DNA from: Limnochorda sp. LNt
GTDB lineage: Bacteria; Bacillota; Limnochordia; Limnochordales; Geochordaceae
DNA length: 64,000 nucleotides
Assembly (NCBI RefSeq): GCF_035593265.1
Contig: NZ_CP141614.1
Span: 2,418,001-2,482,000, forward strand
Reading direction: 5' to 3'
The position numbers and the translations under genes are program-made. Below, piece by piece: positions 1 through 64,000 of the stretch. Below the pieces are notes generated by a model. The model was given only the letters and a program-made list of their open reading frames with translations. It made no database searches and was not told where the DNA came from. How positions within the stretch are numbered: the first letter of the stretch is position 1; the number at the start of each line of letters is the position of its first letter.

Positions 1-588
1 GTCGCCCAGGAAGATGGTGTGGCGGCGAGCCAGGCCCGCCCCGAAGAAGGCCCGCACCTCCTCCACGTGCTGGCGGAAGCGGGCCAGGGGCCGTACCTCG
101 AACGGCCGGTCCCGGTAGAAGGTGCAGAAGGTGCAACGGTTGTGCCAGCAGCCCCAGGTCAACTGGAGCACCACGGACAGATACTGGTCGGGCGGCAGGA
201 TGCCGATGGGCCGGTAGACCTGGCGGAAGCGCCGGGCATCGGCCTCGAGCGCCTCCCAGTCCATGACCGGGAGGGCCGGGTGACCGGCCCGGGCGGCTGC
301 CGCCACGGTCTCGACGGCCCTCGCCACCCACTCCCGGGCCTCGCCGGGGGCCAGCCACCGGCGGGCCCGGCGGGAGAGCCCGGAGGCTTGCGGGTCGCGA
401 CGCCGCTCCAGGAAGCGCTGGTCCAGACCGCGCCGCACCCCCGCGCCGTCCAGGTAGGCCTCCACCAGACGGCCCTCGAGGTCCAGCGTGAACAGGCACC
501 GGCTGCCCACGCCGGCCTCGGCCCAGCCGTCCCGCAGGCGGCTCCAGGCACCGTCGGGCAGCGCACGGGCCACGCCGCTCACTCCCAT
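1..588 (-). CDS. Radical SAM protein, N-terminal part (runs off window)
   Basis: Only the first about 196 codons are in the window; the gene continues beyond base 1. A cysteine triplet spaced Cx4Cx2C (Cys147, Cys152, Cys155 from the ATG at 588) sits in the context GCWHNRCTFCTFYRDRPF. This is the [4Fe-4S]/SAM-binding signature of a widespread radical SAM family with unassigned substrates. About 120 residues precede it, with no domain I recognise. The start is either ATG at 588 or GTG at 582. The GTG would overlap the TGA of thyX as GTGA, a junction used many times in this window. It lies directly downstream of thyX on the same strand and is probably co-transcribed. The substrate cannot be inferred from this fragment. 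Confidence 0.8.
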   Translation of the reverse strand, partial: MGVSGVARALPDGAWSRLRDGWAEAGVGSRCLFTLDLEGRLVEAYLDGAGVRRGLDQRFLERRRDPQASGLSRRARRWLAPGEAREWVARAVETVAAAARAGHPALPVMDWEALEADARRFRQVYRPIGILPPDQYLSVVLQLTWGCWHNRCTFCTFYRDRPFEVRPLARFRQHVEEVRAFFGAGLARRHTIFLGD

Positions 589-1337
589 GCGTACCGCGGC
601 TCGGCCACCTCGGCGCCGTCGGGCGTGCGCGTGATCTCGAAGTCACCGAAGATCGCGGGAGCCTCGGCCTGCAGGATCCGCAGGGCGGCGACGGCCACCC
701 GCCGGATCTCGGGATCGGCGTGCACGGAGGCCCTCATGCGGATGAAGTGGCGCCACGCGCGGAAGTTGCCCGTCATCACCAGCGCCGTCTCGGTGGCGTT
801 GGGCAGCACCGAGCGGGCGGCCTGCCGGGCCACCTTGCGACGCAGGGAAGGGTCGGGCACCGAGGCGTAACGAGCCCGCAGGCGCTCCACCAGGCGCGCG
901 TAGGCGTCGCGGGCCGCCTGCGCCACCTCCCCCAGGATGCGCTCGGCCTCCTCGTCGCCGGCCAGGCCCGGGGGCAGCACCATGCGGGCGCTGGCTTCGT
1001 CCACATAGCGCTGGCTCACCTGGCTGTAGCTGAAGTGGCGGTGTCGCACGATCTCGTGAGAGCAGGCCCGCGAGATGTGCTCGATGAGGAGGCTGGCGCT
1101 GGCGTGCTCGATGACGCTCAGGTGCCCCTGCGTCAGGAGGTTGTCGATGTACTGGGCGTTGGTGCGCCGGCTCGGGTTGTGAAAGGATCGGTAGCAAAGC
1201 CGCCCGGCGAACTCCACCAGCTGCTGGGCCGGGTTGTCGGTGTCGGTCTCCCAGGCGATGTGATCGGGCTTGAAGAAGCGGGTGATGCCGATGAGCGTCA
1301 CCCGAGGCTCCCGGATCCACTCCTGATCCGGCTGCAC
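579..1337 (-). CDS. thyX: Flavin-dependent thymidylate synthase ThyX
   Basis: ThyX methylates dUMP to dTMP using methylene-tetrahydrofolate, with FAD and NADPH as reductant. It replaces ThyA in organisms that lack that enzyme. The 252-residue length is normal. The diagnostic motif RHRHFSYSQVSQR occupies residues 98-110 and fits RHRxxSxxxxSxR, which binds FAD and dUMP. The start is GTG at 1337, preceded by a strong GGAGGGGG ribosome site about nine bases upstream. It is transcribed away from dxr, and a radical SAM gene overlaps its 3' end. No dihydrofolate reductase or thyA is seen in the window. The identification is secure from the motif and length. Confidence 0.96.
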   Translation of the reverse strand: MQPDQEWIREPRVTLIGITRFFKPDHIAWETDTDNPAQQLVEFAGRLCYRSFHNPSRRTNAQYIDNLLTQGHLSVIEHASASLLIEHISRACSHEIVRHRHFSYSQVSQRYVDEASARMVLPPGLAGDEEAERILGEVAQAARDAYARLVERLRARYASVPDPSLRRKVARQAARSVLPNATETALVMTGNFRAWRHFIRMRASVHADPEIRRVAVAALRILQAEAPAIFGDFEITRTPDGAEVAEPRYAWE

Positions 1338-1463
1338 GGCGCTCGCCCCCTCCTGCCGGCCCCTGGCGGGGCCGCCCCCCCATCGTAACCCTTCGGTGCG
1401 CGACCGACCAAGGCCTGGGCGCCCGCTCCCTCCTCGTCGCGGCCTCGCCCGGCCCGGGCTCGC

Positions 1464-1492
1464 TTCCCGCTACGGCAACGGACGGCTATAAT
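1464..1492 (+). promoter_or_regulatory. Probable sigma-A promoter of dxr
   Basis: A perfect TATAAT (1487-1492) lies 17 bases after TTCCCG (1464-1469; three of six -35 bases). It predicts a transcript start near 1499, only about 12 bases before the dxr ATG at 1511. The rest of 1338-1463, between divergent thyX and dxr, shows nothing else distinct. Confidence 0.6.
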
Positions 1493-1510
1493 CGGCGGGG
1501 AGCGTGACCG

Positions 1511-2779
1511 ATGGCAGTCCCGCACGATCGACGCGCCACGTCGGGCCCCAAGCGGCTGGCCGTCCTCGGCAGCACCGGTTCGCTGGGGATCCAGGTGCTG
1601 GAGCTGTGCGAGCGCTTCGCCGACCGCTTGCAGGTGGTGGCCCTGGCCGCCTCGGGGCGCCGCCAGGAGCTGCTGGGCCAGCAGGTGCGGCGCTTTCGGC
1701 CACAGCTGGTCGCGGTGGGCGACGCAACGGCCCCCATCGGCGACGCCCTGCGCGACGCCGCTGGAGCCGCCCGGGTGGTGCACGGCCCCGACGGTCTGGT
1801 GGAGGCGGCCGTCCATCCCGACGTCGACCTGGTGGTGGTGCTGACGGTGGGGATGGCCGGGCTGGCCCCGACCCTGGCCGCCCTCGAGGCCGGCAAGCGG
1901 GTGGCGCTGGGCAACAAGGAGGTGCTGGTGGCCGCCGGCGAGCTCCTGCCGGGGGCACGCCTGGTGGCAGAGGGTCGGCTCCTGCCCGTCGACTCCGAGC
2001 ACTCGGCCGTCTGGCAGAGCCTGCTCGGGGAGCGACACGCCCTACCCGGCGGCGACGGCGGGGGCGAGGCGGTGACCGGGCCCGGTGCCATCCGGCGACT
2101 CTGGCTGACCGCCTCGGGCGGGCCCTTCTGGGGGTGGAGCGCGCAGCGGCTGCGGAGCGTCACGCCCGAGCAGGCGCTGGCCCATCCCACCTGGCGCATG
2201 GGCCCTCGGGTCACCATCGACTCGGCCACCCTCGTCAACAAGGGCTTCGAGATCATCGAGGCCCACCACCTCTTCGGCGTCCCCTACCCGGCCATCCGGG
2301 TGGTGGTCCACCGCCAGAGCGTGGTGCACTCCCTGGTCGAGTTGCGGGATGGGTCCATCAAGGCCCAGATGAGCCTGCCCGACATGCGGCTGCCGCTCTT
2401 GTTCGCCCTCAGCCACCCCGAGCGCTGGGAGTACCGGGGCCCGGCGCCTCTGTTCGAAGGGCACGCGCCCGAGCGGGGGCCCCTCTCCCTCACCTTCGAG
2501 CCGCTGGACGAGGCGACCGAGCCGCCCGCCATCCGGCTGGCCCGCCGCGCCGCCGAGGCCGGGAGCACCTATCCCGCCGTCCTGTCCACGGCCGACGAGG
2601 TGGCGGTGGAGGCGTTCCTGGCGGGTCGGCTCGCCTTCGACCGGATCCTGCCGGTGGTGCAGGAGACGTTGGATGGGCACGTGCCGGCTCGCGTCCTCTC
2701 CCTCGAGGCCGTGCGATGGGCGGACGACTGGGCACGCCGCACGGCTCGCCGGGTCGTGGAGGAGATGCGCCAGGCCTAG
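1511..2779 (+). CDS. dxr: 1-deoxy-D-xylulose 5-phosphate reductoisomerase
   Basis: Dxr converts DXP to 2-C-methyl-D-erythritol 4-phosphate with NADPH, the first committed step of the MEP isoprenoid pathway. The 422-residue protein has the nucleotide-binding loop GSTGSLGIQ at residues 20-28, NKEVLVAAGE, the metal/substrate segments VDSEHSAVWQSL and TASGGPF, and the conserved stretch around HPTWRMGPRVTIDSATLVNK. A GGGGAG ribosome site precedes the ATG. In many Bacillota dxr is followed by the site-2 protease rseP; here the next gene is another membrane protease, htpX. The reading frame is full length and the call is secure. Confidence 0.97.
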   Translation: MAVPHDRRATSGPKRLAVLGSTGSLGIQVLELCERFADRLQVVALAASGRRQELLGQQVRRFRPQLVAVGDATAPIGDALRDAAGAARVVHGPDGLVEAAVHPDVDLVVVLTVGMAGLAPTLAALEAGKRVALGNKEVLVAAGELLPGARLVAEGRLLPVDSEHSAVWQSLLGERHALPGGDGGGEAVTGPGAIRRLWLTASGGPFWGWSAQRLRSVTPEQALAHPTWRMGPRVTIDSATLVNKGFEIIEAHHLFGVPYPAIRVVVHRQSVVHSLVELRDGSIKAQMSLPDMRLPLLFALSHPERWEYRGPAPLFEGHAPERGPLSLTFEPLDEATEPPAIRLARRAAEAGSTYPAVLSTADEVAVEAFLAGRLAFDRILPVVQETLDGHVPARVLSLEAVRWADDWARRTARRVVEEMRQA

Positions 2780-2811
2780 CGTCCCTCGCGATGGGCCGAG
2801 CCGCACCTCGA

Positions 2812-2840
2812 TTGTGGGGCCGACGACGATTGCGTAAAAT
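2812..2840 (+). promoter_or_regulatory. Probable sigma-A promoter of htpX-pspAB
   Basis: TTGTGG (2812-2817) and TAAAAT (2835-2840) are separated by 17 bases between dxr and htpX. This would give htpX its own transcript with a leader of about 60 bases. The -10 box matches five of six consensus bases and the -35 box three. Confidence 0.5.
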
Positions 2841-2910
2841 GGTAGCCGGGCCTGCGCGTACGCGGCCCTCATCGTCGCTCGAGCGTACATCCGGGAGGGA
2901 TGGGTTGGCG

Positions 2911-3831
2911 ATGGCCCGACCCCTGCGTGTGGCAGCCGACGCCGGTCTCACGGCTCGCATGCTGTTGACCATGGTGCTGCTGGGGGCTGTCTACCTCTTC
3001 TTCGTCAGCGTGATGCTGGCTTACGGCGTCGACATCACCTTCGTCGCGGTGTTCGTCGGCATCATGCTGCTGGCCCAGTACTACCTCTCCGACAAGCTCG
3101 TGCTCTGGTCCACCGGCGCACGTGAGGTGAGCCCATCGGAGGCGCCGGAGCTCCACGACATGGTGGGGCGGCTGGCCGCCCTGGCCGACCTGCCCAAGCC
3201 CCGCGTGGCCATCGTGCCCACCGACGTGCCCAACGCCTTCGCGACGGGCCGCAATCCCAACAACGCCGTGGTGGCCGTCACCAGCGGCCTCATGCGCCGG
3301 CTCAGCAAGCCGGAGATCGAGGCGGTGCTGGCCCACGAGATCACCCACGTCAAGAACCGTGATGTCGCCGTCATCACCATCGCCAGCTTCTTCGCCACGG
3401 TGGCGGCCTTCCTGACGCGGCAGCTGATGTGGCTGGGCTACTGGGGGGTCCCCATGGGGGGCGACCGTCGCGACGAGCGAGGAGGCGGTGCCTACGCCTG
3501 GGTCATCATCTACCTGGTCTCGCTCGTGGTCTACTTCGTCAGCTACCTGCTCATCCAGGCCCTCTCCCGATACCGCGAGTACGCGGCGGACCGTGGGGCG
3601 GCGTACCTGACCGGGGCGCCCTCCAACCTCGCCTCCGCCCTGATGAAGATCAGCGGGGTCATGGAGCGGATCCCGGCGCAGGACCTGCGCCAGGCCGAGG
3701 CGCTCAACGCCTTCTTCATCGTGCCGGCGCTGCGGGGCAGCAGTATCGCCGAGCTCTTCTCGACCCACCCGTCACTGGAGAAGCGCCTGGCCTACCTGCG
3801 CAAGCTGGAGCTGGAGCTGGCGGGCCGCTGA
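2911..3831 (+). CDS. htpX: Zinc metalloprotease HtpX (M48 family)
   Basis: HtpX is a membrane-bound M48 protease that degrades damaged membrane proteins. The 306-residue product has hydrophobic segments near residues 19-38, 42-60, 152-170 and 196-217. The zinc motif HEITH is at 142-146, with the likely third ligand Glu223 in EYAADRGAA. An in-frame TTG at 2905 is an alternative start. The ATG at 2911 has the ribosome site GGGAGGG about 11 bases upstream. It is followed after 25 bases by pspAB. Known PspAB genes often sit beside htpX, so this looks like a membrane-stress unit with the pspA-pspAA pair that faces it. A longer frame that reads through dxr into this gene is not real. Confidence 0.93.
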   Translation: MARPLRVAADAGLTARMLLTMVLLGAVYLFFVSVMLAYGVDITFVAVFVGIMLLAQYYLSDKLVLWSTGAREVSPSEAPELHDMVGRLAALADLPKPRVAIVPTDVPNAFATGRNPNNAVVAVTSGLMRRLSKPEIEAVLAHEITHVKNRDVAVITIASFFATVAAFLTRQLMWLGYWGVPMGGDRRDERGGGAYAWVIIYLVSLVVYFVSYLLIQALSRYREYAADRGAAYLTGAPSNLASALMKISGVMERIPAQDLRQAEALNAFFIVPALRGSSIAELFSTHPSLEKRLAYLRKLELELAGR

Positions 3832-3856
3832 GCCCCGGGAGAGGCGAGGACGTGCG

Positions 3857-4480
3857 GTGGGTTTGCGACAGTGGCTCGACGCCCTGATGGGGCGGCCCCG
3901 GCTGGTCAAGCCCAAGTCCGACAACCTCTTCGCGCTCTCCACGGCCCGCACCGCCCTGGAGGAGCGGCTGGGTTGGGTGAGTGCCGGCCGGGCCGGGCTC
4001 TGTCTCAAGCCCATCGTCACCGCCGACTACGCCCGGGCGCAGGAGGAGCTCGCCGACCTGGTGAGGATGGGCGCCGGCGAGACCCGCAGCCGCCTCGAGG
4101 TGCTCAAGGACAGCTACCAGTACACCTGGATCCTGGTGGAGGACGACGACTTCGAGGATCTGCTGACCCTGGTCCACATGGCCGCCCAGACCCTGGAGGA
4201 GCAGGGCTACGGGACCCAGATCCTCTCGGCGGTCTTCCGGTTTCGCCCGGGCGGGCGCCTGTCGTCAGTGGTGGGCGCCGACGTCCCCGAGCGCATCTAC
4301 CTCATCTACAGCTACAAGCGGGGCCTCTTCTACCCCTTCGTGCCGAGGGGCGCCGGCAAGACGTCGTCCGACGGCCGCTACGAGAGCGGTGAGTTTCAGG
4401 CGGCCGCCCTGCTGTCGCAGGAGCTGCCCACCGAACGGGACCCCTCGCGCTGGTATCCCCTCTGGGACTGCCCCGTCTGA
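3857..4480 (+). CDS. pspAB: PspA-associated protein PspAB
   Basis: This 207-residue soluble protein begins MGLRQWLDALMGRPR and contains KPKSDNLFALSTA, typical as I recall it of the PspAB family found with HtpX and PspA in Actinobacteria and some Bacillota. It has no signal peptide or membrane segment. Its biochemical function is not established; a role in the phage-shock-type membrane stress response is inferred from neighbours. The start is GTG at 3857 with GAGG/AGGA upstream. The gene ends at a hairpin terminator shared with the convergent pspAA. It is named from family resemblance and from its position after htpX. Confidence 0.8.
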   Translation: MGLRQWLDALMGRPRLVKPKSDNLFALSTARTALEERLGWVSAGRAGLCLKPIVTADYARAQEELADLVRMGAGETRSRLEVLKDSYQYTWILVEDDDFEDLLTLVHMAAQTLEEQGYGTQILSAVFRFRPGGRLSSVVGADVPERIYLIYSYKRGLFYPFVPRGAGKTSSDGRYESGEFQAAALLSQELPTERDPSRWYPLWDCPV

Positions 4481-4489
4481 GCCCGACAA

Positions 4490-4526
4490 AAGGGGCCGGT
4501 GCCCGCCATCGCGGCACCGGCCCCTT
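4490..4526. terminator. Bidirectional terminator between pspAB and pspAA
   Basis: A perfect 14-bp stem (4490-4503 with 4513-4526, AAGGGGCCGGTGCC and its complement) encloses a 9-base loop. Runs of A on one flank and T on the other let it serve both convergent transcripts. This is the clearest terminator in the window. Confidence 0.88.
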
Positions 4527-4565
4527 CTCCGCATCCCCGTTGGCATCCCCGCCACCCTCGGGCGC

Positions 4566-4847
4566 TCAGGTGACGAGGTTGCGCGGATAGGACCGAAACA
4601 GCTCCCGGGCCTCCTCCAGCGTCGTGTCCGGCGGGGGCAGCACCAGGTCGGACTCCTCGAGCTCGTCGTCGTCCAGCCGCCGCCCGCGGGTCCGGACGAT
4701 CTCCAGCACGTGGGCCAGCTCCCGGGCGAAGGCGGCCTCGTCTCCCGCCTCGATGGCGTCCAGCAACGCGTCGTCGGCGCTGTCCAGCTCGTCGAGCGCC
4801 TGCCCGCGCAACTCGTACTGCCCCTCGGTGGCGATGCGGACGATCAT
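4566..4847 (-). CDS. pspAA: PspA-associated protein PspAA
   Basis: This 93-residue acidic protein starts MIVRIATEGQY, which resembles the PspAA family encoded next to PspA. It is predicted to be cytoplasmic. Its function is unproven; it is thought to act with PspA in envelope-stress sensing. Its ATG overlaps the TGA of pspA as ATGA (4844-4847), so the two are translationally coupled, with pspA upstream. The ORF closes at 4566 beside the shared terminator. Confidence 0.8.
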   Translation of the reverse strand: MIVRIATEGQYELRGQALDELDSADDALLDAIEAGDEAAFARELAHVLEIVRTRGRRLDDDELEESDLVLPPPDTTLEEARELFRSYPRNLVT

Positions 4848-5554
4848 CCCCGGCCCACCTCCTGCTTGAGCCGCTCCAGGTCGGCCTTGACCTGCTCCGA
4901 TGCCTTGAGCCTGGCCAGCTCGGCCTCGATGCCCGTACCCGTCCCGCCGATGGCGGTGCGGTCGTCGAGGGCCCCGCTGGCGACCAGCTCGTCGATGGCG
5001 GCCGCTCGGGCCCGCATCGACTCGGTCTTCTGCTGAGCCCGCTCCACGGCCAGCCCCACGTCGGCCAGCTCCTCCGACAGCCCGCTGGCGGCCTCCCCGA
5101 TGCGCACCTGGGCCTCGGCTGCCGAATACTGGGCCTTGATGACCTCCTTTTGGGCCCGAAAGGCCTCCACCTTGGCCCGCAGGCGCGCCTCGGCGGTCTC
5201 CAGCTTCTTCTGCTCGGCCTCCAGCTCGCCCGCCTGCCGCTCGATGCCCTCCACCTGCTGGAGGAGCTCCGCCTTGCGCTGCAGGGCGGCGACGGCCAGG
5301 TCCTCGCGCCCGGCTGCCAGGGCCTCCCTGGCCTGGGCCTCCAGGCGCTGGGCCGTCTCGCGCAGGCGCACCACCTGCAGCTCGAGCCGCTTGCGGGATG
5401 TGGCCACCTCGGCCAGGTTGCGGCGCACCTTCTGGAGCAGCTCGAGCTGCCGCTGGTAGGAGTACTCCAGGGTCTCCCGCGGATCTTCCCACCGCTCGAC
5501 CAGCTTGTTCATCTTGGCCTTGAGCACCGTGGTCATGCGCGACAGCACGCCCAT
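4844..5554 (-). CDS. pspA: Phage-shock protein A / Vipp1-family (PspA/IM30)
   Basis: PspA-family proteins form coiled-coil, ESCRT-III-like polymers that bind and repair stressed membranes. The 236-residue protein starts MGVLSRMTTVLKAKMNKLVE, an amphipathic first helix, followed by WEDPRETLEYSYQ. Long heptad-like coiled coil fills most of the rest, rich in Glu, Lys, Gln and Ala. The frame is open further upstream, but homology begins at the ATG at 5554. It forms a coupled operon with pspAA, and faces htpX-pspAB. A weak promoter (TTGCGC, 18 bases, TACCCT around 5596-5625) may drive it. Confidence 0.92.
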   Translation of the reverse strand: MGVLSRMTTVLKAKMNKLVERWEDPRETLEYSYQRQLELLQKVRRNLAEVATSRKRLELQVVRLRETAQRLEAQAREALAAGREDLAVAALQRKAELLQQVEGIERQAGELEAEQKKLETAEARLRAKVEAFRAQKEVIKAQYSAAEAQVRIGEAASGLSEELADVGLAVERAQQKTESMRARAAAIDELVASGALDDRTAIGGTGTGIEAELARLKASEQVKADLERLKQEVGRG

Positions 5555-5671
5555 GCCGCCACCGTCCCATCCTCGTGGTCTCTCCCGTCCCAAAGGGTAC
5601 CCTGACGGGGACCGTCCGCGCAACGGATGGCGGGCGCACCGATGCCCGCTCGGGGCCGGCCCACGCCGATG

Positions 5672-5686
5672 CTTAACTGGGTAAAG
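5672..5686. promoter_or_regulatory. Operator-like site upstream of sufB
   Basis: CTTAACTGGGTAAAG ends three bases before the -35 box of the sufB promoter. It is strikingly similar to CTTAACCTGGTTAAAG in front of the MarR gene at 34.2 kb, with one base fewer and one substitution. AT-rich words like this are rare in this GC-rich window. Regulation by that MarR protein is inference. Confidence 0.4.
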
Positions 5687-5688
5687 CA

Positions 5689-5717
5689 TTGACATCACTA
5701 AGTACCAGCACTAGACT
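5689..5717 (+). promoter_or_regulatory. Sigma-A promoter of sufB
   Basis: A perfect TTGACA (5689-5694) is followed after 17 bases by TAGACT (5712-5717; four of six). The transcript would start near 5724, about 20 bases before the GTG of sufB. A GGGGGAG ribosome site lies between. Confidence 0.75.
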
Positions 5718-5743
5718 TCTCATGGCAAGGGGGAGTCGATCAG

Positions 5744-7144
5744 GTGGCCAGGCAGGGACTCCAACTCGATACGGAGTACCGCTACGGGTTCGCCGACCCG
5801 GAGCAGTACGTCTTCCGATCCCGCAAGGGGCTCAGCCGGGAGGTGGTGGAGGAGATCTCCGCCATCAAGGGCGAGCCCGACTGGATGCGGCAGTTTCGCC
5901 TCAAGGCCCTGGAGATCTTCGAGCGCAAGCCGCTGCCGACCTGGGGTGGGGACCTCTCCCATCTCCGGTTCGAGGACATCTACTACTACATCCGGCCGAC
6001 CGACCGAAAGGGCCAGAGCTGGGACGAGGTACCCGAGACCATCAAGCGCACCTTCGACCGGCTGGGCATCCCCGAGGCCGAGCGCAAGTTCCTGGCCGGG
6101 GTGACGGCCCAGTACGAGTCCGAGGTGGTCTACCACAGCATCCGCCAGGAGCTCGAGCGCCAGGGGGTCATCTTCGTCGACACCGACACGGCGGTGCGCC
6201 AGTATCCCGACCTGGTGCGGGAGTACTTCGGCACCGTGGTGCCAGCGGCCGACAACAAGTTCGCTGCGCTCAACAGCGCGGTCTGGAGCGGGGGCAGCTT
6301 CATCTACGTGCCCGAGGGGGTGCGGGTGGAGATCCCGTTGCAGGCTTACTTCCGCATCAACGCGCGCAACATGGGGCAGTTCGAGCGGACTCTCATCATC
6401 GCCGAGCCGGGCAGCTTCGTGCACTACGTGGAGGGCTGCACCGCCCCCCAGTACACCACCGACTCGTTGCACGCGGCGGTCGTCGAGATCGTCGTCAAGC
6501 CGGGCGCCCGGGTGCGGTACACCACCATCCAGAACTGGTCCCACAACGTCTACAACCTGGTGACCAAGCGCGCGGCCGTGCACGGGGACGCCACCATGGA
6601 GTGGATCGACGGCAACCTGGGCAGCAAGCTGACCATGAAGTACCCGTCGGTCTACCTCATGGACAAGGGCGCCCGCGGCGAGGTGCTCTCCATCGCCCTG
6701 GCCGGGCCCCACCAGCACCAGGACGCCGGCGCCAAGGCGGTGCACCTGGCTCCCTACACGACGTCGACCATCACCAACAAGTCCATCTGCAAGGACGGGG
6801 GCCGCACCACCTACCGGGGCCTGGTGCACATCGCACCCGACGCCTACAAGAGCAAGAGCAAGGTCAACTGCGACGCGCTCATCTTCGACGACCGGTCCAA
6901 GACCGACACCATCCCCTACATCGAGGTGCTCAACAGCGACGTCCAGATGGAGCACGAAGCGACCGTCAGCAAGGTGAGCGAGGAGCAGCTCTTCTACCTG
7001 ATGAGCCGGGGCATCCCCGAGCAGCAGGCGACGGCCATGATCGTGATGGGCTTCATCGAGCCCTTCGCCCGCCAGCTCCCGATGGAGTACGCGGTGGAAC
7101 TCAACCGCCTCATCGAGATGGAGATGGAGGGCTCGGTGGGCTGA
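5744..7144 (+). CDS. sufB: Fe-S cluster assembly scaffold SufB
   Basis: SufB is the scaffold subunit of the SufBCD complex, on which [Fe-S] clusters are built. The 466-residue length is standard. Conserved stretches include [33 protein letters not shown], the region around [11 protein letters not shown] with the conserved C-terminal Cys, and [20 protein letters not shown]. The start is GTG at 5744 behind AAGGGGGAG. It is followed after 16 bases by a Rieske-type ferredoxin. Unusually, sufC, sufD, sufS and sufU are not adjacent and not in the window, so the ATPase and desulfurase must be encoded elsewhere. Its promoter carries a sequence resembling the operator of the MarR regulator at 34.2 kb. 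Confidence 0.96.
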
Positions 7145-7160
7145 GGAGCGGAGGACGGCC

Positions 7161-7484
7161 GTGGAGGAGGGGCTGACCTTCGTGCTGCCCGTCTCCGAGC
7201 TGCCCCCGGGCAGCCGGCGCCGGGTGCGGGTCGGGGGCCGGACGCTGGCGCTGTGGCACACGCCACAAGGCATCTACGCCACCGACGACACGTGTACCCA
7301 CGAACGCGCCAGCCTCAGCGAGGGAGACTTCGAGCCCGAGGCGGGCGTGGTCGCCTGTCCCGAGCACGGAGCCCGCTTCGACGTCCGGTCGGGCAAGGCC
7401 CTGACGTTGCCGGCCTACAAGCCCCTGCGCACCTACCCGGTGGAGGTGCACGACGGCCGGATCGCCGTCCGCCTCGAGGGCTGA
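7161..7484 (+). CDS. Rieske [2Fe-2S] ferredoxin-like protein
   Basis: This 107-residue protein carries the Rieske ligands C45-x-H47 (CTHERASL) and C66-x2-H69 (CPEHGARFD). It resembles the small ferredoxin subunits of non-haem-iron oxygenases and NirD. It has no signal peptide or membrane anchor, so it is a soluble cytoplasmic electron carrier. Homologues are known to be encoded with suf genes. Here it forms an operon with sufB and is followed by a terminator. The partner reductase or oxygenase is unknown. The start is GTG at 7161. Confidence 0.88.
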   Translation: MEEGLTFVLPVSELPPGSRRRVRVGGRTLALWHTPQGIYATDDTCTHERASLSEGDFEPEAGVVACPEHGARFDVRSGKALTLPAYKPLRTYPVEVHDGRIAVRLEG

Positions 7485-7512
7485 CGCCGGCTCCAGGAGC
7501 GAAGCGTCACGG

Positions 7513-7544
7513 GGGGCGGCCTGCCTGGCAGGGCCGCCCCTCTT
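7513..7544 (+). terminator. Terminator after the sufB-Rieske operon
   Basis: A 9-bp GGGGCGGCC stem (7513-7521 with 7532-7540) and a 10-base loop are followed by TCTT. The position, 28 bases after the Rieske stop codon, fits a transcription terminator. Confidence 0.7.
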
Positions 7545-7652
7545 GCGTCAGGTCCGCAGTACCAGAGGGGTTGGCCCGAGCGGTGCAGGAATAGACTCCA
7601 TACCGGTCGCGCCCCGCTGGCGAGCAGGGGTGACGACGAGCAGGAGGCCGTC

Positions 7653-8606
7653 ATGGGATCGACGCGAGCGCCGAGCGTGACAGCCGGGTGGGTGGCTCTC
7701 TTGCGTGAGCGTCTGAAGGGAGCGGTGCTGGTCGACGAGCCCATGTCGGCCCATACCGCCTTCCGCGTCGGGGGCCCCGCCGACGTCCTGGTCATCCCCG
7801 AAGGACGCGACGACCTGCGGTGGGCCCTGGAGGTGTGCGCCACCCACGGGATCCCCTTCACCGTCATCGGTCGGGGCAGCAACCTCCTCGTCAGCGACGA
7901 TGGCATCGAGGGCGTCGTCATCAAGATCTCGAGGGGTCTCTCCCGCGTCCGGTGGGAGGGCACGTCCCTGGAGGCCGAGGCCGGCGCGCCCCTGCCGGCG
8001 GTGGCCTGGCAGGCGGCGAGCCGGGGGCTGTCGGGGCTGGAGTTTGGCGTCATGATCCCCGGGAGCGTCGGGGGCGCCGTCGTGATGAACGCCGGGGCCC
8101 ACCATCACGCCATCAGCGCCGTGGTGCGGCAGGTCGAGTGCCTGGCGGCCACCGGCGAGATGACGACGCTGGATCGGGAGGCTCTGGGCTTCGACTACCG
8201 TACCAGCGTCTTGCAGGCGCGCCCGGAACTGGTGGTGGTCAGCGCCCGGCTGGAGCTCGCACCCCGCCCCCCGGAGGCCATCATGGTCCAGATGCAGGCC
8301 TACCTGGAGGCCCGGCGGCGCACCCAACCCCTGGGCGAGCCGGGCGCGGGCAGCATCTTCCGCAACCCGCCCGGCGACTACGCCGGCCGTCTCATCGAGC
8401 AGGCCGGCCTCAAGGGATGGCGACGGGGCGACGTCGAGATCTCCCCGGTCCATGCCAACTTCATCGTCAACAAGGGCCATGCCCGCTGCCGCGAGGTGCT
8501 GGAGGCCATACGCATGGTGCGCCAGGCGGTCCAGGCGCGCTTCGGCGTCCTGCTGCAGCTGGAGGTCAAGGTGATCGGCCGCTTCGCTAGCGACCCCCTG
8601 GCGTAG
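7653..8606 (+). CDS. murB: UDP-N-acetylenolpyruvoylglucosamine reductase
   Basis: MurB reduces UDP-GlcNAc-enolpyruvate to UDP-MurNAc with NADPH and FAD in peptidoglycan synthesis. The 317-residue protein has the FAD segments TAFRVGGPADVLVIP and IGRGSNLLVSDDGIEG, the EFGVMIPGSVGG stretch, YRTSVLQ, and GSIFRNPPGDYAGRLIEQAG with the catalytic Ser. The features fit the shorter MurB type common in Bacillota. AGGAGG precedes the ATG. Its last 20 bases overlap the 3' end of ccmF on the other strand. No other mur gene is adjacent. Confidence 0.96.
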   Translation: MGSTRAPSVTAGWVALLRERLKGAVLVDEPMSAHTAFRVGGPADVLVIPEGRDDLRWALEVCATHGIPFTVIGRGSNLLVSDDGIEGVVIKISRGLSRVRWEGTSLEAEAGAPLPAVAWQAASRGLSGLEFGVMIPGSVGGAVVMNAGAHHHAISAVVRQVECLAATGEMTTLDREALGFDYRTSVLQARPELVVVSARLELAPRPPEAIMVQMQAYLEARRRTQPLGEPGAGSIFRNPPGDYAGRLIEQAGLKGWRRGDVEISPVHANFIVNKGHARCREVLEAIRMVRQAVQARFGVLLQLEVKVIGRFASDPLA

Positions 8607-10614
8607 CCGGCAGGCGCAGCCGCCCGACCTCCTCGAGCAGCCGGGCCTCGGCGCGGCGCTCGACGAGCCGCGCCTCGGCCCGGGAGCCTACCGCGAGCGC
8701 CGTACCCGCCAGCATCAGGATCGACCCCACCCAGATCCAGTTGACCAGCGGGTTGACGTAAAGCTCGAAGGCGGCCCGGCTGCCGCCCTCCTCCCAGCCC
8801 GCCAGGGCGACGTAGACGTCGCCCTCCACGTGCCGGTAGACGGCCACCTCCGTGGTGGTGCCGAACTGGGCCATGTTGTCATCGTACAGGCGCCGCGCGG
8901 GCTCCAGGCTGGCGATGGGGCGGTCGCCGCGGAAGAGTCCCACCCGGGCGTAGACCTCGGTCGCGCCCGGCACGCGCCGCGAGGCGAGCCCCTCGTATCG
9001 CACGGTGTACCCGCCCAGGTGGCCCACCTGCCCGACAGCCAGCGAGAGGCTGGTGCGCGCCTGGAAGGCGGTCGACGCCAGGACCGCCACCGCCACCATG
9101 GCCACCCCGGCGTGAGCCAGCAGCCCACCGAGCCGGCTGCGGGCGCCGTCACGCCCGGCCAGCCCGCGGCCTCGCCGTCCCCTCACCCATCGCACCAGCT
9201 CGGCCAGCGCCACGGCCCCCGCCACGAAAGCGGCGGCGAAGCCCGTCAGCAGCGTGGGCCGGCGGAGCCCCCCGACCGCCAGGAGCGCGACGAAGAGCAG
9301 GACCCCGACCCCGACGGGCAGGAGGCGCCGGATCCAGGTCGCCGTGCGGCGCGCCCCATTGACCTGGGGCCGCCACGGCAGCACGAGACCCACGGCCATC
9401 AACAGCAGCATCAGCACCCACAGCGGTGCCGACACCCGCTCGAAGTACGGCGCCTGCAGCGTGATGCCCGGTCCGAAGAGGCGGCTCAGGATGGGCACCA
9501 CCGTCCCGAACAGGACGGCGAAGGCCAGCGAGCTCAGCACGATGTTGCCCGCCACGAAGGCGCCCTCTCGGGAGGCCAGCGAGGCGATGGGCTGCCGGTC
9601 CTGCAGCCGGTCCCAGCGCAGCGCCAGCAGCCAGATGGAGAGGGCCGTCACCAGGCCGATCGAGACCATGAAGGGCGGGCCCGTCGGCGACTCGGCGAAG
9701 GCGTGGACGGAGGCCATGACCCCGCTTCGCGTCAGGAAGGTGCCCACCAGCACCGTGATGAAGACGGCCAGGGCCAGGACGGCGTTCCACCGGCGAAGCG
9801 TGCCGTGACGCTCCTGGGCCAGGCCCGAGTGCACCAGGGCCGTGGCCAGCAGCCAGGGCACGAGGCTGGCGTTTTCGACCGGATCCCACGCCCAGTAGCC
9901 GCCCCACCCCAGTTCCTTGTACGCCCACTCGCCGCCCAGGACGATGCCCAGCCCCAGGAAGAGCCAGGCGCCCAGCGCCCAGCGGCGGGCGATCCGCATC
10001 CAGGCGTCGCCGGTCTCGTCCACCGCCAGGGCGCCCAGGGCGAAGGCGAAGGGCACGGTCATGCCGATGTAGCCCAGATAGAGGGCGATGGGGTGCAGCA
10101 GCATCGACGGCGACTGCAGCAGCGGGTTGAGCCCGGCGCCGTCGGCAGGCGGCTGCGGCAGCAGCCGAAACGGCGACTCCACGCCGGCCACCAGGGCGGC
10201 GAAGAAGGTGGCCATCGCCGCCAAGGCCGCCGTCGCCGCCGGCCACAGCCGGGGAGCCTCGGGATCGGGCCGCCCGGTCACTACCAGCGCTGCCACGCCC
10301 AGCTGCAGCCACAGCCACAGGAGCAAGGAGCCCTCCTGGCCTCCCCACCAGGCCCCCAGCTTGTAGAGGACGGGCACGGCCCGCGCCGAGCGGCTCGCCA
10401 CGTAGGCGACCCGGAAGTCGTCGGTCAGCAGGGCCACCACCAGCACCGCGGAGGCGACGGTGGCGAATCCGAAGGCGGCCACCACCAGCGCCCGACCTGC
10501 TCGCAGCCACGGCGGACGGCGCCGGACCAGGCCCGCCGCCGACAGGATGGCCGCCGCCGCCGATGCCGCCAGTGTGAGCCAGAGCATGCCCTGGCCGATC
10601 ACCGCGGGATGCAC
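8587..10614 (-). CDS. ccmF: Cytochrome c haem lyase subunit CcmF
   Basis: CcmF is the multi-pass membrane haem lyase of cytochrome c maturation System I, which ligates haem from CcmE to apocytochrome c. The 675-residue protein has many membrane helices and the two Trp-rich signatures WWGGQEGSLLLW (residues 89-100) and WGGYWAWDPVENASLVPWL (237-255). It ends with a periplasmic beta-rich domain and a last helix. The GTG start at 10614 follows the ccmH stop by four bases. With ccmH and the thioredoxin gene upstream it forms a ccm operon. ccmABCDE are not in the window. The tail overlaps murB by 20 bases. Confidence 0.95.
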   Translation of the reverse strand: MHPAVIGQGMLWLTLAASAAAAILSAAGLVRRRPPWLRAGRALVVAAFGFATVASAVLVVALLTDDFRVAYVASRSARAVPVLYKLGAWWGGQEGSLLLWLWLQLGVAALVVTGRPDPEAPRLWPAATAALAAMATFFAALVAGVESPFRLLPQPPADGAGLNPLLQSPSMLLHPIALYLGYIGMTVPFAFALGALAVDETGDAWMRIARRWALGAWLFLGLGIVLGGEWAYKELGWGGYWAWDPVENASLVPWLLATALVHSGLAQERHGTLRRWNAVLALAVFITVLVGTFLTRSGVMASVHAFAESPTGPPFMVSIGLVTALSIWLLALRWDRLQDRQPIASLASREGAFVAGNIVLSSLAFAVLFGTVVPILSRLFGPGITLQAPYFERVSAPLWVLMLLLMAVGLVLPWRPQVNGARRTATWIRRLLPVGVGVLLFVALLAVGGLRRPTLLTGFAAAFVAGAVALAELVRWVRGRRGRGLAGRDGARSRLGGLLAHAGVAMVAVAVLASTAFQARTSLSLAVGQVGHLGGYTVRYEGLASRRVPGATEVYARVGLFRGDRPIASLEPARRLYDDNMAQFGTTTEVAVYRHVEGDVYVALAGWEEGGSRAAFELYVNPLVNWIWVGSILMLAGTALAVGSRAEARLVERRAEARLLEEVGRLRLPATPGGR

Positions 10615-10618
10615 CGCG

Positions 10619-11044
10619 CTATCCCCCCGTCCTTCCCATGCGCCGGTAAGCCCAAAAGCCGCCCAGCACCAGAGCTGCCAGCGGGGCGCCCCACAGCAGG
10701 ACGTACGCCCCCGTGGCGGGCGGGCGGGCCAGGATCCAGGTGCCGTACAGCTGGACGTAGTGGTCGATGATCTGGCTCTCGTCCTTGCCCTCCTCGAGCA
10801 TCTGGCGGATCTCGGCCCGCATCTGGGCGGCCACCGTGCTGGAGGACTCGGCGACCGACTGGCCGTTGCAGACGGGACAGCTCAGCTCCCTGGCCAGGGC
10901 CCAGGCCCGGGCCTCCAGGCCCTGGTCCTGCGGGATGCCGGTCAGGGCAGAGGCGATGCCGGCCGCTGATGCGACCGCGACGACCAGCACGATGCCCCAG
11001 ACCCAGGGGTCCTGTCCCGTCCGGCGACGTCGGGCTACGGCCAT
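10619..11044 (-). CDS. ccmH: Cytochrome c maturation protein CcmH (CycL type)
   Basis: CcmH is a membrane-anchored thiol-disulfide protein that prepares the CXXCH haem site of apocytochrome c. The 141-residue product has an N-terminal helix (about 15-34), the redox motif C56-P-V-C59 in ELSCPVCNGQSVAES, the helical segment QMRAEIRQMLEEGKDESQII, and a C-terminal helix. It lacks the long TPR extension of E. coli CcmH, so it is the short CycL form. It lies between ccmF and the CcmG-like gene, all on the minus strand. Confidence 0.93.
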   Translation of the reverse strand: MAVARRRRTGQDPWVWGIVLVVAVASAAGIASALTGIPQDQGLEARAWALARELSCPVCNGQSVAESSSTVAAQMRAEIRQMLEEGKDESQIIDHYVQLYGTWILARPPATGAYVLLWGAPLAALVLGGFWAYRRMGRTGG

Positions 11045-11095
11045 GTCGCTCAGTCCTCCTCCGCCGTGCTCGTCGGCCTGGGCATCGTCGGCGCC

Positions 11096-12430
11096 TCACT
11101 CCGGCCCCTCACGGGCCCGCGACCCCCGCGGGACCCCGAGCGGGTGCCAGGCGCCCGCGGCATCCAGCTCGGCGGGCTCCACGGCGGAGCCGAGGTAGAG
11201 GTCCCCGTCGGGGGCCAGGGCCGCCAGGCGCCCGTCGGGCAGCGCCGCCAGCGCGACGAAGACGCGGGTGGGCGTGCCCCCGGCGGGAGCGGCCTCGCCA
11301 CGGACCGGGTCATAGCGGTAGACACCCCGGTCGGTGGCCACCATCCACGCCTCGCCTACCTCGACGGCGGCCCACGACGGTCGCTCGAGGCGCGTGCGGG
11401 AGAAGGGGCCCGACGGCTCCCGGCTCTGCAGGAGCCCGGCCGGCGTGGCCGCGACCAGGTCGCCTCGCAGGCGCCCCATCCAGGCCGAGACGGCCATCGA
11501 GGGGAGCCCGCCGGGCGGAAGAGCCCTCCATCGGCCCTCGCCGTCGAGGGCGTAGCCTCCCCGCCCGCGGATCCAAGCGATCAGCTCGTCACCGGCGCCG
11601 GCCAGGGAGAGCACCGGTCCGGGGGCCTCCGGCAACGCCCGCCACGGGCCGTCGACGCTCTCCCGGCTCCACAGCCGACTGCCCGATGCCACCACGACGG
11701 CCTGCCCCTGGGGCCAGGAGGCGACGGCATCGAGCGCCGCCAACCCGTCGGGCAGGACGACGACCTCCCATCCGTCGGCGCGCTCGACGGCATCCAGCCG
11801 AGCCGCCACGAGGCGCTGGCGCCCGGCTACCCACAGGTGCGATCCCGCCACGGCCAGCCCCACCCCGGCCTCGTCCGCCGGCAGGGGCCCGCCGTCGGGG
11901 AGCCCCTCGGTGATGGGGCGCCCCATGACCTGGGCGTATGCCTGCTCCATCTGCTCGAAGGTGACGGGGCCCGGCCAGTACTGACGCACCACGCCGTCGG
12001 GCCCGACGATCCAGCTCTCCGGGTACCCGCGCAGCCGGTAACGCTCCGAGAGGCGACCGTCGGCGTCGCGCACGATGGGGTACGTCATCTGCATCGTACG
12101 GGCGAACTCCTGCACCACCGGCAGGGGCTCGCGGACGTTGACCCCGATGACGGGCATGCGCTCGCCGAAGCGGCGGTGGAAGCTCTCCAGCCCGGGGATC
12201 TCCTCACGACACGGGTCGCACCAGGAGGTCCAGAAATTGACGAAGACGGGACGGCCCTCGAAGGAGGCCAGCGCGACGCGGCCCCCCTGCAGGTCGGTCA
12301 GCTCGAAGCGCGGAGCCGGCTTGCCCACCTCGGCCTGCGAACCCAGGCTGCGGCTGTAGAGGATGGCGCCGGCCAGGAAGACCGCGACCACCAGGAGCGC
12401 GGCCCCGTTGGCCAGGCGGCGTGCCCCCAC
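11096..12430 (-). CDS. CcmG/TlpA-like thioredoxin fused to a beta-propeller-like domain
   Basis: Residues 9-26 form a membrane anchor. Residues about 35-185 are a TlpA/ResA/CcmG thioredoxin domain with the active site W-C71-DP-C74, VNFWTSW before it and a GYPESWIVGPDG cis-Pro region. It probably reduces apocytochrome c or CcmH outside the membrane. The remaining about 255 residues are unusual. They contain repeated short strands with tryptophans and glycines (for example LWVAGRQ, LWSRESVDGPWRALP, YRYDPVRGE, LYLGSAVEP), resembling sialidase or Ycf48-type beta-propeller blades. This addition is not usual for CcmG. The start is GTG at 12430. It heads the ccm operon. Confidence 0.85.
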   Translation of the reverse strand: MGARRLANGAALLVVAVFLAGAILYSRSLGSQAEVGKPAPRFELTDLQGGRVALASFEGRPVFVNFWTSWCDPCREEIPGLESFHRRFGERMPVIGVNVREPLPVVQEFARTMQMTYPIVRDADGRLSERYRLRGYPESWIVGPDGVVRQYWPGPVTFEQMEQAYAQVMGRPITEGLPDGGPLPADEAGVGLAVAGSHLWVAGRQRLVAARLDAVERADGWEVVVLPDGLAALDAVASWPQGQAVVVASGSRLWSRESVDGPWRALPEAPGPVLSLAGAGDELIAWIRGRGGYALDGEGRWRALPPGGLPSMAVSAWMGRLRGDLVAATPAGLLQSREPSGPFSRTRLERPSWAAVEVGEAWMVATDRGVYRYDPVRGEAAPAGGTPTRVFVALAALPDGRLAALAPDGDLYLGSAVEPAELDAAGAWHPLGVPRGSRAREGPE

Positions 12431-12497
12431 TCGGGTACCCCCCGAGGGAGTCTACCGGGTCCCCGCCGCCCGCCACAAGAGACGAATGCCCCGTCCC

Positions 12498-13184
12498 TCA
12501 GGGCCCTCCCACCACCAGCGCCAGCCGCAGGGAGGGCCCGCGCAGCCAGGCCGGGAGGCCCTCCAGCGTCGAGCCGTACGGGTGCGCCCAGCGGCTGTGC
12601 CAGAAGTCCCCCGCCACCAGGTAGCCCGCCGCGGCCTGCAACGAGGTCGCCGTCCCCAGGCGCCACAGCAGCCCCACCTCGGGCTGCAGGCTGACCAGGC
12701 GGCGGGTGAAGCGGTTCATCTTGAACTCGTCGTAGCGGCGGGGCGCGCCACCCACCAGATCCAGCTGGGCCGAGACGAGCCCGCCGAGCAGTGCCACGGT
12801 GACGCGCAGGTCCGGTCCCGCCAGCAACTCCCGCACCAGGCCCGCCTGGGCGTGGGTCATCTCCAGGCGGCTCAGGCCCGTGGCGTCCCGTGCCTCCCAC
12901 CGGTAGGTGCCGCTGGCGAAGGCGAAGCCCCACCCCGAGGGCCTCAGCAGCGTCACGCCGTATCCGGTGGCCCATCCGTCGGGCGGCAGCCGAGGTACGT
13001 CCACCAGTCGGGCGTTGAGCGGGCCCAGCTCCAGTCGCTGCACGGAGACGTAGCCACTGAAGCCCATCGCACCCTCCCCCGGCGAGGCCGCCGCAAACGA
13101 AGGCGCCAGGAGCAGGCTCGCCACCGCGGCGGCTGCCCGTAGGATCCGTCGCGTCGCGCGTCGCATCGGAGCGGATGCGCTCAT
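12498..13184 (-). CDS. Exported beta-rich protein, possible outer-membrane barrel
   Basis: From the ATG at 13184 the 228-residue protein has a clear signal peptide (arginines, then AAAAVASLLLAPSFAAA, cleavage near AAA-SPG). The mature part alternates short hydrophobic strands and turns (GYGVTLLRPSGWGFAFASGTYRW, VTVALLGGLVSAQLDLVGG) and ends LRLALVVGGP. This pattern suggests a beta-barrel such as those of the outer membrane. I do not recognise a named family. The reading frame is open further upstream, but the signal peptide sets the start. It is on the same strand as the ccm genes, about 65 bases upstream of them. Confidence 0.65.
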   Translation of the reverse strand: MSASAPMRRATRRILRAAAAVASLLLAPSFAAASPGEGAMGFSGYVSVQRLELGPLNARLVDVPRLPPDGWATGYGVTLLRPSGWGFAFASGTYRWEARDATGLSRLEMTHAQAGLVRELLAGPDLRVTVALLGGLVSAQLDLVGGAPRRYDEFKMNRFTRRLVSLQPEVGLLWRLGTATSLQAAAGYLVAGDFWHSRWAHPYGSTLEGLPAWLRGPSLRLALVVGGP

Positions 13185-13227
13185 CGCGGGCCTGCCCCCT
13201 CCGGACGGAGCATATGCTGGGGACGCC

Positions 13228-13569
13228 ATGGCATCGAGGGTGTTGCAGCTCCTCGTCAGGAATTCGTGGGTGGCCGACAATCTCCGCAGCCTGGGGCCCG
13301 GGAAGATGTACCACCTGGCCTACCGGACCGTGGACATGGCTCCCGACGTCCTCGAGGACCTGGCCACGGGCCAGATCGCTGCCGGCATGCCCGCGGAGGT
13401 GGCCCTGCTGGCCGGTGCGGGCGAGGCGACCCCGGTCGCCGACGTGACCATCGACGGGGTGCACGACTTCGTCAGCTACTGCCGCTTCGACTTCCGCATC
13501 CTGCGGCTGCACCCCAAGCCGGCCGAGCTGGGCAGCCCCGGCTTCATGTGTCGCTACGTCGAGAAATGA
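13228..13569 (+). CDS. Conserved-looking hypothetical protein, 113 aa
   Basis: Unrecognised. The 113-residue protein starts with a helix-rich segment (VLQLLVRNSWVADNLRSL), followed by GPGKMYHLAYRTVDMAPDVLEDL and a C-terminal half with FVSYCRFDFRILRLHPKPAELGSP. It has two Cys but no obvious metal motif and no signal peptide. It is divergent from the exported protein upstream. Its last 26 bases overlap the 3' end of the MFS gene on the other strand. Amino-acid composition and strong third-position GC support it as a real gene. Confidence 0.6.
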   Translation: MASRVLQLLVRNSWVADNLRSLGPGKMYHLAYRTVDMAPDVLEDLATGQIAAGMPAEVALLAGAGEATPVADVTIDGVHDFVSYCRFDFRILRLHPKPAELGSPGFMCRYVEK

Positions 13570-14761
13570 GGCCCCACCACCCCGGCCGGCGGGGCCAGCC
13601 CACCACCAGGGCCAGGGCGATGGCCGCCACGACTCCGATGACGTAGGGCGTCTGCCACCAGGCCGCCATGCCGCCCTCGACGCCCGGCACCACCAGCCAG
13701 CCCTGACGCACCAGCACGCCTCCCACGGCCGGCGAAGCCATGGCCCCCAAGGAGAAGGCGATGGAGAAGAGGCCGAAGGCCCTGCCTCGCTGATAGGAGC
13801 CCGTCGCCTCGGCCACCATGGCCGCCGCGGCTGGGAAGGCCGTGCCGAAGCCGGTGCCGAAGACGGCCGCCCCGGCCACGCCCCGGGCCCAGAACTGCTC
13901 GGGCTCCGCAGCGCCGGCCAGCAGCCCCTGCCCCACCGTCAGCCCCACCAGGCCCGCCCCCACCATGGCGGGCCGGTCCAGGCGGTCCGCGAGCGAGCCT
14001 CCCAGGCCCATCCACAGGCCGGCCACCGCCCCCAGCAGCCCCATCAGGGCGCCGGCCGCCCCGCTGCCGATGCCCGCCTGCTGCGCCTGCAGGGGCAGCA
14101 GCCATATCAGCAGCCCGAAGGCCGCCTGGATCACCAGGGCCGCCCCGTACGCGGCCAGCAGCGGTGGCGTGGCCAGCGCCGCCAGAGGAGTTGGGCCGGG
14201 CGACGGGGAGCCTGGGGCCACCACGCGCGGGGCTAGCGGGCCGGCCGCATCCGCCAGCCGCCACGCTCGCGCCAGTGCCACGACGGTCACCATGGCCAGG
14301 ATCAGGAAGACCCGGTCGGGACCTGCCCGCTGGGCCAGCACACCACCCGCGGCGGGGGCCAGCACCGCCGCCAGGGCGATGGCCGCCCCCGTCCGGCCCA
14401 TGGTGCGCCCCTGACCCGTCCGGCGGCCTCGATCTCCCACCCAGGCGAAGGCCGACGGGGTCGCCATCCCCGCCATGAAGCCGTGCAGCGCATGGGCGAG
14501 GGCCACCAGCTCCAGGCGCGGGACGGCGTAGAGGACCAGGCTGCCCACCGTACCCGCCAGCCCCACCCGCACGGGCCATGCCCGCCCTCGTCGGTCGGCC
14601 AGCCAGCCTCCGGTGGCGTTGCCCAGGACGTTGGCCGCCGAGTAGGCCGCCAGGATGGCCCCGGCGACAGCGGGGTCGGCCCCGAGCCGCACCAGGTACG
14701 CCGAGAGGAAGGGGAAGAGCCCCAGCATGCCGGCGAAGAGGGCGAAGACGGGCAGGTTCAG
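13544..14761 (-). CDS. Major facilitator superfamily transporter
   Basis: The protein has about twelve membrane helices. The MFS A-motif-like GGWLADRRGRAWPVR follows helix 2, and a second copy (GGSLADRLDRPAMVG) lies in the C-terminal half. These mark a drug/sugar-type MFS permease; the substrate is unknown. The first ATG (14728) falls inside helix 1. An in-frame CTG at 14761 completes the helix, overlaps the ribD-like stop codon as CTGA, and has AGAGGAGG eight bases upstream, so I place the start there (405 residues). It is translationally coupled to the RibD-domain gene. Export of a flavin-related or other compound cannot be inferred further. Confidence 0.85.
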   Translation of the reverse strand: MNLPVFALFAGMLGLFPFLSAYLVRLGADPAVAGAILAAYSAANVLGNATGGWLADRRGRAWPVRVGLAGTVGSLVLYAVPRLELVALAHALHGFMAGMATPSAFAWVGDRGRRTGQGRTMGRTGAAIALAAVLAPAAGGVLAQRAGPDRVFLILAMVTVVALARAWRLADAAGPLAPRVVAPGSPSPGPTPLAALATPPLLAAYGAALVIQAAFGLLIWLLPLQAQQAGIGSGAAGALMGLLGAVAGLWMGLGGSLADRLDRPAMVGAGLVGLTVGQGLLAGAAEPEQFWARGVAGAAVFGTGFGTAFPAAAAMVAEATGSYQRGRAFGLFSIAFSLGAMASPAVGGVLVRQGWLVVPGVEGGMAAWWQTPYVIGVVAAIALALVVGWPRRPGWWGLISRRSDT

Positions 14762-15618
14762 CTCGGACGCCTCCTCTCGATGGGCGGCGCGGCGCCATCC
14801 GCTGCATCCGGGCGCTCGCCGGCGGCATCGGGGGCCGGTACGTGGACCCGGTAGCGCAAGAAGAGCTCGTCCTCATGGAGGTACGCGCTGAGCAGCTCCA
14901 GCCGCGGAAAGGGATCGAGGAGGGCCGGACCGTCGACGACGGTGCGGTCGTCCTCGCGCCCGGCCACGAAGGGCGCCACCGTCAGGAAGAGCTCGTCCAC
15001 GCAGCCGGCGCGTAAGAACGCGTGGTTGAGCGTGGGCCCCCCCTCGCTCAGCACCACCCGCACCCCGTACTCCTCCGCCAGGCACGACAGGGCCCAGCGC
15101 ACGTCGAGGCCCCCCTCGACCCGGGGGCCGATGCGGACGTCCGCCACCCGCTCGAGACGACGCACAGCCTCGGGAGCGGCCTGGGGGCCCAGCAGCACCA
15201 GCGGTCGTCGTGGCGGCGCCTCGAAGAGCGGCGACTCCAGCGGGAGCTCCCCCGAGCCGCTCATCACCACCACCAGGGGAAACGGTGCCAGCCCTTCACG
15301 CTGTCGGCGCTCGACCGCCCCCGGCGGCAACGAGGGGTAGTAGGGCGACTGCCGGACGGTACCCGCCCCGCGCAGCACGGCGTCGACCCGGGTGCGCAGC
15401 CGCACCATGAGGGCCCGGTCGACGCGGCTGCCGATGGGACGGGGGTGCCGCCCCCGATCCAGGGTCGTCTTGCCGTCGACGGTGGCCACCATGTTGATGG
15501 CCACCCACGGGCGCCCCCGGCCGGTGCGCGGCCAGACGATCTCGTCGTAGATGGCGGTGGGGTCGCCGACGGCCGACGGATGCCGCTCCGGCCGCACGCG
15601 GTCCCAGAGGCGCTGCAA
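14758..15618 (-). CDS. RibD C-terminal-type pyrimidine reductase
   Basis: The 286-residue protein is a stand-alone RibD C-terminal (RibD_C, dihydrofolate-reductase-like) domain. The cues are WVAINMVATVDGKTT, SRVDRALMVRLRTRVDAVLRGAGTVR, VLSEGGPTLNHAFL and DELFLTVAPFVAG. Such proteins reduce 5-amino-6-(5-phosphoribosylamino)uracil with NADPH in riboflavin synthesis, or an analogous pyrimidine. The deaminase domain of RibD is absent and no other rib gene is in the window, so a different substrate is possible. The MFS gene is coupled directly downstream. Confidence 0.85.
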   Translation of the reverse strand: MQRLWDRVRPERHPSAVGDPTAIYDEIVWPRTGRGRPWVAINMVATVDGKTTLDRGRHPRPIGSRVDRALMVRLRTRVDAVLRGAGTVRQSPYYPSLPPGAVERRQREGLAPFPLVVVMSGSGELPLESPLFEAPPRRPLVLLGPQAAPEAVRRLERVADVRIGPRVEGGLDVRWALSCLAEEYGVRVVLSEGGPTLNHAFLRAGCVDELFLTVAPFVAGREDDRTVVDGPALLDPFPRLELLSAYLHEDELFLRYRVHVPAPDAAGERPDAADGAAPPIERRRPS

Positions 15619-15631
15619 GGGCGGCCGGCCC

Positions 15632-15856
15632 CTACCCGCCTCGCCTCAGGTCGCCGGCGAGGATGCGGCGAAGGGGCATGCCGTGGGCGCTGGCCGCCCG
15701 CTCCTCCCGCCGCTTCTCCCAGAGGCGGTCCAGCTCCATGGTGATCTGGCTGATGCGCTCGCGGTCCTGGTCCGTGAGATGGCCCTTGGACCACAGGGCC
15801 AGCCGCTGGGCCGCCAGCTCGTTGATGCGTCTGAGCACCTCGGACGACGGGTCCAT
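15632..15856 (-). CDS. DUF2630-like small protein
   Basis: From the ATG at 15856 this 74-residue, highly charged, helical protein starts MDPSSEVLRRINELAAQRLAL and continues ERISQITMELDRLWEKRREE. The pattern of two helices with an ELDxxW core resembles DUF2630. The function is unknown. It lies 13 bases upstream of the RibD-domain gene on the same strand. The frame is open to 15913, but the added residues look non-coding. Confidence 0.6.
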   Translation of the reverse strand: MDPSSEVLRRINELAAQRLALWSKGHLTDQDRERISQITMELDRLWEKRREERAASAHGMPLRRILAGDLRRGG

Positions 15857-16023
15857 CGAGGCTCCTCGCCTCCCGAGAGGATGAGAGGACGGCCCGCGCG
15901 GCCAGTGCGCCACGCGGGTCCTCTTAGAGTATGGCCGCTGAGCCCCACCGGGTCAAGGATCGCCCCGCCACGTCGAGCCACCCCGCCTGGCCGCTAAGAT
16001 ATCGGCGGGAGGGGGGCCGGCCC

Positions 16024-17292
16024 GTGAGGTGGCACGCGCACGGAGGCGGTCGTGGCGACCCGGGGCGACCCGGCCGGTGGGCTCTGATGGTGGCGCTCCT
16101 CTGGGCGATGGCCTGCCCGCTCGCCTCGGCCGCCCCGTCTCCCGAGCCCGCGTCGGTGACCGTCACCCTGTGGGTCCCGGCCCGGGGCGGCTACCTGGCC
16201 GCCTGGCGAGAGGCCGCGCGGCTCGCCGCGGCCGCCCACCCCGACGTCTTCATCGCCATCGAGCCCATCTGGGCCGACTACGGCGCGCGCCTGACGCTGG
16301 CCCTGGCCGAGGGCCACGCGCCCGAGCTGGTGGCCCTGCCCTCGGCCCTGGCCGCCCGGCTGGCCGCCCGGGGATGGCTGACGCCGGTCGACGAGATGGT
16401 CCGTCGGCACCCCCCGGCTCCCGCCGCCCGCGTCCCCTTCACCTGGGAGGGGCGGCTCTACGCCCTGCCGGGGGTGATGGACCCCGTCGTCCTCTACGCC
16501 GACGCCGGAGCCCTCGCCGAGGCCGGGGTGTCGGCGGAGCACCTGTCGACGTGGGACGCGCTGCTCGACGCCGCCCGCCGCGTGCGGGCCGCGGGGCGCC
16601 TGCCCTGGCCGACCGTGGTCAACGGGTGGCCGCCCCTGGCGATGTTCATCTGGCAGGCCGGCGGCACGCTCCTGACCTCTGCCGGCCAGCCGTGGGACTC
16701 CGCCGAGGCCGTGGCCACCGCGGCCACCTTCTACCGCCGCTTCGTCGCCGAGGAGCTGAGCCCGTCGGCACCCTGGAGCTGGGCGGAGCCGGCGGATCTC
16801 CCCTTCCGGCGAGGGGAGGTCGCCCTCTTCATGGGATTGCTCTCGGACCCCCTGGAGCTGCCCGACGCCGCCTCCCCCTTCCGGCCGGGTGAGCCTGGCG
16901 TCGTGGGCCCCGCGGGACGTCGGGTGCGGGTCGTCCCGGCGCCGGCAGGGCCGGCCGCGGCGGCCACGTGGCTCTCGCTGGAGGGCGTCGCCATACCTCG
17001 CACGGCCCCCCCGGCGGCGAGCCAGGCCCTGGCCCATCTGGCCGAAGCGCTGGAGGCCATGGGGTGGCAGCCATCGCTGGAGCGCCGTCCCGAGGCCAGG
17101 GCGGTCGCGCTCGAGGCCCTGGCCCGGGCACGGGCCATGCCGGCGCACCCTGCTTTCCTCGAATTCGATGCCGTCTGGTGGCAGGACGTCGTGGTGCCGC
17201 TGGTCCAGGGGAACGGCCCCCTCGACGTGGAAGAGCTCCTGCAGCGGGCCGGGCGGCGCCTCGAGCAAGCGCTGCAGGCGATGCCGAGGTGA
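16024..17292 (+). CDS. Extracellular solute-binding protein (family 1-like)
   Basis: This 422-residue protein from GTG 16024 (GGGAGGGGGG just upstream) has an Arg-rich N-region and a hydrophobic core MVALLWAMACPLASAA. It could be cleaved by signal peptidase I after ASA, or possibly lipidated at the Cys of AMAC. The mature protein starts VTVTLWVPARGGY and shows the fold cues of ABC sugar-binding proteins (PVDEMV, FTWEGRLYALPG, DAGALAEAGV, STWDALLDAARRV, FRRGEVALFMG). No permease or ATPase for it is adjacent, so it may serve an unlinked transporter or act as a sensor partner. Confidence 0.8.
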   Translation: MRWHAHGGGRGDPGRPGRWALMVALLWAMACPLASAAPSPEPASVTVTLWVPARGGYLAAWREAARLAAAAHPDVFIAIEPIWADYGARLTLALAEGHAPELVALPSALAARLAARGWLTPVDEMVRRHPPAPAARVPFTWEGRLYALPGVMDPVVLYADAGALAEAGVSAEHLSTWDALLDAARRVRAAGRLPWPTVVNGWPPLAMFIWQAGGTLLTSAGQPWDSAEAVATAATFYRRFVAEELSPSAPWSWAEPADLPFRRGEVALFMGLLSDPLELPDAASPFRPGEPGVVGPAGRRVRVVPAPAGPAAAATWLSLEGVAIPRTAPPAASQALAHLAEALEAMGWQPSLERRPEARAVALEALARARAMPAHPAFLEFDAVWWQDVVVPLVQGNGPLDVEELLQRAGRRLEQALQAMPR

Positions 17293-17364
17293 CGTGGCAC
17301 GGACGCCCGGTGCCGTGGCGTCGGGCGGACGGGCGGTCGGCGCGCGGCATCTCTTCGCGAAGCC

Positions 17365-17394
17365 TTGACATCCCCGCAACAACTGACGTTTACT
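17365..17394 (+). promoter_or_regulatory. Sigma-A promoter upstream of the HAD gene
   Basis: A perfect TTGACA (17365-17370), an 18-base spacer and TTTACT (17389-17394; four of six). The transcript should start near 17401, leaving a leader of about 100 bases before the ATG at 17500. Confidence 0.7.
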
Positions 17395-17403
17395 GTTGCC
17401 TTC

Positions 17404-17432
17404 GGGGCCTGGCTCCGCCGGAGCCGTGCCCC
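17404..17432 (+). other. 5' leader hairpin
   Basis: Nested stems GGGGC/GCCCC (17404-17408 with 17428-17432) and GGCTC/GAGCC (17411-17415 with 17421-17425) enclose the loop CGCCG. The hairpin sits almost exactly at the predicted transcript start of the HAD gene, which suggests a 5'-protective or regulatory structure. It matches no riboswitch class I know. Confidence 0.45.
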
Positions 17433-17499
17433 GATCATCGCGCGAAGGCCGAGGGATGACATCATCGCCAAGCACGTCTCACCCCGGTGGCCCTTGGGC

Positions 17500-18297
17500 A
17501 TGCTGGTCACGGATATCGACGGCACCCTCCTGGACGACGGCGGCCGCTTGAGCCGGTCCAACCGGGAGGCCCTGGGCCAGCTGATCGAGCGGGGCGTCCA
17601 CGTGACGCTGGCCACGGGCAGGACCCTGGCCGCCTCTCGGGAGCTGGCCGCCCGCATCGGCATCCGGCTGCCCCTCATCACCTGCAACGGCAGCCAGGTG
17701 GTCGACCCCTCGGGGGCCGTCCTGATGGAGCGGCGGCTCGCTCCGGAGACGGTCGACGACGTCGTCGATCTGGCGGGTCGGCTGGGGCTGTGCGGCTTCG
17801 CCTACCTGACCAAGGGCGTCGTGCCCGTCGCGGGCGGCGAGCGTCGCGCCGACCATCTCCTGGCGGAGGACCGGGCCCGGCTGCTGGCGCCGGTGACCCG
17901 CCCGGGCCCCGATGCTCCGTGGTACGCCGAAGGGGGCGGCATCAAGCTGCTCCTGCTGGGCGAGCCCGCCGCGGCCGACGCCCTGGAGCGGGCCGCAGCG
18001 GCGGGGCGGCAGCCCTTCTCGGCGGTGCGCTCGGGGCCCGACTGCGTCGAGGTGATGGCGCCCGGCGTCTCCAAGGCGACGGGGCTGCGCTTCCTGTCGA
18101 GCCGGCTCGGGTTGCCCCTCGAGCGCGTGGTGGCCGTCGGCAACGCGGGCAACGACCTCGAGATGGTGCGGCAGGCCGGCGTCGGCGTGGCGGTCGCCAC
18201 GGCGGAGCCCCAGCTGCTGGCGCTGGCCGACTACGTCGCCCCTCCTCACTGGGCCGACGGCGTGGCGCACACCGTCCACCGCTACTTCCCCTCCTGA
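17500..18297 (+). CDS. Cof-type HAD-family phosphatase
   Basis: The 265-residue protein has all four HAD motifs: DIDGTLLDDGG with the nucleophile Asp, ATGRT, a conserved Lys in GVSKATGLRF, and VGNAGNDLEMV. The C2-type cap in the middle (ITCNGSQVVDPSG onwards) places it in the Cof/YidA subgroup, which removes phosphate from sugar phosphates, FMN or similar compounds. The substrate cannot be told from sequence. I start it at the ATG at 17500; a TTG at 17494 is possible. A strong promoter and a leader hairpin lie upstream. Confidence 0.9.
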   Translation: MLVTDIDGTLLDDGGRLSRSNREALGQLIERGVHVTLATGRTLAASRELAARIGIRLPLITCNGSQVVDPSGAVLMERRLAPETVDDVVDLAGRLGLCGFAYLTKGVVPVAGGERRADHLLAEDRARLLAPVTRPGPDAPWYAEGGGIKLLLLGEPAAADALERAAAAGRQPFSAVRSGPDCVEVMAPGVSKATGLRFLSSRLGLPLERVVAVGNAGNDLEMVRQAGVGVAVATAEPQLLALADYVAPPHWADGVAHTVHRYFPS

Positions 18298-18394
18298 GGC
18301 GACGCTCTCACCGCGGCGGCACGGCGCGCGCCGCCCCGCCCCTCTCCTCCGTGCAGGAAGCCCTCTCGGACTAGCGAATGTCGTTACCACTTTC

Positions 18395-18422
18395 GGGGCT
18401 GCCGGACTCCGGCGGCAGCCCC
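18395..18422 (+). terminator. Hairpin between the HAD gene and livK
   Basis: A 10-bp stem GGGGCTGCCG (18395-18404 with 18413-18422) encloses an 8-base loop. No T-run follows, so it may be a rho-dependent or weak terminator, or a leader structure of livK. Confidence 0.45.
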
Positions 18423-18462
18423 GTCTCGGCACCAGCTCGGAGAGGGAGGGGTGCAAGGGTCT

Positions 18463-19602
18463 ATGCGTCGCAGGTGGATCGCGACGGCTGGCGCCCTCGT
18501 GGCCACGCTCCTGGTGGCCGGGGCGGCCTCGGCCGCGGAGATCGTCGTGGGCCTCAACGCCGAGTTGACGGGCCAGATCCCCGTGGTCGGCCAGTCGAGC
18601 CTCAATGGCGCCCGGATGGCCGTCGACGAGATCAACCAGGCGGGCGGGCTCCTGGTGGGCAACCAGCGCTACGCCATCCGGCTGCAGGTGGAGGACAACG
18701 AGGACAAGGCCCAGTCCGCGGTGGCCGCCGCCCAGAAGCTCTACTACCAGCACGGCGTCATCGCCATGGTGGGCCCCAACGCGAGCCGCAACGCCGTCCC
18801 GGCGGCCGACATCGCGGAGTCGGCGCGCGCCCCCATGATCTCGCCGTGGTCCACCAACCCCAACACGACCCGGGGCAAGCGCTACGTCTTCCGCGCCGCC
18901 TTCACCGATGACTTCCAGGGGCGGGTCGTGGCGGCCTTCGCCCGGCAGCACTTCAACGCGCAACGGGCAGCCGTGCTCTACGACGTGGCCAGCGAGTACA
19001 ACAAGGGGATCGCGGAGGTCTTCCGCCAGACCTTCACCGAGCTGGGCGGGCAGGTGGTGGCCTTCGAGACCTACACCACCGGCGACAAGGACTTCCTCTC
19101 GCAGCTGACCAAGATCCGCGCGGCCCGGCCGGACATCCTCTTCCTGCCCAACTACTACAGCGAGGTGCCGCTGCAGGTCCAACAGGCGCGCCTCATCGGC
19201 CTGACGGTGCCCATCATCGGCTCCGACAGCTGGGGTTTCGCCGATCTGCTGACGCTGGGCGGCTCCGACATGGAAGGGCTCATGTTCACCACCCACTACG
19301 CCCCCGACATCGCCACGCCGGTGGCACGGCGCTTCATCGAGGCCTATCAGCAGCGCTTCGGCAGCCCGCCCGACGATGTGGCAGCGCTCACCTACGACTC
19401 GTTCCAGCTGCTGTTCCAGGCGCTGCAGCAGGCCGGACGGCTCGACCGAGAGGCGGTGCGTGACGCCCTGGCCTCCATCGAGCGCTACGAGGGCGTCACC
19501 GGCACCATGCAGTTCAGGGGAAGCGGCGACCCCATCAAGAGCGCCGTCGTGATCCGGATCGAGGACGGGCAGTTCAAGTACTTCACCACGGCCAACCCGT
19601 GA
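18463..19602 (+). CDS. livK: Branched-chain amino-acid-type ABC transporter, substrate-binding protein
   Basis: A periplasmic-binding-protein type I fold of the LivK family. From the ATG at 18463 (GGGAGGGG about 11 bases upstream) the 379-residue protein has a signal peptide (RRRWIATAGALVATLLVAGAASA) and then EIVVGLNAELTGQIPVVGQS, AMVGPNASRNAVPAADIAES and VAALTYDSFQLLFQAL. It captures a small ligand (branched-chain amino acid, amide or similar) for the LivHMGF channel encoded next. There is no lipobox, so it is probably free in a periplasm, which fits a diderm envelope. A GTG at 18451 is too close to the ribosome site. Confidence 0.93.
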   Translation: MRRRWIATAGALVATLLVAGAASAAEIVVGLNAELTGQIPVVGQSSLNGARMAVDEINQAGGLLVGNQRYAIRLQVEDNEDKAQSAVAAAQKLYYQHGVIAMVGPNASRNAVPAADIAESARAPMISPWSTNPNTTRGKRYVFRAAFTDDFQGRVVAAFARQHFNAQRAAVLYDVASEYNKGIAEVFRQTFTELGGQVVAFETYTTGDKDFLSQLTKIRAARPDILFLPNYYSEVPLQVQQARLIGLTVPIIGSDSWGFADLLTLGGSDMEGLMFTTHYAPDIATPVARRFIEAYQQRFGSPPDDVAALTYDSFQLLFQALQQAGRLDREAVRDALASIERYEGVTGTMQFRGSGDPIKSAVVIRIEDGQFKYFTTANP

Positions 19603-19619
19603 CGGCCACCGGTGCCGGC

Positions 19620-19645
19620 GGGGCCCCGGGGCGGCCCGGGGCCCC
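19620..19645 (+). other. Very strong intercistronic hairpin, livK-livH
   Basis: A perfect 11-bp GC stem GGGGCCCCGGG (19620-19630 with 19635-19645) has a 4-base loop. It lies 18 bases after livK. Lacking a T-run, it could be a partial terminator or an RNA-end stabiliser, giving more binding protein than membrane subunits. Confidence 0.6.
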
Positions 19646-19693
19646 GGCCGCCCGGGATGTATCCCAACACGATGGCGAGCGAGGCTTGCGACA

Positions 19694-20578
19694 TTGATCT
19701 CGTACCTGTTGCAGCAAGCCATCAACGCCCTTCAGCTCGGGTCGGTCTACGCCCTCATCGCCCTGGGCTACTCCATGGTCTACGGGGTGCTGCGCCTCAT
19801 CAACTTCGCCCACGGCGACATCTTCATGGTCGGGGCCTTCCTGGGGTTCTTCGCCGCCGCGGTCATGCGGTGGCCGTTCGTGCCGACGCTGCTGTTCAGC
19901 ATGGCGGCCACGGCCGCCCTGGGCGTCACCATCGAGCGCGTCGCCTACCGGCCCCTGCGCGACGCCCCCCGGGTCTCGGCCGTCATCACAGCCCTGGGGG
20001 TAGGCCTCTTCCTGGAGCACTTCGTGCTGGCCACGATGGGGGCCCAGCCCCGCCAGATCCCCCGGATGATCCCGGCGCGGTTCTATCCGCTGCCGGGTGA
20101 CATCGGCTTCTCCTCCAACCAGGCCGTCATCTTCGGCGTGGCCGTGCTGCTCATGCTGATCCTGGATCTCTTCGTCAACCGCACCCTCACCGGCATGGCC
20201 ATGCGGGCCATCTCGTGGGACATCCGGCACCTGCCCCTGATGGGGGTGCCGGTCAACCGCATCGTCTCGCTCACCTTCGCCATCGGCTCGGCCCTGGCCG
20301 CCGCCGGGGGCATCCTGGTGGGGCTGGCCTACCCCATCATCGACCCCTACATGGGCGTCCTGGTGGGGTGGAAGGCGTTCGTGGCGGCGGTGGTGGGTGG
20401 CATCGGCAGCATCCGGGGGGCCGTGGCCGGCGGCTACGTGCTGGCCGCCACCGAGGTCTTCGTCGCGGCATTCTTGCCGTCGACGTACCGCGACTTCGTG
20501 GCCTTCTCCCTGCTGCTGACGCTTCTCGTATTCCGACCGACGGGGATGTTCGGACGGGTATGGGCACAGAAGGTCTGA
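19694..20578 (+). CDS. livH: Branched-chain amino-acid-type ABC permease LivH
   Basis: This 294-residue membrane protein is of the LivH type. It has MISYLLQQAINALQLGSVYALIALGYSMVYG at the start, FAHGDIFMVGAF in an early loop, and about eight helices. The cytoplasmic coupling motif region AISWDIRHLPLMGVPVNRIVSLTFAIGSALAAAGG contacts the ATPase. It starts with TTG at 19694 (GAGG about 10 bases upstream). It ends 19 bases inside livM, so the permease subunits are translationally coupled. Confidence 0.95.
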   Translation: MISYLLQQAINALQLGSVYALIALGYSMVYGVLRLINFAHGDIFMVGAFLGFFAAAVMRWPFVPTLLFSMAATAALGVTIERVAYRPLRDAPRVSAVITALGVGLFLEHFVLATMGAQPRQIPRMIPARFYPLPGDIGFSSNQAVIFGVAVLLMLILDLFVNRTLTGMAMRAISWDIRHLPLMGVPVNRIVSLTFAIGSALAAAGGILVGLAYPIIDPYMGVLVGWKAFVAAVVGGIGSIRGAVAGGYVLAATEVFVAAFLPSTYRDFVAFSLLLTLLVFRPTGMFGRVWAQKV

Positions 20579-21645
20579 ACCGCACCGCCCCACCCGCGCC
20601 CGCCCACCCAGGCGCCGCCGTCGCGGGCGCGATGGAGGCGCGGCCCCTGCGACGCCTCTTGCCGTGGATCGGGACGGCGGCCCTGCTGCTCTTCTTCGCG
20701 GCGCTGCTGCCGCGCCTGCCGCTCAATCCCTACCACGTGCAGGTGCTGATGTACGTCGGGATCAACATCATCCTGACGGCCAGCCTCAATCTGGTCAACG
20801 GGTACATGGGCGAGTTCTCCGTGGGGCACGCCGGCTTCATGGCGGTGGGCGCCTACGCCTCGGCCGCGGTGATGCTGTGGCTCTTTCCCAGACAGCTGTG
20901 GCCGGTGCTCTTCCCCGTGGCCCTGCTCATCGGCGGCGTCGCCTCGGCCATCGTGGGCCTCGTGGTGGCCTTGCCGTCGTTTCGGACCCGTGGCGACTAC
21001 CTGGCCATCGTCACCCTCGCCCTCAACATGATCGTCAAGAGCGCCATCGAAAACATCGAAGCCGTGGGGGGCCCCCGCGGGCTCCCGGGCATCGGACGCC
21101 TGACCACCCCGGGATGGGTCTTCGTCTGGGTGGTGGTGACGCTGGTCGCGCTGCGCCACTTCGTCCACTCCCGGTTCGGCCGGGGCGTGGCCAGCATCCG
21201 GGAGGACGAGCTGGCGGCGGAGCTGGTCGGCATCGACACCCGCCAGATCAAGCTGCAGGCCTTCTTGATCTCCGCCTTCTTCGCGGGCGTGGCCGGCGGG
21301 TTGTACGCCCACCTGATCCAGTTCATCAACCCCCGGAGCTTCGACATCCTCAAGTCCACCGAGATCCTGGTGATGGTCTACCTCGGGGGCGTGGCCAGCC
21401 TCGCCGGCAGCGTGGTGGGCGCCACCATCTACACGGTGCTGCTGGAGGCGCTGCGCTTCCTGGGGCTGTGGCGATGGGTGCTGGCGCCGCTGCTGCTGGT
21501 GCTCCTGATGATCGGCCGGCCTCGGGGCCTGCTCGGCTTCCGCGAGGTCTCCCTCTTCGTGCCCGCCTGGGAGCGGGCCATCCGCCGGGCGGCGGCGGGG
21601 GCGCGGGGGCCGACCGCCGGCGCGGCGCCGAGGACGAGGGGGTGA
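20560..21645 (+). CDS. livM: Branched-chain amino-acid-type ABC permease LivM
   Basis: The 361-residue second permease has about nine helices. LivM hallmarks are ILTASLNLVNGYMGEFSVGHAGF, LPSFRTRGDYLAIVTLALN, GRGVASIREDELAAELVGID and YLGGVASLAGSVVGA. The ATG at 20560 lies inside the end of livH. A 35-residue N-terminal extension rich in Ala and Pro precedes the first helix. The C-terminal tail is Arg/Ala-rich. It is followed after seven bases by livG. Confidence 0.95.
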   Translation: MGTEGLNRTAPPAPAHPGAAVAGAMEARPLRRLLPWIGTAALLLFFAALLPRLPLNPYHVQVLMYVGINIILTASLNLVNGYMGEFSVGHAGFMAVGAYASAAVMLWLFPRQLWPVLFPVALLIGGVASAIVGLVVALPSFRTRGDYLAIVTLALNMIVKSAIENIEAVGGPRGLPGIGRLTTPGWVFVWVVVTLVALRHFVHSRFGRGVASIREDELAAELVGIDTRQIKLQAFLISAFFAGVAGGLYAHLIQFINPRSFDILKSTEILVMVYLGGVASLAGSVVGATIYTVLLEALRFLGLWRWVLAPLLLVLLMIGRPRGLLGFREVSLFVPAWERAIRRAAAGARGPTAGAAPRTRG

Positions 21646-21652
21646 CGGGGCC

Positions 21653-22426
21653 GTGGCGTTGCTCGAGGTGCGCGACCTCTCCATCCAGTTCGGCGGGCTC
21701 AAGGCTCTGGACGGCTTCACCCTGAGCCTGGATGAGGGCGAGATGGTGGGGCTCATCGGCCCCAACGGAGCGGGCAAGACCACGGTCTTCAACCTCATCA
21801 CCGGCGTCTACCGCCCCAGCCGCGGTGAGATCCGCTTCCGGGGGCGCTCCCTGGTGGGGCTGCGGCCCAACCAGATCGTGCGCCTGGGCATCGCCCGCAC
21901 CTTCCAAAACATCCGCCTCTTCAAGGGCCTGTCGGTGGTCGACAACGTGAGGGCGGCCCTCTTCTCGCAGACGGGCTACGGCCTGCTCCCGGCCCTCGTC
22001 GGCGGCGGTCGTACGGCGGGAGAGGAGGCCCGTGTCTACTGGCGGGCCATGGAGATGCTGCGCCTCTTCGAGCTCGAGGAGGTGGCCGCCGAGCCGGCAG
22101 GCAGTCTGCCCTACGGCGCTCAGCGGCGACTGGAGATGGCGCGGGCGCTGGCATCGGGGCCGCGGCTGCTGCTCCTGGACGAGCCGGCCGCCGGCATGAA
22201 CCCCACCGAAGCCGACCGCCTGATGGAGCTGATCCGCTGGGTGCACCGGCACTTCGGCGTCGCCATCGTGCTCATCGAGCACCAGATGCGGGTGGTGATG
22301 CGGCTGTGCCCCCGCATCGTGGTCCTGGACTTCGGTCAGGTCATCGCCCAGGGCTCTCCCGAGGCGGTGCGCCAGGACCCCCGCGTGTTGGAGGCCTATC
22401 TCGGCAAGGGGGTGGCCGTCACGTGA
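21653..22426 (+). CDS. livG: Branched-chain amino-acid-type ABC ATPase LivG
   Basis: The 257-residue ATPase has Walker A GPNGAGKTT, the Q-loop region ARTFQNIRLFKGLSVVDNV, the signature-like PYGAQRRLEMARAL, Walker B LLLLDEPAAGMNP and the switch His in LIEHQM. The long insert after the Q-loop is typical of LivG. The start is GTG at 21653. Its stop overlaps the livF start as GTGA. It energises LivHM together with LivF. Confidence 0.95.
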   Translation: MALLEVRDLSIQFGGLKALDGFTLSLDEGEMVGLIGPNGAGKTTVFNLITGVYRPSRGEIRFRGRSLVGLRPNQIVRLGIARTFQNIRLFKGLSVVDNVRAALFSQTGYGLLPALVGGGRTAGEEARVYWRAMEMLRLFELEEVAAEPAGSLPYGAQRRLEMARALASGPRLLLLDEPAAGMNPTEADRLMELIRWVHRHFGVAIVLIEHQMRVVMRLCPRIVVLDFGQVIAQGSPEAVRQDPRVLEAYLGKGVAVT

Positions 22427-23148
22427 CGGCAGGCGGGGCGTTGCTGGAGGTCCACGACCTGACGGTGCGCTACGGCAACATCGAGGCGCTGCGCGACGTC
22501 TCGCTGCGGGTGGACGAGGGCGACGTGGTGGCCCTCATCGGGGCCAACGGCGCCGGCAAGACCACGACGCTGCGCGCCATATCGGGACTGGTGCGCCCCT
22601 ACCGGGGTAGCATCCGCTACCGGGGTCAGGAGCTGACGCGGCTCAGCGCCGAGCGCGTCACGGCCATGGGCATCGCGCACGTGCCCGAGGGCCGCGCCAT
22701 CTTCGCCAACCTCTCGGTCCAGGAGAACCTGCTCCTGGCCACCTACGCCCGCCGGGATCGATCGCGGGTGCAAGAGGACCTCGACCTGGTCTACTCCCTG
22801 CTGCCCCGGCTGGCCGAGCGGCGCCGCCAAAACGCCGGCACGCTGTCGGGGGGCGAGCAGCAGATGCTGGCCATCGGGCGGGCCTTGATGAGCCGGGCTC
22901 AGGTCATGCTCCTCGACGAACCTTCCATGGGCCTGGCGCCGGTGCTGGTGGTCGAGATCTTCCGTCTGCTGCAGGAGATCAACCGCCAGGGCACCACCCT
23001 GCTCCTGGTGGAGCAAAACGCCCGCATGGCCTTGCAGATCGCCCGCCGGGCCTACGTGCTGGAGGCCGGCCGCATCGTGCTGGCCGGCGCCGCCCGCGAG
23101 GTGGCCAGCGACCCCGCCGTGCGCGACGCGTACCTGGGCGCGGCCTGA
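22423..23148 (+). CDS. livF: Branched-chain amino-acid-type ABC ATPase LivF
   Basis: The 241-residue ATPase has Walker A GANGAGKTT, HVPEGRAIFANLSVQENL (the LivF-type Q-loop region), signature LSGGEQQMLAIGRALM, Walker B VMLLDEPSMGLAP and switch His replaced in the LivF manner by VEQNAR. GTG at 22423 overlaps the livG stop by four bases. Its last 97 bases lie antisense to the end of the ABC exporter gene on the other strand. It is the last gene of the livKHMGF operon. Confidence 0.95.
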   Translation: MTAGGALLEVHDLTVRYGNIEALRDVSLRVDEGDVVALIGANGAGKTTTLRAISGLVRPYRGSIRYRGQELTRLSAERVTAMGIAHVPEGRAIFANLSVQENLLLATYARRDRSRVQEDLDLVYSLLPRLAERRRQNAGTLSGGEQQMLAIGRALMSRAQVMLLDEPSMGLAPVLVVEIFRLLQEINRQGTTLLLVEQNARMALQIARRAYVLEAGRIVLAGAAREVASDPAVRDAYLGAA

Positions 23149-25019
23149 TCGTCGGCCTCCAGGCTCTGCAGCCGCCACAGGGTGTAGTAGAGCCCCCGTC
23201 GGGCCAGGAGCTCCCGGTGCGTGCCCTGCTCGCGCACCTGGCCCCGGTGGAGCACGACGATGCGGTCCGCGTGGGCCACCGTGGCCAGGCGGTGGGCCAC
23301 GATGATCAGGGTGCGCTGGCCCGCCATGGAGCGGATGGCCTGCTGCACCAGGGCCTCCGTCTCGCTGTCGACGCTGGCGGTGGCCTCGTCGAGCACCAGC
23401 ACCGGGGGATCCAGGGCCGCCGCTCGCGCCAGGGCGATGAGCTGCCGTTGACCGGCCGAGAGCCCCGCCCCCCGCTCGCTGATGGCGTGAGCGTAGCCAC
23501 CGGGCAGGGCCTCGATGATGGCGTCGGCGCCCACCTGCCGGGCCGCCTGGCGGATCCGCTCCATGTCGAGCGCGTCGGGGGAGGCCGCCCCGTCGGCCTG
23601 CCCGTCGCCGCGCAGCCCGAAGCCGATGTTGTAGGCGATGGTCCCGGAGAAGAGCACCGGCTCCTGCAGCACGACCCCCACCTGGCGACGCAGCCAGTCG
23701 GTGGGCACGTCGCGCACGTCCACCCCGTCGAGGAGCACCGCCCCTCGCTGGACGTCGTAGAGCCGGCTCAAGAGCGAGACGATGGAGCTCTTGCCGGCGC
23801 CCGTCGCTCCCACCAGACCGATGGTCTCGCCGGGCCGCGCCTCGATGGAGACGTCCTCGAGCACCCAATCCTGCCCGTGGTAGGCGAACCAGACCCCCCG
23901 CAGCTCTACGTGGCCCCGGGCCCGGGCCGGCACCGGCGCCGGCCTCGCCGGCTCGGGGATGGCCGTACGGTCGTCGAGGATCTGGAAGATCCGCTCCGAC
24001 GACGCCATGGCCGCCTGCAGGACGTTGTACTTCTCCGCCAGGTCGCCGATGGGCTGGAACATCTGGCGGACGTAGCTCAAGAAGGCGTACAGCACGCCGT
24101 ACTCCACCTGGCCCCCGGCCACCCGGACGCCGCCGTACCACAGCACCGCCGCCACCGCGGCATTTCCCAGGAAGTCGATGGCCGGTCGAAACGTGGCGAA
24201 GACCGACAGCTCGCCCATGCTGGCCCGCAGGTAGGCGCCGTTCTCCTCGTCGAAGCGCTGCATCTGGCGCACCTCGCGGGAGAGGGCCTTGACCAGCCAC
24301 ATGCCGTTGAGGTTCTCGGCCAGGAAGGCGTTGACGCGTGCCAGGTGCACCCGCACCCGCCGGAAGGCTTGCCGGGCACGGGTGCGGAACAGCCACGTCG
24401 CCACGCCCACGGGGAGCAGCCAGGCCAGGCTGGCCAGGGTGAGCGGCCCGTCCAGGCGGGCCATGGCCACCAGCACGCCGACCAACACGAAGAGGTCCCG
24501 AAAGAGGCTCACCACCACCGACGTGTACATCTCGGAGAGGGTCTCGGTGTCGTTGGCCAGCCGCGTCACGAGCCGACCGGCGGGGTGGCGGTCGAAGAAG
24601 GCCAGCGCCCGGCTCTCGACGTGGCGGAAGAGCTCGCTGCGGATGCGAAAGACGATGGACTGCCCCGTGCGCTGCATGACGAAGGTCATGGCATAGGCCA
24701 GCGCCTGCGAGGCCACCGACAGGCCCAGCAGCACGGCAGCCAGCCGCCACAGCGCCGCCCCGTGCTCCCTCAACGTGGCAGCCGAGGCGGCGTCGGCGCC
24801 CTGCGCGGCGCGCACCGCCACCACCAGGTGCTCGTCGATGGCCACCTTGAACAGATAGGGACGCGCCAGATCCGCCACCGTCACCAACAGCGACAGGACG
24901 ATCCCCACGGTGATGGGCAGCCAGTGGGGCCGTGCGTATCGCAGCAACCGGGCCAGGAGCCGCCGGTCCAGGGACCGTGCCAGCGCCTGCTCCTCGTGGA
25001 TGTCAACCGCTAGCGGCAT
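23052..25019 (-). CDS. ABC exporter half-transporter, canonical ATP site subunit
   Basis: This 655-residue fusion of a six-helix membrane domain and an ATPase domain is of the MsbA/BmrA/TM288 type. The N-terminal part includes LLARLLRYARPHWLPITVGI and the loop FFDRHPAGRLVTRLANDTETL. The ATPase has Walker A VGATGAGKSS, signature LSAGQRQLIALARA, Walker B VLVLDEATASVD with the catalytic Glu, and switch AHRLATV. It pairs with the gene upstream, which overlaps its start by 17 bases. The last 32 residues lie antisense to livF and look like an extra tail. The substrate is unknown (lipid, drug or peptide). Confidence 0.92.
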   Translation of the reverse strand: MPLAVDIHEEQALARSLDRRLLARLLRYARPHWLPITVGIVLSLLVTVADLARPYLFKVAIDEHLVVAVRAAQGADAASAATLREHGAALWRLAAVLLGLSVASQALAYAMTFVMQRTGQSIVFRIRSELFRHVESRALAFFDRHPAGRLVTRLANDTETLSEMYTSVVVSLFRDLFVLVGVLVAMARLDGPLTLASLAWLLPVGVATWLFRTRARQAFRRVRVHLARVNAFLAENLNGMWLVKALSREVRQMQRFDEENGAYLRASMGELSVFATFRPAIDFLGNAAVAAVLWYGGVRVAGGQVEYGVLYAFLSYVRQMFQPIGDLAEKYNVLQAAMASSERIFQILDDRTAIPEPARPAPVPARARGHVELRGVWFAYHGQDWVLEDVSIEARPGETIGLVGATGAGKSSIVSLLSRLYDVQRGAVLLDGVDVRDVPTDWLRRQVGVVLQEPVLFSGTIAYNIGFGLRGDGQADGAASPDALDMERIRQAARQVGADAIIEALPGGYAHAISERGAGLSAGQRQLIALARAAALDPPVLVLDEATASVDSETEALVQQAIRSMAGQRTLIIVAHRLATVAHADRIVVLHRGQVREQGTHRELLARRGLYYTLWRLQSLEADDQAAPRYASRTAGSLATSRAAPASTMRPASST

Positions 25020-26823
25020 GCCACTCCACCCGTGCCAACCCGTCGCTGCCCGTCGCCTCGGGGGCCGCCAGCTCCGCCTCGAGCCGCTGGCGTTCGTACA
25101 GTCGCGCGTACAGCCCACCGCGGCGCAGGAGCTCGGCGTGGGTCCCTCGTTCGACGACGCGCCCCTCGTCGAGCACCAGGATCTGGTCCGCCTCTCGGAC
25201 GGCCGAGAGCCGGTGCGTGATGACGATGGCGGTCCGGGTGCGCAGCACGCCCCGCAGGTCCTCCAGGATGGCGCGCTCCGTCTCGGCGTCGACCGCGCTG
25301 AGGGCGTCGTCCAGGATCAAGATGGGAGGGTCCTTGACGAGGGCCCTGGCGATGCTCGTGCGCTGCTTCTGGCCGCCCGACAAAGCCACCCCGCGCTCGC
25401 CCACCAGGGAGTCGTACCCCTGTGGGAAGCGCATCACGTCTTCGTGGATGTGGGCCAGACGCGCCGCGGCCTCCACCCGTTCCCGCACGTCGTCGCCCTC
25501 GTCGTGGGTCGGGTCGAGGCCCATGGCGATGTTGTCCGCGATGCTCACCGAGAAGAGGAAGCCATCCTGGGGCACGTAGCCGATCTGGCGGCGGAGCTCC
25601 TCCAGCTTGAGGCTGCGGACGTCCCGGCCGTCGTAGAGGATGGTGCCCGCCGGCGGGTCGTACAGCCGCAGCAGCAGTTGGGCCAGCGTGCTCTTGCCGG
25701 CGCCGGTGCGCCCCACGATCCCCACCACCTGCCCCGGCTCCACGGTGAAGCTCACGTCGCTCAGGGCAGGGCGGGTCGCCCCCGGATAGGTGAAGGTCAG
25801 GTGGCGCACCTCGATGCGGCCCGAGAGCCGGCCCGGCGAGACCGCGTCGGGGAGCTCCTCGACGTCGGGCTGCTCGGCCAGCAACGCGGCCAGGCGCTCC
25901 AGCGAGGCGCGGCCGCGCTGGACCATGTTGATGAGCCACCCGATGGAGGTCAGCGGCCAGATGAGCATCCCGAGGTAGCCCGCGAAGGCGACGAAGCGCC
26001 CCAGGCTCACCTCTCCCGAGACCACCAGACGCCCGCCCAGGAGCAGGACGACGACGTAGGCGAGGCCGACGGCCGCCTCCGTCATGGGCCCCATGATGGC
26101 CCAGACCCGCGCCAGTCGCACGTTGAGCTCGACCTGCTCGGCCGCGATGCGTTCGAAGCGGAGCCGCTCCTGCTCCTCACGAGCCAGGGCCTTGACCACC
26201 CGGATGCCGCCGATGTTCTCCTCGGCGAACTCCGTCAGGCGGCTGAAGCCCTCCTGCACCGCGCGGAAGCGACGGTGCACCTCTCGCCCGGTGTAGGTGA
26301 GGCCCGCCGACAACAGCAACAGGGGGGCCGCCGCCGCGAGGGCCAGGCGCAGGTCGGCGGAGCTCGCCATCATGGCCACCACGGCGGTGGTCATGAAGAG
26401 GGCGTCGATGCTCAGCACCACGCCCTGACCCGCCGCCATGCGGACGGCCTGCACGTCGTTGGTCAGGTGGGCCATCAGGTCGCCCACCCGGTGGCGCACG
26501 AAGTAACCCGACGACATCCGCTGCAGGTGCGCGAAGAGCTGGCGCCGCAGGTCCGCCTCCAGCAGCCGCGACGCTCCCAGCAGCAGGTGGCGCCACGCCC
26601 ATCGGCCGGAGCTGATGAGTGCGGCCAGCAAGAGCAGCGTCAAGGCCTGTCGGGCCGCGTAGGCTGCGCTCAGCTGGCCGGAGGCGAAGGCGTCGGCGAC
26701 GTCACCCAGGACCCGCGGGATGAGAAGCTGCAGGACGTCGATGACGAGCAGGACCGCGGCGCCGGCCAGGTAGCGCCACCGGTGCCGGCGCACGAAGTCC
26801 CTCAGGATGTGAAAGCCGCGCAG
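25003..26823 (-). CDS. ABC exporter half-transporter, degenerate ATP site subunit
   Basis: The 606-residue partner of a heterodimeric exporter. The membrane domain (helices from about 20 to 300) precedes an ATPase with Walker A VGRTGAGKST, signature LSGGQKQRTSIARAL, switch THRLSAV, and Walker B LILDDALSAVD. There Asp replaces the catalytic Glu, so one of the two ATP sites is degenerate, as in TM287/288 and BmrCD. GTG at 26793 would cut off the conserved start. CTG at 26823, eight bases after GAGGAGG, gives MLRGFHILRDFVRRHRWRY and is preferred. It is 31 bases downstream of the GerMN gene. Confidence 0.92.
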   Translation of the reverse strand: MRGFHILRDFVRRHRWRYLAGAAVLLVIDVLQLLIPRVLGDVADAFASGQLSAAYAARQALTLLLLAALISSGRWAWRHLLLGASRLLEADLRRQLFAHLQRMSSGYFVRHRVGDLMAHLTNDVQAVRMAAGQGVVLSIDALFMTTAVVAMMASSADLRLALAAAAPLLLLSAGLTYTGREVHRRFRAVQEGFSRLTEFAEENIGGIRVVKALAREEQERLRFERIAAEQVELNVRLARVWAIMGPMTEAAVGLAYVVVLLLGGRLVVSGEVSLGRFVAFAGYLGMLIWPLTSIGWLINMVQRGRASLERLAALLAEQPDVEELPDAVSPGRLSGRIEVRHLTFTYPGATRPALSDVSFTVEPGQVVGIVGRTGAGKSTLAQLLLRLYDPPAGTILYDGRDVRSLKLEELRRQIGYVPQDGFLFSVSIADNIAMGLDPTHDEGDDVRERVEAAARLAHIHEDVMRFPQGYDSLVGERGVALSGGQKQRTSIARALVKDPPILILDDALSAVDAETERAILEDLRGVLRTRTAIVITHRLSAVREADQILVLDEGRVVERGTHAELLRRGGLYARLYERQRLEAELAAPEATGSDGLARVEWHAASG

Positions 26824-26854
26824 GCTCCGACCCTCCTCGAGCCGGCCGTCCCGC

Positions 26855-27526
26855 TCAGAGCGGGAGGCGTTCCCGCGAGAGTTCTCCGAAGAGCAGGCCG
26901 TCTCCTGTGAAGGGGTGCTCCTCGGTGCCCGTCCGCTCGCCCTCCACCATCAAGACGACCCGCTCGACCTGCGGGACCTCCGTGGCGGTGAAGACGATCT
27001 GCCGCAAGATGCCGTCCAGGCGCATGGTCCCCGCGGTCTGCTCCAGCTCCCGCGAGAAGTCGAGGTAGGCCGTCGACCCCTCGAGCCGCACGCCGCGCAG
27101 GCGGGTCCCCTCGGGGATCTGGGTGAAGACGTCGGTCGGCTCGCCCCGGTCAGGCTGCGGCCCACCCAGCAGCTCCTGCATCACCCGCTCGAGATGCGCC
27201 TCGGGCCCCAGACCGGCCGGGACCGGCCGGGTGACGGCGACCATCTCGATGGCTCCCTGCGCACCGGCCCGGGTGAAGTAGATCCGCGCCGGCACGGTGG
27301 CCACCTGCTCCGAGCGCCCCGGACCGCTCGACAGGGTGACACGCTCCAGGTGAGCCAGGCGCTGGTCCATCTCCTCGATGCGCCGTGCCTGGCGCCCCAG
27401 CTCCTGCCGCAGCGAGAGATAGCCCGCGAGCAGGAGCCCCAGGCCCACGCCCGACGCCAGCGCCACGCTCAGCAGGCGGCGGGTCCCGGGGGTCCGGCGG
27501 CGCGCGGCCCTCTGGGTTTCGGCCAT
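26855..27526 (-). CDS. Membrane-anchored GerMN-domain protein
   Basis: From the ATG at 27526 (GGAGG seven bases upstream) the 223-residue protein has an Arg-rich start, one membrane helix (about 19-36, LSVALASGVGLGLLLAGYLSL) and a short coiled coil (LRQELGRQARRIEEMDQRLAHLE). The GerMN domain follows (RIYFTRAGAQGAIEMVAVTRPVPAGL onwards, DVFTQIPEGTRLRGVRLEGSTAYLDFSREL, VLMVEGE). GerMN domains occur in sporulation/germination proteins and in many non-sporulation envelope proteins. Its precise role is unknown. A TACAAT box on this strand (27549-27554) may be its -10. The long open frame upstream of 27526 is not coding. Confidence 0.85.
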   Translation of the reverse strand: MAETQRAARRRTPGTRRLLSVALASGVGLGLLLAGYLSLRQELGRQARRIEEMDQRLAHLERVTLSSGPGRSEQVATVPARIYFTRAGAQGAIEMVAVTRPVPAGLGPEAHLERVMQELLGGPQPDRGEPTDVFTQIPEGTRLRGVRLEGSTAYLDFSRELEQTAGTMRLDGILRQIVFTATEVPQVERVVLMVEGERTGTEEHPFTGDGLLFGELSRERLPL

Positions 27527-27595
27527 CGACTCGCCTCCTACACCCGCCATTGTACCCGTCGGCAGCGCAACGGCTGGCACCGAAGATGTTCGGGG

Positions 27596-27624
27596 GTGAC
27601 GCCGGCCCCCTCTCTGGATACAAT
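27596..27624 (+). promoter_or_regulatory. Promoter of the GAF-GGDEF gene
   Basis: GTGACG (27596-27601; four of six), 17 bases, TACAAT (27619-27624; five of six). It is divergent from the GerMN gene. The transcript would start near 27631. Confidence 0.55.
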
Positions 27625-27676
27625 CGCTAATGGCGATATGCCTTTCCAGTCCCGGGGGTTGAGGGGAAGCGAGGCC

Positions 27677-27960
27677 ATGGCATGGGGCCACGGCGTGCTC
27701 CGGCGTACCGGGAGCGTGGGGCGCGGCTCTCGTCGGCGCACGCCCTCGTACCAGGCGGCCGCCTCCATCCTGGCCGCCGGTGGCCTGGCGCTCTACGGTG
27801 GGCTGACGGCGGCGGGCGGCGGCCCCGACGTGGTCCACGTCTTGCCCGCGGCCGCGCCCATGGCGCTGGGCTTCGCCTTCGGCGCCGGCTGGGGGCTGGC
27901 GGGAGGGGCGATGGCCTCGGCCGCCGTCGCCCTGCGGCTGGGGTCGGAGCTGGAAGCCGC
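27677..27960 (+). pseudogene. Membrane N-terminus of the GGDEF protein, in a shifted frame
   Basis: A reading frame from ATG 27677 (GAGGGG about 10 bases upstream) encodes a basic start and then hydrophobic helices (QAAASILAAGGLALYGGLTAAGGG; VVHVLPAAAPMALGFAFGAGWGLAGGAMASAAVAL). It then turns into low-quality sequence. One base later, in the next frame, a further hydrophobic stretch (RWWLPTLTAAVLLRALG) leads straight into the GAF-GGDEF protein. Dropping one G from the GGGG run at 27940-27943 joins the two into one membrane protein. This may be a sequencing error, a true frameshift or slippage. Without the join the GGDEF gene has no ribosome site at its first start. Confidence 0.55.
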
Positions 27961-28001
27961 TGGGCCGGCCCCGATGGTGGCTGCCGACGCTGACGGCCGC
28001 G

Positions 28002-29117
28002 GTGCTCCTGCGTGCGCTGGGCGCGGCGAGCGGCGCGGTCGCGCGCCTGCGGGACCGCCGCACGCTCGAGCTGCTGCGGCTGGTGCGCGAGTTGCGCCGG
28101 GCCCGGGCCGTCCTTGCCGCCCTCTACGAGAGCGGCAAGCTGATCACGTCCGAGCTCGAGATGGAGCGCCTCATCGATCGGCTGTTGCGCCTGGTGAGCG
28201 ACATGTTCGGCTACCCCAACCCGGCCATCCTCTTGCTGGACGAGGACGAGGGCGCGTTGCGGCTGGCGGGGAGCTACGGCTATCACGTCCCCGAGGGCCT
28301 GGTCATCCCCGTCTCGCAGGGCCTGACGGGGTTCGTGGCGCGCACCGGGCGCGCCGTGCGAGTCGACGACGTGACCCGTGACGCCCGCTACATCGCCGGG
28401 GTGGTCGGCGCCCGCAGCGAGATGGCGGTGCCCATCCGCATGAAGGACCGGGTGTTGGGCGTGCTCAACGTGGAGAGCCTTCGCCCGGCGGCCTTCACCG
28501 ACGAGGACCTGCGGGTGCTGCAGATGGTGGCCGATCAGGCCGCCGTGGCCATCCAAAACGCTCGCCTGATGGGCCTGACGTCGCACCTGGCCGCCACCGA
28601 CGGGCTGACCGAGCTTTACAACCACCGCCACTTCATCCAGCAGCTCCAGGCGCGCCTGGAGCGGGCCCGGCAGACCGGCCTGCCCCTCTCCCTGGTGCTC
28701 ATCGATCTCGACGACTTCAAGGCGTTCAACGACCGATTCGGCCACCTGGTGGGCGACGAGGTGCTGCGGGCCGTGGGACACCTGGTGCGGCAAAGCGTCC
28801 GGCGCACCGACATGGCTGCCCGCTACGGGGGCGAGGAGTTCGCCATCCTGCTCCCTGACACCGACATCGAGGCGGCTTGTGCCTTCGCGCAGCGGATTCG
28901 GGCCGCGTTGCCCTCCGTGCACGCCTTCATCCAGCAGCTGACGGAGGGAGGCCCGCCGCTTTCGGCCAGTTTCGGGGTGGCCAGCTACCCGGTGCACGCC
29001 CGTGACTGGCGCGAGCTGCTCCAGCGCGCCGACGAGGCCTGCTACCAGGCCAAGCGCCAGGGCAAGGACCGCGTAGTGGTCTGGTCGCCGAGCTGGGAGG
29101 GTGCCCCTGCCGCGTGA
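28002..29117 (+). CDS. GAF-domain diguanylate cyclase (GGDEF)
   Basis: From GTG 28002 this 371-residue frame has a helical linker, a GAF domain (about 45-185; LITSELEMERLIDRLLRLV, ARSEMAVPIRMKDRVLGVLNVES) and a GGDEF domain with TDGLTELYNHRHF, LIDLDDFKAFND and the active GGEEF at 276-280. The RxxD inhibitory site (267-270) is intact. It should make c-di-GMP from GTP and be product-inhibited. The natural start is probably further upstream, at a membrane domain now in another frame (27677-27960). The nuclease gene overlaps its stop as GTGA. Confidence 0.9.
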   Translation: MLLRALGAASGAVARLRDRRTLELLRLVRELRRARAVLAALYESGKLITSELEMERLIDRLLRLVSDMFGYPNPAILLLDEDEGALRLAGSYGYHVPEGLVIPVSQGLTGFVARTGRAVRVDDVTRDARYIAGVVGARSEMAVPIRMKDRVLGVLNVESLRPAAFTDEDLRVLQMVADQAAVAIQNARLMGLTSHLAATDGLTELYNHRHFIQQLQARLERARQTGLPLSLVLIDLDDFKAFNDRFGHLVGDEVLRAVGHLVRQSVRRTDMAARYGGEEFAILLPDTDIEAACAFAQRIRAALPSVHAFIQQLTEGGPPLSASFGVASYPVHARDWRELLQRADEACYQAKRQGKDRVVVWSPSWEGAPAA

Positions 29118-29707
29118 GTCCGCTGCCCCGCCCGACGCTGCGCCGCCGCTCGTCGTTGCCCCGGCGTGCCCCGGCCAGGGGCCGACGCGTACTGGTCGCG
29201 GCGTTGCTGCTGACCATGGCCGCCGTCGCCTACGCCCGCATGACGACCCGGTGGGCGCCCGCCCCCGACGCGGCCGACCTGGCCCGCCTCAAGCCGCCCG
29301 AGGGAGCCGTCCTCCTGACCGACCGGGTCGTCGACGTCATCGATGCCGACACCATCCGCACGGCCCGGTACGGTCGGGTGCGCTACATCGGCATCGACAC
29401 GCCCGAGCTGGACGACCCCGATCCCGACGTGCGGCGCATGGCCCAGGAGGCCCGGCGGGCCAACGCGCGGCTGGTGGCCGGACGACAGGTCCAGCTCCTG
29501 CCGGACGTGCAGAGCCACGACCGCTACGGCCGGCTGCTGGCCTACGTCTGGGTCGACGGGCTCTTCGTCAATGCCTGGCTGGTCCAGCAGCGCTACGCGG
29601 CCGTCATGACCGTGCCGCCCAATGTGCGCTACGCAGCCCAGCTGGTCGAGCTCGAGCGCGACGCCCGCCGCTCGGGGCGGGGGCTGTGGGCGGCGAGGGC
29701 TCGCTAG
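29114..29707 (+). CDS. Thermonuclease-family (SNase) protein, membrane-anchored or secreted
   Basis: The 197-residue protein has a basic N-terminus with one hydrophobic helix (about 26-40) and then a staphylococcal-nuclease fold. It reads VVDVIDADTIR, VRYIGIDTPEL, DRYGRLLAYVWVDG and ARRSGRGLWAA. Residues equivalent to the catalytic Arg35, Glu43 and Arg87 of S. aureus nuclease are present (Arg90, Glu98, Arg140). It is predicted to cut DNA or RNA outside the cytoplasm. GTG at 29114 overlaps the stop of the diguanylate cyclase, so the two are co-translated. Confidence 0.9.
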   Translation: MSPLPRPTLRRRSSLPRRAPARGRRVLVAALLLTMAAVAYARMTTRWAPAPDAADLARLKPPEGAVLLTDRVVDVIDADTIRTARYGRVRYIGIDTPELDDPDPDVRRMAQEARRANARLVAGRQVQLLPDVQSHDRYGRLLAYVWVDGLFVNAWLVQQRYAAVMTVPPNVRYAAQLVELERDARRSGRGLWAARAR

Positions 29708-29714
29708 CACCTCC

Positions 29715-30200
29715 TCACAGCTTGTAGCCGAAGCGCCTCAAGAGCGCCTTGCGCTCCTGGATCTCCTGCTCGCCCTCGACCCCCTTGACGGCCAGGCCGT
29801 CGACCACGCCCAGCACGCCGCGCCCCTGATCGGTCTCTGCCACCACCACCTGCACGGGATTGGCCGTGGCGCAGAAGATCCGGCAGACCTCGGGCACCTG
29901 CTTGATGGCGTTGAGGACGTTGATGGGAAAGCCGTCCTCCATGACGATGACGAAGAAGTGGCCCGCCCCCACCCTCTGGGCGTTGGCCACGGCCGCCTGC
30001 TCGAGCCGGGCGTCGTTGCCCGAGTGCCGCACCAGGCACGGCCCCGATGCCTCGTTGAAGGCGATGCCGAATCGGATGCGACCGCCGGCGTTGGCCATGG
30101 CCTCGTGGAGGTCCTCGACCGTCTTGATGAAGTGGCTCTGGCCCAGGATGACGTTGGCCTCATCGGGCTTGTCGATAGGGACCAGCTCCAGCTGCACCAT
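29715..30200 (-). CDS. Adenosine-specific kinase (DUF355)
   Basis: This 161-residue protein matches the small archaeal/bacterial adenosine-specific kinase family almost end to end, as I recall it: EANVILGQSHFIKTVEDLHEAM, IRFGIAFNEASGPCLVRHSGND, GAGHFFVIVMEDGFPINVLNAIK, VPEVCRIFCATANPVQVVVAET, QGRGVLGVVDGLAVKGVE. The function was proposed from a structure of an archaeal member. I place the start at ATG 30200, behind GGAGGAGGGTGAGG; GTG 30206 is too close. Its start lies 41 bases inside the DUF429 gene. It is the last gene of a four-gene operon led by the HD-GYP protein. Confidence 0.9.
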   Translation of the reverse strand: MVQLELVPIDKPDEANVILGQSHFIKTVEDLHEAMANAGGRIRFGIAFNEASGPCLVRHSGNDARLEQAAVANAQRVGAGHFFVIVMEDGFPINVLNAIKQVPEVCRIFCATANPVQVVVAETDQGRGVLGVVDGLAVKGVEGEQEIQERKALLRRFGYKL

Positions 30201-30933
30201 CCTCACCCTCCTCCCGCCAGGGATGTGCCGCCCCGGGCTTCGGCAGCGGCGTCACGAGATAGGCTGTCTCGCCCTCCCCCAACCGGGCGCAACGGGCCGT
30301 ACCCCACCGGTGCCAGAAGGCGGCGACATGGGCGCAGATCAAGGCATCCAGCAGGCTCTCCATCCGCTCCACCGCGGCCCTCGACTCCGCAGCCTCCCCT
30401 GGCTCGGGCAGCCACGGCACGCCGTCGACGTCCAGTGGCGGGTCGGCGCCGGCACGTCGCCGCAGCAGCGTCGCCAGCCGCTGCAGCCCCGCCAGCCGCT
30501 CGTGCCGCGAGCCCCGCTTGTAGGCCAGCGGGGCCGGCAGGTCCAGCCACGCGACGAGCGCGGCGTGCGGGTAGACTTCGATGACCGGGCATCCTCGGCC
30601 TGCCAGCCGCTCCACGAGCCGCTCGCCCCGCAGGCCGCCGTAGACCTGGAGCAGCCGGCGGCGGCTGGCTGCGTGGACGCCGAGGCGCCGGCCCGCGAAC
30701 AGCCGCATCAAGGCCCGATCGACCGCTCGGTGCCCCGTCTCGTTGGGTACGCACAGCGGGGCATCGACGGCGACCATGGCCGGCTCGTCCCGAGTCTGCG
30801 CGAGGCAGAAGCTGGCCACGGCCTCCAGCTCGACCCGGTAGGCCCACGACTCGACCCGGCCCCGCTCGTCGAGCACGACCAGGCCGCTTCCCCGGTGGTC
30901 GGTCCAGGCCAGGTCCACCCCGACGAACCGCAT
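30160..30933 (-). CDS. DUF429-family protein (predicted RNase H-like nuclease)
   Basis: The 257-residue protein starts MRFVGVDLAWTDHRGSGLVV, the first beta-strand with an acidic residue typical of DUF429. AVDAPLCVPNETGHRAVDRALMRLF, CPVIEVYPHAALVAWLDL and YKRGS follow, and ALICAHVAAFW lies near the end. DUF429 is predicted to adopt an RNase H fold and act as a nuclease; no member I know has a settled function. ATG at 30933 shares one base with the upstream hydrolase stop (TGATG). It overlaps the adenosine kinase gene by 41 bases. Confidence 0.8.
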   Translation of the reverse strand: MRFVGVDLAWTDHRGSGLVVLDERGRVESWAYRVELEAVASFCLAQTRDEPAMVAVDAPLCVPNETGHRAVDRALMRLFAGRRLGVHAASRRRLLQVYGGLRGERLVERLAGRGCPVIEVYPHAALVAWLDLPAPLAYKRGSRHERLAGLQRLATLLRRRAGADPPLDVDGVPWLPEPGEAAESRAAVERMESLLDALICAHVAAFWHRWGTARCARLGEGETAYLVTPLPKPGAAHPWREEGEDGAAGAGPYRQAR

Positions 30934-31790
30934 CAGTCGTCACGGAGCGCCCCGGCTCCGAGCATCCAGAGCAGCCAGGAGAGCGCCCTCGCCTCCATGG
31001 GCGGCGTCAGGCGATGCCCCAGAGCGGGGTAGAGGACCAACTGCAGCCGCTCGCCGGCGTCGGGCCGCCCGGCCACCAAGGCGCGGTACAAGGCCCGCAC
31101 CTCGTCGACGTCGACGACCGGATCCCGTCCGCCGCCCACCAGCAGGACGGCACAGCGGCGCAACCGCTCGGCCCGCTCGTCCAGGTCACCGGGGTGGAGC
31201 AAGGGGGCACGGGCCGGATCCACGGGGCGCCTCAGCGCCTCGGGCGAGCACCGCACTCCTGCCTCGGCCAGGACATTGGCCATCGCTGGGGGGATGCGGC
31301 GCCAGCCGGGACCGCTCAGCACCGCCGCCACCGCCACCACCCGCCCCTGCTCCGACGCCCCCTCGCCGAGGGTCTCGGCCAGACGGAGCGCGACCCAACC
31401 GCCCGCCGAGACCCCCATCAGCCCCACGCGCCCGGGGTCGACGCCAGGTGAGCCCGCCAGCGCCTCGACCGCCTGCCGCGCGCGCCGGAGCGCCTCCTCC
31501 AGCCAGGCCTCGAGGCGGCCGGTGATGTCCGGAGCTCCCGCCGCTCCGAGAGGGTGCACCCGCCCCAAGGTGGCCGCCACCACGCCACCGCGGGCCAGGC
31601 GGTACATCGCCGCGTAGAGGGAGCCCGGCTCCTGGAAGAGCCCCGGCAGCAGCAACACGACGGGCGCGCGGCGCCGACCGGGGGAGGGGCGAGCCATCAC
31701 CAACCGCTGGCCGTCCGCCTCGACGGGACGCAGGATGACGGCGGGCCCGGCCAGCTGCTCCACCTCCCCGGCACGACGCCGGGGCGTCAC
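30933..31790 (-). CDS. Alpha/beta-hydrolase
   Basis: The 285-residue protein has the strand-turn VVLLLPGLFQEPGSLYAAMYRLARGG, the nucleophile elbow G-V-S-A-G-G in RVGLMGVSAGGWVALRLAE, an acidic loop (VGGGRDPVVDVDEVRALY) and a final His (YPALGHRLTPP). These supply a Ser-Asp-His triad. No signal peptide is seen. It resembles dienelactone-hydrolase or prolyl-oligopeptidase-type enzymes; the substrate is unknown. Its GTG start overlaps the stop of the HD-GYP/GGDEF gene as GTGA. Confidence 0.82.
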   Translation of the reverse strand: MTPRRRAGEVEQLAGPAVILRPVEADGQRLVMARPSPGRRRAPVVLLLPGLFQEPGSLYAAMYRLARGGVVAATLGRVHPLGAAGAPDITGRLEAWLEEALRRARQAVEALAGSPGVDPGRVGLMGVSAGGWVALRLAETLGEGASEQGRVVAVAAVLSGPGWRRIPPAMANVLAEAGVRCSPEALRRPVDPARAPLLHPGDLDERAERLRRCAVLLVGGGRDPVVDVDEVRALYRALVAGRPDAGERLQLVLYPALGHRLTPPMEARALSWLLWMLGAGALRDD

Positions 31791-34117
31791 CGCGACCCGC
31801 CCTCCTGGGCCCGCACGCGGCGGCGCTTGGCCTCGTACATGCGGGCGTCAGCGGCCGCGACCAGCTCGGACGGCCGGCTGCCGTCCTCGGGGAAGCCGGC
31901 CACCCCCCAGCTGACCCAGGGCAGCGCCAGCCGGGCACCCTGCCAGTCGACCGTAGCCTCGGCGATGGCCCGATCGAGCCGGGCGATGGCGGCCCGGGCG
32001 CCCTGCCGGTCGGTTTGTGGCATGATGATGGCGAACTCGTCCCCGCCGTAGCGGGCCACGGTGTCGTAGCGACGGGCATGGTCGCGAAGGACCCGGGCCA
32101 GCGTCACCAGCACCGCGTCACCGGCCAGGTGGCCGAAGTTGTCGTTGATCTCCTTGAGGCGGTCGATGTCACCCAGGGCCACCTGCAACCCCTGTCCGAA
32201 GCGTGCGGCACGCTCCACCTCGGCCTCGAGCCGGTCGTAGAAGTGACGGTGGTTGTAGAGTTGGGTCAGGCCGTCGCGCACGGCGTCGCGGCGGGATTGC
32301 TCGTGCATCTGGGCCACCTCGACGGCGACGGCCGCCTGCTGGGCGATGGTGGCCAGGATCTGGACCTCCTCCACGCTGAACGCGTCGAGACGACTGGAGT
32401 CGACGGTCAGCGTCCCGATGACCCGGGAGCCCGCCACCATCGGCACCACCACCTCGCTGCGGGTCGTGGGCGGCCCGGGGTGATACCGGGGCTCCCGGCT
32501 GACGTCAGGGACCAGCACCGGCAGGCCGTGCGTCGCGACCCACCCGTTGACCCCCTGGTCCTTGGCGAGCCGCAGCCCCTCCAGCCCGGCGAAGGCCCCT
32601 GACGCCGCCACCAGCAGCAGGTCCTCCGACTGGCGGTCCACCAGGAAGAGGGCGCAATCCCTGAAGCCCAGCTCGGTCTGGATGATGCGCAAGACGTGCT
32701 GCAGGAGGGATGGCAGATCGAGGATGTCGTGGAGGGCCTGGGCCAGCCGGTAAAGAGCCGCCAGTTGCTTGGTGTGGGCCGGCGTGATGCGACCCGCCTG
32801 GCGGTCCGACGGCGGTGGCACCACCCGGGCGCCCTCGAGGCCAGGCCAGTCGCGGCTCGTCGCCTCGGGCGAAGCGGCCACCTCCCCCGCCGGCGGGGGC
32901 GGTCCCTCCCGGACCGCATCGCGCTCGCCGCCCTCCTGCACCCAACCCCGCAACTGAAAGACGTAGGCCGCTCCCGCCGCCTCGTCCTCGGCCAGGGCCT
33001 CGGCCAGCGCCTCCACCACCCTGGGGTGGAACTGGGTGCCGGCGGAACGCCGCAGCTCCTCCATGGCCTCCTCCAGGCTGGAGGCCCTGCGGTACGGACG
33101 CCCCGTGGTCATGGTGTCGAAGGCGTCGGCCACCGAGATGATGGCGGCCCCCAGCGGGATGGCCTCCCCCTTGAGGCCATCGGGGTAACCCCGGCCGGAG
33201 TACCACTCGTGATGGTGCCGCACCAACGGCACCAGCTCGGCCAGGGCCGGGTTGGCCCCGACGATCCGGGCCCCCAGCTCGGCGTGGGCCATCATCACCG
33301 CCCGCTCCGCCGGATCCAGGGGCCCCGGCTTGCGCAACACCGAGTCGGCGATGCCGATCTTGCCCACGTCGTGCAACAAGGCCGCCAGTTCGACCCGCTC
33401 GACCCACTCGGGGGCCATCCCCAGCACTTCGGCGATGCGCCGGCTGTAGAAGGCCACCCGCTGGCTGTGGCCCCGAGCCGACGGGTCGCGCGCATCGATC
33501 GCGGCCACCAGGGAGCGGATGCCGGACAGGTAGAGCTCGCGCCCCTCCGAAGCCAGCGTCGCCCGATCGCACGCCGCCGAGGCCATCTGGGCCAGCAACT
33601 CCGCCAGGCGACTCCTCAGGGCCTGCGGCAGCCCGCGGCCCGGCCGCACGCTCACCACCAGGATGCCGATGGGGCGTCGACCACGCCCCGTCATGGGCGC
33701 GCCGATCAGTCGCCGTCCCGGCCATGCGGTCGGCCGTTGCCCGGCGGCTCCCTCCTCGTGAGGGCCTGCCGACGCGGTCCACTCCACCAGGCGCGACCGC
33801 CCCAGGGCCTGCGACAGGGAGCCGCCGTCGACCCGCTGGAGCCACTCGCGCACGGCCTGCGGCGAGACGCCCGAGCACGCGGCCACATCCCAGCGCCCCT
33901 CACCAGCGTCGAGCGTCAAGACGGCCGCCGCCTGGGCGTGCAGGACGCCGATGGCCGCGTCGACCGTGAGGCGGAGGATCGCCGCGGCATCGGAGGCGCC
34001 CGCGGCCTGCTGGCCGTACCGGGTCAGGCGGTCCAGGCTGCGGGCCAGGCGCGGCTCGACGCCGACTGGACGGCGCCCAAAGGCTGAAGCGTGCCTCCCG
34101 ATGGACCGCGTCGCCAC
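31787..34117 (-). CDS. Dual c-di-GMP protein: GAF, HD-GYP, GAF, GGDEF
   Basis: The 776-residue soluble protein has four domains. GAF 1 is about 45-190. The HD-GYP phosphodiesterase has GHSQRVAFYSRRIAEVLG, LLHDVGKIGI (His249, Asp250), HHHEW and RGYPDGLKG (GYP 310-312). GAF 2 is about 467-605. The GGDEF cyclase has GGDEF at 691-695 in VARYGGDEFAIIMP, with an RxxD site (682-685) upstream. Both catalytic motifs look intact, so it could both break and make c-di-GMP under control of two ligand-binding GAF domains. It heads a four-gene overlapping operon. Confidence 0.93.
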   Translation of the reverse strand: MATRSIGRHASAFGRRPVGVEPRLARSLDRLTRYGQQAAGASDAAAILRLTVDAAIGVLHAQAAAVLTLDAGEGRWDVAACSGVSPQAVREWLQRVDGGSLSQALGRSRLVEWTASAGPHEEGAAGQRPTAWPGRRLIGAPMTGRGRRPIGILVVSVRPGRGLPQALRSRLAELLAQMASAACDRATLASEGRELYLSGIRSLVAAIDARDPSARGHSQRVAFYSRRIAEVLGMAPEWVERVELAALLHDVGKIGIADSVLRKPGPLDPAERAVMMAHAELGARIVGANPALAELVPLVRHHHEWYSGRGYPDGLKGEAIPLGAAIISVADAFDTMTTGRPYRRASSLEEAMEELRRSAGTQFHPRVVEALAEALAEDEAAGAAYVFQLRGWVQEGGERDAVREGPPPPAGEVAASPEATSRDWPGLEGARVVPPPSDRQAGRITPAHTKQLAALYRLAQALHDILDLPSLLQHVLRIIQTELGFRDCALFLVDRQSEDLLLVAASGAFAGLEGLRLAKDQGVNGWVATHGLPVLVPDVSREPRYHPGPPTTRSEVVVPMVAGSRVIGTLTVDSSRLDAFSVEEVQILATIAQQAAVAVEVAQMHEQSRRDAVRDGLTQLYNHRHFYDRLEAEVERAARFGQGLQVALGDIDRLKEINDNFGHLAGDAVLVTLARVLRDHARRYDTVARYGGDEFAIIMPQTDRQGARAAIARLDRAIAEATVDWQGARLALPWVSWGVAGFPEDGSRPSELVAAADARMYEAKRRRVRAQEGGSR

Positions 34118-34207
34118 GGATCTCCCTTTCCTGCGTGCAGGAGAGCCCTTACCCGATTAGGCAAGGGCCTTGGGAAATCCTGCCCTCTCGCCCATCACGG
34201 GAGGCGC

Positions 34208-34771
34208 TCAGCGGCACTGCAGCGGGTTGCCGGTCAGGACGCGGTAGGCGTCGATGAGCGGGCACTCCGGCGTGCTCTCGTCTCCGCAGCGCAGGCACAG
34301 CGCCTCGACCACCCCGGGGTCGTTGAGGCCTGCCGCCACGAAGGCCCGCAGGGAGCGCTCCAGCATCTCCTGATCCTCGGGGGTCATGCGGCTGAGGATC
34401 ATCTCGAAGACCTGGGTGCGCCGACGCCGGATGGCCTCCACCGCCTGCTGACCGGCCTCCGTCAGCGATATCTCCACGGAGCGGCGGTCGTCGGGCCGGT
34501 CACGCCGCATGACCAGGCCCTTGCGTACCAGGCGATCCACCAGCTTGGTGATGGCCGGGGGGCTCATGTGCAGTCCCTCGGCCAGCTCGGCGGCCGAGCA
34601 GGCGCCGTGGCGCTGAAGGTACTTGAGACACTCCAGTTGCGAGACCGTGATGTCCGAGCCGGCGTCGGAGAGCGTGCGGGTGGTGACGACGTCGAAGACG
34701 AGCTCCACGAAGAAGTCGGCCAGCATCTCCAGCTGGAGGGGCCGCTGCGGCTCGAGGGTCAATCGCCACAT
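34208..34771 (-). CDS. MarR-family regulator with C-terminal cysteine cluster
   Basis: The 187-residue protein has a MarR winged helix (ITVSQLECLKYLQRH, CSAAELAEGLHMSPPAITKLVDRLVRKGLVMRR, then DDRRSVEISLTEAG). Unlike ordinary MarR proteins, its last 30 residues hold Cys159-x2-Cys162-x7-Cys170-x15-Cys186 (CLRCGDESTPECPL onwards), which could bind an Fe-S cluster or zinc. A 13-bp palindrome lies 26 bases before its ATG, so it probably represses itself. A related sequence is placed at the sufB promoter, which suggests Fe-S homeostasis. Both links are inference. Confidence 0.85.
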   Translation of the reverse strand: MWRLTLEPQRPLQLEMLADFFVELVFDVVTTRTLSDAGSDITVSQLECLKYLQRHGACSAAELAEGLHMSPPAITKLVDRLVRKGLVMRRDRPDDRRSVEISLTEAGQQAVEAIRRRRTQVFEMILSRMTPEDQEMLERSLRAFVAAGLNDPGVVEALCLRCGDESTPECPLIDAYRVLTGNPLQCR

Positions 34772-34796
34772 GGACTCTGGCGACCCTTTCCCGTAT

Positions 34797-34812
34797 CTTA
34801 ACCTGGTTAAAG
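34797..34812. promoter_or_regulatory. Palindromic operator of the MarR gene
   Basis: CTTAACCTGGTTAAAG contains the 13-bp palindrome TTAACCTGGTTAA. It lies between the MarR start codon and its -35 box, where it would overlap the transcript start. The size and symmetry are typical of MarR operators. Confidence 0.65.
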
Positions 34813-34840
34813 GCTAACATCCGCCCTCGCCGCGTGTCAA
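34811..34840 (-). promoter_or_regulatory. Promoter of the MarR gene
   Basis: On the minus strand a perfect TTGACA (34840-34835) is followed after 18 bases by TAGCCT (34816-34811; three of six). The predicted start falls inside the palindrome at 34798-34810. Confidence 0.5.
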
Positions 34841-34855
34841 GGCGGCCCCGCCGGC

Positions 34856-34861
34856 TATAAT
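34856..34861 (+). promoter_or_regulatory. -10 box of the small membrane protein gene
   Basis: A perfect TATAAT lies 30 bases upstream of GTG 34891. No good -35 box is seen (GTGTCA at 34834-34839 is the nearest). It is divergent from the MarR promoter. Confidence 0.5.
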
Positions 34862-34890
34862 GGGGAGATGACGGTGGGAGGGAGTCGGTC

Positions 34891-35010
34891 GTGGCCAGGC
34901 AGTCACCTGCAACGCGCCCGTCTGCGTCGAGCCGCCCGCTCGGCTACGTGCTGGGCGTCATGGCGGCCCTGAGCCTGCTGGGACTCTTGCTGCGCATCGT
35001 GACCCACTGA
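34891..35010 (+). CDS. Small single-helix membrane protein, 39 aa
   Basis: This short gene starts with GTG behind a strong GGGAGGGAG ribosome site (34877-34885) and a TATAAT box. It encodes 39 residues: a basic, Ser/Pro-rich start and then one membrane helix (YVLGVMAALSLLGLLLRIV), ending THstop. I recognise no family. A hairpin terminator lies 27 bases downstream. The complete expression unit (promoter, ribosome site, terminator) supports a real gene. Confidence 0.6.
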   Translation: MARQSPATRPSASSRPLGYVLGVMAALSLLGLLLRIVTH

Positions 35011-35036
35011 GCCGCGCCCACCGCGCGCCCGGCCGC

Positions 35037-35064
35037 GAGGCGGCCACCGTGGGGTGGCCGCCTC
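35037..35064. terminator. Bidirectional hairpin between the 39-aa gene and korB
   Basis: A stem GAGGCGGCCA (35037-35046 with 35055-35064), extended by two C-G pairs, encloses a 4-base loop. There is no T-run. The convergent position suggests termination for both sides. Confidence 0.55.
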
Positions 35065-35097
35065 ACCGTGGGATCCGCTCGCGGGCGATGACGCCCC

Positions 35098-36009
35098 TCA
35101 GCGGTAGCGCTGCAGCAGGGCGTCGATCTGCCGGGCGTCGGCCTCGCGGTCGTAACGCGTGCCGCTCTGGAGCCGCACGGCATCCTTCGCGCCTGCCGCG
35201 AGCCGGTCCATCAGCGTGGGCCGCTCCACCCGGTAGAAGATGCCGATGGGCATCCCTTCCGCCTCGGTGGCCAGCCGTAGCGCCGCCTGGAAGTCCGACG
35301 GATCGTGGTCCTCCCCCAGCTCCCACGCCTGCTGCTTCCACTGCTTGTAGGTGTCGTAGAAGGTGACGCAGGGCGTCATGATCTGCACGAAGCTGAAACC
35401 CCGGTGCTCCAGCGCCGCCTCGATGAGATCGGCCAGGTGCCGGGTGTGGCTGGAGAAACCCCGCGCCACGAAGGTCGCTCCCGCCACCAGCGCCAGCGCC
35501 AGCGGGTTGATGGGGTACTCCGAGACCCCGAAGGGAGAGGCGTGGGTCTTGTGCCCTACCTCGGTGGTCGGTGAGGGCTGCCCCTTGGTCAGGCCGTAGA
35601 TGTGGTTGTCGAAGAGCAGGTAGGTGATGTCGACGTTGCGCCGGATGGCGTGGGGCAGGTGACCCATGCCGATGGCCAGCCCGTCGCCGTCGCCCCCGAC
35701 CGCGACGACCGTCATGTCGGGGCGGGCCAGCTTGAGCCCGGTGGCCACCGGCAGCACCCGGCCGTGCACGCCGTGGAAGCCGTAGCTCTTGACGAAAGCC
35801 GGGAAGCGCCCCGAGCAGCCGATGCCCGAGACGATGGCGAGGCGCGCGGGGTCCACCTGGTTGCGCGCCAGCACCTGGATGAGCGCGTTGAGGATGCCGT
35901 AGTCGCCGCAACCGGGGCACCAGATGGGCTTGATGCCCTTGTAGTCCGCCGGCGTCATGCGGACCCCGTCCTGGAGCCGGGGAAGAGCCGACGACTTGAC
36001 CGTGCTCAT
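35098..36009 (-). CDS. korB: 2-oxoacid:ferredoxin oxidoreductase, beta subunit
   Basis: The 303-residue thiamine-diphosphate subunit has PIWCPGCGDYGILNALIQVL with the cluster-binding cysteines, VSGIGCSGRFPAFVKSYGFHGVHGR, the ThDP/Mg motif region VGGDGDGLAIGMGHLPHAIRRN and FDNHIYGLTKGQPSPTT. This is the KorB/OorB type, typical of 2-oxoglutarate or a broad 2-oxoacid enzyme, which decarboxylates the acid to acyl-CoA and reduces ferredoxin. The ATG at 36009 overlaps the alpha stop as ATGA. Confidence 0.92.
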   Translation of the reverse strand: MSTVKSSALPRLQDGVRMTPADYKGIKPIWCPGCGDYGILNALIQVLARNQVDPARLAIVSGIGCSGRFPAFVKSYGFHGVHGRVLPVATGLKLARPDMTVVAVGGDGDGLAIGMGHLPHAIRRNVDITYLLFDNHIYGLTKGQPSPTTEVGHKTHASPFGVSEYPINPLALALVAGATFVARGFSSHTRHLADLIEAALEHRGFSFVQIMTPCVTFYDTYKQWKQQAWELGEDHDPSDFQAALRLATEAEGMPIGIFYRVERPTLMDRLAAGAKDAVRLQSGTRYDREADARQIDALLQRYR

Positions 36010-37838
36010 GAGCCCTTGGCCACCTCCACGATGCGGGCCAGGATCTCCTCCGCCGAGAAGGGCAGCCCCTCGTACTTGACCAGCGGCACGATGCGGCCCC
36101 GGATGCCGTTGGCCTCCAGGTACCGGGCCAACTGCCCGCTGGCGTTGACCTCCGGGACGATGACCACGTCCAGGCCGCGCACGAACGCCTCCACCGTGCG
36201 GGTCGGCAGGGGCGAGAGCATCTTGACCCACAGACCCTGCACGGCGATGCCCATCTGCTCCGCCAGGGCGGCCGCCTCCCTGGCGGCGCCGTAGGTCGAG
36301 CCCCACCCCAGCAGTCCGATGCGGGCTCCCTCCGGGCCGAAGCGCGCCACCCAGGCGCGGGGGTCGGCCTCCACCTCCCGCTGGAGCGCCTCGAGCTTGC
36401 GCCGGCGCTTCTCCGACATGCGCCGGTGCATCGCCGGCTCGTAGTTGGGGTGACCGTACTCGTCATGCTCCAGACCCGTGATGACGTGCAGCCCGGCCGG
36501 ATCGCCCGGCAACGGGCGGCTGGAGATCCCGTCTTCTGTATCCACGTAGCGGCGATAGTGCCCGTCGAGCGCGCCGTTGGACTTGCCGTTGGCGCCGGTG
36601 CCGCCCCACTCCGGCTCGAGCAGCAGCTCGGCCCCGCGGGGCACGGGCAGGCTCTCGGTCCGCTGGGCCAGCACCAGCTCGCTCAGCACGATGACCGGTG
36701 TCTGGTAGCGGCCGGCCAGCTGGAAGGCCCGGCGCCCCACCTCCAGGCAGTCGGCCACACTGACGGGGGCCACCACGATACGCGGCGCATCGCCGTGACC
36801 GCCGTAGACCGCCAGATTGAGGTCGCCCTGCTCGGTCTTGGTGGGCATGCCCGTGCTAGGGCCGGCTCGCTGCACGTCCACGACGACCACGGGCAGCTCG
36901 CTCATGACCCCCAGCCCGATCAGCTCCACCATCAGCGAGAGGCCGGGGCCCGACGTGGCGGTCATCGACGGCACGCCGCCGAAGGAGGCGCCCAGCGCCG
37001 AAGCCAGAGCCGCCATCTCGTCCTCGGTCTGCACCGCGACCCCGCCGAAGGCGGGCAGCTGCGCCGCCATCAACTCCAGGATGTCGCTGGCGGGGGTGAT
37101 GGGGTAGCCGGCGTAGTAGCGGCAGCCGCCCGCGATGGCCCCGATGCTGAGGGCCTGGTTGCCCGAGATGACCATGCGGCCGGTGCCGCTGTCGGCAGCC
37201 CCGGTCGTCGCGCCATCGACCTCGGAGAGCTCGGCCAGCCGCCCCAGCCCCTCGAGCTGCTCACGGGCCAGCTCGTAGCCCAGCTCCAGGGCACGGACGT
37301 TGACGGAGACCACGCTCTCGCCCTTGGAGGCGAACCGGCGAGCGACGAACTCCTTGGCCGAGTCCAGCGGCAGGTCCATGGCCGCGTAGGTCGCGCCCAG
37401 GGCCACCATGTTCTTCGCGAGGCGGCTCTGCAAGCTCTCCAGCGCCACCTTGCCGAAGGGCACCGCCCGGGCGGTCACGTCGGCCCTGAGCCCCTCCGGC
37501 TCGCTGCCGTCGTCGTGGCGATCGTAGAGGATGACGCCCCCCGGGCGCACCGACTCTTGATGCAGGGCGATGGCCTCGTCGTTGAAGGCGATGAGGACGT
37601 CGGCCGGTCCCGTCGGGGAGTCCAGGGGCTTGCGGTCGAAGCGCACCTGGAACATGCAGGGCCCGCCCTTGATCTCGGCAGGATAGGTGCGAAACGTGGT
37701 GACCCACAGGCCGGCCCGGGCCAGCGCCCAGGTCAGCATCTCCCCTGCCGTGATGACCCCCTCGCCCGACTCTCCGGCCACCCGGATGGTCATCCCCCGG
37801 CGACGAGCGATGGTGAGCGCTTTCACGGCCTCCGCCAT
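36006..37838 (-). CDS. korA: 2-oxoacid:ferredoxin oxidoreductase, fused gamma-alpha subunit
   Basis: The 610-residue subunit fuses the gamma domain (about 1-190; IRVAGESGEGVITAGEML, TYPAEIKGGPCMFQVR) to the alpha domain (GNQALSIGAIAGGCRYYAGYPITPASDILELM, MTATSGPGLSLMVE, MPTKTEQGDLN). It ends with the coenzyme-A-side domain (LGWGSTYGAAREAA). With KorB it forms a two-subunit 2-oxoacid:ferredoxin oxidoreductase; no ferredoxin-like delta subunit is adjacent. The ATG at 37838 has GGGGAGG eight bases upstream. TATCAT (37901-37896, minus) may be the -10. The exact 2-oxoacid is not decided by sequence. Confidence 0.92.
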   Translation of the reverse strand: MAEAVKALTIARRRGMTIRVAGESGEGVITAGEMLTWALARAGLWVTTFRTYPAEIKGGPCMFQVRFDRKPLDSPTGPADVLIAFNDEAIALHQESVRPGGVILYDRHDDGSEPEGLRADVTARAVPFGKVALESLQSRLAKNMVALGATYAAMDLPLDSAKEFVARRFASKGESVVSVNVRALELGYELAREQLEGLGRLAELSEVDGATTGAADSGTGRMVISGNQALSIGAIAGGCRYYAGYPITPASDILELMAAQLPAFGGVAVQTEDEMAALASALGASFGGVPSMTATSGPGLSLMVELIGLGVMSELPVVVVDVQRAGPSTGMPTKTEQGDLNLAVYGGHGDAPRIVVAPVSVADCLEVGRRAFQLAGRYQTPVIVLSELVLAQRTESLPVPRGAELLLEPEWGGTGANGKSNGALDGHYRRYVDTEDGISSRPLPGDPAGLHVITGLEHDEYGHPNYEPAMHRRMSEKRRRKLEALQREVEADPRAWVARFGPEGARIGLLGWGSTYGAAREAAALAEQMGIAVQGLWVKMLSPLPTRTVEAFVRGLDVVIVPEVNASGQLARYLEANGIRGRIVPLVKYEGLPFSAEEILARIVEVAKGS

Positions 37839-38007
37839 GCCCGACGCCTCCCCTCCGGGGCTACCGACACGGGCCACGCCCCTGAGGCGAATCTCATGAT
37901 AGCTGGCGCCCCCCTGCGCGTTATCCCGGTCGTCCGGCGCGCGAGCGGGCCATGGCGTCTTGACGGGCGTCGCGGCACCCCACCTGTGCAGCGCCGGACT
38001 CTTACGT

Positions 38008-38013
38008 TATATT
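38008..38013 (+). promoter_or_regulatory. Likely -10 box of the GT4 gene
   Basis: TATATT lies in one of the few AT-rich patches of the 225-base gap 37839-38063, about 55 bases before the ATG. The matching -35 (TGTGCA at 37985-37990) is weak. Confidence 0.4.
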
Positions 38014-38063
38014 AGCACAGCCGATCCCAAAACTGAACGAGTCTGGTCATCGAAAGGGCAACC

Positions 38064-39251
38064 ATGACCATCGCGTTCTTCTCCGACAGCTACACGCCCT
38101 ACGTCTCCGGCGTGGTGCAGTCCATCCGGCTGACGGCCCGCGCCCTGACCCGTCTGGGCCATCAGGTCATCGTCGTGGCTCCGGCTTATCCGTCCCACGA
38201 CGCCCACCAGCCCGACGAGACCGGTGCCCTGGTGCTGCGGTTGCCCTCGGTGCCCGCGCCGGGGCAGCCCGTCTTCCGCATCCCGCTGCCCTGGCGGCGA
38301 GCGCTGCGGCCGCTCTTGGGGCGACGCCTCGACGTGGTACACGCGCACAGCCCGTTCCTCACCGGCGGCCTGGCCCGGTGGATGGCCCGCCGGCACCGGG
38401 CCCCCTTGCTCTTCACCCACCACACGCTCTACCACGAGTACGCCCACTACGGGTTGTTGCCCGCGTGGGCGCTGGTGCCGACCATCCTGCGGCGCGTGGG
38501 GGCGTTTTGCCGGGCGGTCGACTGCGTCGTCGCCCCCACCCCATCCATCGCGGCGCTACTGCCGCGTCTGTACGGCTCGACGGCATCCGTCGAGGTGATC
38601 CCCACCGGCCTGGAGTTGCGAGCCTTCCGCGAGGCGGACCCCACGTGGCTGCGGCAGGCCCTGGCCATCCCTGCGGACGCCCCAGTGGTCTTGCACGTCG
38701 GCCGCCTCGCACGCGAGAAGAACATCCTGGTCCTGATGCAGGCGCTACGCCATATCCTCGACGAGATGGCGTCGGCTCACGCGGTCGTGGTGGGAGGGGG
38801 GCCCTTCCTGGCCCAGCTGCACCGAGCCGCTAGCGAGCCGCCCTTCGCCGGACGGCTGCACGTGGTCGGTCCGGTGCCGCCCCATGCGGTGCCGCGCTAC
38901 ATGGCCGGAGCCAGCCTCTTCCTGACGGCCTCCACCACCGAAACCCAGGGGCTGGTGGCCGTGGAGGCCATGGCGGCGGGGCTGCCGGTGGTGGCACCGC
39001 GCGCCGGCGGACTGCCGGACGTGGTCACCGACGCGCAGCAAGGGTGGCTGACCGAGCCCGCTGCGGTCCCTCTGGCCCGCGCCGCGCTCCGCCTGCTCGC
39101 CGATGCCTCCACGTGCCGTGAGATGGCGCACCGGGCGCGGCAACGCGCCGCCGACTTCGACGTGGAGACGACGACCCGGCGTTTGCTGGCCCTCTACGAG
39201 ACGCTGCGGACCGGTCCGCTCACCGCCAGCCCCACGCGGCAGGGGCCCTAG
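38064..39251 (+). CDS. GT4-family glycosyltransferase
   Basis: The 395-residue protein is a GT-B-fold retaining glycosyltransferase. The N-terminal lobe has FFSDSYTPYVSGVVQSIRLTARALTRLGH, VHAHSPFLTGGLARW and FTHHTLYHEYAHY. The C-terminal lobe has VLHVGRLAREKNILVLM, and the donor-site TETQGLVAVEAMAAGLPVVAPRAGGLPDVV with its E-x7-E. It most resembles transferases that glycosylate diacylglycerol or phosphatidylinositol, so glycolipid synthesis is likely but unproven. GAAAGGG precedes the ATG. Confidence 0.9.
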   Translation: MTIAFFSDSYTPYVSGVVQSIRLTARALTRLGHQVIVVAPAYPSHDAHQPDETGALVLRLPSVPAPGQPVFRIPLPWRRALRPLLGRRLDVVHAHSPFLTGGLARWMARRHRAPLLFTHHTLYHEYAHYGLLPAWALVPTILRRVGAFCRAVDCVVAPTPSIAALLPRLYGSTASVEVIPTGLELRAFREADPTWLRQALAIPADAPVVLHVGRLAREKNILVLMQALRHILDEMASAHAVVVGGGPFLAQLHRAASEPPFAGRLHVVGPVPPHAVPRYMAGASLFLTASTTETQGLVAVEAMAAGLPVVAPRAGGLPDVVTDAQQGWLTEPAAVPLARAALRLLADASTCREMAHRARQRAADFDVETTTRRLLALYETLRTGPLTASPTRQGP

Positions 39252-39256
39252 CCACC

Positions 39257-40639
39257 CTAGCGCGCCAGGCGCCCCCGGCGCGGCGTGCGCTGGCCGCGGC
39301 CAGCGGCCGTGAGGCGCCGCACCGCCGATTGCAGCGTGCGCCGGGCCCGGTCCGATGGAAGGCGCGGGTCCTCCAGCGCCTGGCGCAGGACGGCCACCGC
39401 CCGGCGGTCGCCGTAGTCGGCCAGGGCGGCAGCCACCTCCAGCTTGCCCTCGTCATCCCAGCGCAGCCGCTGGAAGAGCTCCACCAGTGCGTGAAAGGTC
39501 TGGTCGCTCCTCGGCATGCGCACCAGCAACTCGACCAGGGCCGACCCTGCCGAGAGGCTGGGTGCCCGCTGCACGTACTCCCGCACCGCGTCGATGGCCA
39601 GGTGGCCCATGCGCTCCAGCGCCGCCCGGGCCTCCCCCGCCACCATCCCGGGCACCACGGGGTCGGTAGCCAGCTCCACCAGGCGAGCCACCACCTCGTG
39701 GCGACGCAAATGGGCCAGGGCACGGATGGCGCCCGCCACGGCCACCGGCCGGGCACCCGGCCCGTCGAGCAGGTGGCGCGCCCTCACGGTCACCGCCAGG
39801 AGGGGCAGCACCTGCTCGCTCATCCTTTCCAGCGAGGCCAGGGTGGGCGGGTCGAGGGTCCCCGGCCCATCGAAGATCCGCTCCACCAGGGCGTCGACCG
39901 GGTCGGTCGGGCATGCCGTAGGGGGCTGCCAGGCGTCCCGCAAGACGGAGCGCCGGCGGCGAAACGCATCCAGGTCCACCACGGCGCGCACCGGCGGGGA
40001 CCGGCGCCGCTCCTCCTCGATGGGCGCCCAGGGAAACGACGGCACGGTGGAGGCCAGGTGGGCGACCATGTAGCGCAGCCCCGTCACCCACAGCTGGAGG
40101 CGGCCGTCCACCAGGTCGGCCCAACGGGGGCGCAGGGTGCGCCCCCGCAGCATGAGCGCGCCCGCCTCGCCGACGCGGTCCAGGGCCGCCTGCGGGTCCC
40201 GGTCCATCAGCCCGTGCCCGGCGGCCACCAACTGGTCGACGGAGCTCTCCATGTCGTAGTCGCCGTGCAGGTAGCGGGAGAAGGCCAGCAGGTAGGCCGA
40301 GACCCGTTCGCGCAGCATCCAGCACCCGACCCGCAGGAAGACCTCGGCCACGGCCTGCACGTCGGCCGGTGCCGAGGGATCGGCCAACCGATGGGGAAAC
40401 TCGTCGACCACCTCGCGTACCGACGCGAAGGCGTCCTCGGCGGCGGCGTCGCCCTCGAGGCAGGCCGCGGCCAGGGTGGAGACGATGAGCCCCTCCAGGG
40501 TCCCGGCGTAACCGGCCAGCATCAGGTCGCGGTCGTAGAAGAGCATGCTGTCCCGGATGTCCACCAGGGTCGCGACGAAGCCCTCGTACGTGCTCGTCGC
40601 CTCCAGCCTGCTCAGCAGCTCCCGGTAAGCCGATGCCAA
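39257..40639 (-). CDS. HEAT-repeat protein of unknown function
   Basis: The 460-residue all-helical protein from TTG 40639 (GGGGGAAGAGGG upstream; a GTG at 40663 lacks a ribosome site). The C-terminal third has HEAT/PBS-lyase-like repeats (AGAIRALAHLRRHEVVARLVELATDP, GEARAALERMGHLAIDAVREYV, LEVAAALADYGDRRAVAVLRQALEDP). The N-terminal part is helical and unrecognised. No signal peptide. Such repeats usually bind proteins. It is on the same strand as the rRNA methyltransferase gene upstream and convergent with the GT4 gene, five bases away. Confidence 0.75.
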   Translation of the reverse strand: MASAYRELLSRLEATSTYEGFVATLVDIRDSMLFYDRDLMLAGYAGTLEGLIVSTLAAACLEGDAAAEDAFASVREVVDEFPHRLADPSAPADVQAVAEVFLRVGCWMLRERVSAYLLAFSRYLHGDYDMESSVDQLVAAGHGLMDRDPQAALDRVGEAGALMLRGRTLRPRWADLVDGRLQLWVTGLRYMVAHLASTVPSFPWAPIEEERRRSPPVRAVVDLDAFRRRRSVLRDAWQPPTACPTDPVDALVERIFDGPGTLDPPTLASLERMSEQVLPLLAVTVRARHLLDGPGARPVAVAGAIRALAHLRRHEVVARLVELATDPVVPGMVAGEARAALERMGHLAIDAVREYVQRAPSLSAGSALVELLVRMPRSDQTFHALVELFQRLRWDDEGKLEVAAALADYGDRRAVAVLRQALEDPRLPSDRARRTLQSAVRRLTAAGRGQRTPRRGRLAR

Positions 40640-40682
40640 CCCTCTTCCCCCTACGCCGCCCACGGCAGGGCAGTCGCCGGCT

Positions 40683-41852
40683 TCACAGGGCCTGCGCCAC
40701 CAGACACTTCAGATAAAGGGTCTCGGGCACCGCCGGCAGGATCGGGTGGTCGTACGCTTGCGTCCGGCTGTCGATGAGTCGCCAGACCCGTCGCGCGTCG
40801 TCGGCGGCCTCGGCCACCACGCCGAAGAACTGGTCGGGCGCCACGTGCTGGGAGCACGAGCAGGTGACCAAGAAGCCGCCAGGTTGCAGCATCCGCCATG
40901 CACGCAGGTTGATCTCCTTGTAGCCTCTCAGTGCCGCCTCCACGCTGCGCCGGGTGCGAGCGAAGGCCGGCGGATCCAGGATAATCAGGTCGAAGCGCTC
41001 GTGCTGCTGGTCGAGCCTGCGCAGTTCATCGAAGGCGTTGGCCTCCACCCACTCGATGCCCGACAGACGGTTGGCCGCCTCGTTGCGCCGCGCCTGCTGC
41101 AACGCCGCGTGACTCTGCTCGATGGCCATCACCCGCTCGGCGCCGAAGGCCCGGGCGAAAAGGGCGAAGCTGCCCGTGTAGCAGAAGGCCTCCAGCACCC
41201 TGGCACCCGCCGCCAGGGGCCGCAGCATCTGCCGGTTCTCCCGCTGGTCCAGGAAGAACCCGGTCTTCTGGCCCTCCAGCACGTCCGCCTCGAAGACCAG
41301 ACCGTTCTCCTCGAAGAGCACGGGGCCCGGCAAGGAGCCGAAGAGGACGCCCCGCTGCAGCTGGAGCCCCTCCAGGCGCCGGCTGGGGACGTCGCTGCGC
41401 TCCACGATGGCCCTCGGCTCCAGCCGCTCGATGAGCAGCTCGGTCCACATCTTGCGGCGCACGTCCATGCCCATGGTCAGCAACTGCACCACGACCACGT
41501 CGCCGAAGCGATCGACGATGAGCCCCGGCAGCCGATCGCCCTCCGAGAAGACGAGACGCACCCCTTGGGCCGTGGGGTAGAAGCGCCGGCGCAGCGCCAG
41601 CGCCTCGTCGAGCCGCTGGGCGAAGAAGGCCCGGTCGACGTCCTCGTCCTCGAAGGTGAGCAGCCTCACCCGGATGCGGGAGTACGGGTTGTAGTAGCCC
41701 CGGCCCACGTGCCGGCCCGACGCCGTCACCACGTCGACGATGTCGCCGGGCGCCACGTCGCCCTCGACGTCCTGGATCTGGTTGTCGTAGACCCATACGT
41801 GTCCGCTCAGCGTCCGGCCTTCCCGGCCAGGAGCCAGCACCACCTCAGCCAC
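40683..41852 (-). CDS. Class I SAM-dependent rRNA methyltransferase (RlmI-like)
   Basis: The protein has an N-terminal PUA-like RNA-binding domain (GREGRTLSGHVWVYDNQIQ, YYNPYSRIRVRLLTF). A middle domain follows (FSEGDRLPGLIVDRFGDVVVVQL), then a Rossmann methyltransferase with ARVLEAFCYTGSFALFA, and LIILDPPAFAR then CSCSQHV. This is the COG1092/RlmI type, which makes m5C in 23S rRNA in E. coli; the exact base here is unknown. I use GTG 41852 (GGGAGG nine bases upstream; 389 residues). The frame is open to GTG 41909, which would add 19 basic residues. Confidence 0.9.
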   Translation of the reverse strand: MAEVVLAPGREGRTLSGHVWVYDNQIQDVEGDVAPGDIVDVVTASGRHVGRGYYNPYSRIRVRLLTFEDEDVDRAFFAQRLDEALALRRRFYPTAQGVRLVFSEGDRLPGLIVDRFGDVVVVQLLTMGMDVRRKMWTELLIERLEPRAIVERSDVPSRRLEGLQLQRGVLFGSLPGPVLFEENGLVFEADVLEGQKTGFFLDQRENRQMLRPLAAGARVLEAFCYTGSFALFARAFGAERVMAIEQSHAALQQARRNEAANRLSGIEWVEANAFDELRRLDQQHERFDLIILDPPAFARTRRSVEAALRGYKEINLRAWRMLQPGGFLVTCSCSQHVAPDQFFGVVAEAADDARRVWRLIDSRTQAYDHPILPAVPETLYLKCLVAQAL

Positions 41853-41935
41853 CCGAGCATGCCTCCCTCGACGGCTTGGATGCCGGCCTCGCGGTGTGAT
41901 ACGCTTCACGATGGAAAGGGGCCCTCGTCCGGATC

Positions 41936-42790
41936 GTGCGCACGGAGACCGAGATCGTCATCGGCGCCGATTCACCTTGGGCGGGCACCCCCTGCACCCG
42001 CTGCGGTCAGGCCCTGGCGGAGGGGGACCGGGCGGTCATCTGCCCGCGCTGTCGAGCACCCCACCACGCCCGATGCTGGATGGAAAACGGCGGCTGTGCC
42101 CGTACGGGTTGCCGCCAGGTGGCCGTCGCGGTGGTGCTGCCCGCCAGCGAGCGGCCGCGCTCGGCTGCGCCGCCCCCCCTGCCCTGGTGGCGACAGCCCG
42201 CGGTCATCGGCGGGATCGGGCTCGTCGTGGCCGTGGGCCTGTGGCTCGTCGTCACCGCCGCCCGTCCCGCCAGCGCACCGGTGGCGACGCTGCGCGTCAT
42301 GACGTGGGCCGGTCTCGAGGAGGCCGACGCGCTGGAGGAGCTGGCGGCCGAGTTCGAGGCCGACCACCCGGGCGTCGATGTCCGGCTGGACCTGACGCCG
42401 ACGCTGGCCTACGACCAGAAGCTGATCATCCTCATCGCGGCCCGCGACGCTCCCGACGTGTACGCCCTCGCTCCCGAAAGGGTGGAGCTCTTCGCCCGGC
42501 AGGGGGCCCTCCTCGACCTGACGCCGCGGTGGGAGCAGGCGCCACCGGATCTGCGGCAGGCTCCCTGGAGCCCTCGCCTCGACGAAGCCACCGTCGACGG
42601 GCGTCTGTGGGGGCTGCCGCACCCCTTCACCCGCGGCGCCCTGGTCATCTCCAGCCAGTCGCAGGTCCCCGACCTGGCATGGGAGTGGGTCCTGCGAGTG
42701 ATGCGCCGGCTGCCGCCGGCCACGTCGCCGCCCGAGGTGCCGCAGCCCACCCTGCCGGGCGGCCTGCCCATCGGGGTGCCGGGCTCGTAG
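41936..42790 (+). CDS. RING-finger / membrane helix / solute-binding-domain fusion
   Basis: The 284-residue protein joins three parts. Residues 20-59 form a cysteine/histidine array (C20xxC23, C36xxC39, H43 H44, C47, C54, C59) that reads like a prokaryotic RING or treble-clef zinc finger. One membrane helix spans about 88-107. Residues 117-284 resemble the first lobe of an ABC solute-binding protein (ATLRVMTWAGLEEADALEELAAEFEADHPGVDV, APDVYALAPERVELFARQGALLDLTP, VDGRLWGLPHPFTRGALVIS) but stop short of the second half. A cytoplasmic zinc domain joined to an external half binding-domain suggests a sensor. No partner is adjacent. The start is GTG 41936. Confidence 0.8.
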   Translation: MRTETEIVIGADSPWAGTPCTRCGQALAEGDRAVICPRCRAPHHARCWMENGGCARTGCRQVAVAVVLPASERPRSAAPPPLPWWRQPAVIGGIGLVVAVGLWLVVTAARPASAPVATLRVMTWAGLEEADALEELAAEFEADHPGVDVRLDLTPTLAYDQKLIILIAARDAPDVYALAPERVELFARQGALLDLTPRWEQAPPDLRQAPWSPRLDEATVDGRLWGLPHPFTRGALVISSQSQVPDLAWEWVLRVMRRLPPATSPPEVPQPTLPGGLPIGVPGS

Positions 42791-42801
42791 GAGAGGGCCG
42801 G

Positions 42802-43611
42802 TCATGACATCAGCACGCTGGCCAGGTGGGCCAGGTCCTCGAAGACCCAGTCCGGCTTGGCGTCGGCTCGGTCCACGTCCTCGCGCGAGCTGACGCCCGT
42901 CAGCACCAGCGCGCTGGAGAGCCCCATCGCCCGGGCAGCGGCCACGTCCGTGTCGAGGCGATCGCCCACGACGACGATGGCCTGGGTGGTGGTCACGCCG
43001 CGGGCGGCGAGCCGCTGGATGGCCATCTCCATGATGGGACGATGCGGCTTGCCCACCACGACCGGCTGCACGCCGCTGCAGGCCGCGATGGCGGCCAAGA
43101 GCGACCCGCAGCCGGGCTGCAGCCTCCCTCCCTCGGCCGGCACCGTCACGTCAGGGTTGGTGCCCACGAAGCGAGCGCCCCGGCGGATGGCCTGGCACGC
43201 CGCGTCGAGCTTGGCATAGTCGAAGCGCCCGTCGAGGCCCGCCACCACGGCTGCCACGTCGGCGCCGGCGGCGCCGGGCCCTGCCGGCACGGTCGTCAGC
43301 CCGGCCTCCCTCAGCGCCTGGTAGAGGCCCTCCTCCCCGATGACCATCACGGGGCCCCGCACCCCCTGGCGCAGCAGGTAGTCTGCCGCCGCCGTCGCCG
43401 ACGAGATGACCTCCTCGGGCTCGACACGGATCCCGAGCCGCGCCAGGCGGCGCACATAGTCGTCCACCGTGGGACGCGAGTTGTTGGAGACCACCACCAC
43501 CGCGTCGCCCCGTCGTCGGGCTCGCTCGAAGAAGTCCACGGCTCCTGGCAGGCCCTCCGAGCCCCGATAGACCACCCCGTCCAGATCCATGATCCAGCCC
43601 GCCAGTGCCAT
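42802..43611 (-). CDS. HAD-IIA (NagD-like) phosphatase
   Basis: The 269-residue protein has motif I MDLDGVVYRGSEGLPGA, motif II VVVSNNSRPTVDDYVRRL, GTNPDVTVPAEGGRLQPGCG with the Lys of VVGKPHRPIM, and motif IV VVGDRLDTDVAAARAMG. These place it in the HAD-IIA family (NagD, p-nitrophenyl phosphatase, AraL). Such enzymes remove phosphate from nucleotides or sugar phosphates. It is convergent with the RING fusion gene (11 bases apart) and divergent from the glycosidase gene. Confidence 0.92.
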   Translation of the reverse strand: MALAGWIMDLDGVVYRGSEGLPGAVDFFERARRRGDAVVVVSNNSRPTVDDYVRRLARLGIRVEPEEVISSATAAADYLLRQGVRGPVMVIGEEGLYQALREAGLTTVPAGPGAAGADVAAVVAGLDGRFDYAKLDAACQAIRRGARFVGTNPDVTVPAEGGRLQPGCGSLLAAIAACSGVQPVVVGKPHRPIMEMAIQRLAARGVTTTQAIVVVGDRLDTDVAAARAMGLSSALVLTGVSSREDVDRADAKPDWVFEDLAHLASVLMS

Positions 43612-43737
43612 CCTCTCCCTTCACCCGCGGGTCACGACTTTCTTGCCCCCCGTCGCCTTCCCCTCTGCCTCTCGGGACAGCCCTGCCGGCGCCGGGCGTC
43701 GCAGGAATTCGTGGAAATCCCCGAGAAGGCGTAGCCC

Positions 43738-46467
43738 ATGCGCCTGACCCGAGTCGCCGCCTTCCTGGTCGTCCTGGCCCTGGTGGGGCCGACCGTGCTG
43801 TCGCGTACCCCCAGCGGCCTGGCCATGTCGACGCCGGTGCACGACAGCGCCCCGAGCGCGATCCCGTCGGCCACCGACGAGCAGGTCTGGCGGGCGCCGG
43901 TCGCTCCCGGGATCGACCTGGTGGTGGTGCGGCGCCTGGACGGCGAGGGCTGGGTCGACCTCTTCGCCCTGGTCGCCGACCTGGACGCCACCGGGGTGCG
44001 GGCCGACGCCCTGACGGGCCCCACGCTGACGGAGCTCGCACCCACCAGCGAGCTGGCCCGTCGAGCCGGGGCGGTGGGCGCCATCAATGGCGACTTCTTC
44101 CACCTGGGTACGACGGGAGCCCCGGTCGGCCTCGTGGTCAGGGACGGCCAGCTCTGGAAGAGCCCCTACCCGGGTGGGCGGCCGTCGGTGGCCATCCTGG
44201 AGACCCCCTCCGGCCCGCGGGCCTGGGTGGGCCGCTTCGCGCTGGAGGCCTCGCTGACCGTGGTGGCAGGGCCCGACGGCCGCAGGCCGGACGGCGTCTC
44301 GCTATCGGTCTCGGCGGTCAACGAGCCCGCCCTGACGCCCGGCCAGATCGGCGTGTACGACGAGCGATGGGGGGCCGCCCCCCTGCCACTGGGCCGCTGG
44401 CCCATCGCCGAGGTGGCTCACCTCGTGCTGGAGGCGGTCCCCGGGTCCGATTCGCTCTGGGTGGTCGCCGGCCAGGGGCCGGGCCTCCCCTCCCGGGGCC
44501 CTGCGCCCGGACGCATGGTGGTGCTGGGCTGGCGGGCAGGCGCCGAGGCGCTGCGCTCGGGCCTGCTGTCGCCGGGGACCATCCTGCGTTTCACCGCGCG
44601 CGCGGTGCCGCAGCATCCCCAAGAGTGGCCGGCATGGGCCGAGGGAGCTCGCTTGCATGCGGCGGTCTCGGGAGGTGCCGTCATCCTGAGGGGCGGCCAT
44701 CCCCAGGTGGAGCAGGGCCAGCCGGGCGACGCCCTGTCGCGCCACCCCCGCAGCGCCCTGGGGGTGGGCCGGGACGGCCGGCGTCTGGTCCTGGTCGCCG
44801 TCGACGGGAGACGCAGCACGAGCCGGGGCATGGACGTGGGCGAGCTGGCGTCATGGCTGCTGCGGCTGGGCGTCACGGACGCCGTCAACCTCGACGGCGG
44901 CGGCTCGACCAGCCTGGCCGCGCGCCTCGGCCCCGAGGGGCCTCTCCTGGTCAACCTCCCGTCGGACGGCGCCGAGCGTGCCGTGCCGGTGGCGCTGGGG
45001 CTCTTCTACGACCCGCCCGCGCCTCCCGAGCCCGCGCCGTTCGTGCTGCAGCCCGTGTTGCCTCAGGTCTCGAGGCCGCCCTGGACCGGCGGCTACGTCC
45101 TGGGCCCCCAGGGTCTCGTCACGGCCGCCGGGGTCGCCTCCCGCATCGCCACCTACCCGCCCCTCGACGCCGACGAGCTGCTCTGGGTGGTGGACCCGGC
45201 GGACCTGGGCTTCTTCGCCGAGCCAGGCACCTTCGTGGGGTTGCGCCCGGGCACGGGGCGCGTCGTCGCGCTGCAGGCACCACCGTCGGCGAGCTGGGCC
45301 TACCTCCACCGCATGGCCGCCCCGCCCTCCGAGGACCCGCTCCGCGCGCTCCTGCAGGACGGACCCTCGTCCCCGGCCGTGGCCGCCAGCCTCCCCGTGG
45401 AGGTCGTGGGCCGTCCGGTGGCCCTTCGTGTGGAGCCATCGCCCCTGCGCCTGGTGCCGGGCCTGGAGGTGCCGGTCTCGGTATGGCTGATCGACGAGGA
45501 GGGGCGCCGCGCCCCGGCCGACCCGTCCTCCGTCACCCTGTGGGTGCAGGGCGGCGCGGAGGGGACCGCCCGGGACGGGGTCGTGAGCGCGCGACCGCTA
45601 CGGCTGGCCGCCCAGCCGGCCACGCTCGAGGCCCGCTTCTTCGGCCTGTCGGCCAGCGTCCCCATCGAGTGGCTGGAGCAGCCCGAGCCGGCGGCCGCGG
45701 CGTCGCCGTCCGCCGCCATCGCGTCCCCGGCGGTTCGTCCTGCCGGCCCCCCCATGGCCCCCGTACCGGCCGGGTCGGCGGCCCCCAGCGCCGATGCCAC
45801 GACCCGGGTCGCCGTCCTGGGCAGCCTCCCGGCCACCGAGGCCCTGACGTGGCTCTCCGAGTGGCTGGCCGGAGTGGAGCCCGGACTGGTGCTGGCCATC
45901 GTCCGGTCGAGCGCCCCCTGGGAGCCCATCGATCGCTCGGCCGTGACCCTGCGGGCGCTGGGCTGGCCCGTCGCTGCGGCGTTTCCGGAAGGCCCCGGGT
46001 CACCCCCGCTCGGGCCGCTGGTCTCGCTCCTGGGCTCGCCCAATGCGGTGGCGACCCGAGGGTCGCTGCGCACGCTGGTCGTCCACCCGTCGACCGTCTC
46101 GTGGCCATGGCTGGCGGGCCAGATCCAGCGCGCCGTCTCGGAGCAGGCGGTGGGATTGCGGCAGCTCGTGGTGCTGGTCTCCGACTCTCCCCTGCGCTGG
46201 CGGGCCCGTCGAGAGGCCGAGATGCTGCTGGGATGGCTGGCCGCCGCCCGACGGGCCGGTCTGGAGACCTGGATCGTCTACGGCAGCGATCGCGCGGAGC
46301 TGTCGGTGATGGAGGGCGTCCGCCTCCTGGGAGTGCCGCCGCTCGGCCAGGAGGGGGGTGTGGTGGTCCTCCAGGCGGGCAGCTCGGGGATCGGGTTGCG
46401 GGTGCCGCACGAGCCGGGCCCGGCCCTGCGGGTGCCGGCGGCCGCCGCGGCCTCGGCCGCCGGCTGA
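43738..46467 (+). CDS. Secreted phosphodiester glycosidase-family protein, large
   Basis: The 909-residue protein has a signal peptide (RLTRVAAFLVVLALVGPTVLS). The NAGPA/phosphodiester-glycosidase domain spans about 50-420, with GAVGAINGDFFHLGTTGAPVG, VLVAVDGRRSTSRGMDVGELASW and DAVNLDGGGSTSLAAR, the catalytic-site signatures. Such enzymes cleave sugars from phosphodiesters, for example in cell-wall polymers. A beta-rich middle part and a Pro/Ala linker (about 645-680) follow. The last 220 residues (VAVLGSLPATEALTWLSEWLAG onwards) look like a phosphoesterase-type alpha/beta domain, but I find no metal-ligand motifs. A family fusion with a metallophosphatase is known; here that part seems degenerate. 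Confidence 0.85.
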   Translation: MRLTRVAAFLVVLALVGPTVLSRTPSGLAMSTPVHDSAPSAIPSATDEQVWRAPVAPGIDLVVVRRLDGEGWVDLFALVADLDATGVRADALTGPTLTELAPTSELARRAGAVGAINGDFFHLGTTGAPVGLVVRDGQLWKSPYPGGRPSVAILETPSGPRAWVGRFALEASLTVVAGPDGRRPDGVSLSVSAVNEPALTPGQIGVYDERWGAAPLPLGRWPIAEVAHLVLEAVPGSDSLWVVAGQGPGLPSRGPAPGRMVVLGWRAGAEALRSGLLSPGTILRFTARAVPQHPQEWPAWAEGARLHAAVSGGAVILRGGHPQVEQGQPGDALSRHPRSALGVGRDGRRLVLVAVDGRRSTSRGMDVGELASWLLRLGVTDAVNLDGGGSTSLAARLGPEGPLLVNLPSDGAERAVPVALGLFYDPPAPPEPAPFVLQPVLPQVSRPPWTGGYVLGPQGLVTAAGVASRIATYPPLDADELLWVVDPADLGFFAEPGTFVGLRPGTGRVVALQAPPSASWAYLHRMAAPPSEDPLRALLQDGPSSPAVAASLPVEVVGRPVALRVEPSPLRLVPGLEVPVSVWLIDEEGRRAPADPSSVTLWVQGGAEGTARDGVVSARPLRLAAQPATLEARFFGLSASVPIEWLEQPEPAAAASPSAAIASPAVRPAGPPMAPVPAGSAAPSADATTRVAVLGSLPATEALTWLSEWLAGVEPGLVLAIVRSSAPWEPIDRSAVTLRALGWPVAAAFPEGPGSPPLGPLVSLLGSPNAVATRGSLRTLVVHPSTVSWPWLAGQIQRAVSEQAVGLRQLVVLVSDSPLRWRARREAEMLLGWLAAARRAGLETWIVYGSDRAELSVMEGVRLLGVPPLGQEGGVVVLQAGSSGIGLRVPHEPGPALRVPAAAAASAAG

Positions 46468-46488
46468 GGTGCCTGGCCACCGGGCGGC

Positions 46489-47367
46489 TCAGGCCGCCAA
46501 CCCCCCGTACCAGGGCGCCTCGACCCGCACCACGGTCCCGTCCCGGCCGGTCACCGACAAGAAGCCCTCGCGAATGCCGACCTCGAAGAGCCGGCGCGTC
46601 AGTTCCACGTCCTGGCGGCAGTAGCGCTCGAGCTCGTCGAGCCGACCCTGCCGGAAGAGGTGGACGGCCTCCAGCCCCGTGCCGCCCTTGGCCATCCCCA
46701 GCGTGGCCCCGGCCAGCGCATCGAGCCCGGGGCGCCACCCCAGACGCTCCTCCAGCTCCACCATCAGGTCCAGCGTCGGCACGGCGTACAGGCGGTCGGC
46801 CTCGTCGGAGTAGCCCGACAGCACCTCGTAGTCGAAGCGCAGCACGTTGAAGCCCACCACCAGCGGGGCATCCAGCAGCCGCGCCATCAGATCGGGCACC
46901 TCCGTCTCCCCGTAGGAGCGGAAGCCTCCATCGGCCTCGCAGTAGGTGACCGCCACCGAGACGCCCAGCCGGTCCAGGTGATGGCGCCCCCCGACCTCCT
47001 GGAAGAGCCGACGGGTCTCGACGTCGACGAAGACGACCCGACGGTCCAGCACGGCACCTCTCCAGGAGGGCTCGGCGGCCCGGGCCGCCTGCGCTTCGAG
47101 CTCGGCCGGCGCCACGGTCGACTCCAGATGCAACCGCACCGCCTCCACGTGCTTGCACGTGCCGAGGCCGTTGGTCTCGTAGTCCTTGCAGTCGCAACGG
47201 TGGACGGCGCCCCGGCTCCAACGGAACCGCACCACGTGAGCCCGCCCCGAGGGGCCGGCGACCACGTAGCGCCCGAAGAAGGGATGCCCTCCGACCAGGC
47301 GAGCGGTGAGCCCTTCCTGCCGGGCCCTCTCACGGCGCTGCCGCAGGGCCGTCTCATGCGTCGTCAC
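46489..47367 (-). CDS. SWIM zinc-finger / DEDD-type exonuclease fusion
   Basis: The 292-residue protein starts with about 55 residues. A SWIM-type zinc motif C58-x-C60-x10-C71-x-H73 (CDCKDYETNGLGTCKH) follows. Next comes an RNase H-like exonuclease of the YprB type, with VVFVDVETRRL, LVVGFNVLRFDYEVL, TLDLMVELEERLG and RYCRQDVELTRRLFEV providing the acidic residues. It should bind nucleic acid or protein through SWIM and cut DNA or RNA. The GTG at 47367 overlaps the hutI stop (GTGA). The link to histidine degradation genes is probably only positional. Confidence 0.85.
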   Translation of the reverse strand: MTTHETALRQRRERARQEGLTARLVGGHPFFGRYVVAGPSGRAHVVRFRWSRGAVHRCDCKDYETNGLGTCKHVEAVRLHLESTVAPAELEAQAARAAEPSWRGAVLDRRVVFVDVETRRLFQEVGGRHHLDRLGVSVAVTYCEADGGFRSYGETEVPDLMARLLDAPLVVGFNVLRFDYEVLSGYSDEADRLYAVPTLDLMVELEERLGWRPGLDALAGATLGMAKGGTGLEAVHLFRQGRLDELERYCRQDVELTRRLFEVGIREGFLSVTGRDGTVVRVEAPWYGGLAA

Positions 47368-48719
47368 ACCTCGACCTCCTCCCCCGACGGCGACAGACCC
47401 GCCGACGCCTCGGGGCCGTCGCCGCCGCGCACGACCCGGCCGCCGGACACCACCACCCGCACCAGGTCGACGCCGAGCCGGTAGGGGATCTCCAGGTACG
47501 AGGCGGCCTGCGCGACCACCAGGTCCGCCCGCTTGCCCGGCTCCAGGCTGCCCACCTCGTGGCCGAGGGCCAGGGCGTGCGCGCCGTTGATGGTGGCAGC
47601 CGCCACCGCCTCCTCGGGGGTCATGCCCAGCCACGAGCAGGCCAGACCCATCACGAGCGGCATGGACTCGACCGGCGCGGTGCCGGGGTTGTGGTCGGTC
47701 GCCAGCGCCATCGGCACGCCCAGCTCCCGCATCACCGCGACGGGGGCTGGGCCCGGCGGGCGCGCCAGCAGGTCCGCAGCGGGCAGCAGCACCGCGACCG
47801 TACCGGCTCGCGCCACGGCCGCCAGGTCATCGGGCGGCGTCGCGTTGAGATGGTCCGCGCTGACGGCACCCATCTCGGCCGCCACCCGGGCGGCGCCCGT
47901 CGCGTGAAACTGGTCGGCGTGCACCTTGAGACCCAGCCCCAGCTCCCGTGCCCGCCGGAGGATGCGCCGCGCCTGCTCGGCGGTAAAGGCCCCGTCCTCG
48001 CAAAAGACATCGCAGAAGGCCGCCAGCCCCGGGGTGGCCGCGATCCTGGGCAGCATCTGCTCCGTGACCAGCTCCACGTAGGCGTCCGGCGACGCCCGGT
48101 GGTTCTCGGGCACGGCATGCGCCCCCAGCAATGTAGGCACCAGCTGCATGGGCACGAGCTCGTCGACCGCCTGCAGGGCCTGCAGCAGGCGCAACTCTCC
48201 CTCCACGCTCAGGGCATAGCCGCTCTTGACCTCGACGGTGGTCGTGCCCAGGGCCAGCATCCGGCGCAGCCGCGCGACCGTCGCTCGCACGAGCGTCTCA
48301 GTGTCGGCCTCCCGGGTGGCGCGCACCGTCTCGAGGATGCCGCCACCGGCGCGCAGGATGTCGAGGTAGGACTCACCCCGCAATCGCCGGGCCCACTCGT
48401 GCGCCCGGTCGCCGGCGTAGATGGCATGGGTGTGGCAGTCGACCCAGCCGGGCAGGACGACGCGGTCACGGGCATCGATGACGATGGTGCCAGCATCCCA
48501 GGCGACGGCCGCCTCCACCTCGGCGGTGCCACCGGCGGCCAGGATCCGGTCGCCCACGCAAGCTACGGCCCCGTCCTCGACGATGCCGAGGGTGGCCTCG
48601 CGGATCTCCCCGCGGACGGGCCGCTTGGAATGCCCGTCGAGGGTCACCACCTGCTCGGCCCGGCGGATGAGCAGATCCGCGCGCGGACGGCTCCGGCCCC
48701 GGCTGGTCGACCGGGTCAT
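47364..48719 (-). CDS. hutI: Imidazolonepropionase
   Basis: HutI hydrolyses imidazolonepropionate to formiminoglutamate, the third step of histidine degradation. The 451-residue amidohydrolase has the metal motif DCHTHAIYAGDRAHEWARRL, EVKSGYALSVEGELRLL, KVHADQFHATGAARVAAEMGAVSADHL and ALATDHNPGTAP. GGGGAGGGGGGCGGCACC precedes the ATG. It is slightly longer than most (about 410) because of a polar N-terminus. It belongs to the run hisC, hutH, Nudix, ftcD, hutI, SWIM-nuclease, all on the minus strand. Confidence 0.95.
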   Translation of the reverse strand: MTRSTSRGRSRPRADLLIRRAEQVVTLDGHSKRPVRGEIREATLGIVEDGAVACVGDRILAAGGTAEVEAAVAWDAGTIVIDARDRVVLPGWVDCHTHAIYAGDRAHEWARRLRGESYLDILRAGGGILETVRATREADTETLVRATVARLRRMLALGTTTVEVKSGYALSVEGELRLLQALQAVDELVPMQLVPTLLGAHAVPENHRASPDAYVELVTEQMLPRIAATPGLAAFCDVFCEDGAFTAEQARRILRRARELGLGLKVHADQFHATGAARVAAEMGAVSADHLNATPPDDLAAVARAGTVAVLLPAADLLARPPGPAPVAVMRELGVPMALATDHNPGTAPVESMPLVMGLACSWLGMTPEEAVAAATINGAHALALGHEVGSLEPGKRADLVVAQAASYLEIPYRLGVDLVRVVVSGGRVVRGGDGPEASAGLSPSGEEVEV

Positions 48720-48776
48720 GGTGCCGCCCCCTCCCCCCGAGGCGCCGGCCCGCCGCCCGGCGCCTGGCTCCTCCGG

Positions 48777-49748
48777 CTACCCGGCCGACGGCTCGGCCCC
48801 AGGGGCAGGGTCGGTCGGCCGGCGCTCGGCCTCGGCCGCCTCCAGCTCCATGAGGCGGCGCTCCAGGATCTGCCGTCGGCTCCAGGTGGCGTCCAGCCGC
48901 AGGTAGTACTCCGCGCACTCCACCAGGGCGTCCTCCGGTACCAGGCCCACCACCTGGCTCGACCGTATCTCGACGCCGTATCGGCGAGCCTCGGCCGCGA
49001 CCAGCTCGAAGGCCCGGTAGATGGGCGTCTTGCGGTAGTCGAGGAGGTTCATGGAGATCTGGGTGGTGCCCCGTCTCTCCAGCTTGACCCCGATGGCCCG
49101 CACGTTGACCAGGCCGCCCCCCGCCTCCCGGACCCGGCGGGCGATGGCACGCGCCACCTCCACGTCATCGGTGCCCAGCTCCACGTTGTAGGCGATGAGG
49201 GCAGGCCGCACGCCCACCACCGTCCCCCCAGCGGTGGGGTGCACCGTGGGCGGGCCGAAGTCGGGACGCCGCTCGGGATCGCCATCCATGGCCGCCTGGA
49301 GTCCCTCGAAGTTGCCGCGCCGCAAGAAGCTCAGGTCTCGCCGCCTCGGCGACGTGGCGGCCTCGCCGTACAGGAAGACCGGCACGCCCAGCTCCCGTGC
49401 GATGCGCTCCCCCAGGCGGCGTGCAGCCGGCACCAGCTCCTCCAGCGTGATCCCCCGGATGGGCACCAGGGGCACGACGTCGGCCGCGCCGATGCGCGGG
49501 TGGCTGCCCTGGTGCGTGCGCAGGTCGATGCGGCGCACCGCCTCCTGCACCCCGGCGAAGGCAGCCTCCAGCACGGGCTCGAGGGGACCGACGTAGGTGA
49601 CGACGCAGCGGTGGTGGTCCTCGTCCGACTCGATGTCGAGGACGTGCACGCCGGGCACCCGACCGATGGACTGGGCGATGGCGGCCACCACCTCGGGGCG
49701 CCGCCCTTCGCTGAAGTTGGGGACGCACTCCACCAGCACCGGCCTCAT
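48777..49748 (-). CDS. ftcD: Glutamate formimidoyltransferase
   Basis: This enzyme moves the formimino group of formiminoglutamate to tetrahydrofolate, releasing glutamate. The 323-residue protein has VECVPNFSEGRRPEVVAAIA, LDIESDEDHHRCVVTYVG, GSHPRIGAADVVPLVPIRGI, PVFLYGEAA, RPDFGPPTVHPTAGGTVVG and GTTQISMNLLDYRKTPIYRAFE. It carries only the transferase domain. The cyclodeaminase is the separate gene fchA at 53.4 kb. Its ATG lies one base after the Nudix stop codon. The C-terminal tail is Ala/Pro-rich. Confidence 0.95.
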   Translation of the reverse strand: MRPVLVECVPNFSEGRRPEVVAAIAQSIGRVPGVHVLDIESDEDHHRCVVTYVGPLEPVLEAAFAGVQEAVRRIDLRTHQGSHPRIGAADVVPLVPIRGITLEELVPAARRLGERIARELGVPVFLYGEAATSPRRRDLSFLRRGNFEGLQAAMDGDPERRPDFGPPTVHPTAGGTVVGVRPALIAYNVELGTDDVEVARAIARRVREAGGGLVNVRAIGVKLERRGTTQISMNLLDYRKTPIYRAFELVAAEARRYGVEIRSSQVVGLVPEDALVECAEYYLRLDATWSRRQILERRLMELEAAEAERRPTDPAPGAEPSAG

Positions 49749-49749
49749 C

Positions 49750-50268
49750 TCAGCCGACGCCTCCTCCGGGCTGCCGCCGGGCGTTGTCCTCCAGCGCCTT
49801 TCGAGACCAGAGGCGGATCTCCTCGGTCAACCCCATGGTCTCCAGCTGCTCCTCCGAAAACCAGCCGATGGCCGCCGCCTCCCGGTTGGGCCGCAGGGCC
49901 GGCGGCTCTCCATCGCCGTCGGCCGGCTCCACCCGGGCGAAGTAGATGAAGTCCACGTGCTCGTGGCCCGGCTCGATCACCTCGACCTGCACGCCCTCGG
50001 GCCGCACCAGCTGCCGGGGCTCCGCCACGGGCAGGGCACGCTCGCCCGTCAGCGTCACCTCGAGCCCCGTCTCCTCCCTCACCTCGCGCAGGGCGGCGTC
50101 GTCGGGCAACTCCCCCGGGCGCAGGTGGCCGCCGGGAGGCAGCCACTTGCCGTACCGCCGGTGGCGCAGGAGGAGGACCCGGCGGCCACAGGTGACGAAA
50201 ACGGCAACCGTAAAGTCTCGTCGGGGGGTCTGATGGGTGAGCCTCGCGACGCTCATCGTCGTCCTCAT
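49750..50268 (-). CDS. Nudix hydrolase
   Basis: The about 172-residue protein has the Nudix box GGHLRPGELPDDAALREVREETGLEV, which fits GX5EX7REUXEEXGU, after the strand VAVFVTCGRRVLLLRHRRYGKWLPP. A C-terminal stretch HEHVDFIYFARVEPADG completes the fold. It hydrolyses a nucleoside diphosphate linked to an unknown group. Two starts are possible, ATG 50268 (GAGG nine bases upstream) and ATG 50256. It sits inside the histidine-degradation run but has no known role there. Confidence 0.88.
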   Translation of the reverse strand: MRTTMSVARLTHQTPRRDFTVAVFVTCGRRVLLLRHRRYGKWLPPGGHLRPGELPDDAALREVREETGLEVTLTGERALPVAEPRQLVRPEGVQVEVIEPGHEHVDFIYFARVEPADGDGEPPALRPNREAAAIGWFSEEQLETMGLTEEIRLWSRKALEDNARRQPGGGVG

Positions 50269-50503
50269 GTGGTCGATCCTCGTCGGCCTGCTGGTGTGGG
50301 CCATGACCGCCGGGCGCAAGGCGGCAGCGGCCTCCTCGTACAAGCTCCAGGCCCGGCTCGTGCAACTGGCGCCCCGGGTCCAGGCCGGTGCCCCTCCATC
50401 GGACGGAGCCGCCACGTCCAGCCGCGTGGCAGCCGGCGATACGGTGGCGACGGCTCAAGGCGATTCGTCCAAGAAGCCCGCCAGCTCCAGCCCGGCAGCC
50501 TGA
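50237..50503 (+). CDS. Possible small membrane protein, doubtful
   Basis: A GTG-started frame of 88 residues begins with a convincing hydrophobic helix (LATLIVVLMWSILVGLLVWAMTA), followed by a basic segment and a low-complexity Ala/Ser/Pro tail. GGGGGG lies about 10 bases upstream. It overlaps the starts or ends of both neighbours on the other strand (nudix and hutH). It may be real in the otherwise empty 186-base gap, or chance. Confidence 0.3.
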   Translation: MSLATLIVVLMWSILVGLLVWAMTAGRKAAAASSYKLQARLVQLAPRVQAGAPPSDGAATSSRVAAGDTVATAQGDSSKKPASSSPAA

Positions 50504-52026
50504 CGCACGTGTCGATACGGCTCGCCGGCCATCACCGCCTGGGCCAGCTCGTCGACGGCGTGGGATAGCGACCGGTCGGCCTCGGCCACGGAGGGCACCC
50601 GCTCGCGCACCCACGCCGTCAGGGCGCGGCCCGCATCGCCCAGGGGCGTCTCGTCCATCTCGGCCGCCTGGGCCGCGCAGACGAGCTCCAGGGCCGCGAT
50701 ACGGGCCAGGCGCTCGGTGGCCTCCCTCAGCCACCGGGCAGCGGCAGCGCTCATGCTGACGACGTCCTCCTGCCCCGCGGAGGTGGGGATGGTGTGCACC
50801 GACGCAGGCGCCGCCATCTGCCGCACCTCGGCCGCCAGGGCAGCCGCCACGTACTGGGCCATCATGAGCCCGGACTGGATGCCCGGCCGGCGGCTCAAGA
50901 AGGGGGGCAAGCCCCCGCTCAGGTGGGGGTTGACCAGCCGCTCCACCCGGCGCTCGGAGATGTTGGCCAGCGTCGCCACCCCGATGCGGCAAGCGTCCCA
51001 CGCCACGGCCAGCGGCTGGCCGTGGAAGTTGGCGCCCGAGACGATGGCCCCGTCCTCGGCGAAGACCAGCGGGTTGTCGACGGCACTACCCATCTCGGTG
51101 GCGACGATGCCGGCCGCCCAGGCGAAGACCTCGCGAGCGGCGCCGTGCACCACCGCCGCCGCTCGCAGCGAGTAGGCGTCTTGCACCGGCCCCTCGCCGG
51201 GCCTGCGCAGCCGCGGGCTGCCGTCCAGACGGGCCCGCAGGTTGCGAGCGACGGTGCGGATGTGGGGATGGGGCCGGGCCTCCGAGAGGCGCCGATCGAA
51301 GGGCTCGTCACTGCCCCGCAGGGCCTCGATGGTCAAGCCGGCGATGAGATCCATGGCCACGCAGAGGCGGTCCAGGCGTCCCAGCGCCAGGGCGCCGATG
51401 GCGGCGCTCATCTCCGTCCCGTTGACCAGTGCCAGGCCTTCCTTGGCCTCGGGCCGCAGGGGCTCCAGGCCCGCTCGGGCCAGCGCGGCGGCCGCCGGGA
51501 TCCGCTGGCCCTGGTAGAGGACCTCCCCCTCGCCCATCATGGCCAGGGCCAGGTGGGCCAGCGGCACCAGGTCGCCGCTCGCCCCCACGGAGCCCCAGGC
51601 CGGGATCGACGGCAGGATCCCGGCGTTGATCATGGCCGCCAGCAGCTCGACGACCCGGCGTCGCACGCCGGAGTGCCCCTGGAGGAGGCTGTTGAGGCGC
51701 AACACCATGACGGCGCGCACCTCCTCCGGCGAGAGAGGCGGCCCCACCCCCATGGCGTGACTGCGTCCGAGGTTCTCCTGGAGGGCCCGCACGGAGTCGG
51801 TCGGGACCCGCACCGTGGCCAGATGCCCGAAGCCCGTGTTGATGCCGTATACCGGTCGCTGGCCGGCAGCGGCGCGCTCCACGACGGCTCGGGCGCGCTC
51901 GACACGGTGCAGGGCCTCCGGTGCGATCTCGACCGGCAGGGGCCCGGGTGGCCGGCCCGCGACCCGGGTCCCCGCCGCGGCCTCGAGCCGCGCGATGGTC
52001 ATGGGCCTATCGCCCAGGCGAATCAC
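50455..52026 (-). CDS. hutH: Histidine ammonia-lyase
   Basis: HutH removes ammonia from histidine to give trans-urocanate. The 523-residue protein has Tyr60 in VYGINTGFGHLATVRV. The self-processing Ala149-Ser150-Gly151 of GSVGASGDLVPLAHLAL forms the MIO electrophile. GSAVDNPLVFAEDGAIVSGANFHGQPLA and SAGQEDVVSMSAAAA also match. GTG 52026 and ATG 52002 (nine residues in) are both possible starts. It lies 69 bases downstream of hisC. No urocanase gene is found in the window. Confidence 0.96.
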   Translation of the reverse strand: MIRLGDRPMTIARLEAAAGTRVAGRPPGPLPVEIAPEALHRVERARAVVERAAAGQRPVYGINTGFGHLATVRVPTDSVRALQENLGRSHAMGVGPPLSPEEVRAVMVLRLNSLLQGHSGVRRRVVELLAAMINAGILPSIPAWGSVGASGDLVPLAHLALAMMGEGEVLYQGQRIPAAAALARAGLEPLRPEAKEGLALVNGTEMSAAIGALALGRLDRLCVAMDLIAGLTIEALRGSDEPFDRRLSEARPHPHIRTVARNLRARLDGSPRLRRPGEGPVQDAYSLRAAAVVHGAAREVFAWAAGIVATEMGSAVDNPLVFAEDGAIVSGANFHGQPLAVAWDACRIGVATLANISERRVERLVNPHLSGGLPPFLSRRPGIQSGLMMAQYVAAALAAEVRQMAAPASVHTIPTSAGQEDVVSMSAAAARWLREATERLARIAALELVCAAQAAEMDETPLGDAGRALTAWVRERVPSVAEADRSLSHAVDELAQAVMAGEPYRHVRQAAGLELAGFLDESP

Positions 52027-52095
52027 GGCCTCGGTGGCGACGGCTCCCCCTCCTCCCGGGCGGCGGCGTGGCCGTCTGCTGCGCTGCGGCCGGGG

Positions 52096-53211
52096 TCAGG
52101 CGCCCAGATCGGCCAGGGCCTGGCGGAGCGCCTCCCCGAACCGCCGGTTTTGGGCGGGCGTGCCGACGGTCACCCGTATGTACGCGGGCTCGCCCCAAAG
52201 GTGGCCCGGGCGCACCAGCACGCCGCGGCGAGCCAGGGCCGGCACCAGCTGCTCCGACGGTACACCCGTGCGGATCCAGACGAAGTTGGCCTCGCTGGGC
52301 ACGTAGGCCAGTCCCAACTCCTCGGCCAGCTCGTAGAGCTGCCGCCGCCCCGCGGCCACCATCTCCCGGGTCCGCTCTAGGTGAGCCTGGTCCTCCAGGG
52401 CGGCCAGCGCGGCCGCCTCGGCCAGTCGATTGGTGGCGAAGGCCTCCCGGGCCCGCCACATCGCCTCGGCGATGGGCCGCGGCGCCAGCGCGTAGCCTAC
52501 CCGAAGACCCGCGAGACCGTATACCTTGGAGAAGGTGCGAATGACCACCACCGGCGCCCCCTGTCGCACCCGGGCGGGCACGTCGGGGAAGTCCGGGCTC
52601 CCGACGAACTCCGCGTACGCCTCGTCCACCACCAGCGCAGAGCCCTCGGGCACGGCCTCCAGGAGCCGGTCCAGCTCCGAGGCCGTGAGCACGGTACCGG
52701 TGGGGTTGTTGGGATTGGCCACGAAGCCCAGGCGAGCGCCCGCGGCCAGTCGGGCGGCCAGTGCCTCGACGTCCACCGCCGACCCCCGCATGGGCACCCG
52801 CTCCACGATGGCCCCCGACAGGCGCGCGGCGATCTCGTACGTGGCGAAGGTGACGGCGGGCACGGCCGCCACCTGACCGGGCCCCAGCATCACCTGGGCC
52901 AACAGCGTGATGAGGTTGTCGCCACCGTTGGAGACCACCACCTGGTCGCTGGGGACGTCCCAGCGACGAGCCAGCGCCTCCCGGAGGCGGCGGCACGTGG
53001 CGTCGGGGTAGCGGTGCACCTCCCACGCCGCCCTCGCGATGGCCTCCACCGCTCGCGGGGAGGGCCCGAGGGGATTCTCGTTGGAGGAGAGCTTGACCGG
53101 CTCGCCCTCGGGGGTGGGGCCCACGTCCGCGGCCGACAGCCCCGGGACGTAGCGCGGCAACCCCTCCAGCTGGGGACGCAGGTCATAACGCCTCTGGGAG
53201 GCCGAGCTCAA
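52096..53211 (-). CDS. hisC: Histidinol-phosphate aminotransferase (HisC-type)
   Basis: A fold-type I PLP aminotransferase of 371 residues. It has LSSNENPLGPSPRAVEAI, VVSNGGDNLITLLAQV, FVANPNNPTGT, VVDEAYAEF, and the PLP lysine in TFSKVYGLAGLRVGYALAP. HisC makes L-histidinol phosphate in histidine synthesis. Here it sits at the head of a histidine breakdown run with no other his gene, so it may instead transaminate aromatic amino acids or histidine. The start is TTG 53211 with AGAGG eight bases upstream. Confidence 0.9.
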   Translation of the reverse strand: MSSASQRRYDLRPQLEGLPRYVPGLSAADVGPTPEGEPVKLSSNENPLGPSPRAVEAIARAAWEVHRYPDATCRRLREALARRWDVPSDQVVVSNGGDNLITLLAQVMLGPGQVAAVPAVTFATYEIAARLSGAIVERVPMRGSAVDVEALAARLAAGARLGFVANPNNPTGTVLTASELDRLLEAVPEGSALVVDEAYAEFVGSPDFPDVPARVRQGAPVVVIRTFSKVYGLAGLRVGYALAPRPIAEAMWRAREAFATNRLAEAAALAALEDQAHLERTREMVAAGRRQLYELAEELGLAYVPSEANFVWIRTGVPSEQLVPALARRGVLVRPGHLWGEPAYIRVTVGTPAQNRRFGEALRQALADLGA

Positions 53212-53404
53212 CGAAATCGCCTCTCTTGCGACGCTTCGTGGCGCGAGTTCGACTCACGGCTCCACGCCTCCTCTTGTCGGCCGTCCTGTGGGGGCGCCGT
53301 GGGTAGCGACCGCGGCCGCCGAAGGATACGATCGAGAGCAGCGAGCGAGTGCGCCGCCGGCGGCCCCGCCGGCCGGCGGCACGGGAAATGAGGCATCGAC
53401 CCCG

Positions 53405-54055
53405 ATGCTGGACGTCGCCCAATTGACGGTCGGACGCCTGACGACCCTCCTGGCCTCCTCCGATCCGGTGCCGGGCGGGGGCTGCGCCGCCGCGGTGGCC
53501 GGTGCCGCCGGGGCCTCCCTGGTCGCGATGGTGGCCCGGCTGGCGCTGCGCCGCACCGACGAGGAGCGGCTGGCCGCCCAGCTGGAGGAGACGGCCCGCC
53601 AGGCCGATCAGCTGGCCGAACGGCTCACCGCCCTGGCCTCACGGGACGTCGAGGCCTTCACCCAGGTGATGCGGGCCTATCGCCTGCCCCGCGGCACGGA
53701 TCAGGAGAAGGAGGCCCGCTCTCAGGCCATCCACGAGGCCCTGGTGCAAGCCGCCGGGGTCCCTCTGCAAGGGGTGCGGGAGGGGGTGAGCGGCCTGCGG
53801 CTGCTGGTGAGCGTGCTGCCGTGGGTGCCCTCCGCCGCCCTGTCCGACGCCGGGGTCGCAGGCTGGATGCTGCGGGCGTGCGTGGAGGGCGCCGCCCTCA
53901 ACGTCCGGGCCAACTGGCAGTCCATGCGCTCGGCCCCGCCCGAGGAGCTGGGCCGGCTGGACGACCTGGTGGCCGAGAGCCGCCGGCTCTTCGAGGACGT
54001 CCGACAGCGCATGGGCCCGCTAGCCAACGGAGGGATACCAGTGACGCCGTCCTGA
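53405..54055 (+). CDS. fchA: Formimidoyltetrahydrofolate cyclodeaminase
   Basis: FchA turns 5-formimino-tetrahydrofolate into methenyl-tetrahydrofolate and ammonia, the step after FtcD. The 216-residue helical protein has the family signature SSDPVPGGGCAAAVAGAAGASLVAMVARL and RDVEAFTQVMRAYRLPR. ATG 53405 is preferred; the longer open frame before it is Ala/Pro-rich and unlike the family. It is divergent from hisC. Its last 36 bases overlap the 3' end of the nucleoside phosphorylase gene. Confidence 0.93.
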   Translation: MLDVAQLTVGRLTTLLASSDPVPGGGCAAAVAGAAGASLVAMVARLALRRTDEERLAAQLEETARQADQLAERLTALASRDVEAFTQVMRAYRLPRGTDQEKEARSQAIHEALVQAAGVPLQGVREGVSGLRLLVSVLPWVPSAALSDAGVAGWMLRACVEGAALNVRANWQSMRSAPPEELGRLDDLVAESRRLFEDVRQRMGPLANGGIPVTPS

Positions 54056-54865
54056 GCGCTGGAGCCGCTGGTCCCACTCGGCCAGGATCCGCACCGCCTC
54101 CGTGGCGACCCGGGCCGACTCCTCGACGCCGCCGTAACTCATCTCGTCGGTGACCCGGTTGGCCACCACGGCCATGACGCCCCCCGCCCGCAACCCGAAG
54201 AGCCCGGCCAGGGTGTAGAGGGTCGCGGCCTCCATCTCGAAGATGAGCACACCCGCCCGGCGCAGGTCCTCGATGCGCTGGCCGGTCCACGTCTGGGTGT
54301 AGCCGCGCCAGCCAGGCCGGCTCTGGCCCGCGTGGAAGCTGGCGGTCGAGGCCGCCACGCCGACGTGGTAGGGCAGCCCGAGGCGCTCGGCCGCCTCCAC
54401 CAGGGCCGCCACGACCTGATAGTGCGCCGCGGCCGGGTAGGCGGGCTCCACGTAGTCGTCGGAGGTGCCGTCGTGGCGGACCGCCGCCGAGACGATGACC
54501 AGCTCCCCGCAGCGCACCTCGGGCTGGATCGCGCCGCACGTGCCCACCCGGATGAAGGTGTCGGCGCCCACCTCCGCCAGCTCCTCCACGGCGATGGCCG
54601 TGGAGGGCCCGCCGATCCCGGTGGACGTGGACGAGATGGCGACGCCCCCCACCTTGCCGGTGTAGGTCGTGTACTCCCGGTGCCGCGCCACCGGCTGGGC
54701 CTCGTCCCATGTCGAGGCGATGAGGGGCACCCGGTCGGGGTCGCCCGGCATCAGCACGTAGCGCGCCACCTGGCCGGGGCCGCAGCGGATGTGGTACTGT
54801 ACCCCGCCCGCTTGGGGACGCGTCGCCTCCGATCGCCATCGCTCCATCGCCCGCCACCCGCCCAT
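54020..54865 (-). CDS. Nucleoside phosphorylase (uridine phosphorylase-like)
   Basis: The PNP/UDP-family protein (about 281 residues) has YVLMPGDPDRVPLIASTWDEAQPVARHREYTTYTG, STSTGIGGPSTAIAVEELAEVGADTFIRVGTCGAI, DYVEPAYPAAAHYQVV and FEMEAATLYTLAGLFG. These are the phosphate-, ribose- and base-site segments. It cleaves a nucleoside with phosphate to ribose 1-phosphate and the base; the motifs favour uridine phosphorylase but purine use is possible. The ATG at 54865 shares one base with the stop of the upstream metallophosphatase (TTGATG junction). Confidence 0.9.
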   Translation of the reverse strand: MGGWRAMERWRSEATRPQAGGVQYHIRCGPGQVARYVLMPGDPDRVPLIASTWDEAQPVARHREYTTYTGKVGGVAISSTSTGIGGPSTAIAVEELAEVGADTFIRVGTCGAIQPEVRCGELVIVSAAVRHDGTSDDYVEPAYPAAAHYQVVAALVEAAERLGLPYHVGVAASTASFHAGQSRPGWRGYTQTWTGQRIEDLRRAGVLIFEMEAATLYTLAGLFGLRAGGVMAVVANRVTDEMSYGGVEESARVATEAVRILAEWDQRLQRSGRRHWYPSVG

Positions 54866-55569
54866 CAACCGCCGACCTGCTGAGGCAAGACGCCCCGCCT
54901 CACGGCCTCGCCCCAGCGCGCTGCTCCGGGCATCTCCAGCTCCCGGGCCTCGGCCACCGCCGCCTCGACGTCGTAGGCGACCCGGCGGTGCTCTACCGTG
55001 AAGCCGCCCGGCTCAGCCGTCACGACGACGTAGCACGCCCGGGGGTCCCCATCCAGCGGCAGCCCCACGGCACCCGCCCCCACGACCATGACGCCGGACA
55101 GGCGGGCTTGGGATGGCAGGTGGTCGTGGCCGTGCACCACCAGGGGCACCCCCGCCTGCCCGAAGAGGCGCTCCAACCCGGCCCCGTCCGAGGGAGCCGG
55201 CAACTTGGCGAAGGGGTCGGCGGGGGTGCTGTGGACGACCAGCACCGGCCCCGCCGGGGTCTCCAGCTGCTGCTGGAGGGAGAGCGAGGAGAGGAAGGTC
55301 AGGTGGTGCTCCCGCAGGCGCTCCCGGGCCCAGCGAGCCCACGGCTCGTGCCGCGCCACGGACTCGTCGGCGGCGGCCACGTCGGTGTTGCCCAGCACGA
55401 CCGGCCAACCGCCGGCTTTGAGCGCCTCGATGACCCGGTCGGGCCACGGGCCTCCCCAGGCCACGTCACCGCCACAGACGACCACGTCGGCCCGTCCGTC
55501 GAGATCGGCCAGCACCGCCTCCATCGCCCGCCAGTTGCCATGGATGTCCGAGAAGACGGCGATCCGCAT
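54865..55569 (-). CDS. YfcE-type metallophosphoesterase
   Basis: From ATG 55569 (GGGGAGG nine bases upstream) the 234-residue protein has the calcineurin-like metal motifs FSDIHGN, GGDVAWGG, GNTD (usual GNHD), HSTP and HGHDHLP. It is of the small YfcE/MJ0936 type and probably hydrolyses phosphodiesters or phosphomonoesters in the cytoplasm. The gene shares an operon with the Trm112-like gene upstream and the nucleoside phosphorylase downstream. Confidence 0.88.
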   Translation of the reverse strand: MRIAVFSDIHGNWRAMEAVLADLDGRADVVVCGGDVAWGGPWPDRVIEALKAGGWPVVLGNTDVAAADESVARHEPWARWARERLREHHLTFLSSLSLQQQLETPAGPVLVVHSTPADPFAKLPAPSDGAGLERLFGQAGVPLVVHGHDHLPSQARLSGVMVVGAGAVGLPLDGDPRACYVVVTAEPGGFTVEHRRVAYDVEAAVAEARELEMPGAARWGEAVRRGVLPQQVGG

Positions 55570-55595
55570 CGTCCGTTGCCTCCCCGCGCCGTCGC

Positions 55596-55817
55596 TCACT
55601 CGGGTGCCGGCCCCAGGGGCTCGAGCGCCTCGACGGGGACGTCGACGTAGCGGTCGCCCTCTTCGACCAGCATGATGGGGATGCCGTCACGCACGGGGTA
55701 CTTGCGGCGGCACGCCGGATTATCGCAGACGAGCCAGGTCTGGCGCTGCAAGGTGACCCGGCTCCTGCAAGCCGGGCAGACCAGGATGGTCAAGAGCTCC
55801 TCGAAGGTCACGCCCAT
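55596..55817 (-). CDS. Trm112-like small zinc protein
   Basis: The 73-residue protein from ATG 55817 has two zinc-binding pairs, CPAC and the C-x4-C of CDNPAC (LVCPACRSRV, WLVCDNPACRRKYPVRDGIPIML). This is the Trm112/YcaR fold, with the G-I-P-x-M-L ending. Family members activate or stabilise methyltransferases; the bacterial partner is unknown. It sits 26 bases upstream of the metallophosphoesterase gene, on the same strand. Confidence 0.88.
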   Translation of the reverse strand: MGVTFEELLTILVCPACRSRVTLQRQTWLVCDNPACRRKYPVRDGIPIMLVEEGDRYVDVPVEALEPLGPAPE

Positions 55818-55957
55818 CGTCCTCCTCGCGGCTTCGCCTCTCGATCTTCCCGGCCGGTCTGGCTTCCCCTGCCCCTCCCACGTACAAGGAGTCTGCCGCG
55901 AGGGGACGGAAAGAACCAACCGCATCGGCAATGCTGCCCACGGGGAGGCGACACGCG

Positions 55958-56758
55958 GTGGCGGATCGGCCGGACAGCCCCCTGGTGAACCCCGCCGGAG
56001 CCGGGATGGCCCCCAGCGCCGAAGAGCCCTCCGCCGAGCGCGCCCGTCTCATCGGCCAGGAGGCCCCCGACGAGGCGCTTCCTCGCGTCTACGTGGCGCG
56101 GCGGGTCATGGAGTTCATCGAGGGGGCCGCTCGCCGGGCCGGCGCGGATGGGGCAGCTGGCTTCCTGATGGGAAGGGCCTTGCGCAACCCTCGGGGCCGG
56201 CGGTTCGTCCTCATCGACGGCTGCATCGAGGCGCCCGAGGTGGAGTCGGCCGGACGCTCGGTCAAGCTGACGCCCCGCGCGTGGAAGGCGCTGAGATCGG
56301 CCGCCTCCTCGGCCTTCGAGGGGCGGGAGGTCATCGGGTGGTTTCATGCGCGCCCTGGCGAGCCCCCGCACCTGTCGCCCTACGAGACCTTCGTGCAGCA
56401 GACCCACTTCGGGGCGGCGTGGCAGGTCGCGCTGGTCTACGACCCCGACTCGGGGCAGCACGCCTGGTGGGGATGGCACGGAGAGGCGCTGGAGCGGTTG
56501 GGCGGCTTCTGGCTCTGGGAGACGCCCTCCTGCCGGCTCATGGGCGCCACGGAGCTGCAGCGCCTGGCCCTCTTCGAGCCGGCCCAAGCGGCAACACCGC
56601 CCGGCGTCCGGGAGGCAGCGGCCGCCGCCTGGCAGCGGGGCACCTGGCCCACGAGCCGGGCGGCGCAGGTCGCGGCTCGCCGCCGCCACCAAGGGCGACC
56701 GGTCGGCCCGCGCTGGCCCCTCGGTGGCAGCGCGTCGCCCGGGTGCTGCAGGGCGTGA
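55958..56758 (+). CDS. Degenerate JAMM/MPN-domain protein
   Basis: From GTG 55958 (GGGGAGG nine bases upstream) the 266-residue protein has an acidic, disordered N-terminus and an MPN/JAMM-like domain (RVYVARRVMEFIEGAARRAGADGAAGFLMGR, REVIGWFHARPGEPPHLSPYETFV, WQVALVYDPDSGQHAWWGW). The motif usually written H-x-H-x7-S-x2-D reads H-A-R-...-S-P-Y-E here. The second His is Arg and the Asp is Glu, so zinc peptidase activity is doubtful. The C-terminal tail is basic and low-complexity. Its TGA overlaps the LysM gene start as GTGA, so the two are coupled. Confidence 0.75.
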   Translation: MADRPDSPLVNPAGAGMAPSAEEPSAERARLIGQEAPDEALPRVYVARRVMEFIEGAARRAGADGAAGFLMGRALRNPRGRRFVLIDGCIEAPEVESAGRSVKLTPRAWKALRSAASSAFEGREVIGWFHARPGEPPHLSPYETFVQQTHFGAAWQVALVYDPDSGQHAWWGWHGEALERLGGFWLWETPSCRLMGATELQRLALFEPAQAATPPGVREAAAAAWQRGTWPTSRAAQVAARRRHQGRPVGPRWPLGGSASPGCCRA

Positions 56759-57252
56759 CGGTGCTGGTGCTGGTCTTCGTGGGCGCCATGCTGGCACGCT
56801 GGGGCCTGGAGCAGGCCTGGCCCTACGTCACGGGGCGACCCGCCCCTTGGATGCGGGAAGCGGTATCGCCGGTCGTCGCCGGCCCCGGCGCCCGGTTCCG
56901 GCGCGTCACCCGGGGCCCCGCGGGCGACGAGGTGATCGGCGGCGGCCCGGCCACGCCGGCCATGCCCACCATCGCGTCACGCCCCGTCGAGGGCGCCCCA
57001 CCCCCGACGACGCCGGCCACTCCCACCTCCGACGCCCCAGCGCCCCCGGCGGCCGCCGGCGTGCCGACGATGGAGCGCTACCGGGTGCAGCGGGGCGATA
57101 CGTTGTGGCTCATCGCCCAGCGCTTCTACGGCGATCCCACCGCCTACACCCTCATCGCGCAGGCCAACGGCCTCTCCGATCCGCACCGGCTGGTGGCGGG
57201 CCAGGAGCTGCTGCTGCCGCCCCTGGACGGGGAGAGGCCCGGGCGCAAGTGA
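56755..57252 (+). CDS. Membrane-anchored LysM-domain protein
   Basis: From GTG 56755 the 165-residue protein has an N-terminal membrane helix (VTVLVLVFVGAMLARWGL) and a Pro/Ala/Thr-rich linker. A C-terminal LysM domain follows (YRVQRGDTLWLIAQRFYG, TLIAQANGLSDPHRLVAGQELLLPP). LysM binds peptidoglycan or other GlcNAc polymers, so it tethers the protein to the cell wall outside the membrane. It is translationally coupled to the JAMM-like gene, suggesting a joint envelope role. A long hairpin overlaps its stop codon. Confidence 0.85.
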   Translation: MTVLVLVFVGAMLARWGLEQAWPYVTGRPAPWMREAVSPVVAGPGARFRRVTRGPAGDEVIGGGPATPAMPTIASRPVEGAPPPTTPATPTSDAPAPPAAAGVPTMERYRVQRGDTLWLIAQRFYGDPTAYTLIAQANGLSDPHRLVAGQELLLPPLDGERPGRK

Positions 57253-57266
57253 GCCGCCCGGGCCTC
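57234..57266. terminator. Hairpin spanning the stops of the LysM and lepB genes
   Basis: A 12-bp stem GAGGCCCGGGCG (57234-57245 with 57255-57266) with a 9-base loop covers both convergent stop codons. No T-run is present. Probably a bidirectional terminator. Confidence 0.55.
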
Positions 57267-57927
57267 AGGGCACGGCGGGTGCCGCCTGGGCTCCCGCCGC
57301 GGGCGCGGGGAGGCGGCTGAAGACGGACGGCCTGGCGATGACGCTCATGCGGGCCAGGGGCCAGTATCGCCAGATGGCGCGCCCCTCGATCAGCTCCCGC
57401 GGGATGAAACCGAGCCGTGGGTCGCGGCTGTCCTCGCTGTTGTTGCGGTTGTCACCCAGGACGAAGTAGTGCCCCTCGGGCACCCGCACCGGCCCGAAGC
57501 GACCCAGGGTGGGGCTCGCCAGGTAGCTCTCGTCGAGGGGCGTGCCGTTGACGAAGACCCGCCCGTTGCGCACCGCCACCTCGTCGCCCGGCACCCCGAC
57601 GATGCGCTTGATGTAGTGCTCGCGAGGGTCCAGCGGGTAGCGGAAGACCACGATGTCGCCGCGCTGCGGCTCGTGGAAGCGGTACGTCAGCTTGTCGACC
57701 ATCAGGCGCTCGCCGTCGTGCAAGGTGGGCAGCATGGAATTGCCCTCGACGGTAAACGCCCGGGCCACGAACGTCATGATGAGCAGAGCCAGGATCGCGG
57801 CACCCGCCACCGTCTTGAGCAGCTCCACCACCGCTGCTCCGATGGCCCGGCCGGGCTGAGCGGCTCCAGGGGTGCTCCGCCTCCGGCCGGCGGGCCGCAC
57901 GCCCCGTGGGGTCGGCGCGGAACCCAT
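57265..57927 (-). CDS. lepB: Signal peptidase I
   Basis: LepB cleaves signal peptides of exported proteins. The 220-residue protein has one membrane helix (about 36-55) after a basic N-terminus. The catalytic Ser64 lies in VEGNSMLPTLHDGERLMVDKL, Lys107 in HYIKRIVGVPGDEV, and the later boxes are VPEGHYFVLGDNRNNSEDSRDPRLGFIP. The short single-helix form fits Bacillota-type enzymes. Convergent with the LysM gene. Confidence 0.96.
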   Translation of the reverse strand: MGSAPTPRGVRPAGRRRSTPGAAQPGRAIGAAVVELLKTVAGAAILALLIMTFVARAFTVEGNSMLPTLHDGERLMVDKLTYRFHEPQRGDIVVFRYPLDPREHYIKRIVGVPGDEVAVRNGRVFVNGTPLDESYLASPTLGRFGPVRVPEGHYFVLGDNRNNSEDSRDPRLGFIPRELIEGRAIWRYWPLARMSVIARPSVFSRLPAPAAGAQAAPAVP

Positions 57928-58057
57928 CCTGTCAGTCCTCTCGGAAGGCGACGGATTTTGGCTTCAACGCGCCGAGCTTTCGCCCCGGTGGCCCGGCGAT
58001 CCTCCCGGGTGCGACAGGATGCCGCAGGCAGGGCAGCCGTCGGGCGAGGCCCTTGGC

Positions 58058-58663
58058 TCAGACGTCCCAGAGGCAGCGCTGCCGCACGGCGTTGTAAAGG
58101 GGCGCGGTCCGCAGGAAGCCCTCCCGGTCCCGGCGGCGCAGCTGCTCCTCGATCTCCTGGCGGAGCGTGATGGCGAGCAGCAACAGATCCACCTGCTCCC
58201 GGACGATCTCCGCCAGCGCGGCCTCGACGCGGCGACGTTGCTCGCCCTTGACCGGCATGGCAGGGTTGGGCTCCAGCACCGCCCGGTACCAGGGCGGCAC
58301 CTCCGAGGCGAAGGAGAAGACCGCGTAGAGGCGCCCGCGCAGGTGCTGCAGGGCTTCGATGGCCTGGATGGGGTCGTGGACGTGGAGGGCGCAGGTGCGG
58401 TGGAGCTGGCGCACGAGTCGCCCGTTGACGATGCTGACCTCCTCGCGCTGGTGGGCGCCCAGCTCGAGTTCGAAACCCGCCTCGGGGCTGCCGTCCTCGG
58501 CGATGAGGACGGTGTTGGGCAGGAAGTCGCGCTCCGAGACGAAGCTGATCCGCTCGAGCAGCCCCGGCGCCTCCAGCAGGTGCTGGAGGAAGTAGAGGCT
58601 GGCCGGATTCTTCAACGGCAATCGACTGAATCGGAAGATCGCCTCTCGCTTGGCCTTGAGCAT
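58058..58663 (-). CDS. YpiB-family protein (UPF0302 plus IDEAL-type C-terminus)
   Basis: From ATG 58663 the 201-residue protein resembles Bacillus Ypi[66 protein letters not shown]-terminal helical segment [24 protein letters not shown] is like the IDEAL domain. Its function is not settled. In Bacillus the gene lies near the quinol:cytochrome c oxidoreductase genes. Here it sits alone next to the SOS operon. The open frame upstream of 58663 runs into the SOS promoter and is not coding. Confidence 0.75.
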
Positions 58664-58844
58664 TGCCCGTTGCGGCGCGGCTCGAAGCGACGCTTCGAAC
58701 TCGCCCCGATGCCCCCCGTGGTCAAGGGTTTCGACAAGATGGGCCGGAATGGTGGTCGACCGATGTCGCCGGCCCGTTGGATGTGTCAGACAGTATTCTC
58801 TCCAACTGGCGGCGATTCCTGCGAATGATTCGCGCTCCCGCCCC

Positions 58845-58874
58845 TTGATGGCGAACATGTATTCGTGGTACAAT
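58845..58874 (+). promoter_or_regulatory. Promoter of the imuB-dnaE2 operon
   Basis: TTGATG (58845-58850; four of six), an 18-base spacer and TACAAT (58869-58874; five of six). The first LexA-like box lies wholly inside the spacer. Transcript start predicted near 58881, 37 bases before ATG 58918. Confidence 0.75.
58852..58865. promoter_or_regulatory. LexA (SOS) box 1
   Basis: CGAACATGTATTCG has a perfect CGAAC left half and a nearly complete ATTCG right half. It sits between the -35 and -10 boxes, where LexA binding would block RNA polymerase. Two mismatches to the Bacillus-type consensus CGAACRNRYGTTYC. Confidence 0.7.
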
Positions 58875-58885
58875 GGCCCCGGTAC

Positions 58886-58899
58886 CGAACATATGTTTC
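58886..58899. promoter_or_regulatory. LexA (SOS) box 2
   Basis: CGAACATATGTTTC fits the Bacillus-type SOS consensus CGAACRNRYGTTYC at every position. It lies just downstream of the predicted transcript start and 19 bases before the imuB ATG. Confidence 0.85.
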
Positions 58900-58917
58900 G
58901 CCTCGGGAGGCCGACCC

Positions 58918-60183
58918 ATGACCCCGGTGGCCTATCTGTACGCTCCCCATCTGGCCGCCGACATCGTGCAACGGTCCGATCCATCGGTCGCGAGGCGGCC
59001 CCTCGCCATCCTGGCCGCTCCAGAGGAGGAGACCGTCGCCGACTGCTCATGGGAGGCGACGCGATGGGGGGTGCGGTCCGGCACCTCCCTGCGCCAGGCT
59101 CATCTGGCCTGTCCGGGCCTGGAGGTGCGGGTCTGCCCGGATGCGCACATCCAGGCGCACCTGGCGACGGTCTGGGATGCGCTGGTGCGTGCCGGTTGCC
59201 TCGTGGAGCCCGATCCGCCATACGGCGCCTTCGTCGGGCCTGCCGACGCCACCGCTCCGGAGGCGCTGGCCTCCGTCGTCGAGCAGGCGCTGCCCGCCGT
59301 CTGGGTGCTGGGAGCGGGGCCCACCCGCCTGATGGCCAAGGCAGCCGCGCTGGAGCAGGCCGAGCACCTGCACCGCCATGCGGCGGCCGGGCGTCTGCGG
59401 GCGGGAGGCGTCGTCGTACGCGTCATCCGCCCCGACGAGGCCCGCGCCTTCCTCGAGGGCCTCCCGCTCCGCCACCTCTGGCTCTGCCCCGATCCCATCC
59501 GTGACGAGCTCATCCGGCTCGGCTTCAAGACCGTGGGGGCCGTCGCCGCCCTGCCCGGTGAGGCGCTGATGGAGCGGTTCGGCCCCATCGGCTGGCAGAT
59601 CTGGCAGAAGAGCCGGGGGATCGACTCCAGGGAGGTGCTGGCCGCCTATCCGCCGCCATCCCTGAGCCGGGTCTCCGATCTGGAGGGCGAGGCCCTCACG
59701 TGGGAGCAGGGTGACGGCCTGGCCCTCCGGGTGCGCCAGTGGGCCCGCGCCCTTCACGCCGAGCTGCAGGCGCGCACGCAGGTGGCCCAGGCGCTGGCGA
59801 TGCGCCTCTGGCTGCGCCCTCCGGCGATGACCCTGGTCGAGACGATCCGGTTGGGCGAGGATCGCCAGGGCGCCGGTTCCTGGGAGATCGTGGCCCTCCA
59901 CCTGCTCGATCGGCTCCGCCGGCAAGCCGAGCCCTGGCAGGCGAGCGGCGCCCGCCCCCACCGCCTGGAGCTCGTAGCCGCTCCCATCCGGCCCGCCCGA
60001 CCCCAGCCGGTGCCCCTGTTGCCCCGCTTGAGCGTCGCCTCCCGGCAGAGCCGGTTGCACCGGGCCCTGCAGGCGGTCACCCAACGGGTAGGGCCGGGCG
60101 CCGTGAGGCCCGCCTCCGAGCGCCCTCTCAGCCGCCGGGAGTCCATGCTCAGCCTCATCGAGCAGGGGGCGGGGTTGCCGTGA
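58918..60183 (+). CDS. imuB: ImuB-like Y-family polymerase homologue
   Basis: The 421-residue protein from ATG 58918 (GGGAGG seven bases upstream) aligns with Y-family polymerases through the palm/thumb region ([58 protein letters not shown]). However, the first catalytic site, normally D-x-D-x-F/Y-F/Y, reads AYLYAPHL without the acidic residues. This is the hallmark of ImuB, an inactive polymerase that bridges DnaE2 to the sliding clamp during mutagenic repair. It is followed by DUF6504 and dnaE2. ImuA is not present. Two LexA boxes lie upstream. Confidence 0.9.
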
Positions 60184-60443
60184 GCCGGCGCATCGAGCAG
60201 CCCGTGGAGGTGGTGGGCACCCTCGAGCCCGGCGGGAGCGGCGGAGGTACGGGGGCGTCCATCGTGTGGGGCCATCGGCGCCTGCGCGTGCTGGAGTGCC
60301 TGGCCGAGTGGCGCGAGGCAGGCCGCTGGTGGGACGGCGAGGCCGAGCGGCGGGTCGTGCGGGTGCTGACCGAGGGCGGCATCTACGAGCTGAGCTGCGA
60401 TGCGGCTACGGGCCGCTGGACCGTCGAGCGCGTCCTGGATTGA
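60180..60443 (+). CDS. DUF6504-like protein of the mutagenesis operon
   Basis: The 87-residue protein from GTG 60180 (GTGA overlap with imuB) has IVWGHRRLRVLECLAEWREAGRWWDGEAERRVVRVL and IYELSCDAATGRWTVERV. This pattern resembles, as I recall it, the small DUF6504 proteins often found between Y-family and DnaE2 polymerase genes in Gram-positives. The function is unknown; a role as an accessory factor is inferred from position. Confidence 0.75.
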   Translation: MSRRIEQPVEVVGTLEPGGSGGGTGASIVWGHRRLRVLECLAEWREAGRWWDGEAERRVVRVLTEGGIYELSCDAATGRWTVERVLD

Positions 60444-60469
60444 CCCGAGCGAGCCGGCAGGACCGGGCC

Positions 60470-63400
60470 ATGGCGGCGGACTTCGTCCACCTGCACGTGC
60501 ACACTCCCTTCTCCTTCCTGGACGGCGCCAGCTCCATCGACGCCCTGCTCCAGCGCGCCCGTGACCTGGGCATGGAGGCGCTGGCCATCACCGACCACGA
60601 CACGCTGAGCGGCGTCGTCCGATTCACCCAGCGAGCACGGACCCTGGGCATCAAGCCCATCGTGGGGGTCGAGCTGACGCTGCAGGGCGGCCATCACCTG
60701 GTCCTCCTGGCCCGGGACCGCACGGGGTATGCCAACCTCTGCCAGATCGTGACCGACGCCCACCTGCACGCCCCGCGCCGCCACCCGCAGGCTCGCTGGG
60801 AGACCATCGCCCGCCATGCCCGTGGCCTCGTCGCCCTGACGGGATGCCGTCGGGGCGAGCTGGCCAGCCGCATCTTCCGCGGCCAGGTGGACGAGGCCCG
60901 ACGAGCCCTGGCCCGCTACCGTGACGTCTTCGGGGAGCACCTGTTCGTCGAGCTCCAGGATCTGGGATGGCCCCACAGCCGGTGGCTGGTCCACCGCCTG
61001 GCGGAGCTGGCGAGGGAGGCGGGGGTGCCGGTGGTCGCCACCAACGACGTCCATTACGCCCGCAAGGCCGACTTTCCCGTGCACGACGCCCTGACCTGCG
61101 TGCGCACCCGCACGACCCTGGAGCAGGTGCACCCCGAGCGCCCCCTCAACGCCGAGCAGTATCTCAAGTCCGCGCAGGAGATGGCCGCCCTCTTCGCCGA
61201 GATGCCCGAGGCGCTGCACAACGCCGCGCGCATCGCCCGCATGTGCGAGGATGACGTGCTGCCCCTGGGGGAGAGTCTCTTCCCCGCCTATCCCGACGTG
61301 CCTGCGGGCCAAACCGCCACGCAGCTCTTGCGCCGGCTGGTCTACGAGGGGGCGCAGGCCCGCTACGGCCGCGTCACGCCGGCCATCCGGGATCGGCTGG
61401 ATCACGAGCTGGCCATCATCGAGGCCCTGGGCGTCGCGGACTACTTCCTGGTGGCCCACGACATCGTGCAGTTCGCCCGCCAGCGGGGCATCCGCACGGC
61501 CGGGCGCGGCTCGGCAGCCGACTCGGCCGTGGCCTACGTCCTCTCCCTGACGGACGTGGACGCCATCGGCCGCGGCCTGCTCTTCGAGCGCTTCCTCAGC
61601 CTGGAGCGCGCGCAGAGGCCCGACATCGACCTCGACTTCGACGCACGCCACCGCGACGAGGTGGCCGCCTACGTCTACCGGCGCTACGGCCCCGAGCACG
61701 TCGCCTCCGTCGCCACCTACAACACCTTCCAGGCCCGGTCGGCGCTGAGGGAGATGGGCAAGGTCCTGGGCTACCCCGAGCCGGAGATCGACGCGCTGGC
61801 CAAGCGCTTCCCCCATATCCCCGCCGACGCCATCCGACGGGCTGCCGCCTCGCTGCCCGAGCTGCGGCGAAGCGAGCTGCTGCAGCCCGTTGCCGGTGCG
61901 GCTGGTCACCGCTACGAGCTCCTCTTCGATCTGGCCGAGGCGGTGGCAGGCTTTCCCCGCCACCTGGGGACCCACCTGGGCGGCCTCATCCTCAGCGCGC
62001 CCCCCATCACGCAGGTCGTGCCCCTTCAGCTGGCGGCCAAGGGCATGACGGTGGCCCAGTTCGACAAGGACGACGTGGAGGCCGTGGGCTTCATCAAGCT
62101 CGATCTGCTGAGCCTGAGGATGCTGGGCGCGGTCGACGACGCGGTCCGCCTCATCCGCCAGGGGCAGGCGGCCCCCTCGGATGGCGGCGGGCCGTCCGAG
62201 GGAGAGGCCTTCTCCTACGAGCGCATCCCCCTCGACGACGCCGAGACCTACCGGATGCTGGCCGAAGGCGAGACCGTCGGCGTCTTCCAGCTGGAGAGCC
62301 CGGCGCAGCGAGCCCTGCAGGGCCGTCTGGGTGCGCGCCACATCGAGGACATCGTGGCCAGCGTGGCCCTCATCCGGCCCGGCCCCATCAAGGGCAACAT
62401 GGTGGAGCCCTTCATCGCTCGACGCAAGGGCCTCGAGCCCGTGCCGCACCTCCACCCCGTCCTGGAGCGGATCCTCGCCAAGACCTACGGCGTCGTCCTC
62501 TTTCAAGAGCAGGTCATCGAGATCGCCACGGCCATCGCGGGCTTCACGCCGGGCGAGGCGGATCGCCTGCGTCGGGCCATGACCCACTTTCGTTCGCAGC
62601 AGGAGATGGAGGCCATCGGGCAGCTCTTCGTGGAGCGGGCCCTGGCACGAGGCGTCGAGCCGGCTCTGGCCCGGACCATCTTCTCCTACATCGTGGCCTA
62701 CGCCGGCTACGGGTTTTGCGAGGCCCACGCCGCGGCCTTCGCCACCACCGCCTACAAGACCGCCTACCTGTTGCGCCACCACCCCGCCGAGTTCTACGCG
62801 GCGCTGCTCAACAACCAGCCCATGGGCTTCTACCCGCCGCACACCCTGGTGACGGCGGCGCGCTGTCGCGGCGTCACCGTGCTCGGACCCGACGTCAACC
62901 GCAGCGAGGCGGACTACCAGGTGGAGCGCCTGGAGCCGACCGGGGCGCCCGCCATCCGGGTGCCCCTCAAGGTGCTGCGGGGGCTCGGGGAGGCCGGCGC
63001 TCGTCTCCTGCTCGACGAGCGTGCCCGGGGCGGACCCTACCGGTCGCTGGCCGATCTCTGCCGGCGGGTGGAGCTGGAGCGCGACGGCCTCGAGTCGCTG
63101 ATCATGGCCGGCGCCCTCGATGGGCTGCACCCCAACCGCCGCGCCCTGTTGTGGGCGCTGCCCGCGATCCTGCAGAGGGCGCGCATGGAGCGGGAGCGTC
63201 GAGCGGCGACCCCCGACGAGGCGCTGCGGAGGCAGGCGGACCTGGGCCTGTCGGCCGACGCGGGAGGGTCCGGCCACCCGGCCCCGCTGCTGGAGGACTT
63301 CTCACCCTTCGAGAAGCTGGCCCTGGAGCTCTACGCGATGGGATTCTCCCCCGACAAGCACCTGCTGGCGTCACTGCGCCCGTCGCTGACCCGACGCGGC

Positions 63401-63697
63401 GTGCTCACCACCCAGCAGGCGCGTCGCCGTCCCCGGGGCGCGTGGGTGCAGGTCGCGGGGCTCTCCATCCGTCCGCATCGCCCGCCGACCCGCAGCGGCC
63501 GGACGGTGGTCTTCCTGACGCTCGAGGACGAGGAGGGACTCCTGGACGTGACCCTCTTCGAACCCGTCTACCAGCGCTGGGGCCACCTGATCTTCACCCG
63601 CCCGGCGCTGATCGTCACCGGCCGTCTCGAGCGGCGGGGCCGGAGCGTGAGCCTCACCGCGGCGCACGTCCGGCCCCTGGATCTCACTCCGCCTTAG
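60470..63697 (+). CDS. dnaE2: Error-prone DNA polymerase III alpha homologue DnaE2
   Basis: The 1,075-residue C-family polymerase has a PHP domain (FVHLHVHTPFSFLDGASS; ITDHDTLSG), the palm catalytic Asp motif PDIDLDFD at 384-391, and fingers and helix-hairpin-helix regions (GFCEAHAAAFATTAYKTAYLLRHHP). An OB-fold C-terminus starts ARRRPRGAWVQVAGLSIRPHR. The length and PHP-first order match DnaE2/ImuC, which copies past DNA damage with ImuB. The ATG at 60470 has GCAGGA upstream. Its end overlaps the next gene by 14 bases on the opposite strand. DnaE1 remains possible, but the imuB neighbour argues for DnaE2. Confidence 0.93.
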   Translation: MAADFVHLHVHTPFSFLDGASSIDALLQRARDLGMEALAITDHDTLSGVVRFTQRARTLGIKPIVGVELTLQGGHHLVLLARDRTGYANLCQIVTDAHLHAPRRHPQARWETIARHARGLVALTGCRRGELASRIFRGQVDEARRALARYRDVFGEHLFVELQDLGWPHSRWLVHRLAELAREAGVPVVATNDVHYARKADFPVHDALTCVRTRTTLEQVHPERPLNAEQYLKSAQEMAALFAEMPEALHNAARIARMCEDDVLPLGESLFPAYPDVPAGQTATQLLRRLVYEGAQARYGRVTPAIRDRLDHELAIIEALGVADYFLVAHDIVQFARQRGIRTAGRGSAADSAVAYVLSLTDVDAIGRGLLFERFLSLERAQRPDIDLDFDARHRDEVAAYVYRRYGPEHVASVATYNTFQARSALREMGKVLGYPEPEIDALAKRFPHIPADAIRRAAASLPELRRSELLQPVAGAAGHRYELLFDLAEAVAGFPRHLGTHLGGLILSAPPITQVVPLQLAAKGMTVAQFDKDDVEAVGFIKLDLLSLRMLGAVDDAVRLIRQGQAAPSDGGGPSEGEAFSYERIPLDDAETYRMLAEGETVGVFQLESPAQRALQGRLGARHIEDIVASVALIRPGPIKGNMVEPFIARRKGLEPVPHLHPVLERILAKTYGVVLFQEQVIEIATAIAGFTPGEADRLRRAMTHFRSQQEMEAIGQLFVERALARGVEPALARTIFSYIVAYAGYGFCEAHAAAFATTAYKTAYLLRHHPAEFYAALLNNQPMGFYPPHTLVTAARCRGVTVLGPDVNRSEADYQVERLEPTGAPAIRVPLKVLRGLGEAGARLLLDERARGGPYRSLADLCRRVELERDGLESLIMAGALDGLHPNRRALLWALPAILQRARMERERRAATPDEALRRQADLGLSADAGGSGHPAPLLEDFSPFEKLALELYAMGFSPDKHLLASLRPSLTRRGVLTTQQARRRPRGAWVQVAGLSIRPHRPPTRSGRTVVFLTLEDEEGLLDVTLFEPVYQRWGHLIFTRPALIVTGRLERRGRSVSLTAAHVRPLDLTPP

Positions 63698-64000
63698 GGC
63701 AGTCCGGGCACAGCCCCAGCACCCGATCCAGCATCGCGACGATGCGCTGCGTGGCGCCGGGCGGCCCCATGCGCTCCCGCCCCGTCTCCCCACGGCGCCG
63801 GCGCTCGTCGGGGGCGTCCAGCAGCCTCGCGACCTCCTGCGCGGCCTGCTCGGGCCCCTCCACCAGCACCAGGGCGTCGCCCAGCAGCCGCTTCTGCCGG
63901 AGGGCGAAGCGGCGGGTATACTGCACGCCGGAGCGAGGGAAGGCCACCACCACCCGGCCGAGGCCCGCCGCCTGCTCGTTGGCGGTGCCCGCCAGCCCCA
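63684..64000 (-). CDS. Lipid-A-disaccharide-synthase-related protein, C-terminal part (partial)
   Basis: Only the last about 105 residues are in the window. GLAGTANEQAAGLGRVVVAFP and GVQYTRRFALRQKRLLGD, followed by a helical tail, match the donor-site end of LpxB-like GT-B glycosyltransferases. They look closest to the lipid-A-disaccharide-synthase-related family of cyanobacteria, Deinococcus and related groups. No other lpx gene is visible. It runs off the right edge and its stop overlaps dnaE2 by 14 bases. Confidence 0.7.
   Translation of the reverse strand, partial: GLAGTANEQAAGLGRVVVAFPRSGVQYTRRFALRQKRLLGDALVLVEGPEQAAQEVARLLDAPDERRRRGETGRERMGPPGATQRIVAMLDRVLGLCPDCPKAE

Follow-up and report, generated by a model that had tools for sequence, protein, structure and literature searches.

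Limnochordia encode a real, conserved bacterial membrane protein in which a prokaryotic RING-type zinc finger, a single transmembrane (TM) helix and a domain related to the solute-binding proteins (SBPs) of ABC importers are joined in one reading frame. The representative analyzed here is encoded in a stretch of 64,000 nucleotides (the window) from the single-contig, 3.02-Mb genome of Limnochorda sp. LNt, where a genuine open reading frame with a GTG start occupies positions 41936..42790 of the plus strand and specifies 284 amino acids. The SBP-like ectodomain is one complete lobe of a protein that ordinarily has two, which suggests that a module for sugar capture has been converted into a sensor or adaptor of the envelope. 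Tentatively, and at somewhat short of an even chance, we favor the view that this fusion is a sensor or adaptor for envelope glycans or glycolipids, equipped with a cytosolic RING docking module, over a part in ABC transport.

Architecture, conservation and topology

From N- to C-terminus, the protein comprises a Prok-RING_1 zinc finger, one TM helix and an SBP_bac_1 ectodomain (Pfam). Both recognizable halves, which a reading made from the nucleotide sequence alone (the sequence-only reading) had assigned to this frame, score above the curated Pfam cut-offs: Prok-RING_1 (PF14446) matches residues 17-58 (E 2.6e-12; 46.9 bits versus a cut-off of 29.1), and SBP_bac_1 (PF01547) matches residues 129-213 (E 1.3e-12; 48.7 bits versus a cut-off of 26). 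The AlphaFold2 model of the protein, with 31 homologues as input, has a mean pLDDT of 89.4.

A search of related genomes recovered RING and SBP domains in one frame, mostly as full-length matches, in 46 of 61 Limnochordia genomes, and the same fusion is present in one genome from another class of the phylum (G226). Forty-one fusion loci were taken for closer study, in which the fusions are single predicted frames of about 254-427 amino acids. The three-part order of RING, helix and SBP domain, as originally proposed, is kept within one gene across orthologues, and neither a half without a profile match nor orthologues with the RING and SBP halves in separate genes were found. One open frame across genomes also rules out a sequencing error or a gene split as the origin of the fusion. 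In an alignment of 31 members, the invariant columns (C20, C23, C36, P37, R38, C39, H44, C47, W48, C54, G58 and C59) all fall within the RING. The sequence-only reading knew of no described system joining these domains in this way, and our search of the open-access literature, a scope outside which the 2011 survey of prokaryotic RINGs falls, likewise returned no description of RING-SBP fusions or of single-lobe SBPs.

The single TM helix, which had been placed at about residues 88-107, occupies residues 88-108 in the AlphaFold2 model (42197..42259, plus strand), in agreement with hydrophobicity, and is predicted to be oriented with its N-terminus inside; every member has one hydrophobic peak at this position. 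Lysine and arginine are richer on the RING side of the helix in 27 of the 41 members, and the ectodomain is free of cysteine in 38, a pattern that fits a cytosolic RING and an external ectodomain. Limnochordia are diderm (PMC11456536), so that the ectodomain would face the periplasm.

One complete SBP lobe

The chain of a MalE-type SBP contributes two segments to lobe 1, one N-terminal and the other after lobe 2. Two lines of comparison assign both segments to the ectodomain. The model of residues 116-264 (42281..42727, plus strand) superposes on 3uor over 146 residues (2.3 A, Z 19.9); the match runs from chain residue 27 to 342 and skips about 170 residues that correspond to lobe 2. In profile alignments (hhalign), residues 226-262 of the fusion family pair with the second lobe-1 segment (SBP columns 310-336) at a score of 40.4, versus a best of 18.1 among 200 column shuffles, placing the returning strand and helix at residues 235-258 (42638..42709, plus strand). 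Lobe 2 is missing in 41 of 41 fusion members. As the profile, structure and shuffle tests agree, the ectodomain is the whole of lobe 1 of a CUT1/MalE-type SBP, built from both discontinuous segments, and no fragment; lobe 2 is cleanly absent. The earlier description of a lobe-1-like domain ‘without the rest of that fold’ was therefore correct as to the lobe but inexact as to its extent, since residues 235-258 return to lobe 1 and complete it.

The fusion shares the sequence and fold of lobe 1 with CUT1/MalE-type SBPs (SBP_bac_1, PF01547), but differs from them in having no lobe 2, lipobox, signal peptide or transporter operon, and in being anchored through a RING-bearing N-terminus. It lacks two defining features of an ABC-importer SBP, namely a second lobe to close on the ligand and, among the conserved neighbors that were identified, transporter genes. 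With the two-lobe cleft gone, classic ABC capture is impossible by that route.

One feature of the lobe bears on ligand contact. BLASTP against E. coli MalE (E 6e-5) pairs R182 (42479..42481, plus strand), a hallmark of the single-lobe group, with Arg66, which contacts maltose on the N-lobe. An equivalent arginine occurs in 34 of 42 fusion ectodomains, in all eight single-lobe lipoproteins and all four f23 proteins described below, and in two of 17 sampled two-lobed SBPs; among the 41 fusion members, it is lost in eight. Retention of R182 suggests that the sugar-facing edge of the single lobe is still in use.

Single-lobe relatives without a RING

Relatives lacking the RING were sought by a profile search across 398 genomes of the phylum. 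The first two groups are single-lobe SBP lipoproteins of 174-224 amino acids, consisting of a lipobox and lobe 1, which form families f64 (six genomes) and f97 (two genomes). These lipoproteins have the same lobe-1-only domain as the fusion, complete with its return segment and a counterpart of R182, but they lack the RING, are anchored by a lipobox and are encoded in a cell-envelope gene cluster. Genes of family f64 are located between transketolase genes and those encoding FtsE, FtsX, a PcsB-like M23 hydrolase and a CtpA-type S41 protease. Upstream of the f64 genes lie those for DUF5693, a polysaccharide pyruvyl transferase (CsaB-type) and a WecG/TagA glycosyltransferase. The f97 genes adjoin those for CtpA and a polysaccharide deacetylase, the lobe and CtpA genes not being separated by FtsEX. 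That the lipoprotein genes lie in envelope clusters may reflect the general synteny of those lineages. Single-lobe lipoprotein loci comprise L154-L160, L162-L168 and L174; two of the proteins were tested, and neither matched any NCBIfam model.

In a third class, f23 (L170:2550-3653, L171:4697-5761, L175:683-1804 and L176:4410-5564), about 160 further residues form a domain C-terminal to the single lobe, with no clear Pfam match in the two proteins tested; YetF/DUF421 and DUF4363 genes lie nearby in two of the loci.

A tree built from lobe-1 sequences has a branch (95/80) of which one side consists of the 17 two-lobed SBPs, a small sample picked by similarity to the fusion protein. This is the pattern expected of a single loss of lobe 2, and one origin of the single-lobe domains is thereby suggested.

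The RING finger

The RING/treble-clef zinc finger (residues 17-60; 41984..42115, plus strand) is defined by its Prok-RING_1 match, its invariant ligands and its own structural model; the Prok-RING_1 cut-off is likewise exceeded by fusions in other lineages. Eight zinc ligands are predicted, in cross-brace order: C20 and C23, C36 and C39, H44 and C47, C54 and C59. All nine of the cysteines and histidines that had been listed as the zinc-binding array are present, and eight of them are likely ligands; the ninth, H43, was rejected as a ligand because it is replaced by glutamine in four of the 41 members, whereas H44 is invariant. As the structure search with the whole model covered the ectodomain only, the RING was modeled separately (pLDDT 91.9). 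The nearest solved folds to this model are the RING-H2 fingers of RNF38, RNF13 and RNF12, all of them weak matches (Z about 7, Foldseek E about 0.05).

In other lineages, the same finger has RDD-like, DUF1292-like or zinc-ribbon membrane parts as partners, and in one case an ABC ATPase (partners named by eye). The passage of PMC4029887 that cites Burroughs 2011 describes a TM segment for the Prok-RING_1 family, which the fusion resembles in this respect and in a finger that scores well above the curated cut-off. It differs from these other membrane proteins in its ectodomain, a single SBP lobe in place of the partners just listed. Attachment to so many unrelated partners argues for the finger being a general docking module.

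Proposed role and alternative explanations

In the role that we favor, the fusion would act as a single-pass inner-membrane adaptor or sensor; the one-component membrane sensor suggested by the sequence-only reading is thus far a plausible candidate. Its periplasmic part, one MalE-type lobe now without the second lobe needed for closing over a ligand, would most likely bind an envelope glycan, a glycolipid head group or a partner bearing one, through the edge near R182 that formerly faced the sugar. On the cytosolic side, the RING would most likely be a zinc-stabilized protein-docking module that relays or anchors, and no ubiquitin ligase. We infer the topology, the glycan contact, the direction of signaling and the RING partner from these comparisons.

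An envelope glycan is proposed because the RING-free relatives lie in envelope clusters, because R182 (Arg66 in MalE) is kept, and because five loci have a GT4 glycosyltransferase gene following that of the fusion. These five GT4 homologues (in families f13, f15, f8 and f16, outside the window) follow the fusion gene directly on the same strand, with gaps of -22 to +18 bp in four loci and, in the fifth (L049), an overlapping frame whose start is uncertain. They match alpha-monoglucosyldiacylglycerol synthase best, with a score short of the family cut-off, as does the GT4 gene of the window itself (38064..39251, plus strand). In most loci the fusion gene stands alone, with neighbors on the opposite strand, so that a connection with glycans draws its support from a minority of the fusion loci and from the RING-free relatives. 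The loss of R182 in eight of the 41 fusion members also counts against it.

A broader proposal, about which we are rather doubtful, is that lobe 2 was lost once and that the resulting single SBP lobe constitutes an unrecognized class of envelope module in the Bacillota. In cell-wall clusters it would serve as a lipoprotein and, in Limnochordia, which are diderm, as the ectodomain of a TM receptor whose RING output would couple envelope glycan status to the cytoplasm. If this were true, a bilobed sugar-binding protein could be reduced to one lobe that persists as a stable stand-alone module for envelope sensing, and prokaryotic RINGs, whose roles in bacteria are mostly unknown, would gain a receptor-like example that is widespread in a diderm lineage, some members of which are in culture. 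The stand-alone lobe is a small, testable domain, in which R182 is the obvious residue to mutate.

The best-surviving alternative, though in our judgment an unlikely one, is a protein-only scaffold, in which the lobe would bind a periplasmic protein (for example of the FtsEX, PcsB or CtpA type) without any glycan and the RING would bind a cytosolic protein. A lone lobe without a closed ligand site would suit such a function, as would the FtsEX, PcsB-like and CtpA genes that adjoin the lipoprotein relatives; RING/treble-clef fingers, moreover, often serve in docking, and Prok-RING_1 occurs in fusions with many unrelated membrane parts. Conservation of the Arg66 equivalent across three architectures, however, would be unexpected if the sugar edge were idle, and in the f97 loci FtsEX does not intervene between the lobe and CtpA genes.

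Regulation of a CUT1 sugar ABC importer is quite unlikely as a role for the fusion. Here the lobe would dock at the N-lobe site of the permease, and either compete with the real SBP or report occupancy to the RING, an idea consistent with the CUT1-type fold of the ectodomain and with the many SBP_bac_1 proteins in these genomes (at least 31 in many). Yet no ABC importer gene is found among the identified conserved neighbors of the fusion loci, and the RING-free relatives occur in cell-wall clusters instead of sugar operons. The fusion is also kept where SBP_bac_1 matches are few (five in G054, six in G060, seven in G051 and eight in G029) and is missing from G005, which has at least 31.

The sequence-only reading had raised ligand-controlled protein modification as a possible function. 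Such a ligand-gated, E3-like enzyme would be analogous to the eukaryotic PA-TM-RING ligases, among them RNF13, one of the RING-H2 E3 fingers to which the RING model is weakly matched, and the layout of ectodomain, TM helix and RING is similar: both have a binding domain on the luminal or extracellular side, one helix and a cytosolic RING. In the fusion, however, the order is reversed and the ectodomain is unrelated (an SBP lobe and no PA domain). The positions at which RING E3s contact their E2s are a hydrophobic residue after M1, Trp at M6+4, Pro at M7+1 and Arg after M8; in the fusion, Trp is found in none of the 41 members, Pro in none, and the final Arg linchpin in eight. Neither UQ_con nor Prok-E2_B was matched in any of the 61 genomes, a search in which the control genomes gave no match either. 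Not all prokaryotic RINGs are ubiquitin-related (PMC4029887). With the E2-contact Trp and Pro lacking in all 41 members, a ubiquitin-ligase role for this RING is unlikely, and we regard the enzyme reading as a whole as very improbable.

An artefact or a decaying fusion, which the merely partial SBP match might suggest, is already refuted by the orthologues, given a single frame kept in 46 genomes, invariant zinc ligands and confident models.

Other features of the loci

A gene encoding a HEAT-like protein with a match to the archaeal DUF2150 is located in the window at 39257..40663 on the minus strand. Of the 41 loci, 25 have a homologue close to the fusion gene, and 35 of the 61 genomes of the class carry one. 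This neighbor was rejected as an obligate partner: f5 and f11 have the HEAT-like gene without the fusion, and f4, f6, f7, f10, f12 and most of f8 show the reverse. A second HEAT-like neighbor, found in other families, is not homologous to the first (hhalign probability 3.6%).

Several further RING-bearing proteins were noted by eye. In L089, a Prok-RING_1-like finger shares one frame with an apparent amino-acid-type ABC transporter ATPase; in L087 and L091, a DUF1292-like acidic domain precedes a C-terminal Prok-RING finger; and L080, L088, L140 and L141 encode RING-bearing membrane proteins with RDD-like or zinc-ribbon plus multi-helix parts. Genomes G017 and G028 carry second RING genes, which belong among these other RING-bearing membrane proteins.

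Elsewhere in the window, positions 43738-46467 (plus strand) encode a protein of 909 amino acids that combines a NAGPA phosphodiester glycosidase domain with long additional regions. Only 26 bp (41909-41936) separate the start of the fusion gene from that of a divergent RlmI-like methyltransferase gene, so that the promoters of these two genes probably overlap coding ends.
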